DNA from: Thiobacillus sp.
GTDB taxonomy: Bacteria; Pseudomonadota; Gammaproteobacteria; Burkholderiales; Thiobacillaceae
Direction: 5' to 3'
Assembly (NCBI GenBank): GCA_030692355.1
Contig: JAUYCF010000007.1
Location: 1 to 38,221, forward strand
DNA: 38,221 nt
Below, piece by piece: positions 1 through 38,221 of this stretch; position 1 is the first letter of the stretch, and every line of letters starts with the position of its first letter. A program made the position numbers and the translations under genes. The notes under the pieces were generated by a model. It had not been told where the DNA came from and ran no database searches. It saw only the letters and a program-made list of their open reading frames with translations.

Positions 1-1915
1 CGTTCCGGCCGGCTGCCGCACCGGGTTCGGCCGCCAACATGTGGGCCAGATGCAATTCCCTGAGCATGGACCGCTTTTTGGCCTGGTGCGCGTGCATCCG
101 CCGCAGGATGTCGTCCAGAACCCGCACGGCGCTGACGACATAGGGTCCCTTGTTGAGCATGACGCACTCGGCGCGGAGACCCATCGCGGCGTCCGTGATT
201 TCGGCGCGCGATGGCCTGCCTTCCCTGGCAAGGGTTTCCAGGACCTGGGTGGCCCAGATCACGGGGACATGCGCAGCCTCGCAGAGCCATAGAATCTCTT
301 CCTGGACTTCCGCCAGGCGCTCGAATCCGCACTCGACGGCCAGATCGCCGCGGGCGATCATCACCCCGCAACACGGGGCACGCATTGCCGTCAGCAGCAT
401 TTCCGGCAGGTTCTCAAAGCCTCGCTGCGTTTCGATCTTCAGCACGATGGCAGGTTGCCGGCTCCCCAGGCTCGTCAGGCGTTGCTGGAGCGATTCCACG
501 TCCTGGGCGCTGTTGGCGAAGGACAATTCGACGATGTCGGCGTGCCGGGCCACGAAGGGCAGGTCCTCGATGTCCCTGGCGGTCATGGCCGCGAGGCGCA
601 GGGCGCTCTCGGGAAGGTTGATCCCCTTGTCGGCTCGCAGCGTCACCGCCTTCAGATGCTCCTGAGTGATGCGGACGAGGACATGTGCCTTTTCCACCTT
701 CTCGATGACGCCGCCGATCTTGCCGTCGTCGAACCAGATCGGTTCCCCTGCGCGGACGTCATCGAACACCTCCGGCATGGTGCAGCCGATCACGGCAGGG
801 CCCAGGATTTTCCCCGCGCTGTCGTAGATTGCCGGACGCCCCGGCTTGAGGTCGCGGGTCAGGACGAGCAGGTCGCCCTTCTGCAAGGTGAGGATGTTTT
901 CACCCGGCGGCAGCGCGCCGATGCGGCATTCACGGTCGTCCGGCTTGCCTGCGCCACGCCCGTGGCGCAGGGTGGTGCCGGGGACGATGTAAGCCGTATT
1001 GGTCGTCTCGGCCCAGCAACCGTCATCGGTCACGTCAACGATCCTGAAGGTCCGCCGGGCGTCCCGTGCGTCCGTGAATTTCACAAGTTCCCCGACACGA
1101 AGATGGGCCAGCCAGGCCGACGGCACGGGGAGGCAGGCGTTCGCCGGTGAGGGCGGGGGGGATTCCTTTGCGGTCAGCCAGACCCGTGCGGGGGCGGTGA
1201 CCCGCCCGTAGTCGTCGCGACCCGGGCGAATTCGAATCACCGCCGGGCCCGGTTCAAGCGGCCCGGTGCGCAGCTTCGGGCCGGCCAGGTCCATGGCGAC
1301 ACGGCAGGACCGGCCCAGTGCCTGTTCCGCCTGTCTCAGATGCGCGATCATCCGCGCCCAGGCTGCGGCGTCGTCATGAGCACAATTGATGCGCATGCAG
1401 TCCATCCCTTGCTGGAGCAGATTGTGAACCAGCAGGTAGTCGTCCGCCGCCGTGCTCGGCATGGTCACCATGATCCGGACCTCGCGTCCCGGGGTCGCGG
1501 GTCCCAGCAAGGCATTCGTGTGTTCGGCAAGCAGCCGCTCGCCGTGGGCGAAATCAAGGACCGCGGTTTCCCGCGAGGCCGGCTGCCAGGCGCGCTGCAG
1601 CAGGCGGTGCAGGACGCTCAGCACCGCATCGACCGTGCTCAGGACATGCGATTCGGCGCGCCCGAGGGAGGACAACCCCAGTGCCGCCAGGCGCAGCTGC
1701 AACGGGCGCAGATCGCGCCGACGCAGGGCCAGGTAATGCAGGAGGTTTCGCGCACTGTCCCGGTAGTTCGCGTGAACCTGGGCAAGATGTGGCTGCGACA
1801 TGGCGAGGCCGGCGATCATATCCGCCCGGATGGCCATGAGCTCGCTCAGGACACTCTCGATGTCCGCGCTTCCCGGGCCGGCGCCGTCGGTGCTGTTTTT
1901 CTTTGTCACAAACAT
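1..1915 (-). CDS. Atypical pyruvate kinase-like protein (3' end outside window)
   Basis: About 638 codons read open from ATG at 1915 to the left edge, so the C-terminus is missing or nearly so. The first ~145 residues are a helical extension with no motif I recognise. From VRIMVTMPSTA on it follows the pyruvate kinase barrel: MRINCAHDD, the nucleotide/substrate loop VAMDLAGPKLRTG, DKGINLP, the catalytic lysine in KIETQRGFENLPEM, the metal-binding region ARGDLAVE, and ATQVLETLAREGRPSRAEITDAA. The B-domain region appears enlarged. The usual VMLSGETA is replaced by VMLNKGPY, typical of a divergent pyruvate kinase subgroup. Pyruvate kinase makes pyruvate and ATP from phosphoenolpyruvate and ADP. 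Whether this divergent member does so is uncertain. It is followed on the + strand, two genes away, by a glucan phosphorylase, which suggests a carbon-storage/glycolysis context. The PAS gene upstream is co-directional. Confidence 0.8.
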   Translation of the reverse strand, partial: MFVTKKNSTDGAGPGSADIESVLSELMAIRADMIAGLAMSQPHLAQVHANYRDSARNLLHYLALRRRDLRPLQLRLAALGLSSLGRAESHVLSTVDAVLSVLHRLLQRAWQPASRETAVLDFAHGERLLAEHTNALLGPATPGREVRIMVTMPSTAADDYLLVHNLLQQGMDCMRINCAHDDAAAWARMIAHLRQAEQALGRSCRVAMDLAGPKLRTGPLEPGPAVIRIRPGRDDYGRVTAPARVWLTAKESPPPSPANACLPVPSAWLAHLRVGELVKFTDARDARRTFRIVDVTDDGCWAETTNTAYIVPGTTLRHGRGAGKPDDRECRIGALPPGENILTLQKGDLLVLTRDLKPGRPAIYDSAGKILGPAVIGCTMPEVFDDVRAGEPIWFDDGKIGGVIEKVEKAHVLVRITQEHLKAVTLRADKGINLPESALRLAAMTARDIEDLPFVARHADIVELSFANSAQDVESLQQRLTSLGSRQPAIVLKIETQRGFENLPEMLLTAMRAPCCGVMIARGDLAVECGFERLAEVQEEILWLCEAAHVPVIWATQVLETLAREGRPSRAEITDAAMGLRAECVMLNKGPYVVSAVRVLDDILRRMHAHQAKKRSMLRELHLAHMLAAEPGAAAGRN

Positions 1916-2034
1916 CCTCTACTGAATCGCCCCTGCTTTCCCGGAAGGCTTCCGGGCGCGACCAGGCGCCTGATCGTGTGTTCGTGCGGGTTCAATCGGG
2001 GTGAATCGTGTTGCAGGGTGTAAATGAACTGCCG

Positions 2035-2466
2035 CTAGCGGGCAGGCAGGGAGGGGAATGCGTCGCCGTTCAATATCGAGGCTTCGAGGCTGCGCACAAG
2101 AACAACCACGTTGTGGCTGCCGAGGCGATTGATGAACAGCTCGCTGGCGAAGTGCCGGCCATCGCGTCGCCGGGCCTGAAAGCTGACGGCACAATGGCAG
2201 AGATGGGCCAGCCGTGAATTGATGCGGCCTTCCTGCACCAGCCCGATGTCCGGCAACTGCGGCAGGAGCAAGGAAACATGACGGCCCGCCAGTTCATGCG
2301 GCGGGTAGCCAAACATCTGTTCGCAAGCCCGGCCGCAGTCGCGGATCATGCCAAGGTCGTCGAGCGCGAGCACCACCAGGTCGATCGCTTCAGCATCGGG
2401 AACGCAGGATGAGGCAGGCGTGCTCGTCCGTGGGCTTTTTACATGCGGACTGCTTGCTGTCGCCAT
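2035..2466 (-). CDS. Stand-alone PAS domain protein
   Basis: 143 residues. A short Ser/Thr/Pro-rich N-terminus (1-30) precedes one PAS fold, recognisable by VVLALDDLGMIRDCGRACEQMFGYPPHELAGR and a following VSFQARRRDGRHFASELFINRL strand set. No histidine kinase, GGDEF or HTH domain follows, so it is a sensor or protein-interaction module alone; ligand unknown. The ATG at 2466 is chosen because GGAGG lies 5 nt upstream (2472-2476, minus strand); an in-frame ATG at 2478 overlaps that ribosome binding site. It ends 119 bp before the pyruvate kinase-like gene on the same strand, so co-transcription is possible. Confidence 0.75.
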   Translation of the reverse strand: MATASSPHVKSPRTSTPASSCVPDAEAIDLVVLALDDLGMIRDCGRACEQMFGYPPHELAGRHVSLLLPQLPDIGLVQEGRINSRLAHLCHCAVSFQARRRDGRHFASELFINRLGSHNVVVLVRSLEASILNGDAFPSLPAR

Positions 2467-2696
2467 GATGGCCTCCATGCGTTATCGGCTGGGAATGCTC
2501 CCGGGGCTGATATCTTGCCCGGTGAAAATGAATGGCCTGTGACAGAAAAATGAACCTTGTGTGGCTCGAAAGCGCGGGGAAGCGATTGGGTGGCGTTTCC
2601 AGGAGGGCCGGCCTTAATAACGCCGATTGAGGTAGCGGCTTAAACGGATATGGGTGTAGTTTTAGTCTTTTCAAAACATCACAAGGATGGGTTGCG

Positions 2697-2924
2697 ATGA
2701 GAAAGACGCCTTCAGATGAGTATCTCGAAAAAGCCAGGCTTTTGAGCGAGGAAGAAACCGAACGCTTGCTGTCGAGAACGCGATCGAAATTACTGCGCAG
2801 ACTGGAAAATGAAAAAATGACCGCGCTGGAAGTCGTGGCATTACAGCTTGAAATAGAGGACGAGGATCTGAGCGAATGGCGAGAGAAGATGGCTGAAATC
2901 AGGAAAAAATCGAAAGCCAAATAA
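2697..2924 (+). CDS. Small charged helical protein, unknown function
   Basis: 75 residues, very rich in Glu, Lys and Arg and predicted all-helical (SEEETERLLSRTRSKLLRRLE, then EIEDEDLSEWREKMAEIRKK). No signal peptide or membrane segment. AAGGA lies 9 nt upstream of the ATG. Its base composition is lower in GC than its neighbours. It sits 68 bp upstream of the glucan phosphorylase in the same direction. I do not recognise the family; the composition suggests a small regulator or protein-binding peptide, but nothing proves it. Confidence 0.6.
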   Translation: MRKTPSDEYLEKARLLSEEETERLLSRTRSKLLRRLENEKMTALEVVALQLEIEDEDLSEWREKMAEIRKKSKAK

Positions 2925-2992
2925 CCGGGCCGCAAGCACGGGGAACAAACACGGCTTGCCGCTGCGGTTCATATTTGGGGCGGCACTTATCG

Positions 2993-4714
2993 ATGGAACG
3001 TGCGATGGCAGAAGCTGCGAACAAGACCGAAAAATTCACCCACAAGCTGCGGGTCGCCTATTTCTCCATGGAGATCGCCCTGGAGAACGATATCCCCACT
3101 TACAGTGGCGGCCTGGGCGTGCTGGCGGGGGACAGCCTGCGCGCCGCGGCAGACATCGGCCTGCCGATGGTGGCGGTCACCCTGGTGTCCCGGGCCGGCT
3201 ATTTCCGCCAGGAAATCGACCCGCAGGGCAGGCAGATCGAACATGCCGACGACTGGGATCCCGCCCGCTACGCGACACGGCTTCAGGCCACCGTGGCGCT
3301 GGAGCTTGAAGATCGCCAGGTGTGGGTGGGGGGCTGGCTTTACGTGCTGAGTTCACTGGTCGACGGTGGCGTGCCCGTCCTGCTGCTGGACACCGACCTG
3401 CCGGTGAACGACCCACGCGACCGTGAAATCACCCATCACCTGTACGGCGGCGATGAGGCCTATCGGATGAAACAGGAAGTGGTGCTGGGCGTGGGGGGCA
3501 TTGCCATGCTTCAGGCCCTGGGCTTCAAGCTCATGGGATATCACATGAACGAGGGCCACTCGGCCTTCCTCACCCTGGCCCTGCTGCAGCGCTACGCCCA
3601 TTCCAGCGAAGGCCTGCGGCCCGGCGAAAGTCCCTACGATCTGCCGCGGGTGCGGGAGCTGTGCACCTTCACCACCCACACGCCGGTGGAGGCCGGCCAC
3701 GACAAATTCGACTACGAACTGGTACGGCGCATCTACGGCGATCTGCTGGATCCGGGCACGGTGAAGCTGCTGGCCGGCGAGGACAGGCTCAACATGACGC
3801 GCCTGGCCCTGAACCTGTCCGAGTACGTCAACGGGGTGGCCAAGCGCCACGCCGAGGTTTCCCGGCTGATGTTCCCGGGTTATGCGGTGCACGCGGTGAC
3901 GAACGGGGTGCATGCCGCCACCTGGACCAGCCCGCCCGTCGCAAAAGTGTACGACCAGCTTGTGCCGGGCTGGTGCCATGAGCCGGAACTGCTCTCCCGC
4001 GCCGACCGTATTCCGGACGGGAAGCTCTGGGCCGCCCACCAGGAAGCCAAGCTGGTGCTGGTCGACAAGGTGCGGGAACTGACCGGGGTGGTGCTGAATC
4101 CGGACCAGCCCATCCTTGGTTTCGCGCGGCGCATGACCGCCTACAAGCGGGCGGACCTGCTGTTTGCCGATCTCGCGCGCCTCAAGGCCATCGCCCGGGA
4201 GCGTCCTTTCCAGATCGTCATGGCCGGCAAGGCCCACCCGAGAGATGCGGCGGGCAAGCAGCTCATCGAAGCGCTGCACGTCCACATGCGGGACCTGTCC
4301 GGGGTGGTCCCCATGGCCTTCCTGCCCGATTACGATATGGCGCTGGCGCTGCTCATGGTGTCCGGCTCCGATGCCTGGATCAACACCCCCTTGCGGCCGC
4401 TGGAGGCTTCCGGCACCAGCGGCATGAAGGCCGCCTTCAACGGCGTGCCCCAGCTCTCGGTGCTGGACGGCTGGTGGGTGGAGGGCTGCCTGGAGGGGGT
4501 GACCGGCTGGGCGGTGGGGGAGGATTCGCCCACCGCCAACGGACACGATGCCATGGCCTTGTACGATAAACTTGAGCACGTGGTCCTGCCGCTCTGGCAT
4601 GACGACCGGCCTGGCTGGATCGCCGTCATGAAGGGCGCCATCAGCAAGAATGCCGCCTACTTCAACAGTCACCGCATGATGCGTCGCTACGCCACAGAGG
4701 CGTACCTGAGATGA
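2993..4714 (+). CDS. glgP: Alpha-glucan (glycogen/maltodextrin) phosphorylase, short form
   Basis: About 573 residues, the compact GT35 form without the long N-terminal regulatory part of animal glycogen phosphorylase. The N-terminus has the family opening VAYFSMEIALENDIPTYSGGLGVLAGD; the substrate region has HMNEGHSAFLTL and TTHTPVEAGHDKF; and the C-terminal half has TAYKRADLLF and the pyridoxal-phosphate motif EASGTSGMKAAFNG, with the cofactor lysine near residue 479. The enzyme releases glucose-1-phosphate from alpha-1,4-glucans using phosphate, in the cytoplasm. The start is uncertain: ATG at 2993 is used, ATG at 3005 (GGA 7 nt upstream) and TTG at 2975 are alternatives. No other glycogen gene is in the window. 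Confidence 0.9.
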   Translation: MERAMAEAANKTEKFTHKLRVAYFSMEIALENDIPTYSGGLGVLAGDSLRAAADIGLPMVAVTLVSRAGYFRQEIDPQGRQIEHADDWDPARYATRLQATVALELEDRQVWVGGWLYVLSSLVDGGVPVLLLDTDLPVNDPRDREITHHLYGGDEAYRMKQEVVLGVGGIAMLQALGFKLMGYHMNEGHSAFLTLALLQRYAHSSEGLRPGESPYDLPRVRELCTFTTHTPVEAGHDKFDYELVRRIYGDLLDPGTVKLLAGEDRLNMTRLALNLSEYVNGVAKRHAEVSRLMFPGYAVHAVTNGVHAATWTSPPVAKVYDQLVPGWCHEPELLSRADRIPDGKLWAAHQEAKLVLVDKVRELTGVVLNPDQPILGFARRMTAYKRADLLFADLARLKAIARERPFQIVMAGKAHPRDAAGKQLIEALHVHMRDLSGVVPMAFLPDYDMALALLMVSGSDAWINTPLRPLEASGTSGMKAAFNGVPQLSVLDGWWVEGCLEGVTGWAVGEDSPTANGHDAMALYDKLEHVVLPLWHDDRPGWIAVMKGAISKNAAYFNSHRMMRRYATEAYLR

Positions 4715-4771
4715 GAACGGCCATGATCGTTTTCCGGGATTGTGAATTTTTTATTCCAATGGACCAATCGC

Positions 4772-4799
4772 TTGAATGTTGTAATTAACTAAATATACT
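4772..4799 (+). promoter_or_regulatory. Candidate sigma-70 promoter for the histone-like gene
   Basis: TTGAAT (4772-4777), a 16-bp spacer, then TATACT (4794-4799) in a conspicuously AT-rich stretch, 36 bp before the ATG at 4836. Four of six and five of six consensus matches. Judged by eye. Confidence 0.5.
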
Positions 4800-4835
4800 G
4801 TTTATTCCGTATAAATCATCTTTGGGAGATTGACC

Positions 4836-5330
4836 ATGGCCGACGACGCTAACAAACCCGCCGAAGCAAAACCCGCAACGCCCACGGCGCGCACCACGAC
4901 GGCTGCCCGTGCCAGGCCGACCGCGCGGGCAAGGGCCGCCGCCACAGCCAGGCCCGCGCCAACCAAGGCTGCGCCTGCGGCAGCAAGGAAAACGGTGGTG
5001 CGTCCTGCCGTGGTCAGGAAGTCGCCCCCGGCAAAGAAGGCGGCGCACGAGCCGGAGCCGTTTGTCGCCAGGGACAAAAAAGCGGGCAAGCCTGCCAAGG
5101 CGAAAAAATCCAAGCTGGTCCGCGACAGCTTCACCATGCCGGATGGGGAGTACGCCCTGATTGCAGCGCTCAAGAAGCGCTGCCTGGATGCGGGGGTGTC
5201 GGTGAAAAAAAGCGAGGTCCTGCGTGCGGCGGTTGCGAATCTGGCGAAACTGAGCGACGCCTCGGTGCTTGCCGCGGTTCGTCGCCTTGAAGTCATCAAG
5301 ACCGGGCGTCCCGCCAAGGGCTCAAAGTAA
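4836..5330 (+). CDS. Histone H1-like Ala/Lys/Pro tail joined to a ribbon-helix-helix-like domain
   Basis: 164 residues. Residues 1-90 are low complexity, dominated by Ala, Lys, Arg and Pro (TARTTTAARARPTARARAAA), like bacterial histone H1-type tails that bind DNA non-specifically. Residues ~95-164 form a compact domain, KLVRDSFTMPDGEYALIAAL...VKKSEVLRAAV...IKTGRPAKG, whose strand-helix-helix order resembles ribbon-helix-helix proteins and occurs in many betaproteobacterial proteins of unknown role. I infer a nucleoid-associated or regulatory DNA-binding protein. The ATG at 4836 has GGGAG 7 nt upstream; a TTG two codons earlier is less likely. It is monocistronic, convergent with the next gene. 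Confidence 0.7.
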   Translation: MADDANKPAEAKPATPTARTTTAARARPTARARAAATARPAPTKAAPAAARKTVVRPAVVRKSPPAKKAAHEPEPFVARDKKAGKPAKAKKSKLVRDSFTMPDGEYALIAALKKRCLDAGVSVKKSEVLRAAVANLAKLSDASVLAAVRRLEVIKTGRPAKGSK

Positions 5331-5449
5331 ACCCCGGAAAGGCGAGAGGGCGCCGGGGCGTCCAGGGTGACCGATCCTCTCCGGCTGCCAGGCGCCAAGA
5401 CGTCAGTGACGCTCGGGTCGTGGGCATTGCTGGCCGTGCGCCTGCCCAA

Positions 5450-7327
5450 TCAGGTTGCCGGGGCGAGGGACGCGGCCGGAGCAATAGGCTGGCAGTTACT
5501 TTCTTCTGCCGGCTCGTCCTGCCCGATGACGCGTGCCTCATCCACCAGTTGCCGGCCAAAGGGCATGCGGCGCTGGTCGATGAACAGGTTGCTGCCGTCG
5601 ATGCGCTTGGCTATATGTTTGGCTTCGGAGGCGGCACGCGCCACTTCCTGGTACTGGTGGAAATGGGCGGGGTCGACCAGCACCGCGCCGATGGACAGTG
5701 ATGTCAGGGCATGAAAGGCCATCGCGCCACGCCGGTCTTCGCTGTAGTAGCCGCCGGCCTCCACATGCTCGGGTTTGAACAGGGTCAGACATTCGCGATC
5801 GAAGCGCGTCAGCATGCCGTGGCAGCGTATTTCCCAGTCGAGGCTTTGAAACAGCACCACGAAATCGTCGCCGCCGATGTGGCCGATAAAATCCAGTTCG
5901 ACGTTGCAGCTTTCGCGCAGGATGCGCGCCAGCAACTGGATGATGACGTCGCCGCGGCGGAAGCCGTAGACGTCGTTGTAGGGCTTGAAATGATCGAGGT
6001 CGAAATAGGCGGTAACAAAGGACTGTTCGTTGACCAGCAGGCGTTCCATGTGTTCCTGGATCGGCACGTTGCCGGGCAGGCCGGTCAGCGGGTTGGCATA
6101 GCGCGCGGCGACGATCTGCATTTCGGTAACCTCGCGCATCAGGTCGAAGCCTGACCCCAGCCCCAGGTAGCGCCCCTCGGAGGTGATGACAAAGCCCTGG
6201 GTAAAGGCCGCCTTGCCTTTATTCACCACCAGTTCCGAAAGTTCGGTCATGCGCGTGGCCTTGTCGACGACCAGCGGATTGGCGTCCATCAGGTCGCGGC
6301 AGGGCTTGCGGCCATGGAGCTCGCGGGCGTACAGGCTGATAAAGCGGTCGAGCAGGGCGGGGCGATGGATGATGCCGACCGGAATACCTTTGTCCACCAC
6401 CGCCACCGCATGCAGATCGGGATGCTTCATCATCAGTTCGAGTACATCCTGACTGGCGGTCAGCGGGTCGACGGCCGGCGCGGAGGCCACCAGCTTGCCG
6501 GCCGATATGTGGAGGCTGTCGCGTGCCCGCGGCATGGGAAACACGCTGACCGTGCCGGACTCCAGGCACGCCATCACTTCGCGCGGCAGCAGGCGGACCG
6601 GCACGGGTGACGGACGGCCGATCAGGTAGCCCTGCGCATAGCGGATGCCGAGGTCTTTCAGCACCGCCAGTTCGGACTGGTTTTCCACACCCTCGGCGAT
6701 CACGCACGAGTGGGCGCCTTCGGCCATTTGCCTGATCGAGCGCACGAACTGGATCTTGTGGGGGTCCTGGTGAATGTCGGCGATGAAATGCTTGTCGATC
6801 TTGACGAAGGCAGGTTTCAGTTCCGACCAGAGGCGCAGGCTGGAAAACCCTTCCCCGAGATCGTCGATGGCCACTTCGATCCCCGCCGCGTGCAACCGGG
6901 ACGCAGCTTGCCGCAGATCCCCGTAATCGAGCGAGGTCGCGTTTTCGGTGATTTCGATCACGATCTGACTGCCGGCCAGGCCGAAATGATTCAGTTCGGC
7001 CAGCAGCGCATCCGGCGCAAAGCTTGCGTCCAGCAGGCTGCCCGGCGACAGGTTCACAAACAGCCGTCCCGTCAGATTCAGCCGCGCAAAGGTTTTGAGC
7101 GCCATGCGTACGCAGGCCCGGTCCAGCGCCGTCAGCAGGCCGTGTTGCCCGGCCACTCGGAACAGCGCCTGCGGGGCGTGCAGCGGGCCGTTCGACGGCC
7201 CGCGCGACAGGGCCTCGTAGCCCATCACCCGCCCTTCGACCATGTCGAGTATCGGCTGCAACAGCGTCATCAGCCGGGCGTTTGCCAGAATGTCCTGCAA
7301 ATGCCGACACATTTCTTCCTGGCTCAT
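5450..7327 (-). CDS. EAL-CBS-GGDEF protein, c-di-GMP turnover
   Basis: 625 residues, with the domains in the order EAL (about 1-250), a CBS pair (about 260-400) and GGDEF (about 410-590). The EAL domain keeps its signature (YEALSRGP, 38-40), EITEN, DDLGEGFSS, KIDKHFI and EGVENQSE, so phosphodiesterase activity is plausible. The cyclase signature reads GGDDF (485-489) instead of GGDEF/GGEEF; substitution at this position can lower or abolish activity, so direction of action cannot be read from sequence. No membrane segment or signal peptide, so cytoplasmic; the CBS pair may bind a nucleotide. No good ribosome binding site precedes ATG 7327; an ATG at 7312 has AGGA close upstream and may be used instead. 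Convergent with the histone-like gene and divergent from clpS. Confidence 0.88.
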   Translation of the reverse strand: MSQEEMCRHLQDILANARLMTLLQPILDMVEGRVMGYEALSRGPSNGPLHAPQALFRVAGQHGLLTALDRACVRMALKTFARLNLTGRLFVNLSPGSLLDASFAPDALLAELNHFGLAGSQIVIEITENATSLDYGDLRQAASRLHAAGIEVAIDDLGEGFSSLRLWSELKPAFVKIDKHFIADIHQDPHKIQFVRSIRQMAEGAHSCVIAEGVENQSELAVLKDLGIRYAQGYLIGRPSPVPVRLLPREVMACLESGTVSVFPMPRARDSLHISAGKLVASAPAVDPLTASQDVLELMMKHPDLHAVAVVDKGIPVGIIHRPALLDRFISLYARELHGRKPCRDLMDANPLVVDKATRMTELSELVVNKGKAAFTQGFVITSEGRYLGLGSGFDLMREVTEMQIVAARYANPLTGLPGNVPIQEHMERLLVNEQSFVTAYFDLDHFKPYNDVYGFRRGDVIIQLLARILRESCNVELDFIGHIGGDDFVVLFQSLDWEIRCHGMLTRFDRECLTLFKPEHVEAGGYYSEDRRGAMAFHALTSLSIGAVLVDPAHFHQYQEVARAASEAKHIAKRIDGSNLFIDQRRMPFGRQLVDEARVIGQDEPAEESNCQPIAPAASLAPAT

Positions 7328-7665
7328 GGAGGGGACGGGAGGTGGCGGAGATCCGGAGGATAGGCGGGATGTGTTACGTGTGTGTGAAAAGGGCTGGGAG
7401 GGTCGTGAGGGGGCTGCTCGCTATGGAAGGTCGAGCACGCCCCCTGGAAGAAAGCCGGGAAGGAAAACTGTTGCATTGAACCAAAATGCCCGTATGGTGT
7501 GACCGTTACGCCGCACCCGCGATTGGCGGGACGCAGGGCAGCGAGGCAACTTTTCTCTGCTTTTGGCCCCTTCATCCATCGAATGCGTTGGCCCTACTTC
7601 CAGCAGGCTTGAAAAATCCCCACATCACATCAAAATAAAGCCAGTAATTGAGGCTTAATCCTGCT
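7328..7665. other. Intergenic region between divergent EAL-GGDEF gene and clpS
   Basis: 338 bp that must carry promoters for both divergent genes. A weak sigma-70-like pair is visible on the + strand (TTGCAT, 16 bp, TATGGT near 7470-7500), and the last 60 bp are A-rich. No convincing ORF, RNA gene or repeat was seen. Confidence 0.4.
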
Positions 7666-7974
7666 ATGGCAACCAAGCGAGAAAGCAGTACCCTACTGGA
7701 ACCGACTGCGGCAAGAGTGAAGCCGCCGCCCCTGTACAAGGTGCTGCTGCTGAACGACGACTACACCCCGATGGAATTCGTGGTGCATGTCCTGAAGAAG
7801 TTTTTTGGAATCGGCCAGGAACAGGCAACACAAATCATGCTCAAAGTCCATACTGAAGGCGTAGGGGTGTGCGGGGTATTTACGAAGGACATTGCGCATA
7901 CCAAGGTCGAGCAGGTTGTGGATTTCGCGCGGCAGCATCAGCATCCGCTGCAATGTACGATGGAGGAAAGTTAG
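7666..7974 (+). CDS. clpS: ATP-dependent Clp protease adaptor ClpS
   Basis: 102 residues, normal for the family. After a ~25-residue flexible N-terminus come the family signatures [27 protein letters not shown], with the NDD(Y)TPM loop that binds N-end-rule substrates, the acidic/hydrophobic pocket region, and [14 protein letters not shown]. ClpS docks on the ClpA N-domain and delivers N-degron proteins to ClpAP. ATG 7666 is taken as start; a TTG at 7648 is in frame. It ends directly before clpA with no gap, the standard clpS-clpA arrangement. Confidence 0.95.
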
Positions 7975-10230
7975 ATGATTGCCCAGGAACTCGAAGTCAC
8001 GCTGCACATGGCCTTCATGGATGCCCGGCAGAAGCGCCACGAATTCATTTCGGTGGAGCATCTGCTGATGGCGATGCTGGACAATCCGTCCGCGGTTGAG
8101 GTGTTGCGCGCCTGTGGCGCCAATATCGAGGCCATGCGCGAACAGCTTGGCGCCTTTATCGAGGAACACACCCCCAAGGTGGTGGGCGAGAGCGAGGTCG
8201 ATACCCAGCCCACGCTCGGTTTCCAGCGCGTGATCCAGCGTGCCATCCTGCATGTGCAGTCGTCCGGCAAGAAGGAAGTGACCGGCGCCAACGTGCTGGT
8301 GGCGGTGTTCGGCGAGAAGGACTCGCACGCGGTGTATTTCCTGACCCAGCAGGGGGTGACGCGGCTCGACATCGTCAACTTCATCTCCCACGGCATCACC
8401 AAGACCCCGCAGGGCGAACCGCTGCCGCGCGCGGATGAGCCTTCCGAAACCAGTTCCGAGGCGCCTGCTGCTTCGCCGCTCGACAGCTTTGCGCAGAACC
8501 TGAACACGCAGGCGCTGGCCGGCAGGATCGACCCGTTGATCGGACGCGACCAGGAACTCGTGCGCGTGATCCAGACCCTGTGCCGCCGGCGCAAGAACAA
8601 TCCCCTGCTTGTGGGCGAGGCCGGCGTGGGCAAGACCGCCATTGCCGAAGGCCTGGCGCGCCGTATTGTTGAAGGCTCGGTGCCCGACATCCTGGCGCAA
8701 AGCACGGTGTATGCGCTGGACATGGGCGCCCTGCTTGCCGGCACCAAATACCGCGGCGATTTCGAGCAGCGCCTGAAGGGCGTGCTGAAGCAGTTGACCG
8801 AAAATCCCAGGGCAATCCTGTTCATCGACGAAATCCACACCCTGGTCGGCGCCGGAGCGGCGTCCGGCGGCACGCTCGATGCGTCCAACCTGCTGAAGCC
8901 GGCGTTGTCGTCGGGCAACCTGCGCTGCATCGGCGCCACCACGTACACCGAATATCGCGGCATTTTCGAGAAAGATCACGCCTTGTCGCGGCGTTTCCAG
9001 AAAATCGACGTGCCCGAGCCCTCGGTTGACGAAACCGTGGCCATCCTGCGCGGCCTGAAATCGCGGTTCGAAGATCATCATGGCGTCAAATACACGGCGG
9101 CCGCGCTGACCACGGCGGCACAACTGTCGGCACGCTATATCAACGACCGCCATCTGCCGGACAAGGCGATCGATGTGATCGACGAGGCGGGCGCAGCACA
9201 GCGCATCCTGCCGAAGTCCAAGCAAAAGCGGACGATCACCCCGCGCGAGATCGAGGACATCATCGCCAGGATTGCGCGGATACCCCCCAAGACCGTGTCG
9301 TCCGACGACAAGAGCTCGCTGAAGACGCTGGACCGCGATCTGAAGGCGGTGGTGTTCGGCCAGGATGTCGCCATCGATGCGCTGGCCACCGCGATCAAGA
9401 TGTCGCGCAGCGGCCTTGGCAATCCGCAGAAACCGATCGGCAACTTCCTGTTCTCCGGCCCCACCGGGGTCGGCAAGACCGAGGTCGCTCGCCAGTTGGC
9501 CTATGTGCTGGGGGTCGAGCTGATCCGCTTCGACATGTCGGAATACATGGAGCGCCATGCGGTGTCGCGGCTGATCGGCGCGCCTCCCGGCTATGTCGGA
9601 TTCGATCAGGGCGGGCTGCTGACGGAGTCTATCAACAAACATCCATATGCTATTGTTTTGCTTGATGAAATAGAAAAAGCCCATCCGGACATTTTCAATG
9701 TGCTGTTGCAGGTGATGGACCACGGCACGCTGACCGATGCGAACGGGCGCAAGGCCGACTTCCGCAACGTGGTGCTCATCATGACGACCAATGCCGGGGC
9801 GGAAATGCTCAACAAGGCGAGCATCGGCTTTTCCAACTCGCGCGAAAGCGGCGACGAAATGGGCGAAATCAAACGCATGTTCACCCCGGAATTCCGTAAC
9901 CGCCTCGACGCGATCATTCCGTTTGCCTCGCTTTCCGAGCCGGTCATCCTGCAGGTGGTGGACAAGTTCCTGATGCAGCTGGAAGAACAGTTGCACGAGA
10001 AGAAGGTCGAGGCGGTATTTACCGATGCGCTGAAGGCCCACCTCGCCAAGCATGGTTTCGACCCGCTGATGGGCGCGCGCCCGATGGCGCGCCTGATCCA
10101 GGACACGATTCGCAAGGCGCTGGCCGACGAGCTGCTGTTCGGCAAGCTGGCGCATGGCGGGCGGGTGACCATCGATATCGACGCCAGCGACAAGGTCTGC
10201 CTGGAGTTCGAGGAGGCGGTTCCAGCGTAA
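7975..10230 (+). CDS. clpA: ATP-dependent Clp protease ATP-binding subunit ClpA
   Basis: 751 residues, full length for ClpA. An N-domain with the ClpN repeat (1-145, [19 protein letters not shown]) is followed by AAA-1 with Walker A GEAGVGKT (214-221) and AAA-2 with Walker A GPTGVGKT (495-502) and Walker B VLLDE (561-565). There is no coiled-coil M-domain, which separates it from ClpB. ClpA unfolds substrates and feeds them to ClpP, whose gene is not in this window. GGAGG lies just upstream, inside clpS. One oddity: codons 552-568 around Walker B use A/T-ending codons (14 of 17) inside an otherwise GC-rich gene. Confidence 0.96.
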
Positions 10231-10388
10231 AGCCGTAAAGATTTTGCATGCGTGGCCGTAAAACGGGTACGGCGACAGGTACGTATTCAGCCGTTACCAG
10301 GGATGTTTCCGGCTTCATGCCCATGTAAGTCAGGAAGCACGGGGAATACAACGCCTGTTGCACATTCGTCTAGACGGAAGGAACAAGC

Positions 10389-10955
10389 ATGAACCCCAAC
10401 AACCACGCATCGCGTATCGCCATTGTCGCGCTGATCAGCCTGTTGCCAGTCTGCGCGCTTTCGGCCGAAACGGGACACGATCAGGCTGCCTCTGAAAACT
10501 CCGCTGCTTCTGGCGAGGACCTGGCGGCGATTGGCGAGCGCATCCGCCAGACCGGGGAGAAGATGCGCGAGGATATCAAGAACGCGCGCGCGCGCCTGGA
10601 AGCCAACAAGGCCATTCAGGAAGCGGAGCACAAGCGGGAAGCGGAGCGGGCGCGTCAGCTGGCCATGAAGGAAGCAGCTGAGCAGGCTTCGATCAAGGAA
10701 CTCAAGCAACGTCAGGCCAGGGAAGCCGCCCAACTGCAAGCCAGCCAGCGGGCTGAGCGTGAACGCCAGGCGGCTCTGGCAGCGCAGCGCGTCCGGGACG
10801 AAGAAGCGGCCAGGGAGAGAGCGGCCATGGCGCTGATGGAAGCCCGAAAATCATCCGATGTAAAAGCTTTTGCCGACGATGGCAAAAAGGAAAGGGCGGC
10901 CCGCGCGTTGCTGGAGGCCCGTCAATCGGCTGGTCCGAAAGCGATGGCTGACTGA
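10389..10955 (+). CDS. Secreted/periplasmic coiled-coil protein, unknown function
   Basis: 188 residues with an N-terminal signal peptide (ASRIAIVALISLLPVCALSA, likely cut after ALSA). The rest is a long Ala/Glu/Arg/Lys-rich helix (about 45-150) of coiled-coil type. At the C-terminus two near-repeats follow each other: RAAMALMEARKSSDVKAFAD and RAARALLEARQSAGPKAMAD. AAGGA lies 7 nt upstream of the ATG and a 10-bp palindrome, CGTCTAGACG, just before that. No enzymatic motif; a structural or envelope-associated role is inferred from the composition only. Confidence 0.65.
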   Translation: MNPNNHASRIAIVALISLLPVCALSAETGHDQAASENSAASGEDLAAIGERIRQTGEKMREDIKNARARLEANKAIQEAEHKREAERARQLAMKEAAEQASIKELKQRQAREAAQLQASQRAERERQAALAAQRVRDEEAARERAAMALMEARKSSDVKAFADDGKKERAARALLEARQSAGPKAMAD

Positions 10956-10990
10956 AGTCTCTGAGTTGCTTGCGTCCGCAGGCGCGGATA

Positions 10991-11018
10991 AAACAAAAGC
11001 GGCGCCGGAAGGCGCCGC
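10991..11018 (-). terminator. Rho-independent terminator reading on the minus strand
   Basis: A perfect 8-bp GC stem (GCGGCGCC at 10999-11006, GGCGCCGC at 11011-11018) with a 4-nt loop. On the minus strand the stem is followed by TTTTGTTT. On the + strand only A residues follow, so it should stop transcription coming from the right. No minus-strand gene is visible to its right. Confidence 0.6.
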
Positions 11019-11181
11019 GAAAAAATCCGGTATGGCAGGAGGAGGAGCGCCTGGGGATTGACCCCAATACCGGGAAATCTACACACGCTGTATTGGCTAA
11101 AATAACGGCTTGTGTAAGTCGGTGTTGCATTCAGCCTTCAGTGTTGAAAGTAATAACAGTATCAATCCATTTTCTTTAACC

Positions 11182-11295
11182 CGGATTGTTCATTAGACGA
11201 TTTATGGCGCGTAGGGTGCACTCCGTGCACCTTCGGGCGTCAATCGGTGCACAGAGTGCACCCTACCCAAGCATCTCGCCCTAATGAACAACCCG
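11182..11295. repeat. Nested inverted-repeat element (MITE/REP-like)
   Basis: 114 bp in a gene-free stretch. Outer 15-bp arms (CGGATTGTTCATTAG at 11182-11196; complement at 11281-11295) match at 14 of 15 positions. Inner 21-bp arms (11211-11231 and 11246-11266, beginning GTAGGGTGCAC) match at 20 of 21. Each inner arm contains its own GGTGCAC/GTGCACC palindrome. There is no ORF inside. The structure is that of a non-autonomous mobile or REP-type element. Confidence 0.75.
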
Positions 11296-11337
11296 TGTTT
11301 AATGGAATATGGCTGCGAGCGCTGAATATATTGGCTT

Positions 11338-11369
11338 TTGCTCAAATGACCGCTTGCTCAAATGACCGC
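11338..11369. repeat. 16-bp tandem duplication
   Basis: TTGCTCAAATGACCGC occurs twice in direct succession (11338-11353 and 11354-11369), identical. It lies between the nested palindrome and the terminator-like hairpin; no role is evident. Confidence 0.7.
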
Positions 11370-11377
11370 TCGCCAAC

Positions 11378-11405
11378 CCCATGCCCGGAATCGTCCGGGC
11401 ATGGG
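11378..11405 (+). terminator. Strong hairpin, probable terminator
   Basis: A perfect 12-bp stem (CCCATGCCCGGA, loop ATCG, TCCGGGCATGGG) followed by TGATTTCTCATTTTT. The T-rich stretch is interrupted, so it is a good but not ideal rho-independent terminator. It lies 96 bp upstream of the EpsD-like gene and would insulate the polysaccharide operon. Confidence 0.55.
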
Positions 11406-11501
11406 TGATTTCTCATTTTTCGTGAATTCGCGGCTCAAACGTGCTTGCCGAGTCCGGCAGAATCCCGCACCATACGACCACATTTTGCAATGAGAGTATT
11501 C

Positions 11502-12371
11502 ATGAAATCCAAGCATGCGTCGTTTATCGCCTTGGCCATCCTGGCTGTGCTGGCGTCGGGCTGTGAAAAGCCTGCCACTGCTGTAAAAAACGAGGCGGTG
11601 GCAACGGTGGACGGCGACAAGATCGGCGAAGCCGAATTGAACCTGGCGCTTTCCGGCCTGGGTGCGCTGAGCGAGGCCCAGGCCGCCGATGCCAAAATCA
11701 GGCTATTGCAGGCCTTGGTCGATCAGCGTCTGGTGGCGCAGGCTGCCAAAAACGCCGGGCTGCACAAGGACCCCGCGGTGGCGATCGCGATGGAGCAGGC
11801 CAGCCGCCAGGTGTTGGCGGAAGCCTATGCGGAGCGCAGCTTCAAGGATGTCGCGAACCCTTCGGAAACCGAAATCGCCGAGTATTACAATCAACATCCC
11901 GAGCTTTTTTCCCAGCGGCGGATCTACCGCATCCAGGAACTCGATCTGACACTTGATCCGTCGCGCATGGCTGAGGTCGAGGCCAAACTCAAGAGCGCTC
12001 ATTCCATGGGCGACTTCGTCAACTGGCTCAAGGAACAGGGTATCGAGGGCAAGACCGCCGTGGCCGTCAAGCCGGCCGAACAGATTCCGGCGCCCCTGCT
12101 GGACCGCTTCAGCCAGATGAAGGACGGTCAGGTGACGATTTTGCCGGGTCGCCCCGGGCATGTGCTGGTCCAGCAGCTGCAGGAAAGCCAGTTGCAGCCT
12201 GCTTCGCTGGAACAGGCGAAAAACGCCATCGAGCAGGCCCTGATGATCCGGAAACGCAAGGGAATGATGGAAGCGGACCTGAAGAAGCTGCGCGAAGCGG
12301 CCAGGATCGAATACACAAGCGGCTATGCGCCGGCTGCCGAAGCAAACACCGTCGAAAAATCTGCCAACTGA
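11502..12371 (+). CDS. epsD: EpsD-family peptidyl-prolyl cis-trans isomerase lipoprotein
   Basis: 289 residues. A lipoprotein signal ([14 protein letters not shown]) with the lipidated cysteine in ASGC is followed by a SurA/PrsA-like N-terminal helical region ([15 protein letters not shown]...[15 protein letters not shown]) and a parvulin-type segment around [27 protein letters not shown]. EpsD-family isomerases accompany exopolysaccharide export loci and are thought to assist folding of envelope proteins; catalysis cannot be verified from sequence. The ATG at 11502 follows GAGAG at 5-6 nt; ATG 11490 is an alternative. It is 8 bp upstream of rfbB, so it probably starts this operon. The usual eps export and transferase genes are not adjacent. 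Confidence 0.8.
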
Positions 12372-12379
12372 GCGCGCAA

Positions 12380-13441
12380 ATGATACTCGTGACCGGAGGT
12401 GCCGGTTTTATCGGCGCCAATTTCATTCTGGACTGGCTGGCGGCGAGCGACGAAGCCGTCGTCAACCTCGACAAGCTGACGTATGCGGGCAACCTCGAGA
12501 ACCTGCGATCGTTGCAGGGCGACGCCCGGCATGTTTTCGTGCGGGGCGACATCGGCGACCGCGCAACGGTCGATGCATTGCTGCAGCAGTACCGCCCCCG
12601 CGCGGTGATCAACTTCGCGGCGGAAAGCCACGTCGATCGTTCCATCCACGGTCCCGCCGAGTTCGTCCAGACCAATGTGGTGGGCACGTTCAATCTGCTG
12701 GAATCGGTGCGCGCGCATTGGTCGCAGCTGCCGGCGGACGGGCAGACGGCGTTCCGCTTCCTGCACGTGTCGACCGACGAGGTGTACGGCTCGCTCGGCC
12801 CCGCCGATCCGGCGTTTTCTGAAACCACGCCGTATGCGCCGAACAGCCCGTATTCGGCATCGAAGGCCGCGTCGGACCATCTGGTGCGCGCCTATCATCA
12901 CACTTACGGCCTGCCGGTGCTGACCACCAACTGCTCGAACAACTACGGTCCGCTGCAGTTTCCGGAAAAGCTCGTCCCGCTGGTGATCCACAACGCGCTG
13001 GCGGGCAAGCCGCTGCCGATCTACGGCGATGGCAGCAATGTCCGCGACTGGCTGTACGTCGGCGATCATTGCAGCGCGATCCGGCGGGTGCTTGAGGCCG
13101 GCCGGGTGGGGGAGACCTATAACATCGGCGGCTGCAACGAAAAAACCAATCTCGAGGTGGTGAAGACGCTGTGCGCCATCCTCGACGAACTGCATCCCGG
13201 CTCACCGGTCACTCCGCACGCCAGCCTGATGACCTTCGTCAAGGACCGGCCTGGCCATGACCTGCGCTATGCGATCGATGCCCGCAAGATCGAGCGCGAA
13301 CTCGGCTGGACGCCCGCGGAGACCTTCGAGAGCGGGATCCGCAAGACGGTGGCCTGGTACCTGGCCAACCAGGGCTGGGTGGATCACGTGACCAGCGGCG
13401 AATACCGCAACTGGGTTTCCGAAAACTACGCAGAACGCTAG
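12380..13441 (+). CDS. rfbB: dTDP-glucose 4,6-dehydratase
   Basis: 353 residues, standard for RmlB. Short-chain dehydrogenase fold with the NAD motif TGGAGFIG near the N-terminus, STDEVYG with the catalytic Thr-Asp-Glu, YSASKAASD with the Tyr-x3-Lys pair, and the family signature [19 protein letters not shown]. It converts dTDP-glucose to dTDP-4-keto-6-deoxyglucose, the second step of dTDP-L-rhamnose synthesis. It is 8 bp downstream of the EpsD-like gene and 2 bp upstream of rfbA, within one operon. Confidence 0.97.
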
Positions 13442-13443
13442 AC

Positions 13444-14328
13444 ATGACCACACGCAAGGGCATCATCCTGGCCGGCGGTTCCGGCACCCGGCTCTATCCC
13501 ATCACCCAGGTCGTCTCCAAGCAGCTGCTGCCGGTGTACGACAAGCCCATGGTGTATTACCCGCTGACCACGCTGATGCTGGCGGGGATTCGCGACATTC
13601 TTCTGATTTCCACCCCGCAGGACACGCCGCGTTTTGAGCAGCTGCTGGGCGACGGCGCGCAGTGGGGGCTCAACATCCAGTACGCGGTGCAGGCCGCGCC
13701 CGAAGGACTGGCGCAGGCTTTCCTCATCGGCAGCGATTTCATCGGCAATGACCCCTGCGCGCTGGTGCTGGGCGACAACATTTTCTACGGCCACGATCTG
13801 AGCCAGGACATGCAGGCGGCCGGGCAGCGCACGCACGGCGCCACCGTGTTCGCCTATCCGGTGACCGATCCAGAGCGTTACGGCGTGGTTGAATTCGACG
13901 CCGCCGGGCGCGCGGTCAGCCTGGAGGAAAAGCCCGCCAAGCCCAAATCGCGCTATGCCGTCACCGGCCTGTATTTTTATGACAACCGGGTGATCGACGT
14001 TGCACGCGCACTCAAGCCGTCGCCGCGCGGCGAACTGGAAATTACCGACGTCAACCGCCAGTACCTCGACTGGGGCGAACTCGACGTGCAGGTGATGGGG
14101 CGCGGCCAGGCCTGGCTCGACACCGGCACCCACGATTCGTTGATCGAGGCGGCGCTCTACATCCAGACGATCGAGAAGCGCCAGGGCCTGAAGATTGCCT
14201 GTCCGGAGGAAATCGCCTACCGCCAGGGCTTCATCGACGCCGCCCAACTGGAGGCGCTGGCGCAGCCGCTGCTGAAAAACGGCTACGGGCGCTATCTGAT
14301 CGACGTGCTGAACGACCGGGTGTTCTGA
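13444..14328 (+). CDS. rfbA: Glucose-1-phosphate thymidylyltransferase
   Basis: 294 residues, standard for RmlA. The nucleotidyltransferase motif [12 protein letters not shown] lies close to the start, followed by [16 protein letters not shown] and [28 protein letters not shown] and [10 protein letters not shown]. It makes dTDP-glucose from dTTP and glucose-1-phosphate, the first step of the rhamnose pathway, and is usually feedback-inhibited by dTDP-rhamnose. Its TGA shares one base with the rfbC start (TGATG), so translation is coupled. Confidence 0.97.
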
Positions 14329-14870
14329 TGCAGGTGATCGCCACCCAGCATCCCGAGGTGCTGCTGTTGCGTCCCAAGGTATTCGGCGACGCACGCGGCT
14401 TCTTTTTCGAGAGCTACAACCGCCAGGTTTTTGCAAGCCTTGGTATCAATGCCGAGTTCGTGCAGGACAACCACTCGCGCTCCGCACAAGGCGTGCTGCG
14501 CGGCCTGCATTATCAGATCAGCCAGCCGCAGGGCAAGCTGGTGCGCGTGGTGGAGGGCGAGGTGTTCGATGTGGCGGTCGATCTGCGCCGCGGCTCGCCG
14601 CATTTCGGCTGCGTCGCCAGTTTCCGCCTGTCGGCCGAGACGCACGACATGGCGTGGATTCCGCCGGGATTCGCGCATGGATTTCAGGTGCTGTCCGGGC
14701 ACGCCGAGTTTCTCTACAAGACCACCGATTATTACGCGCCCGAGTTCGAGCGCTGCCTGCTTTGGAACGATCCGGCGCTCGGCATCGACTGGCCGCTGGA
14801 CGGCGCGCCGCTCTTGTCCGTCAAGGACCAGGCCGGCCTGCCGCTCGCCGAATGCGAGGTGTTCGCGTGA
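14328..14870 (+). CDS. rfbC: dTDP-4-dehydrorhamnose 3,5-epimerase
   Basis: 180 residues, typical RmlC cupin. Signatures are FFFESYN, FVQDNHSRSAQGVLRGLHYQ with the catalytic histidine, GKLVRVVEGEVFDVAVDLR, WIPPGFAHGFQVLS, and YKTTDYYAPEFER with the catalytic tyrosine region. It epimerises C3 and C5 of the keto-sugar, the third step. It overlaps both neighbours: 1 nt with rfbA and 4 nt with rfbD. Confidence 0.97.
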   Translation: MQVIATQHPEVLLLRPKVFGDARGFFFESYNRQVFASLGINAEFVQDNHSRSAQGVLRGLHYQISQPQGKLVRVVEGEVFDVAVDLRRGSPHFGCVASFRLSAETHDMAWIPPGFAHGFQVLSGHAEFLYKTTDYYAPEFERCLLWNDPALGIDWPLDGAPLLSVKDQAGLPLAECEVFA

Positions 14871-15757
14871 GGATCCTGCTCACCGGTGTCAACGGTCAGG
14901 TGGGCTGGGAGTTGCAGCGCACGCTGGCGCCGCTGGGCGAAGTGGTCGCGGCAGACCGCAGCCGCATCGACCTCGCCGACACCGCTGCCATCCGCCGCGC
15001 GGTGGACGCGATTGCGCCAGACCTGATCGTCAATCCGGCCGCCTACACCGCGGTCGATAAGGCCGAGACCGAACCTGCGTTGGCGCACGCCATCAACGCG
15101 GCTGCACCGGGCGAACTGGCGCTGGCCGCGGCAATACGCGGGATTCCGCTGGTGCATTTCTCCACCGACTACGTGTTCGACGGGCGCAAACCCACACCCT
15201 ATACGGAAGCCGACGCGCCGAATCCGCTGGGCGTGTATGGCGTCACCAAGCTGGCAGGTGAGCAGGCGGTTGCGCGCGCCGGCGCGCCGCACCTGATCCT
15301 GCGCGCCAGCTGGGTCTATGGCCTGCGCGGCCGCAATTTCCTGCTGACCATGCAGCGGCTGCTGCGTGAGCGCGAAACGCTTGCGGTGGTCAACGACCAG
15401 TTTGGCGCGCCGACCTGGTCGCGGCTGATCGCCGAGGCAACGGCTTTGGTGATTGCGCGCTGGCTGGATCGGCCCGAGCAAACGGAAACGTCCGGGATCT
15501 ATCATCTGAGCTGCGGCGGGTGCACCAGCTGGCATGGCTTCACCGCGGCGATCCGGGCGCACCTGGCCGAATCGGACGCGAAACTGGCCCGCCTCACGGC
15601 GATCCCGACCTCCGGCTATCCCACGCCCGCGGCGCGCCCGGCCAACTCGCAGCTGGACTGCGACAAGCTGGCGGCGACCTTCGGCGTGCGGCTGCCCGAC
15701 TGGGAAACCGCGTTGGCCCTGTGTCTGGAACAGGATTTGCCGCATTCAACGAAATAA
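14867..15757 (+). CDS. rfbD: dTDP-4-dehydrorhamnose reductase
   Basis: 296 residues from a GTG start that overlaps the rfbC stop by four bases (GTGA). The open frame continues upstream but over rfbC; the family N-terminus (RILLTGVNGQVGWELQR) fixes GTG 14867. Motifs: TGVNGQVG cofactor loop, NPAAYTAVDKAE, FSTDYVFDG, and YGVTKLAGE with the Tyr-x3-Lys pair. It uses NAD(P)H to make dTDP-L-rhamnose, the last step. The gene order rfbB-A-C-D differs from the common E. coli order B-D-A-C. Confidence 0.96.
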   Translation: MRILLTGVNGQVGWELQRTLAPLGEVVAADRSRIDLADTAAIRRAVDAIAPDLIVNPAAYTAVDKAETEPALAHAINAAAPGELALAAAIRGIPLVHFSTDYVFDGRKPTPYTEADAPNPLGVYGVTKLAGEQAVARAGAPHLILRASWVYGLRGRNFLLTMQRLLRERETLAVVNDQFGAPTWSRLIAEATALVIARWLDRPEQTETSGIYHLSCGGCTSWHGFTAAIRAHLAESDAKLARLTAIPTSGYPTPAARPANSQLDCDKLAATFGVRLPDWETALALCLEQDLPHSTK

Positions 15758-15776
15758 CCATTCAAGAGCGCACGAC

Positions 15777-17198
15777 ATGACCACCATTCACCCCGTGATT
15801 CTTTCCGGCGGCTCGGGCACCCGCCTGTGGCCCTTGTCGCGCGCGGCCTTGCCCAAGCAGCTGCTGCCGCTTGCCAGCGACCACAGCCTGCTGCAGGACA
15901 CTGTCAGCCGCCTGGCAGACATGCCGGAAATGACCGCACCGCTGATGGTGTGCAACGTCGAGCACCGCTTCATGATCGCCGAGCAGATGCGCCAGATCGA
16001 CACCCAGCCGCATGCCATCGTGCTGGAGCCGGTGGGCCGCAACACCGCGCCGGCGATTGCCGTGGCCGCGCTGATGTTGTCGCGCGACGATCCCGATGCG
16101 CTGATGCTGGTGCTGCCCGCCGATCATCTGATCGGCGACGTGGCGGCGTTCCATGCGGCCATTCTCACTGCGGCGCAGGCGGCGCAGAACGGCCACCTCG
16201 CTACTTTCGGCATCGTCGCCGCCACGCCGGAAACCGGCTACGGCTACATCAAGAAAGGCGCGCCGCTGGCGGATACCGCAGGGGCACATCAAGTTGCGGC
16301 ATTTGTCGAGAAACCCGACCTTGCCACCGCGCAGAAGTATGTCGGCTCCGGCGATTATTTCTGGAACAGCGGCATGTTCTTGTTCCGTGCGGCGGATTTT
16401 CTCGACGAACTGCAGGCCCTGCGTCCCGATATTCTCGACGCCAGCCGCGCCGCGCTCGATGCCGCCACGCCCGATCTCGATTTCGTGCGGCTCGCGCCCG
16501 CCGAGTTCGAGGCCTGCCCTTCGGAGTCCGTCGACTACGCGGTGATGGAGCACACCCGCCGCGCTGTCGTGGTGCCGGCCGACATTGCCTGGAACGACAT
16601 CGGCGCCTGGACCGCGCTGTGGGACGTGGCGGCAAAGGACGGGCAGGGCAACGCCACGCGCGGCGATGTCATGCTGGAAAATGCACAGAACAATTTCGTC
16701 CGCGCCGAAACCCGCATGGTGGCCATGCTGGGTGTGTCGGACCTGGTGGTGGTGGAAACCGCCGACGTGGTGCTGGTAGCGCACAAGGACCAGGTGCAGG
16801 ACGTGAAGAAGCTGGTCGACCGGCTGAAGGCCGAAAAACGCTGCGAGCATCTGGTCCACAAGCAGGTTTACCGCCCGTGGGGCTGGTACGAGGGCATCGA
16901 CGAGGGCGAGCGTTTCCAGGTCAAGCGCATCATAGTCAAGCCGGGCGAGAAGCTCAGCCTGCAGATGCATCATCACCGCGCCGAGCACTGGATCGTGGTG
17001 TCCGGCACCGCCAGCGTCACCTGCGGCGAGGAGGTCATGCTGCTGACCGAGAACCAGTCGACCTACATTCCTCTCGGCACGAAGCACCGGCTGGAAAACC
17101 CCGGCAAGATCGACCTGCACATGATCGAGGTGCAGTCGGGCACCTATCTGGGCGAGGACGATATTGTGCGCTTTGAGGATATCTACCGGCGCAATTGA
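15777..17198 (+). CDS. manC: Mannose-1-phosphate guanylyltransferase/mannose-6-phosphate isomerase
   Basis: 473 residues, the bifunctional (AlgA/ManC-type II) length. The N-terminal nucleotidyltransferase has SGGSGTRLWPLSR and KQLLPL at the start, the GRNTAPAIA and PADHLI loops, FVEKP and NSGMFLF. The C-terminal cupin (from about residue 360) has PWGWYEGIDEGERFQVKRI and QMHHHRAEHW with metal-binding histidines. The first domain makes GDP-mannose from GTP and mannose-1-phosphate; the second interconverts fructose- and mannose-6-phosphate. ATG 15777 is 19 bp after rfbD; the frame is open further upstream, but family alignment supports this start. It ends the sugar-nucleotide operon. The phosphomannomutase step is not encoded here. 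Confidence 0.95.
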   Translation: MTTIHPVILSGGSGTRLWPLSRAALPKQLLPLASDHSLLQDTVSRLADMPEMTAPLMVCNVEHRFMIAEQMRQIDTQPHAIVLEPVGRNTAPAIAVAALMLSRDDPDALMLVLPADHLIGDVAAFHAAILTAAQAAQNGHLATFGIVAATPETGYGYIKKGAPLADTAGAHQVAAFVEKPDLATAQKYVGSGDYFWNSGMFLFRAADFLDELQALRPDILDASRAALDAATPDLDFVRLAPAEFEACPSESVDYAVMEHTRRAVVVPADIAWNDIGAWTALWDVAAKDGQGNATRGDVMLENAQNNFVRAETRMVAMLGVSDLVVVETADVVLVAHKDQVQDVKKLVDRLKAEKRCEHLVHKQVYRPWGWYEGIDEGERFQVKRIIVKPGEKLSLQMHHHRAEHWIVVSGTASVTCGEEVMLLTENQSTYIPLGTKHRLENPGKIDLHMIEVQSGTYLGEDDIVRFEDIYRRN

Positions 17199-17479
17199 GG
17201 CGCCTTCTTCTTCCCATGATCTGTCGTTGCCGGTGTGGCACGGCAATCCAGCGCATTGATCAGGCAGGCTTTCCGGATCGCCGCGCTGCGCCCGATGACC
17301 GCACGTGCTTCGATACGCGTAATTCTGTAAGACAAAAACCTACAAAACAAGTCGGCAATATCCGACTGCGAATACAGTGCTAGTCCACGTTAACTTTGTC
17401 GATGGTCGTCCGATAACGAATTCACCACGCTGACTTAAGTGTGAAATCGAAAAAAAGTTCAACGAAGGAGTACAGGCAA
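17199..17479 (+). promoter_or_regulatory. Upstream region of the flhDC master operon
   Basis: 281 bp without a gene, falling to lower GC toward the flhD start. It contains a small inverted repeat GTCGG/CCGAC (17351-17366) and an earlier TTGCCG/CGGCAA hairpin near 17228. The latter could be the end of the manC transcript but lacks a T-tract. The flhD leader ends with GAAGGAG 9 nt before the ATG. I could not assign a convincing -35/-10 pair or CRP site. Confidence 0.35.
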
Positions 17480-17797
17480 ATGAAACTGGACGAAATGCTG
17501 GCCGAAATGCGCGATGTCAATCTCAACTACCTGATGCTGGCGCAAAGCATGATCCAGCACGACAAGGCGACCGCCGTCTTTCGTCTGGGCATCAGCCAGG
17601 ACGTCGCCGAGTTGATCGAGGCGCTGACCCCTGCACAGATCCTCAAGCTTGCCGCCTCCGGCATGATGGTGTCGCGCTTCCGCTTCGACGACGGCATGGT
17701 GCTCAACATGCTGACCAGCTACACCAGGGATCGCGCCATGGCGCAGTCTCACGCAGCCATCCTGATGGCGGGTCAGGCAGTGGAAGCCTTTGCCTGA
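17480..17797 (+). CDS. flhD: Flagellar transcriptional regulator FlhD
   Basis: 105 residues, all-helical. The family pattern is clear: MLAEMRDVNLNYLMLAQSMIQHDKATAVFRLGIS, then ALTPAQILKLAASGMMVSRFRFDD. FlhD pairs with FlhC in the FlhD4C2 complex, which activates class II flagellar promoters with sigma-70. The ATG at 17480 is preceded by a strong GAAGGAG at 9 nt; upstream in-frame GTG starts have none. flhC follows after 39 bp. Confidence 0.95.
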   Translation: MKLDEMLAEMRDVNLNYLMLAQSMIQHDKATAVFRLGISQDVAELIEALTPAQILKLAASGMMVSRFRFDDGMVLNMLTSYTRDRAMAQSHAAILMAGQAVEAFA

Positions 17798-17836
17798 TTC
17801 TGCCGTACAACAAAGAAGAAAAGAAGGCGCATCCCA

Positions 17837-18502
17837 ATGAGCAAGAAAAGTCTGCTGACCGAAATGCGCGACACCCAGCTGGCGATCGAAATGATCGAGC
17901 TCGGCGCCCGCCCGCAAGTGCTGGAATCCGAAACCACGCTGTCGCGCGAACGCTTGCTCAAGCTGTACAAAGAGGTCAAAGGCGTGTCGCCACCCAAGGG
18001 CATGCTGCCGTTCTCGACCGACTGGTTCCTGACCTGGTTGCCCAACGTGCATTCCTCGCTGTTCATCAACATTCACCGCTACATCACCCGGAACAGCGAT
18101 TGCAGCGGCATCGAAGCCGTGCTCAAGAGCTATCGCCTGTATCAGGAATACCTTCACACCAATCAGGCCGAAGCCGTGCTGAGTTTCACCCGCGCCTGGA
18201 CCCTGAACCGTTTCTTCGAAAACCGCATGCTCGAAACCGCCGTCTGCAGCGGCTGCGGTGGCCACTTCGTGGTGCATCCGGACGACCTGCATGACCAATA
18301 CGTGTGCGGCCTGTGCAACGTGCCTGCGCGTGCCGGAAAAACCCGCAAAGCCAAGGCTGCGGAAGGGTCGCTGCGCAGCAGCGGGGCACCCACCGGCGTG
18401 CCCCTTGCGGGTGCTGCGGAAGGGTCGCGGCGCAGCAGCGGGGTACCCGCCGGCGTACCCCTTGCGGGTGCTGCGGCCCAAATCGAACTGACCGCCGCCT
18501 GA
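17837..18502 (+). CDS. flhC: Flagellar transcriptional regulator FlhC with repeat-derived C-terminal extension
   Basis: 221 residues; FlhC is usually about 180-195. Residues 1-165 are normal FlhC: ERLLKLYKEVKGVSPPKGMLPFS, WFLTWLPNVHSSLF, and the zinc-binding cysteines 137, 140 (CSGC) and 157, 160 (CGLC). Residues 174-211 are two consecutive 19-residue near-copies (AAEGSLRSSGAPTGVPLAG and AAEGSRRSSGVPAGVPLAG) encoded by a 57-bp tandem repeat, followed by AAQIELTAA. The tail looks like a palindromic repeat inserted in frame into a permissive end; an effect on FlhDC activity is unknown. Confidence 0.95.
   Translation: MSKKSLLTEMRDTQLAIEMIELGARPQVLESETTLSRERLLKLYKEVKGVSPPKGMLPFSTDWFLTWLPNVHSSLFINIHRYITRNSDCSGIEAVLKSYRLYQEYLHTNQAEAVLSFTRAWTLNRFFENRMLETAVCSGCGGHFVVHPDDLHDQYVCGLCNVPARAGKTRKAKAAEGSLRSSGAPTGVPLAGAAEGSRRSSGVPAGVPLAGAAAQIELTAA
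18356..18469 (+). repeat. Two 57-bp tandem repeats with palindromic cores inside flhC
   Basis: Copies at 18356-18412 and 18413-18469 agree at 53 of 57 positions. Each carries a 7-bp inverted repeat: GGGGCAC...GTGCCCC in copy 1 and GGGGTAC...GTACCCC in copy 2. Two of the four differences are the paired C/T and G/A changes that keep the stem intact, so the hairpin appears conserved, as in REP-type elements. Frame is preserved because 57 is a multiple of 3. Confidence 0.8.
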
Positions 18503-18524
18503 GCTTTCCCTCGGTCGTCCGGTA

Positions 18525-19283
18525 ATGGCGCGCCTGCCGGTCAGCCTCCAGTCGCTCGTCATCCAGTGCATGGCCCTGTTGCTGGCCACATTGCTGAACT
18601 TTCTGCTGCAAATCCCTTTTTCGTATCAACCCGCCCTGTGGCAACTCGTCCTCGTCCAGGGGGCGATCGCCGCCGCGCTGAGCTTCCTCTGGCGGCAACC
18701 GGCCTGGTGGCCGCCCCTGCATTTCGGCTTCTTGCCGGCCATCCTGCTGGCGCTGCAGGCAAGTGTGCCCGCCTGGGTCTATCTGGCGGCATTCCTGCTG
18801 CTGGTCCTGTTTTACTGGAGCAGCTTCCGCACACGGGTGCCCTTGTATCTGTCCGACCGCAAGGCCTGGCAGGCTGTGGCATCCTTGCTGCCCGCGACGC
18901 AGACGTTCCGTTTCATCGACCTCGGCAGCGGCCTGGGCGGTGTGTCGTTTTACCTGGCACAGCGTTTTCCGCAGGGCCGCTTTTACGGCACCGAAACGGC
19001 CCCGGCCCCCTGGCTCATCAGCCGTCTGCGCGCCGGGTTCAAACGCAGCCGGGTGACCTTCATGCGGCGCGATTACGCAACCCTCGATCTGGCTGATTTC
19101 GATGTGGTGTTTGCCTTTCTCTCGCCCGCGGCCATGCCGGATTTATGGCGGCAGGCGCAAGCCCAGATGCGCAGCGGCAGCCTGTTCGTCAGCCTGTCGT
19201 TCCCTGTGGAGGGGCGGCTGCCCGATCGCGAAGTATCCCTGGCGGATGGCGCCCGTCACACCTTGTATGCGTGGCGGATGTGA
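18525..19283 (+). CDS. Membrane-anchored class I SAM-dependent methyltransferase
   Basis: 252 residues. Residues 1-100 are strongly hydrophobic with about four membrane segments (LVIQCMALLLATLLNFLLQI, LVLVQGAIAAALSFLW, FGFLPAILLALQA, VYLAAFLLLVLFYW). Residues 110-252 form a Rossmann methyltransferase with SAM motif FIDLGSGLGGVSF (from 130), an acidic TET after the second strand, and DVVFAFLSPAAMPDLW. Substrate unknown. It sits 22 bp after flhC and before motAB, so it is probably co-transcribed with the flagellar master regulator, but no link to motility is shown by sequence. Confidence 0.8.
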   Translation: MARLPVSLQSLVIQCMALLLATLLNFLLQIPFSYQPALWQLVLVQGAIAAALSFLWRQPAWWPPLHFGFLPAILLALQASVPAWVYLAAFLLLVLFYWSSFRTRVPLYLSDRKAWQAVASLLPATQTFRFIDLGSGLGGVSFYLAQRFPQGRFYGTETAPAPWLISRLRAGFKRSRVTFMRRDYATLDLADFDVVFAFLSPAAMPDLWRQAQAQMRSGSLFVSLSFPVEGRLPDREVSLADGARHTLYAWRM

Positions 19284-19317
19284 GGCGTCGCCACGCGGAA
19301 ATACTCGCGCTGCGCCA

Positions 19318-19344
19318 TCAAGTTTCCTTCGATTTGGTCGAATC
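19318..19344 (+). promoter_or_regulatory. Possible sigma-28 (FliA) promoter upstream of motA
   Basis: TCAAGTTT (7 of 8 against TAAAGTTT), an 11-bp spacer, then GTCGAATC (4 of 8 against GCCGATAA). The spacing matches flagellar class III promoters, but the -10 half is weak. A TTCGA/TCGAA inverted repeat overlaps it. Confidence 0.35.
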
Positions 19345-19437
19345 CTCAAGCTGAGAGCCCTGGCTTTGGATGTGGAAAAAATCGGGGCAGGGCGGGGCGG
19401 CTTATGCCTGAAGAAGCAATGAAAGGAACTGACAGCC

Positions 19438-20298
19438 GTGCTAGTCATTGTTGGATATGTTGTAGTGCTCCTGTGCGTGTTCGGCGGATATGCGCTGGCC
19501 GGCGGTTACCTGGCGGCACTTTGGCACCCGATAGAACTCATCATCATTGGGGGCGGAGCACTGGGTGCATTCATCGTCGGCAACAACAGCAAGGCCCTGA
19601 AAGCGACCCTCAGTACGCTGCCCACCGTGTTCAAGGGCTCGAAATACACGCGGGCGCTTTACCTGGATATGATGGCGCTGCTCTACGAGTTGCTGACCAA
19701 GATCCGCAAGGAAGGCCTGATGTCGATTGAAGCCGACGTCGATTCGCCCGAAAACAGCCCGCTATTCACGAAATACCCGGCGATCATGGCCGATCACCAC
19801 ATTGTCGAATTCCTCACCGATTATCTTCGTCTGATGGTCAGCGGCAGCATGAATGCCTTCGAAATCGAAAACCTGATGGACAATGAAATTGAAACCCATC
19901 ATCACGAAGGCGAGGTGCCGGTGCACGCCGTCGGCAAGATTGGCGATGGCCTGCCGGCTTTCGGCATTGTCGCGGCGGTGATGGGCGTGGTGAAGACCAT
20001 GGGATCGGTGGGGCTGCCGCCCGCGGAACTGGGGATTCTGATCGGGGCTGCGTTGACCGGCACCTTTATTGGCATTTTGCTGGCCTACGGTTTTGTAAGC
20101 CCGCTTGCTACGCTGCTCGAACAGAAACTCCACGAATCGACCAAGATGTTCCAGTGCGTCAAGGTCACCCTGCTGGCCAGCATCAACGGCTATGCGCCGG
20201 CGATTGCGGTCGAGTTCGGACGCAAGGTGCTGTTCTCGACCGAGCGGCCGTCCTTTAGTGAACTGGAAGAGCACGTCAAGGGCGCGAAATCGCGCTGA
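19438..20298 (+). CDS. motA: Flagellar motor stator protein MotA
   Basis: 286 residues from a GTG start with AAGGAA 9 nt upstream. Four membrane segments: two near the N-terminus (VIVGYVVVLLCVFGGYALAG, IELIIIGGGALGAFIVG), a large cytoplasmic loop that engages FliG (about 60-170), and two near the C-terminus (GIVAAVMGVVKTMGSVG, GILIGAALTGTFIGILLAYG). The conserved prolines/glycines of the proton channel region are present. MotA with MotB forms the proton-driven stator. motB follows after 35 bp. Confidence 0.96.
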   Translation: MLVIVGYVVVLLCVFGGYALAGGYLAALWHPIELIIIGGGALGAFIVGNNSKALKATLSTLPTVFKGSKYTRALYLDMMALLYELLTKIRKEGLMSIEADVDSPENSPLFTKYPAIMADHHIVEFLTDYLRLMVSGSMNAFEIENLMDNEIETHHHEGEVPVHAVGKIGDGLPAFGIVAAVMGVVKTMGSVGLPPAELGILIGAALTGTFIGILLAYGFVSPLATLLEQKLHESTKMFQCVKVTLLASINGYAPAIAVEFGRKVLFSTERPSFSELEEHVKGAKSR

Positions 20299-20333
20299 TT
20301 TTCCCCGTGGCCAGGCCCGCATAAAATCACCTC

Positions 20334-21293
20334 ATGAGCGAGCAAAAAGCGCCCATCATCGTCAAGCGCATCAAGAAGGCGGGCGGCGGCCATCATGGCG
20401 GCGCGTGGAAAATCGCCTATGCCGACTTCGTGACCGCGATGATGGCGTTCTTCCTGCTGATGTGGTTGCTGGGCTCGACCGCCAAGGGCGATCTCGAAGG
20501 CATTGCCGAGTATTTCAAGACGCCGCTCAAAGTGGCCATGCAGGGGGGCTCAGGCAGCGGCGACAGTTCCAGCGTGATCAAGGGCGGCGGCACCGACCTC
20601 TCGCGCAAGGTCGGGCAGATCAAGAAAGGCGAGACCGAGGCCGAGAAAAAATCCTACAACCTGAAGGCTGCGCAGGCCGAGCTCGAACGCCGTGAAACCG
20701 AAAACCTGAAGCAATTGAAGAAGCGGCTGGAAGTGGCGATCGACGCCAATCCCACCCTGAAACAATTCAAGCGGCAGTTGCTGATCGACATCACCAGCGA
20801 AGGTCTGCGCATCCAGATCGTCGACGAGCAGAATCGGCCCATGTTCAACCTCGCCAGCGCCGAGCTGCAGCCTTACACCAAGATCATCCTGCACGAGATC
20901 GGCCAGGTTCTGAACGACGTGCAGAACCGCGTCAGCCTGTCGGGCCACACCGATGCCAAGCCGTATGCCAATCGCGAACGCGGCTACAGCAACTGGGAGC
21001 TGTCGGCCGACCGCGCCAATGCATCGCGCCGCGAATTGATTGCCGGCGGCATGGCCGAAGAGAAGATGCTGCGGGTGGTCGGACTGGCCTCATCGGTGCC
21101 ATTCAGCAATGCCGGGCCGCATGATCCGGTCAATCGCCGCATCAGCATCATCGTCATGAACAAGCGCACCGAAGACGCTGTCACCAAGGAAGCCTCGGGC
21201 GTCAACGTCGTCGACGAGGCCGGAGGGGACGGCGAAACCGGAAATGGCGGTACGCCGCCCTCGCTTCCCTCCGCGCCGCCTGGCGTTAAATAG
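20334..21293 (+). CDS. motB: Flagellar motor stator protein MotB
   Basis: 319 residues. A basic cytoplasmic N-terminus is followed by one membrane helix containing the proton-carrying aspartate (YADFVTAMMAFFLLMWLLGS, Asp31), a periplasmic plug/linker, and an OmpA-like peptidoglycan-binding domain (LSGHTDAKPYANRERGYSNW, ELSADRANASRREL). The C-terminal tail is Gly/Pro rich. Aspartate with surrounding YADF pattern indicates proton coupling. It anchors the MotA ring to the cell wall. Confidence 0.96.
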   Translation: MSEQKAPIIVKRIKKAGGGHHGGAWKIAYADFVTAMMAFFLLMWLLGSTAKGDLEGIAEYFKTPLKVAMQGGSGSGDSSSVIKGGGTDLSRKVGQIKKGETEAEKKSYNLKAAQAELERRETENLKQLKKRLEVAIDANPTLKQFKRQLLIDITSEGLRIQIVDEQNRPMFNLASAELQPYTKIILHEIGQVLNDVQNRVSLSGHTDAKPYANRERGYSNWELSADRANASRRELIAGGMAEEKMLRVVGLASSVPFSNAGPHDPVNRRISIIVMNKRTEDAVTKEASGVNVVDEAGGDGETGNGGTPPSLPSAPPGVK

Positions 21294-21322
21294 CAGGCCA
21301 AATCCACCCTTATTCCCCTGAT

Positions 21323-21337
21323 TGCCCGTGCCGGGCA
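21323..21337 (+). terminator. Weak hairpin after motB
   Basis: TGCCCG-TGC-CGGGCA, a 6-bp perfect stem 30 bp after the motB stop, without a T-tract. It may end the flhDC-motAB transcript or only slow it. Confidence 0.3.
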
Positions 21338-21417
21338 TGACCAATAATTCAGCCTGTAGAAAGCCCGCTTCTGTTTGATGCAGATGGCAGGCCCCCCACC
21401 AACAGGTGAAATCAGGG

Positions 21418-22572
21418 ATGGCTGAAGAAAGCGATCAGGAAAAAACCGAACCAGCCTCGCCACAGAGGCTGCAAAAGGCACGTGAGGAAGGGCAGGTCGT
21501 GCAATCGCGCGAATTGTCCACTTTTGTCGTGCTGATGATTGGGGGCGCGACCCTGTGGGCGATGGCCAGCGGCCTCGGCCAGACCCTGTCGCATATCGTG
21601 CGCAACGGCCTGCAGTTCAATCCCGGCATCGCCCGCGACAGCGCACACGTCATGGCGCAGCTGTCGAACCAGTTTTTTGAAGCGGCCCTGGCGTTGTTGC
21701 CATTTCTGGCGGCGGTGGCGGTCGCCACCGTGGTTACACCGCTGCTGCTGCGCGGCTGGCTCTTCAGCGCCAAGGCCTTTGCCCCGAAATTCAATCGCCT
21801 GAACCCGTTTTCAGGCATCAAGCGCATGTTTTCCAGCCAGGGACTGATCGAGCTGGTCAAGGCGCTGGCCAAGGCCGGTCTGCTGGGCGGGGTCGCCGTT
21901 TGGCTGATCTGGTCCAACGTCGGCGCGATTTTTTCGCTCAGCCTGGAGTCGCCTTCAGTCGCCATCCAGCACATGGGCGACCTCATCGGCAAGGTATTCC
22001 TGCTGGTCTCCGGCACAATGATTTTTGTCGTCGTGATCGACCTGCCGTATCAGCTCTGGAGCCACTTCAAGAAGCTCAGGATGAGCAAGGAGGAAGTACG
22101 CCGGGAAAACAAGGAGTCGGAGGGCGACCCCCACCTGAAGGCGCACATTCGCGCCCAGCAGCGCGAAGTGGCGCGTCGCCGCATGATGTCCGAGATCCCC
22201 ACCGCCGACGTGGTGGTGACCAACCCGACCCATTACGCCGTCGCGCTCAAATACAGCGAAGGCAAGATGGGCGCGCCGCGCGTGGTGGCCAAGGGCGCCG
22301 ACGCCGTCGCCGCGAAGATTCGGGAGCTGGCCGCCGAGCACGGGGTGCCGCTGCTGGAAGCGCCGCCGCTGGCGCGCGCGCTGTTCCGCCACACCGAACT
22401 CGGCGACGAAATTCCGGCCAAGCTCTACGCAGCGGTGGCCGAAGTGCTGGCCTACGTGTTCCAGCTGCGCCATTTCCAGCAAGTCGGCGGCGCCTATCCC
22501 AATGCGCCGACCGCCTTGCCGGTGCCGCCCGAACTTGACCCGCTGCAGGCTGGCGCTGGTGCTCAGGCATGA
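21418..22572 (+). CDS. flhB: Flagellar type III export apparatus protein FlhB
   Basis: 384 residues. The N-terminus SDQEKTEPASPQRLQKAREEGQV is the family signature, followed by four membrane helices and a cytoplasmic domain with the autocleavage motif NPTH (269-272). Cleavage there switches export from rod/hook to filament substrates. The ATG at 21418 has AGGTGA at 8 nt; an in-frame GTG at 21406 overlaps that site. It overlaps flhA by four bases (ATGA), so the two are translationally coupled. It heads the class II cluster flhB-A-F-G-fliA-motC-D. Confidence 0.97.
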   Translation: MAEESDQEKTEPASPQRLQKAREEGQVVQSRELSTFVVLMIGGATLWAMASGLGQTLSHIVRNGLQFNPGIARDSAHVMAQLSNQFFEAALALLPFLAAVAVATVVTPLLLRGWLFSAKAFAPKFNRLNPFSGIKRMFSSQGLIELVKALAKAGLLGGVAVWLIWSNVGAIFSLSLESPSVAIQHMGDLIGKVFLLVSGTMIFVVVIDLPYQLWSHFKKLRMSKEEVRRENKESEGDPHLKAHIRAQQREVARRRMMSEIPTADVVVTNPTHYAVALKYSEGKMGAPRVVAKGADAVAAKIRELAAEHGVPLLEAPPLARALFRHTELGDEIPAKLYAAVAEVLAYVFQLRHFQQVGGAYPNAPTALPVPPELDPLQAGAGAQA

Positions 22573-24653
22573 ACGGCACCCTGAGCATCTCCAACCTGTT
22601 CAGGGGCGCCAACGCCCGCGCGATGGCCGCGCCGATTTTCATCGTCCTCATCCTGGCGATGCTGGTGCTGCCGCTGCCGCCGTTTGCGCTGGACATGCTG
22701 TTCACCTTCAACATCGCGCTCTCCATCATGGTCTTGCTGGTGAGCCTGTCGACCAAGAAGGCGCTCGAATTCGCCGCCTTTCCCACGGTGCTGCTGCTCT
22801 CCACCCTGCTGCGCCTGTCGCTCAACGTGGCCTCGACCCGCGTGGTGCTGATGGAAGGCCACACCGGCCCGGATGCGGCGGGCAAGGTGATCGAGGCCTT
22901 CGGCCATTTCCTGGTCGGCGGCGACTACACGGTCGGCATCATCGTGTTCGTCATCCTGGTGGTGATCAACTTCATCGTCATCACCAAGGGCGCCGGGCGC
23001 ATCGCCGAGGTCAGCGCGCGCTTCACCCTCGACGCCATGCCGGGCAAGCAAATGGCGATCGACGCCGACCTCAACGCCGGCCTGATCAATGAGGACGAGG
23101 CCCGCCGCCGCCGCGCCGAAATCTCCCAGGAGGCCGATTTTTTCGGCTCGATGGACGGCGCTTCGAAATTCGTCCGCGGCGACGCCATTGCCGGCATCCT
23201 GATTCTGCTGATCAACATCGTGGGCGGCCTGCTGGTCGGCGTGATGCAGCACGACCTGGCGGTGGCTGATGCCGCCCGCATCTACACCCTGCTGGCGATT
23301 GGCGACGGCCTGGTGGCGCAAATTCCGGCACTGGTCATCTCGATCGCCGCCGGCATCATTGTCAGCCGCGTCAGCACAGATGAGGACATCACCGACCAGA
23401 TGATGTCCAACGTCTTCAACAAGACGCAGGCACTCTACATTACCGCCGCGATCCTCGGCATGATGGGCATGATCCCGGGAATGCCGAACTTTGCCTTCCT
23501 GCTGCTGGCGGGCGGCATGGTCTGGCTGGCCTGGAAGAACGGCAAGCGGCAACAGGCGACCGCGGCCGCGCCGGACGTGCAGAGCGCGCCTGTCGCCGCC
23601 GTCGAGTCGCAGGAAGCCAGCTGGGAAGACGTCGCGCCCATCGACACCCTGGGGCTGGAAGTCGGCTACCGCCTGATCCCGCTGGTGGACAGCGCCGCCG
23701 ACGGCGAACTGGTGCGCCGCATCAAGGGAATCCGCAAGAAATTCGCCCGTGAAATCGGCTTCCTGCCGCCCGCCGTGCATATCCGCGACAACCTGGAAAT
23801 CAATCCGAACAGCTACCGCATCACGCTGAAGGGCGTGGAAATCGGCAGCGGCGAAGTGCGCACCGGACTGTTTCTTGCCATCGATCCGGGCAGCATCACC
23901 GCCAGCCTGCCGGGCGTCGCCACGACGGATCCCGCGTTCGGCCTGCCGGCGGTATGGATCGAATCCAATCTGCGCGAACAGGCGCAGGCGATGGGCTACA
24001 CCGTGGTCGATCCCGGCACCGTGGTCGCCACGCACCTGAATCATCTGGTGACCCAGCATGCCGCCGAACTGCTCGGCCGGCAGGAAGCGCAGGCGCTGCT
24101 CGACCACCTGGGCAAGAGCGCGCCCAAGCTGGTGGAAGACCTGGTGCCGAAAATGCTCACACTCTCCACCGTGCAGAAAGTGCTGCAGAACCTGCTGACC
24201 GAAGGCGTGGCCATCCGCGACATGCGGACCGTCATCGACACCCTGCTGGAGAACGCGGCACGGGTCCAGGATCCGCACGAACTCACCGCGCTGGTGCGGG
24301 TGGCGCTGGGCCGCTCGATCGTGCAGCAGATTTACGGCTCGGCCAGCGAGCTGCCGGTGATTGCGCTGGACCAGGGGCTGGAGCGCCTGCTGCTGCAAAC
24401 CCTGCAGGTCGGCAACGATGCTGGCGGCATGGAGCCGGGACTGGCCGACACCCTGCTGGAACGGACCCAGACCTCGACGCAGCGGCAAGAAGCGCTGGGC
24501 CACCCCCCCGTATTGCTGACGCCTGCCGTGCTGCGTCCGCTACTCGCACGTTTCCTGCGGCGCACCGTGCCGCAACTCAAGGTGCTTTCGCACGCTGAAG
24601 TGCCCGAAGGCAAACAGATCAAAGTCACTTCCCTGATAGGAGGAGCAGCATGA
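22569..24653 (+). CDS. flhA: Flagellar type III export gate protein FlhA
   Basis: 694 residues, normal for FlhA. Eight N-terminal membrane helices (about 20-330) include the FHIPEP-family signature FPTVLLLSTLLRLSLNVASTRVVL. The cytoplasmic domain (about 370-694) is the nonameric ring that docks chaperone-substrate complexes. The FlhA channel couples proton flow to export. It overlaps flhB upstream and flhF downstream (both ATGA). Confidence 0.97.
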   Translation: MNGTLSISNLFRGANARAMAAPIFIVLILAMLVLPLPPFALDMLFTFNIALSIMVLLVSLSTKKALEFAAFPTVLLLSTLLRLSLNVASTRVVLMEGHTGPDAAGKVIEAFGHFLVGGDYTVGIIVFVILVVINFIVITKGAGRIAEVSARFTLDAMPGKQMAIDADLNAGLINEDEARRRRAEISQEADFFGSMDGASKFVRGDAIAGILILLINIVGGLLVGVMQHDLAVADAARIYTLLAIGDGLVAQIPALVISIAAGIIVSRVSTDEDITDQMMSNVFNKTQALYITAAILGMMGMIPGMPNFAFLLLAGGMVWLAWKNGKRQQATAAAPDVQSAPVAAVESQEASWEDVAPIDTLGLEVGYRLIPLVDSAADGELVRRIKGIRKKFAREIGFLPPAVHIRDNLEINPNSYRITLKGVEIGSGEVRTGLFLAIDPGSITASLPGVATTDPAFGLPAVWIESNLREQAQAMGYTVVDPGTVVATHLNHLVTQHAAELLGRQEAQALLDHLGKSAPKLVEDLVPKMLTLSTVQKVLQNLLTEGVAIRDMRTVIDTLLENAARVQDPHELTALVRVALGRSIVQQIYGSASELPVIALDQGLERLLLQTLQVGNDAGGMEPGLADTLLERTQTSTQRQEALGHPPVLLTPAVLRPLLARFLRRTVPQLKVLSHAEVPEGKQIKVTSLIGGAA

Positions 24654-25918
24654 ACGTCAAACGTATCGTCGCCAAAACATCCCGTGAGGCCATGCGCCAG
24701 CTGCGCGACGCGCTCGGACCCGATGCGGTCATCCTCTCCAATCGCGCCGTCGACGGCGGAGTCGAAGTGCTGGCCCTGGCTGCGGACGACATCGCCGCGA
24801 TGGCGCCGCCGGTGAACGATGCGCCCGCACCGGCGCCCGAACCCCGATCGCCTGCGCCCCGGGCGCAGGCGCCGGCGGAGCAGGACGAGCCGGCGCCCGC
24901 GGTCACCATCAAGCGCCGCCTGATCGAGCGGGTCGCCGTGTCCAGCCAGGACAGCGCCCAGCTTGCACAAAGCGTCATCAGCGAAATCAAGTCGATGCAG
25001 ACGTGTCTGGAAAGCCAGCTCGCCGACCTGGTGTGGCGCGACTTGCCGGGACGCGATCCGTCCGGCGCCACGGTGATGCGCGACATGCTGGCGGCGGGCT
25101 TTTCCGCCACCCTGGCGCGCGAGCTGCTGGAAACCCTGCCCAAGGGCGATGCCCAACAGGCGCAGGCCTGGATGAAGAACACGCTGATGCAGCGCCTGCA
25201 GGTGATGCAGAGCGAGACCGACATGCTCGACGGCGGCGGCGTGTTTGCCCTGATGGGTCCGACCGGGGCCGGCAAGACCACCACCACCGCCAAGCTGGCC
25301 GCGCGTTTCGTGGTGCGCCACGGCGCCGACAAGCTGGCGCTTTTGACCACCGACAGCTACCGGATCGGCGGCCACGAGCAGCTGCGCATCTACGGCAAGA
25401 TTCTCGGCGTGACCGTGCATGCGGTGCGCGACGCCGCCGACCTGCGGCTGGCGCTGTCCGAGCTGCGCAACAAGCACACCGTGCTGATCGACACCGTCGG
25501 CATGAGCCAGCGCGACCAGGCGGTCGCCGAGCAGGTCGAGATGCTGTGCCAGGCCGGCAAGCAGATCAAGCGCCTGCTGGTGCTGAACGCCACCAGCCAT
25601 GGCGATACGCTGGACGAAGTGGTGCAGGCGTACCGGACTCGCGGTCTCGACGGCTGCATCCTGTCGAAGATCGACGAAGCGGCGAGCCTGGGCCCGGCGC
25701 TCGATTGCGCGATCCGCCACGACTTGAACGTGCACTATCTGGCGACCGGCCAGCGCGTGCCCGAAGACCTGCATCTGGCCAACCGCCAGGCCCTCATTCA
25801 CCGCGCCTTCAAGGTTCGCACGCACGCCTCGCCCTGGCAGCTGGACGACAGCGAACTGGGATTCGCGCTCTCCGGCATTCAAACCATGCAGCGTGAAAGC
25901 GCGGTGTCCCTTGGATAA
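24650..25918 (+). CDS. flhF: Flagellar SRP-type GTPase FlhF
   Basis: 422 residues. A basic/variable B-domain (1-100, with a Pro/Ala-rich linker) and an N-domain are followed by the SRP GTPase domain: G1 GPTGAGKTTTTAKL (from residue 203), DSYRIGGHEQL, G3 DTVGMSQRD, G4-like NATSHGDTLDEV and SKIDEAASLG. FlhF marks the flagellar assembly site, usually polar, and pairs with FlhG. It overlaps flhA by four bases and flhG by about 26. Confidence 0.96.
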   Translation: MNVKRIVAKTSREAMRQLRDALGPDAVILSNRAVDGGVEVLALAADDIAAMAPPVNDAPAPAPEPRSPAPRAQAPAEQDEPAPAVTIKRRLIERVAVSSQDSAQLAQSVISEIKSMQTCLESQLADLVWRDLPGRDPSGATVMRDMLAAGFSATLARELLETLPKGDAQQAQAWMKNTLMQRLQVMQSETDMLDGGGVFALMGPTGAGKTTTTAKLAARFVVRHGADKLALLTTDSYRIGGHEQLRIYGKILGVTVHAVRDAADLRLALSELRNKHTVLIDTVGMSQRDQAVAEQVEMLCQAGKQIKRLLVLNATSHGDTLDEVVQAYRTRGLDGCILSKIDEAASLGPALDCAIRHDLNVHYLATGQRVPEDLHLANRQALIHRAFKVRTHASPWQLDDSELGFALSGIQTMQRESAVSLG

Positions 25919-26792
25919 ATTCGTCAGCGATCAGGCCGCCGGACTGCGCCGCCTGCTGGGGCAGCCCGGGTTTCAGGTCATTACCGTGATGTCGGGACAG
26001 CAGGGCGCGGGCAAGACCGCCGCAACCGCCAATCTGGCGGTCGCCCTGGCGCGTTCCGGGCGCGACGTGCTCATCATCGACCAGGACCGGCATGGCCGCG
26101 GCGCCTGCGCGGCGCTGGGGCTGACGCCGCGCTATGACGTGGCGGACGTGCTCGAAGGCCGCTGCACCCTGGATGCGCTGTTGCTCAACGGCCCCGACAA
26201 TGTGCAGGTGCTGCCGATCGGCGGCGGTTTCAACCGGCTGGGGCGATTGTCCGAGCGCGACCAGGAATGGCTGGCGCAGAGCTTCAACCGCCTGCAGTGC
26301 GGCGTCGACGTGGTGCTGGTGGACATGGAAGAAGCCACCGATCCCGATGCGCTGCCGCTGGGTCTCGCCGCCTCCGAAATCATGGTGGTGCTGCCGCCCG
26401 GCGGCACGGCGATCACCCAGGGCTACACCCTGGTCAAACGGCTGGCGCACAACTTCGGCAAACGCCAGTTCCGCCTGCTGCTCAACCGCATGGAGTCGCC
26501 GGAGCAGGCGCAGGCCGTGGCGCACAATTTCGCCCACACCGCCGAGCGCTATCTGGGGGTGTCGGTCGATTATCTGGGTTATATTCCGCTGGACGAGCGC
26601 CTGACCCGTGCGGGTCATTTGCATACCTCGGTGGTGGACGCATTTCCGGTTGCGCAGTCCACCTCGCAGTTTCGCAAGCTGGCCGACGGCCTGCTGCGCT
26701 GGCCGCAGCCGCCCACCCTGGGCAGTGTCGGAGGATTCATGCAGCGCGTGATACAGGGCAGCAGCCTGGTGGACGCCTGCAGAAGGGGATAA
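25893..26792 (+). CDS. flhG: MinD/ParA-type ATPase FlhG (FleN) with altered nucleotide motifs
   Basis: 299 residues if the GTG at 25893 is used; TTG 25911 is an alternative, and neither has a clear ribosome binding site, consistent with coupling to flhF. The N-terminal DQAAGLRRL matches the DQAxxLR motif that stimulates FlhF. The P-loop reads SGQQGAGKT (34-42) rather than the deviant Walker A KGGxGKT, so the signature lysine is a glutamine. The A' motif is LIIDQDRHGRG and the switch is LVDMEEATD, also divergent. FlhG limits flagellar number through ATP-driven dimerisation; these changes question whether this one cycles normally. Confidence 0.9.
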   Translation: MKARCPLDKFVSDQAAGLRRLLGQPGFQVITVMSGQQGAGKTAATANLAVALARSGRDVLIIDQDRHGRGACAALGLTPRYDVADVLEGRCTLDALLLNGPDNVQVLPIGGGFNRLGRLSERDQEWLAQSFNRLQCGVDVVLVDMEEATDPDALPLGLAASEIMVVLPPGGTAITQGYTLVKRLAHNFGKRQFRLLLNRMESPEQAQAVAHNFAHTAERYLGVSVDYLGYIPLDERLTRAGHLHTSVVDAFPVAQSTSQFRKLADGLLRWPQPPTLGSVGGFMQRVIQGSSLVDACRRG

Positions 26793-26801
26793 TTCAGGAT
26801 C

Positions 26802-27533
26802 ATGTACACCGCAAGCGGCAAAAGCGAAAAAAGCGATCTGCTGACGCTACACATGCCCATGGTCAAGCGGCTGGCCCATCACATGATGGGGCGGCTGCCG
26901 CCCAGCGTCGAGGAAGACGACCTGGTGCAGGCCGGCATGATCGGCCTGCTCGACGCCATCAGCCGCTTCGACGAGGCGCAGAGCGCGCAGTTCGAGGCCT
27001 ATGCCATCCAGCGCATCCGCGGCTCGATGATCGACGAGCTGCGCCAGTCCGACTGGCTGCCGCGCAGCGCGCGGCAGTCGATGCGCAAGATTGAACACGC
27101 CATCGGTGCCTTGCAGCATCAGCTGGGACGCCAGCCCAGCGAATCCGAAATCGCCGCGGCCTTGAAAATCCCGCTGGCCGAATATCAGGCCATGCTGGCC
27201 GACGCGCGCGGCCACCAATTGCTGTATTTCGAGGATTTCGGCGACACCGACGAGGACGACTCCTTCCTCGACAAGCAGTCGGCGAACGAAGCCAGCATGC
27301 CCTTGCCGCAATTGCTCGACGCCAACCTGCGCGCCTGCATCATTGCCGGGATAGAAAACCTGCCCGAGCGCGAACAGCTGCTGATGTCGCTGTATTACGA
27401 ACAGGAACTCAACCTGCGTGAAATCAGCGAAGTGTTCGGCGTCACCGAATCGCGCATCTGTCAGCTGCACGGCCAGGCCATCGCGCGGTTGCGCACCAAA
27501 CTCAAGGAAGACGCATGGATCGTGGCAGCCTGA
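26802..27533 (+). CDS. fliA: Flagellar sigma factor FliA (sigma-28)
   Basis: 243 residues, normal for FliA. Region 2 (MPMVKRLAHHMMGRLPPSVEEDDLVQAGMIGLL, FEAYAIQRIRGSMIDELR), region 3 (LGRQPSESEIAAAL) and region 4 (IENLPEREQLLMSLYYEQELNLREISEVFGVTESRICQL, the -35-binding HTH) are all complete. It directs class III genes such as flagellin and stators. It starts 9 bp after flhG and overlaps motC by 19 nt. No flgM anti-sigma gene is in the window. Confidence 0.97.
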   Translation: MYTASGKSEKSDLLTLHMPMVKRLAHHMMGRLPPSVEEDDLVQAGMIGLLDAISRFDEAQSAQFEAYAIQRIRGSMIDELRQSDWLPRSARQSMRKIEHAIGALQHQLGRQPSESEIAAALKIPLAEYQAMLADARGHQLLYFEDFGDTDEDDSFLDKQSANEASMPLPQLLDANLRACIIAGIENLPEREQLLMSLYYEQELNLREISEVFGVTESRICQLHGQAIARLRTKLKEDAWIVAA

Positions 27534-28252
27534 TCGGGCTCGGCCTGGCCGGGGTCGCCATCCTCGGCGGCCAGGCGATGGAAGGCGGGAGTATCAGCCT
27601 GTTCCTGCAGCCGGCCGCGTTCGTCATCGTGGTGATCGGCACCCTGGGCGCGGTGCTGCTGCATCATCCGCTGCCGGTTTTCATGCAGGGGATTCGCATG
27701 GCGAAGTGGGTTTTTCGTCCGCCCGAGGCGGAAGCCGGTTCGCTCATCCGCCGCGTCGTCCAGTGGTCGCACACCGTGCGCCAGGAGGGCGTGCTGGCGC
27801 TGGAGAAATACGTCAACATGACCCAGGACCCGTTCCAGAAGTCGAGCCTGCAGTTGCTGATCGACGGCGCCGACGCCGACAAGCTGCGCGACACGCTCGA
27901 CGTGCAGATCGCCCATTTCGAGACGTCCGAGCGCCAGGCTGCGCGGGTATGGGAGGCGGCGGGCGGCTATGCGCCCACGCTCGGTATTCTGGGCGCGGTG
28001 ATCGGCCTGATCCACGTCATGGAAAACCTGGCGGATCCCGGCAAACTGGGCGCCGGCATCGCGGTCGCCTTTGTCGCCACCATCTACGGTGTCGGCCTGG
28101 CCAACCTGGTGTTCCTGCCGATCGCCAACAAGATCAAGTTCACCATCGCGCGTCGCGTGGCCGAGCGCGAAATCATCTGCGACGGCCTCATCGGCATTGC
28201 CCAGGGCGACAACCCCCGCATCATCGAGGCGCGTCTCAAGGGCTATCTCTGA
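27515..28252 (+). CDS. motC: Second stator subunit MotC (MotA paralogue)
   Basis: 245 residues, shorter than the MotA above. Four membrane segments: LIGLGLAGVAILGGQAM, FVIVVIGTLGAVLLHH, and the C-terminal pair YAPTLGILGAVIGLIHVM and AGIAVAFVATIYGVGLANLVFLPI, flanking a cytoplasmic loop of about 100 residues. The position after fliA and the length match MotC of the MotCD stator, which in Pseudomonas supports swarming and high-load rotation. It begins inside fliA (19-nt overlap). Confidence 0.92.
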   Translation: MDRGSLIGLGLAGVAILGGQAMEGGSISLFLQPAAFVIVVIGTLGAVLLHHPLPVFMQGIRMAKWVFRPPEAEAGSLIRRVVQWSHTVRQEGVLALEKYVNMTQDPFQKSSLQLLIDGADADKLRDTLDVQIAHFETSERQAARVWEAAGGYAPTLGILGAVIGLIHVMENLADPGKLGAGIAVAFVATIYGVGLANLVFLPIANKIKFTIARRVAEREIICDGLIGIAQGDNPRIIEARLKGYL

Positions 28253-28253
28253 T

Positions 28254-29030
28254 ATGCGAAGACGGCGCCGTATCGCCTACGATCACGACAACCACGACCG
28301 CTGGCTGATTTCCTACGCCGACTTCATCACGCTGCTGTTTGCTTTCTTCGTGGTGATGTACGCCATTTCGGCGGTCAATGAAAACAAGTTCCGCGTGCTG
28401 TCCGGCGCGCTCGGCGACGCTTTCGGCAGGTCGTCGGCGGGCGACGTCCCGGTGCCGCAACTGACGCCGGCCGCGCTGCCGCCCGAGGTCAGGCAACGCA
28501 CCCTCAAACAGCAGCAGGCGATCGAAGAGCAGGCGCACATGACCGAGGTGGCGAGCAGCCTGATGGACGTGATGGGGCCGCTGGTGAAGGAGGGCAAGGT
28601 GCGGGTGACCCAGAGCCGACGCGGCGTCAGCATCGAAATCAATGCCAACGTGCTGTTCGAGCCGGGACGCGCCGAACTGGATCCGGGCTCGCTGGAAGTG
28701 CTGCGCGCGGTGGCAGAAACCCTGAAGAACGAGCCGTTCAACCTGGAAATCACCGGCCACACCGACGTTGTGCCGATCAGCAATTCGGTGTTTGCCTCCA
28801 ACTGGGAATTGTCGGCGGTGCGCGCCAGCAGCGTGGTGCGCCTGCTGGCCGACAGCGGCATCGCGCCGGCGCGCCTGCTCGCCATCGGGCGCGAGGCCAG
28901 CAAGCCGATTGCCGCCAACGACACCGCGGAAGGGCGCGCGCGCAACCGCCGGGTCGAACTGATGATCCTGTCCGGCCTGCCGGACACGGTCGAGGAAATT
29001 CCGCTGCGGCCCGATCCGCCCCGGCCTTGA
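28254..29030 (+). CDS. motD: Second stator subunit MotD (MotB paralogue)
   Basis: 258 residues. Arg-rich N-terminus (MRRRRRIAYDHDNHD), one membrane helix with the ion-carrying aspartate (SYADFITLLFAFFVVMYAIS, Asp23), a Pro/Gln-rich linker, and an OmpA-like peptidoglycan-binding domain (ITGHTDVVPISNSVFASNW, ELSAVRASSVV). It starts one base after the motC stop. Partner of MotC; Asp with the YADF context suggests proton coupling. It ends the flagellar cluster; lon begins 60 bp further. Confidence 0.93.
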   Translation: MRRRRRIAYDHDNHDRWLISYADFITLLFAFFVVMYAISAVNENKFRVLSGALGDAFGRSSAGDVPVPQLTPAALPPEVRQRTLKQQQAIEEQAHMTEVASSLMDVMGPLVKEGKVRVTQSRRGVSIEINANVLFEPGRAELDPGSLEVLRAVAETLKNEPFNLEITGHTDVVPISNSVFASNWELSAVRASSVVRLLADSGIAPARLLAIGREASKPIAANDTAEGRARNRRVELMILSGLPDTVEEIPLRPDPPRP

Positions 29031-29090
29031 AATCCGGCCGACAGGCCCGATACTTCTAAGTCCTGTTGACCGGATTGTGAAGACCAGACC

Positions 29091-31472
29091 ATGCCCAACG
29101 ACTCCGCACTGGAAGGCGAAATCCTGCCCGATGATCGCCAGTTGCCGGCCTCCCCGGCGCTGCCGGACGAGCTCTACCTGCTGCCGCTGACCGAAAAGCC
29201 TTTTTTCCCGGCGCAAACCCTGCCGCTCTTGATGAACGAGGCGCCGTGGCTGCCGACGGTCGAGGCCATCGGCGAGACCCCGCACCACATGGTGGGCCTG
29301 GTGGTGGTCAAGCCCGACAATACCGACGACGTGAAGCGGTCGGATTTCCACAGCGTCGGCACCGTGGTGCGCATCCATCACCCGGTCCGCACCGACGGCA
29401 AGATGCAGTTCATCGCCGAAGGCGTGCGACGTTTCCGTATCGTCGAATGGCTGTCGGAGACGGTGCCCTACAAGGTCCGGGTCGACTACCCGAACGAGAC
29501 CGGCAAGCCGGACTCCGAGGAAATCCGCGCCTATTCCATCGCCATCATCAACACCATCAAGGACCTGCTGCCGCTCAACCCGCTGTATTCCGAGGAGCTC
29601 AAGTTCTTCCTCAACCGCTTCGGGCCGAACGAGCCTTCGCGCCTGACCGACTTCGCCGCCAGCCTCACCACCGCCTCCAAGCAGTCCTTGCAGGAGGTGC
29701 TGGAAGCCTTCGGCCTGAAAAAGCGCATGGAAAAGGTGCTGGTGCTGCTTAAAAAAGAGCTCGATGTGGCGCGCCTGCAGTCGGACATCCGCGAAAAGGT
29801 CGACGAGAAAATGAGCGACCAGCAGCGTGAGTTCTTCCTGCGCCAGCAGCTGAAGGCGATCCAGAAGGAACTGGGGCTCGCCAAGGACGACAAGACCACC
29901 GAGCTCGACACCTTCCGGGAGCGCATCGCCAGGCTGACGCTGCCCGAGCAGGCAAAAAAGCGCATCGACGAGGAAATGCACAAGTTCTCCCTGCTGGAGA
30001 CCGGCTCGTCGGAATACACCGTTACCCGCAATTACCTCGACTGGCTGACGGTGCTGCCCTGGGGCGTGCATACCCAGGACAAGATCGACCTCGAGCGCGC
30101 GCGCAGCATCCTCGACCGCGACCACGACGGGCTCGAGGACGTCAAGGACCGCATCATCGAATTCCTCGCCGTCGGCGCGATGCGCGGCGAAATGGCCGGG
30201 TCGATCCTGCTGCTGATCGGGCCGCCGGGTGTGGGCAAGACCTCGATCGGAAAATCCATCGCCGAGGCGCTGGGGCGCAAGTTCTACCGCTTCTCGGTCG
30301 GCGGCATGCGCGATGAAGCCGAGATCAAGGGCCACCGCCGTACCTACATCGGCGCCATGCCGGGCAAGTTCGTGCACGCGCTGAAAGAGGTGGAATCGGC
30401 CAACCCGGTCATCATGCTCGACGAGGTCGACAAGATCGGCGCCAGCTACCAGGGCGACCCCGCATCCGCCTTGCTGGAAGTGCTCGACCCCGAGCAGAAC
30501 GCCGACTTCCTCGACCATTACCTCGACGTGCGCTTCGATCTGTCGAAAGCGCTGTTCATCTGCACCGCGAATGACTTTTCCATTCCGTCGGCGTTGCTCG
30601 ACCGCATGGAAGTCATCCGCCTGTCGGGCTACATCACCGAAGAAAAAGTGGCCATCGCCAGGCACCACCTGTGGCCGCGCGTGCTCACCCGCGCCGGGCT
30701 GAAGAAAAACCAGCTCGTGATCAGCGAAGGCGCGATCCGCCATGTCATCGAGGGCTACGCGCGCGAAGCCGGCGTGCGCAACCTGGAAAAGCAGCTGGGG
30801 CGGGTGGCGCGCAAGGCCGTGGTCAAGATCCTCGGCGGCGCCGCAACGCCGATCAGGATCGGCGTCAAGGAAGTCGAGGCCTATCTCGACAAACCCGTGT
30901 TCAGCCGCGAAAAACCGATGAGCGGTGTCGGCGTGGTCACCGGTCTCGCGTGGACCTCGATGGGCGGCGCGACGCTGCCGGTCGAGGCGACCCGCGTCCA
31001 CACCCTCAATCGCGGCTTCAAACTCACCGGCAAGCTCGGCGAGGTGATGAAGGAATCGGCCGAGATCGCCTACAGCTATATCGCCTCGCACCTGAAAACC
31101 TACGGCGCCGACGCCAAATTCTACGACACCAGCTTCGTCCACCTGCACGTGCCGGAAGGCGCCACCCCCAAGGACGGCCCCAGCGCCGGCGTCACCATGG
31201 CCACCGCGCTGCTCTCCTTGGCGAAAAACGCCAAGATCAGCCGCCCGCTGGCGATGACCGGCGAACTCACCCTGACCGGCCAGGTGCTGCCGGTCGGCGG
31301 CATCCGCGAGAAAGTCATCGCCGCGCGCCGGGTCGGCATCAGCGAACTGATCCTGCCCGACGCCAACCGGCGCGACTTCGACAAACTGCCCGAGCATATC
31401 CGCGCCGGATTCACCGTGCATTACGCCAAGCGGTATCAGGATGTGGCGGCGGTGGTGTTCGGTGCGGGTTGA
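29091..31472 (+). CDS. lon: ATP-dependent protease Lon (LonA type)
   Basis: 793 residues, normal length. N-domain (1-210, [21 protein letters not shown]), a helical linker with [20 protein letters not shown], the AAA module with Walker A GPPGVGKT (377-384) and [11 protein letters not shown], and the C-terminal protease domain with catalytic Ser698 ([10 protein letters not shown]) and Lys741 (REKVIAARR), 43 residues apart as in E. coli Lon. It degrades unfolded and regulatory proteins in the cytoplasm. It has its own leader after motD and is followed by a small hairpin. No clpP, clpX or hupB is next to it, so this may be a secondary Lon copy. Confidence 0.96.
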
Positions 31473-31473
31473 T

Positions 31474-31489
31474 CCGGCGTGAACGCCGG
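31474..31489 (+). terminator. Small hairpin directly after lon
   Basis: CCGGCG-TGAA-CGCCGG, a perfect 6-bp stem beginning one base after the lon stop. There is no T-tract, so intrinsic termination is doubtful. Confidence 0.3.
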
Positions 31490-31767
31490 GAGAGGGGCGG
31501 GGTGCGTGCTTGCTTTATCAGGCAGAAATTGGCCAGGGCGGTCACTGAGCAAGCCGAAAACTTGCGTTCCCGGCCGGCCGGTATGCCCTAATAAGCTGCC
31601 GGCGGCTGAGCTGGCATGGTTGGCAAGTCATCGGCCTTTGCCGCCGTTGACGTACAGCGCCACCGAGGTCAGCTATGCGCTGCACACCGGCCATTAGCCA
31701 TAAATATCGCTGAATGGCCGTTTTTAACTCCGGCGAATGCGTACTATCGACCTTGGCATCTTATCCT
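31490..31767. other. Gene-poor stretch between lon and the small-ORF pair
   Basis: No convincing gene on either strand. A + strand open frame ending at 31697 has a protein-like end (LPAAELAWLASHRPLPPLTY), but no start signal or recognisable family; it may be a remnant. Confidence 0.35.
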
Positions 31768-31998
31768 TCAGTCGGACGAAAAAGCCTTCATATAATCGTG
31801 CGCGCTGGCCAGCAACAAGCGCCCTGTCTCGGACAGTCGAGCATGGGGCATCACCGTCGCGTAACCGGACCAGAAGTTCCTCCGATTAGCGTCAAGATGG
31901 TCGGTTGTCTGGGCGGCTTCTTCTTCGCCCAGTTTCCCGCTCTTCAGCAATTCCGCCATCGCCCAGTGCATTCGGGCCGACACCAAGCAGGCCGGCAT
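31768..31998 (-). CDS. Small ORF downstream of the frameshifted peptide gene
   Basis: 76 residues with a protein-like helical pattern (MHWAMAELLKSGKLGEEEAAQ, LSETGRLLLASAHDYMKAF). No signal peptide, cysteine pair or known motif. It lies 21 bp after the end of the peptide gene on the same strand, so it may belong with it. No obvious ribosome binding site precedes ATG 31998. An overlapping ATG in another frame 11 nt upstream gives a poor protein. I do not recognise the family; it could also be a remnant. Confidence 0.4.
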   Translation of the reverse strand: MPACLVSARMHWAMAELLKSGKLGEEEAAQTTDHLDANRRNFWSGYATVMPHARLSETGRLLLASAHDYMKAFSSD

Positions 31999-32019
31999 TT
32001 GTGGTCATGCGTTCTTGAG

Positions 32020-32189
32020 TCAGGCATCGCTTTTTCCGAAAATTGCGCCTTTTCCGATCTTTGCCCCGATCTTCATTCGATCAGTGAGTTTTCCAATTTG
32101 CGCTCCGGTGGGGGCTGGTCGTCGCTGGCCTTGTTCAGCATCTTGAAGCCGAGCAGCTTGCTTTGATCGAGATCGAGTTTCTTGTTCAT
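32020..32189 (-). pseudogene. Frameshifted small basic peptide gene, candidate modified-peptide precursor
   Basis: ATG 32189 has a strong AAAGGGGGA 7 nt upstream. Read straight, it gives 38 residues: MNKKLDLDQSKLLGFKMLNK, then ASDDQPPPERKLENSLIE and a stop (32073). In another frame the sequence continues without interruption as TGAQIGKLTDRMKIGAKIG then KGAIFGKSDA and a stop at 32020. One extra C in the run of five C (32110-32114) would join both into a 56-residue peptide with a leader-like N-terminus and a Gly/Lys-rich basic tail. I read this as one gene broken by a 1-nt deletion, a sequencing error, or less likely a programmed shift. It lies divergent to the ATP-grasp/glycosyltransferase pair. 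Leader plus repetitive tail resembles precursors of ribosomally made modified peptides; no family confirmed. Confidence 0.55.
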
Positions 32190-32277
32190 TGGGATCCCCC
32201 TTTGTTAAGGGTAAATTCTTAATGATGTAAGCTCATCAAAATCACCAATCAATCAGTTGTCCAGCTTCCAATCCCAA

Positions 32278-34185
32278 ATGACCTCGCCCCCAGCCATTTT
32301 TGGGTACCGCGCCGCACTCCGCCAGCCGTCAGCGCTTGCAAGCTTGTTGCTTCCATTGTCCCAGGGCATCGACTATGCGCGCGTGGACGGCTGCCTGGAA
32401 AAAACCTTTGGCGTTGAAATCGAGCACGAGCCGCCGTGTCCCTGGGGTCAGGCCGTAGCACCGGTGTACTCGCTTGCGTGGCGCGTCCTGCTGGTGGCGT
32501 GCGCACTGCAGCAGGCTGCCCGCATACCCGTTTTCGAGCCCGGGCGCGTGCTGAAGATCGGGCGCGATGCCAAAAATGCATCGCTTTTCCGGGTCATGGT
32601 CGCCGTACCTTTGATCGATCATTATCCCCGCCAGAAGTTGATGGTGCTGTTTAACGCCGCCACCCAGGTGGCCAATTGGGCGACAGCACACCATGCCAAC
32701 CCGCCGAGCCCGGCAGCCCTGTATCGCTATCTGCAGGACAAAGTCATTCCGAGCCTGCGGTCCATCATGCCGGCTGGCGTTTCCACGGTCCCCATTCTTG
32801 ACGGTGCCAATCGAAACGACATTCCTTTTCGCCATCTGGGCGCGAGCGTGTTCCAGTTGGGCTGGGGGGCGCGTTCGCACTTGATGGACAGGAGCGCCGT
32901 CGATGCCGATTCGGCTATCGGCGCAAAGCTCACCCAAAACAAGCACTGGACCGCACGGCTCATCCGCACGGCCGGGTTGCCGGCACCCGAGCATCACCTG
33001 GTACGCACCCTCGCGGAAGCCGAACACGCGGCAACAGAAATGGGCTGGCCACTCGTCGTCAAGCCGGCCGACCGGGACCGTAGCGAAGGGGTGACCATCG
33101 GTATCAAGACCCTCGAGAAGCTGCGAGAAGGCTTCAACGCGGCATCTGCGTTGTCCGGCCGTATCTTGGTCGAAAGAGAGGTTCCCGGAATCTGCTACCG
33201 GTTGCTGATTGCGAACGGCAGGCTGCTCTATGTGCTTTTCCGCAAGCCCAAGGCGATCACGGGCAACGGACGACACACCCTCTCCGAGTTGCTTCAGCTT
33301 GAAGAAGCCAACACCCTGAGCAAACCGCCCTGGCGTCGCGGCAAGGTGATCAAAATGGATGCGCTGACGCTGGCCGCCGTCGTCACCCAGGGACTGGAGC
33401 CCGACTCCATACCAGATGCCGGCCAACAAGTCGCGCTACGCGACATTGAATCGTCAGAATGGGGCGGCGATTTCGGCGATGCCACTGCGCAGGTGCATCC
33501 AGACAACATTGATATCGCCGTTCGCGCTGCCAGGCTCTTCGGGCTCCGCAATGCAGGCATCGATATCATTTCAGCAGATATCGGCCGGCCATGGCACGAA
33601 AACGGGGCCATCATCAACGAGGTGAACTACGCGCCGTATTTCGTCAACCCGATCGCCAAGGCAAAACTGCCTGATTTCTTTGACGGGTTCATGGTGGGTG
33701 ATGGCCGGATACCGATAATTGCCTATGTGGGTGGCGAAGCGGCATGGCAGCAAGGCGCTTCCAGGCAGTTGGCGCTACGGGACACGGGCGTCAATTGCTA
33801 CCTGACGAATCATGTGCAAACGCTGAACGGGCGACAGGAATTGATGCCTTTGCCACAGCCAGGACTGTTTCAGCATGCACTGGCCTTGTTGATGAACCGG
33901 GACGTCGAAGCGCTGATTCTGGTGATCCAAACCGACGAACTTCTGTACGCCGGACTTCCGGTGGATCGGATCGACGAAATTCACCCATGTACCGGGGATA
34001 TCGCGGCAGGCGATGCTGACACAAAGGTTTCGGGTACGGCATTGACGACAGCGATGCTGGATTTGCTGCGGCTCTACGAAAACCAGGAGGTCCACTCAGC
34101 AGTTCAACCGATGGGTGAGCGCGTGGGTTGTGTCGACCAACCCGAGCGCCCGTTCACCACAGACGATCCAGTGCGACTGCCATGA
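32278..34185 (+). CDS. Cyanophycin-synthetase-like ATP-grasp ligase with truncated, inactive-looking Mur-ligase remnant
   Basis: 635 residues from ATG 32278; an in-frame TTG at 32257 is possible, neither has a clear ribosome binding site. Residues 1-200 are a CphA-like N-terminal region ending FRHLGASVFQLGWGARSHLM. Residues ~220-470 are the ATP-grasp fold: NKHWTARLIRTAGLPAPEHH, WPLVVKPADRDRSEGVTIGI, ILVEREVPGICYRLLIANGR, GNGRHTLSELL, GIDIISADIGRPW, and the Mg-binding IINEVNYAPYF. Residues ~476-600 follow the start of the CphA Mur-ligase domain (GRIPIIAYVGG..., AGLPVDRIDEI), but its P-loop GTNGKTTT is gone and the domain stops at about 150 residues instead of about 400. CphA polymerises Asp and Arg; this protein should catalyse only an ATP-grasp amide ligation, substrate unknown. 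It overlaps the glycosyltransferase by four bases. Confidence 0.82.
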   Translation: MTSPPAIFGYRAALRQPSALASLLLPLSQGIDYARVDGCLEKTFGVEIEHEPPCPWGQAVAPVYSLAWRVLLVACALQQAARIPVFEPGRVLKIGRDAKNASLFRVMVAVPLIDHYPRQKLMVLFNAATQVANWATAHHANPPSPAALYRYLQDKVIPSLRSIMPAGVSTVPILDGANRNDIPFRHLGASVFQLGWGARSHLMDRSAVDADSAIGAKLTQNKHWTARLIRTAGLPAPEHHLVRTLAEAEHAATEMGWPLVVKPADRDRSEGVTIGIKTLEKLREGFNAASALSGRILVEREVPGICYRLLIANGRLLYVLFRKPKAITGNGRHTLSELLQLEEANTLSKPPWRRGKVIKMDALTLAAVVTQGLEPDSIPDAGQQVALRDIESSEWGGDFGDATAQVHPDNIDIAVRAARLFGLRNAGIDIISADIGRPWHENGAIINEVNYAPYFVNPIAKAKLPDFFDGFMVGDGRIPIIAYVGGEAAWQQGASRQLALRDTGVNCYLTNHVQTLNGRQELMPLPQPGLFQHALALLMNRDVEALILVIQTDELLYAGLPVDRIDEIHPCTGDIAAGDADTKVSGTALTTAMLDLLRLYENQEVHSAVQPMGERVGCVDQPERPFTTDDPVRLP

Positions 34186-35360
34186 AAGTGCTGCTGGTAT
34201 GGGAACTCGGCGGCCAGCTCGGTCACTTTGGAACCTTGCTGCCCATTGCGGATGCATTGGCGGCCGATGGCCATGAAGTCGCATTCGCACTCAGGGACCT
34301 GAGCCATGCCCATCCCCTGATCGGCGAGCGGTATCCGTATTTCCAGGCGCCGCTTCGAATCGATGCAAAACAAGCCGCACGCCGCTACGATTCCTTTGCC
34401 GATATTCTGCTCCATGCCGGTTTCGATCATCCGGACACCCTGAGCGGGCTGGTTTCGGCCTGGCGTGCTCTCTATGCGCAACTGCAACCCGATTGGGTCA
34501 TTTACGACCACGCCCCGGTTGCCTTGTTTGCCGCATGTGGACTGCCCTTCAAGAAAACATGCGTGAGTACCGGATTTTCGATCCCGCCGGGCGGCGAGGC
34601 TTTCCCGCGCTTTCGCCATTGGCAGCCAGACACCGAAAGCGATCAGGCACACCGCCGGCACAGCCATCAGTTGGCCATGGCCAATGGCAACCTGGCGGCC
34701 CAGCGACTGGGAATGCCCGCACTGGAATATCTGCCGGAAATCTTCGGGCAAGCGGCGCAGAAACTCACCACCTTGCCACCATTGGACCACTATCCATCAC
34801 GCGCGGCCGGTGAATACATCGGCCCCATCGGCGGCCTCGGACAAGGCAAATCCTTTGGAAAGGCAGACCATGAGCGCTGGATATTCTGCTACCTCTGGGC
34901 GCGTCATCGCGGCAGCCTTGATCTACTCAAAGCACTAGCCGATGTGCCGGATTTCAAAACCCTTGCCGTCGTCCCCGACCTCCCCGGCCACCTCCCCGCC
35001 CAACAACACTACAAGAACCTGACGATCACCCGTCAGCCGATTGACCTCAACACCCTGTCGCGCTGGGCAGAGTTGATCGTATGCAATGCCAACCACGGCA
35101 CCCTTGCTCTGGCGTCCAGCCAGGGCGTCCCTTCGGCAAATTCACCCGTCACCCTGGAACAAACCATGCTGGCCAAAAGAATCGAAGCGGCCAATGCCGG
35201 CATCACGCTTGCAAGAGGGGCAACCCCCAGCGACGTGGCTCGACAAATAGCCGACGCCATCAGCCAGCAAACCGGCAAGGCAGGCGCACGCCGCATCCAG
35301 GCCACGCACCAAACTTCGGTATTTAAAAGTCAGGACGCATTGTTGGCGGCACTCCTATAA
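34182..35360 (+). CDS. GT-B glycosyltransferase (UGT/MGT-like)
   Basis: 392 residues from ATG 34182 (ATGA overlap with the ligase stop); an upstream GTG in frame lies inside the ligase gene. The N-terminal domain opens MKVLLVWELGGQLGHFGTLL...ALAADGHEVAFALRD, the UGT fold with a glycine-rich loop. The C-terminal donor domain has NANHGTLALASSQGVPSANS...EQTMLAKRIEAANAGI, corresponding to the HGGxGT/GVP/DQ motif of the family, although HGG has become NHG. Such enzymes transfer sugars to small molecules, lipids or peptides. Coupling to the ligase suggests they act in one pathway. No signal peptide; cytoplasmic. Confidence 0.8.
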   Translation: MKVLLVWELGGQLGHFGTLLPIADALAADGHEVAFALRDLSHAHPLIGERYPYFQAPLRIDAKQAARRYDSFADILLHAGFDHPDTLSGLVSAWRALYAQLQPDWVIYDHAPVALFAACGLPFKKTCVSTGFSIPPGGEAFPRFRHWQPDTESDQAHRRHSHQLAMANGNLAAQRLGMPALEYLPEIFGQAAQKLTTLPPLDHYPSRAAGEYIGPIGGLGQGKSFGKADHERWIFCYLWARHRGSLDLLKALADVPDFKTLAVVPDLPGHLPAQQHYKNLTITRQPIDLNTLSRWAELIVCNANHGTLALASSQGVPSANSPVTLEQTMLAKRIEAANAGITLARGATPSDVARQIADAISQQTGKAGARRIQATHQTSVFKSQDALLAALL

Positions 35361-35861
35361 CGCCGGGATAAATCCGCCGACGCGATTTGGCTCAAGCGAG
35401 CCCCGCGCAACACTTTCAACGCATCATTTACCCCATTCGCCGCGCAGTGAGAAATATAATTTACTTATAAAACAAGTGGTTGCCTCAAACTACAACTAAA
35501 GTTGTATAGACAAACCCAAAGCCCTCCCCGCACAGTCCGAAAAGGCCCGGGCGCAACACTCGGGGATCAAAAAAACAGGGGGAGGAATCATGTATCGCAC
35601 GCACATTCAGTGCGCGGACGTAGGGCGGGCGGCTTAGCCGAAACCAGCGCCTTTGTCTGCTGCAGGCAGCGCCGGGCAGGGCGCGACGCGTGGCGATCGG
35701 ACGGGCGCATTGCCGGAGATGAAGCTGCAATGGCGATCCGGTGTGCACCTGAAATCGAGTGGCCCCACTTTTTTGAAAACCATGGTCTGTCCACGCGTGC
35801 GCATTCTGCCCGGTGGCACCACTCAGAGAAATGTGGTTTTGCAAGACTTGACCCCGTTGGC
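35361..35861. other. Non-coding/degraded stretch upstream of the lipase remnant
   Basis: About 500 bp. The first 140 bp are AT-rich, including a perfect TATAAT (35455-35460) without a good -35, and TATAAA (35466-35471). The rest is GC-rich and open in several frames, but none looks like a real protein. It may be eroded coding DNA of a lost lipase copy or an old insertion. No terminal repeats found. Confidence 0.4.
35492..35505. promoter_or_regulatory. Perfect 14-bp palindrome, possible operator
   Basis: ACAACT-AA-AGTTGT, a perfect inverted repeat 32 bp downstream of the TATAAT. Short and unproven; chance occurrence possible. Confidence 0.25.
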
Positions 35862-35945
35862 GACATGTTCGCCAACGCCGATGAGAGCAAAGCCTTCATG
35901 GTCGGCGGCATCGGCGATGACAACGAACGGAGGCTGGCGGCATGA
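35862..35945 (+). pseudogene. Remnant of a second RTX-lipase gene
   Basis: 55 nt (35862-35916) repeat the lipase gene at 37754-37808 with one mismatch, giving MFANADESKAFMVGGIG against MFAYADESKAFMVGGIG. After this the similarity ends abruptly (DDNERRLAA, stop), just where the RTX repeats would start. The frame is open back to 35502 but upstream codons do not resemble the lipase. Its TGA overlaps the lipoprotein ATG (ATGA), and its last codons supply the GGAGG ribosome binding site of that gene. This is the trace of a recombined or decayed toxin copy. Confidence 0.75.
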
Positions 35946-36535
35946 AGAAGAGGACAACGATGAAGCTCTGGGCAATTGCGATTTCACTGATGATTCTGGG
36001 GGGCGGCATGAGCGCATGCGCAGGAGGCTCGGCAAAGTGGAAGGAAGAGGTTCAATTGAGCGATGGTCGAATCATCGTCATTGAACGGGAGATGATTACG
36101 GAAGGGGGCGGTGACGAATGGGCGTCAAACCGGGGTGGTTTCAAGCCCAAAGAATATCGCATTCGATTTCCCAATCTGGATGGATCGGGGAAAGTCGCCG
36201 AGTGGCGATCAATAAAAGAAACACGCACCTGGCCTGAAAAACCGTTAGTCCTCGATATTGAAAACACTTTCCCCGTCGTGTTTTCTACTGTGAGTAGTGC
36301 AGGAGGTGGATACATTTACTCCAAATACGTCTTTCAAAATAACGTGTGGATCGAAGAACAATTGCCCGAGAAATTTCCGCAACGCGCCACAAATCTGTTG
36401 GTCTTCAAAATCGGATATTTAAAAGAAGGGGAATTTGTCACGCTGAAGACAAAGCACGAAATGGACTCAGACGATATGCGCGGCAATCGTGGATTCGCGC
36501 AAGTCGGTCCGACTCGAACACGCCGAGCCGATTAG
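35942..36535 (+). CDS. Lipoprotein, candidate immunity protein of the RTX lipase
   Basis: 197 residues. Signal MKLWAIAISLMILGGGMSAC with a lipobox-like MSAC (Cys26), so it is probably lipidated and exported. The mature part is beta-rich and hydrophilic (VQLSDGRIIVIEREMI, KEYRIRFPNL, VFKIGYLKEGEFVTLKTK); no family recognised. GGAGG lies 8 nt before ATG 35942; ATG 35960 also has AGGA at 5 nt. GC is lower than in the core genes. It sits directly after the lipase remnant and 36 bp before the intact lipase gene. A periplasmic lipoprotein next to a secreted lipase is the pattern of toxin/immunity pairs; this is an inference. Confidence 0.7.
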   Translation: MKKRTTMKLWAIAISLMILGGGMSACAGGSAKWKEEVQLSDGRIIVIEREMITEGGGDEWASNRGGFKPKEYRIRFPNLDGSGKVAEWRSIKETRTWPEKPLVLDIENTFPVVFSTVSSAGGGYIYSKYVFQNNVWIEEQLPEKFPQRATNLLVFKIGYLKEGEFVTLKTKHEMDSDDMRGNRGFAQVGPTRTRRAD

Positions 36536-36571
36536 AAACTTCGTACCCTCGAACTTCATTGGAGAACTCTC

Positions 36572-38221
36572 ATGGCAACCGTATTCGAATACATGCAGCT
36601 TGCAACACGCGTCTACGCCGCATCAGAGCGCAACGTGATCGATGTTCCCGCAGGCTGGCGTCAGGTCGACTGGCAACCTGATCGCTACACGGGATTCTCT
36701 GCTGGCGTGTACATGAATGATGCGACCAATGAGATGATCATTTCCTACACCGGCACCAACAGCATGGTTGCCGATCCGCTCAGCTGGACGGCAGGGCTGG
36801 GTTTGCCAGCGCCACAGATATACGACGCCATGGCTTATTACTTTGCGTTCCGTGAAGCATATCCCACAGCCAACATCACTTTCACCGGACACTCGCTTGG
36901 AGGCGGTTTGGCTTCGCTCATGGCCGTGATGTTTGACAAGCAGGCGACCGTCTTCGATCAAGCACCCTTCCAGCCCGCTGCGGTAAACCCCGCGCTGATG
37001 CCTTCCTATGCTGCAGCCATGGCGGCGGCAGGGTACGTGGATGAGGCTTTGGTTTTATTTATCGCATCCGCAGGATTGCTTGCGCTCACCCGTGAATCAA
37101 ACGTAACGCATTACTACCTTGAAGGCGAAGTGCTCGCCCCGATCCGAGTCTCGGCCAACACACTGGTTGGAAACGATAATCCGATTGCGCTGGGAGACTC
37201 GACAGCGGACTTGATTGATCGGCATTCAATGGCCTTGATGACGGCCTTGTGGTACTCGCCTGATTTTTTAGCTGTTGCCCGGAAGATGCCGGACTTGATC
37301 ACGCAGCTCCTGGATACCAACCTGTTTGCTACGGATTCACGCAACCCAGACAAAAATGATCTGTTGCGCAGGCTGCTACGCCATCAACTTGGCGTAACGG
37401 GCGATGTGCCAGCGAATGGAATGCTTGATCGTTTTGTGGCGGACATGAATAAAGTCGCCCAGGATGGCGGCTTCAGCCTCACCAATCAGCACATCACCAA
37501 TACCCTCGTGGCCTTCGCCATGCAGATGTACTACGAGAACCCCGAAGCCGCCGTTGCGGACAAGACGCTGTTCGCCAGCGTCACCGGCGGCATCCGCTTC
37601 GATCGCACCGACGTGGCGGCAACACTCGCGGATGCCAAGGGCTGGCAGATGTATTTCCAGAACTACCTCAACACCCTCACCCTGGAAGAACACCGCATCG
37701 TCCTGCAACTCTTGCCTGCCGCCACCGACTGGTTCATCCAGGCCGGCAGCCTCGACATGTTCGCCTACGCCGATGAGAGCAAAGCCTTCATGGTCGGCGG
37801 CATCGGCGCCGACTGGATGATGGGTGGCACTCAAGCCGATCTCCTGCTGGGCAACGCAGGAGACGACCACCTGGGGGGCGGCAAAGGCAACGACACCTTG
37901 ATCGGCGGCTCGGGTTTCGATACCTACATCATCAACGCAGGCGACGGCCACGACACCCTCCTCGACAGCGATGGCTTGGGCGTGATCAACCTGGGCGGCC
38001 TCCTGGCCAAGGGTGGCGCCACGGCAGGGCTGGATCCGGCGAAGTGGCGGCAAAGCGACAACGTCTGGCAAGACCAGCAGAACGGCCTGACTTATCTGTT
38101 GGTCATGCAGGGCGATGGCAGCCAAACGCTGATGATTACCGGCCTGGATGGCAGCACGGTCGAGGTGCGGGGCTGGAGCGAGGGCGAGTTGGGCATCGTC
38201 CTCGGCGCCGGGGCGCAACAA
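36572..38221 (+). CDS. RTX-repeat lipase, candidate secreted toxin (3' end outside window)
   Basis: 550 codons, open to the right edge. GGAG lies 7 nt before ATG 36572. Residues 1-240 are a class-3-like lipase: MIISYTGTN (oxyanion region), FTGHSLGGGLASL with nucleophile Ser108, and LIDRHSMAL with candidate His218. The acid residue is not certain. Residues 240-410 are helical. From about 415 come RTX calcium-binding repeats (LLLGNAGDDHLGGGKGNDTL, IGGSGFDTYIINAGDG), followed by a beta-rich tail. No N-terminal signal peptide, as expected for type I secretion, whose genes are not seen here. Part of the sequence just before the RTX block recurs at 35862. Substrate (lipid or phospholipid) unknown. 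Confidence 0.85.
   Translation, partial: MATVFEYMQLATRVYAASERNVIDVPAGWRQVDWQPDRYTGFSAGVYMNDATNEMIISYTGTNSMVADPLSWTAGLGLPAPQIYDAMAYYFAFREAYPTANITFTGHSLGGGLASLMAVMFDKQATVFDQAPFQPAAVNPALMPSYAAAMAAAGYVDEALVLFIASAGLLALTRESNVTHYYLEGEVLAPIRVSANTLVGNDNPIALGDSTADLIDRHSMALMTALWYSPDFLAVARKMPDLITQLLDTNLFATDSRNPDKNDLLRRLLRHQLGVTGDVPANGMLDRFVADMNKVAQDGGFSLTNQHITNTLVAFAMQMYYENPEAAVADKTLFASVTGGIRFDRTDVAATLADAKGWQMYFQNYLNTLTLEEHRIVLQLLPAATDWFIQAGSLDMFAYADESKAFMVGGIGADWMMGGTQADLLLGNAGDDHLGGGKGNDTLIGGSGFDTYIINAGDGHDTLLDSDGLGVINLGGLLAKGGATAGLDPAKWRQSDNVWQDQQNGLTYLLVMQGDGSQTLMITGLDGSTVEVRGWSEGELGIVLGAGAQQ
37754..37808 (+). repeat. Intact copy of the 55-nt sequence shared with the lipase remnant
   Basis: Direct repeat of 35862-35916 with one mismatch, 1.9 kb apart. 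It encodes the segment immediately before the RTX block and marks a likely recombination site. Confidence 0.8.

Follow-up and report, generated by a model that had tools for sequence, protein, structure and literature searches.

The window, that is, the whole 38,221-nucleotide stretch of Thiobacillus sp. DNA analyzed here, probably carries a decayed copy of a RiPP-like cassette, in which the precursor gene is frameshifted, most of the hydroxylase gene is deleted, and the ATP-grasp ligase gene is still open. This broken copy led us to a three-part cassette that recurs across genomes and consists of genes encoding a short precursor peptide, an aKG-HExxH-type hydroxylase, and an ATP-grasp ligase. 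The enzyme families are known, whereas the precursor family, which is absent from Pfam and NCBIfam, and the combination of genes appear to be new.

A Putative Precursor Gene Split Between Two Frames

The candidate precursor gene occupies 32020..32189 on the minus strand and is divided between two reading frames, each half of which separately matches the family profile (referred to as A3) that was built from 21 intact relatives and run against whole genomes. The leader half, MNKKLDLDQSKLLGFKMLNKASDDQ (32115..32189), lies in the frame of the ATG at 32189-32187, from which a 38-residue ORF beginning MNKKLDLDQSKLLGFKMLNKASDD extends to a stop at 32075-32073. At a run of five C (32110..32114) the frames diverge, and the core half (32020..32109), consisting of GAQIGK and KIGAKIGKGAIFGK, is read in a second frame from about 32109 to the stop at 32022-32020. 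At E up to 0.1, the A3 profile had two matches in the whole genome of the window, both of them to this gene and in different frames. The first spans 32189-32115 (profile positions 2-26, E 9.1e-10), and the second, which begins somewhat before the C run, spans 32148-32026 (profile positions 18-60, E 2.5e-8). The leader and the Lys/Gly tail in two frames had thus been correctly read in a preliminary description of this DNA, and its proposal that one extra C yields a 56-residue peptide fits the count (25 + 2 + 29). Its "strong" ribosome binding site is present as AGGGGG, six bases upstream of the ATG, but is only a moderate match to AGGAGG. Within an ATGA, the stop codon of the 38-residue ORF shares bases with an ATG in the second frame; because several relatives (P0125, P0126, P0127, and P0131) encode DRM at the corresponding site, this ATG seems to be a normal internal Met codon and not a second start.

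A search of 5.8 billion proteins with the open frame as the query found 12, namely the window's own 38-residue form (P0121), which is present on three contigs, and 11 others. The preliminary description had proposed searching close genomes for the joined peptide, and nine of these 11 foreign relatives carry the tail in one frame, as intact peptides of 57-58 residues. Of the remaining two, P0128 ends prematurely at 36 residues, and P0122 (35 residues) is the same as the window peptide up to the C run and then follows the third frame of the window DNA, so that its C run seems, from the protein comparison, to differ in length from that in the window. Residues M1-L5, S10, L12-K16, L18, and K20 are identical in the window peptide and all 11 aligned relatives, and in the alignment the core half of the window peptide is comparable to IGAKIGK..DRxKIGAKIGKG of the relatives. 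A small ORF that is short and broken might be thought a chance reading between two genes, but the profile matches to each half (E 9e-10 and 2.5e-8) and the close intact homologs already refute this, and we give it practically no credence.

The Precursor Family and Its Hydroxylase Partner

We gathered relatives of the ATP-grasp ligase from genome contigs, giving 77 loci. A loose all-frame motif scan (G-x-K, LLGFK) returned mostly noise, with five loci under a stricter count, and was replaced by local alignment, the matches of which seeded a leader profile. This profile found a precursor in 12 of the 77 loci in addition to the window, and in none of L003-L021; the 12 include loci labeled Methylomicrobium, Crenothrix, Quisquiliibacterium, Ramlibacter, and Solemya symbiont. 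The leaders of these 12 resemble LDxSKLxGFK and lead into repeat units like GAKIGKVP, GSKIGKVP, or GAKVGSKIG. Intact precursors have 36-91 residues, with a leader like xxxLDxSKLxGFK and a core of one to several [GAS]xK[IVL]G units, in which the Lys is preceded in repeat after repeat by A, S, G, T, or P, all of them small residues. Across the 21 sequences of A3, L12, G14, and G33 are invariant and D8, F15, and K16 nearly so, and core length and repeat number vary. The C-termini of the precursors show no conservation.

Directly downstream of the precursor gene and on the same strand, all 12 precursor loci have a gene of about 330 aa encoding an aKG-HExxH-type peptide beta-hydroxylase (TIGR04267 of NCBIfam, cut-off 40 bits; for three HExxH genes of the ATP-grasp loci, 102.5 bits in L022, 99.1 in L027, and 77.4 in L040). 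The same arrangement was found in nine of 10 further places that were fetched, the tenth (L125) being an unrelated long frame. The 12 precursor loci all fall among the 16 of the 77 ATP-grasp loci that have an HExxH gene; since the other 61 have no such gene in the stretch examined, most ATP-grasp relatives sit outside such cassettes. No gene family beyond the hydroxylase and the ATP-grasp ligase is common to most precursor loci. For four of the nine intact close relatives of the window peptide, a full-length hydroxylase is listed on a contig of equal length (14921, 2323, 3341, and 3645 bases), and precursor and hydroxylase presumably occur together there; for the other five (P0123, P0124, P0127, P0130, and P0131), no hydroxylase on a contig of equal length was among the best 120 of 829 listed.

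Whole-genome searches point to the same pairing. Of 117 genomes in the window's family, the precursor profile matched 15 at E up to 0.1, counting the window genome, and TIGR04267 was over its cut-off in five, which are the five (besides the window genome) whose peptide match has an E of 2.1e-5 or lower. Nine weak matches (E 0.005-0.093) were rejected as chance, as they lie in long frames (193-894 aa) with no HExxH match. Of 369 genomes of the class, five were matched at E up to 0.01, again including that of the window. A match in G342 (L125) was likewise attributed to chance, being inside the unrelated long frame, and matches with E >0.5 were examined and set aside as noise. Two TIGR04267 matches, in G333 (40.7 bits) and G095 (28.7 bits), were kept outside the count of seven strong HExxH places, as neither matches this HExxH subfamily; G401 had no leader match, and in G182 the contig start is too near for the leader to be judged. 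Altogether, the cassette is present in the family to which the window belongs, in further proteobacteria, and in a single locus labeled as a cyanobacterium (L072).

By its sequence, the peptide is a predicted precursor of a RiPP-like cassette, having a short length, a conserved leader, a variable core, and adjacent genes for modifying enzymes (for the hydroxylase of the window, a remnant only). The conserved leader and variable core of the relatives, together with these adjacent genes, bear out the leader/core organization given in the preliminary description, and copies beside CphA-like ATP-grasp genes, for which it suggested looking, were found for related precursors. The ATP-grasp ligase that it had singled out as the enzyme does adjoin the precursors, but it is not the sole enzyme; it is the aKG-HExxH hydroxylase that constantly accompanies them, whereas the ligase is of two types. 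The peptide was also rightly called undescribed-looking. Seven intact precursors searched against Pfam and NCBIfam gave no family over its cut-off and few weak matches, to unrelated proteins, and a literature search with most subscription journals outside its scope gave no description of the precursor, its motifs, or the pairing of an aKG-HExxH enzyme with such an ATP-grasp ligase. Short precursors of this kind are easily missed by gene callers.

Four loci have an HExxH gene and no leader match (L040, L041, L044, and L069). In L044 (~4600-5010, -) and L069 (~8700-9400, -), a second type of precursor, M...LAPYG...KVGGGKG, precedes the HExxH gene and the usual leader is absent; in L041, LAPYG occurs in this position with a tail that is less clear, and no such peptide was seen by eye in L040, which has both HExxH and ATP-grasp genes. 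At L118:6271-7304 (-), a tandem pair of precursor genes precedes a single hydroxylase gene. A gene encoding a 2OG-Fe(II) oxygenase (PF13640) lies near the HExxH and ATP-grasp genes at L026:2985-3683 and L040:7099-7782. In the hydroxylase P0152 (on the 2323-base contig), HESGY replaces HESGH, and it has perhaps lost an iron ligand or is another failing copy, judging from this replacement.

Probable Decay of the Window Copy

Next to the precursor gene, the window contains a C-terminal remnant of an aKG-HExxH hydroxylase gene at 31768..31998 (-), which was missed in the preliminary description. It was found by tblastn at 31992-31771 (52% to the hydroxylase of L022, E 1.8e-19), and its 71-74 codons share 77-89% identity with the last 70-74 residues of seven full-length relatives (P0140, P0155, P0141, P0143, P0154, P0148, and P0152), which are 331-349 aa long. 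About 257 of 331 codons at the N-terminal side are missing, the HExxH motif among them, which leaves the last fifth of the gene. A TIGR04267 search of the window genome, which is 99.99% complete, gave no match at E up to 1, the remnant itself being too partial to register. Because the remnant and P0152 both start with MPAC, the protein comparison suggests that the deletion fused the spacer just before the hydroxylase gene to approximately codon 258.

Taken together, the frameshift, the variant seen in P0122, and the hydroxylase deletion are best read as a dead gene. An alternative that we regard as rather improbable is that the break arose in sequencing or assembly and the gene is intact in the cell. 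The run is a short homopolymer, the near-identical sequence of P0122 from another assembly seemingly has a different run length, and the tail frame is well conserved, all of which would agree with such an error; however, the loss of most hydroxylase codons is impossible by a base-calling slip, the window genome shows no other copy, and P0121 and P0122 are both out of frame in different ways, with the 38-residue form present on three contigs. Real decay is therefore likelier than a base-calling slip, given a hydroxylase cut to its last fifth and a differently broken P0122, although the difference in the C run could in part be an assembly slip. For the same reasons, the first supposition of a gene that is hidden but otherwise sound finds no support.

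Programmed frameshifting at the C run, by which the two halves would be joined, is a far less probable explanation. C runs can slip, and no stops have accumulated in the tail, but with nine of the 11 foreign relatives in a single frame there is no conserved shift; moreover, P0122 continues in another frame, the partner enzyme has been lost, and the sequence at the run does not have the form of a canonical slippery heptamer. One counterpoint to the decay reading is that the ATP-grasp gene is still open, as a fully dead locus need not keep one. If the locus has indeed decayed, the window would show one route of its death, with the precursor out of frame, the hydroxylase deleted, and the ligase remaining.

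The ATP-Grasp Ligases

The partner that stays open in the window is the gene for a CphA2-like ATP-grasp ligase of 635 aa (32278..34185, +), oriented divergently from the precursor gene across an A+T-rich gap of 88 bp (32190..32277; G+C 0.398 vs. 0.622 in the window), which presumably holds the promoters of both genes. The ATP-grasp gene near a precursor is divergent in 10 of 21 cases, convergent in seven, and in tandem in four. It encodes one of two types of ligase, either a long CphA2-like enzyme as in the window or a short one with a RimK fold, and sequence comparison fails to join the two. Sequence comparison of the short ligase with PDB chains also found nothing, and its kinship is visible in the fold only; among the families listed in the fold comparison, RimK ranks first, and RimK and LysX stand above PsnB.

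Against the NCBIfam cyanophycin synthetase models, the window ligase scored 232.5 of 877 and 201.6 of 850 bits, below the cut-offs and over residues 171-572 only. Residues K222, K262, D429, E448, and N450, which we take to be the ATP-grasp catalytic core, are invariant in 35 sequences and kept in an alignment to 7wac. A search for a close ortholog of the ligase in 60 relatives gave a match in 19, with none among the matches listed above 37% identity. In one locus (L121:4595-6414, -), the CphA-like gene adjoining the precursor extends over two open frames and is perhaps another decaying or misassembled copy. Some ATP-grasp relatives (P0051, P0052, P0054, P0055, and others) are proteins of approximately 1100 aa with AMP-binding (PF00501) domains.

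Proposed Chemistry of Working Copies

CphA, RimK, and LysX couple amino acids to carboxylates of peptides or proteins. We tentatively propose a new RiPP class, an assignment to which we give somewhat less than even chances, in which the [GA]xK[IVL]G repeats would be hydroxylated by the aKG-HExxH enzyme and amino acids would then be added at the lysines or the chain end by an ATP-grasp ligase of the cyanophycin synthetase or RimK/LysX kind. The leader would recruit the modifying enzymes, the hydroxylase may oxidize residues within the repeats, and the ligase, using ATP, may attach an amino acid or other carboxylate to the peptide, with the repeated lysines or the C-terminus as the most plausible sites. 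Ligation at the C-terminus is possible, but the lack of conservation of the precursor C-termini speaks against tailoring there. With its precursor frameshifted and its hydroxylase reduced to 71-74 codons, the window is not expected to yield such a product. If the ligase truly adds amino acids to a ribosomal peptide, cyanophycin- or RimK-type chemistry would be linked with RiPPs.

The window ligase has about 23% identity to CphA2/CphA1 and, in its 635 aa, no NCBIfam match past residue 572; unlike CphA2/CphA1, the CphA-like ligase of precursor-bearing loci is accompanied by a ribosomal precursor and a hydroxylase. The amino acid ligases RimK, LysX, and ArgX are further comparators; searches of Pfam, NCBIfam, and PDB returned no significant sequence match to them. 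The pheganomycin ligase Pgm1 is likewise of the ATP-grasp type and attaches non-proteinogenic amino acids to ribosomal peptides (PMC13417212).

The cassette could instead encode a graspetide pathway, in which the ATP-grasp ligase forms lactams or lactones between Lys/Ser/Thr and Asp/Glu of the core and the hydroxylase decorates the product as in corallotide, although we consider this doubtful. Graspetides of the corallotide and microviridin type likewise have an ATP-grasp ligase beside the precursor, and in corallotide the ligase is also paired with an oxygenase acting on Lys (PMC13097080), a PF13640 enzyme vs. the HExxH enzyme here. However, graspetides need Asp/Glu donors in the core, and by a crude border rule 14 of 31 cores have neither Asp nor Glu, which makes lactam formation unlikely as the general case; in addition, RimK and LysX outscore PsnB for the short ligase, and the long ligase is CphA-like. 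Of the other 17 cores under the same rule, 15 have one or two Asp/Glu and two have three. The case is less clear-cut for the window's clade, whose nine intact cores nearest the window have one to three Asp/Glu each.

Known aKG-HExxH pathways (ChlBH, BpmH, PflC/PosC, and PesO) resemble the cassette in having a TIGR04267 enzyme beside a short leader-bearing precursor, and the partners described for them in the available sections of PMC12636437 and PMC13060819 are radical SAM, MNIO, nitroreductase, GNAT, or Asn-synthetase-like proteins, unlike the ATP-grasp ligase and [GA]xK[IVL]G repeat core here. Their enzymes hydroxylate His, Asp, Phe, Gln, or Pro (PMC13060819), and PosC and PflC also cleave the chain oxidatively, which is favored by the small residues Ala and Gly (PMC12636437). 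It is conceivable, though slightly less probable than the graspetide pathway, that the hydroxylase, like PosC and PflC at Ala, cleaves the repeats oxidatively at the small residues adjacent to Lys and that the ligase then acts on the short fragments. The recurrence of a small residue before Lys would suit such cleavage; yet the precursors lack a motif such as ARMD, and the other family members covered by those sections hydroxylate only.

Other Genes in the Window

Downstream of the ATP-grasp gene and overlapping its stop (ATGA) is a gene resembling macrolide-type glycosyltransferases (34182..35360, +; weak matches to TIGR04516/TIGR01426). It was dropped as a candidate cassette member, as the collected loci contain no homolog at E 1e-3 except the window's own. 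Further downstream, DESKAFMVGGIG is found in a short ORF (35502-35945, +) and again in a long lipase-like gene (36572-38221, +), as if the short ORF were a duplicated part of the lipase-like gene.
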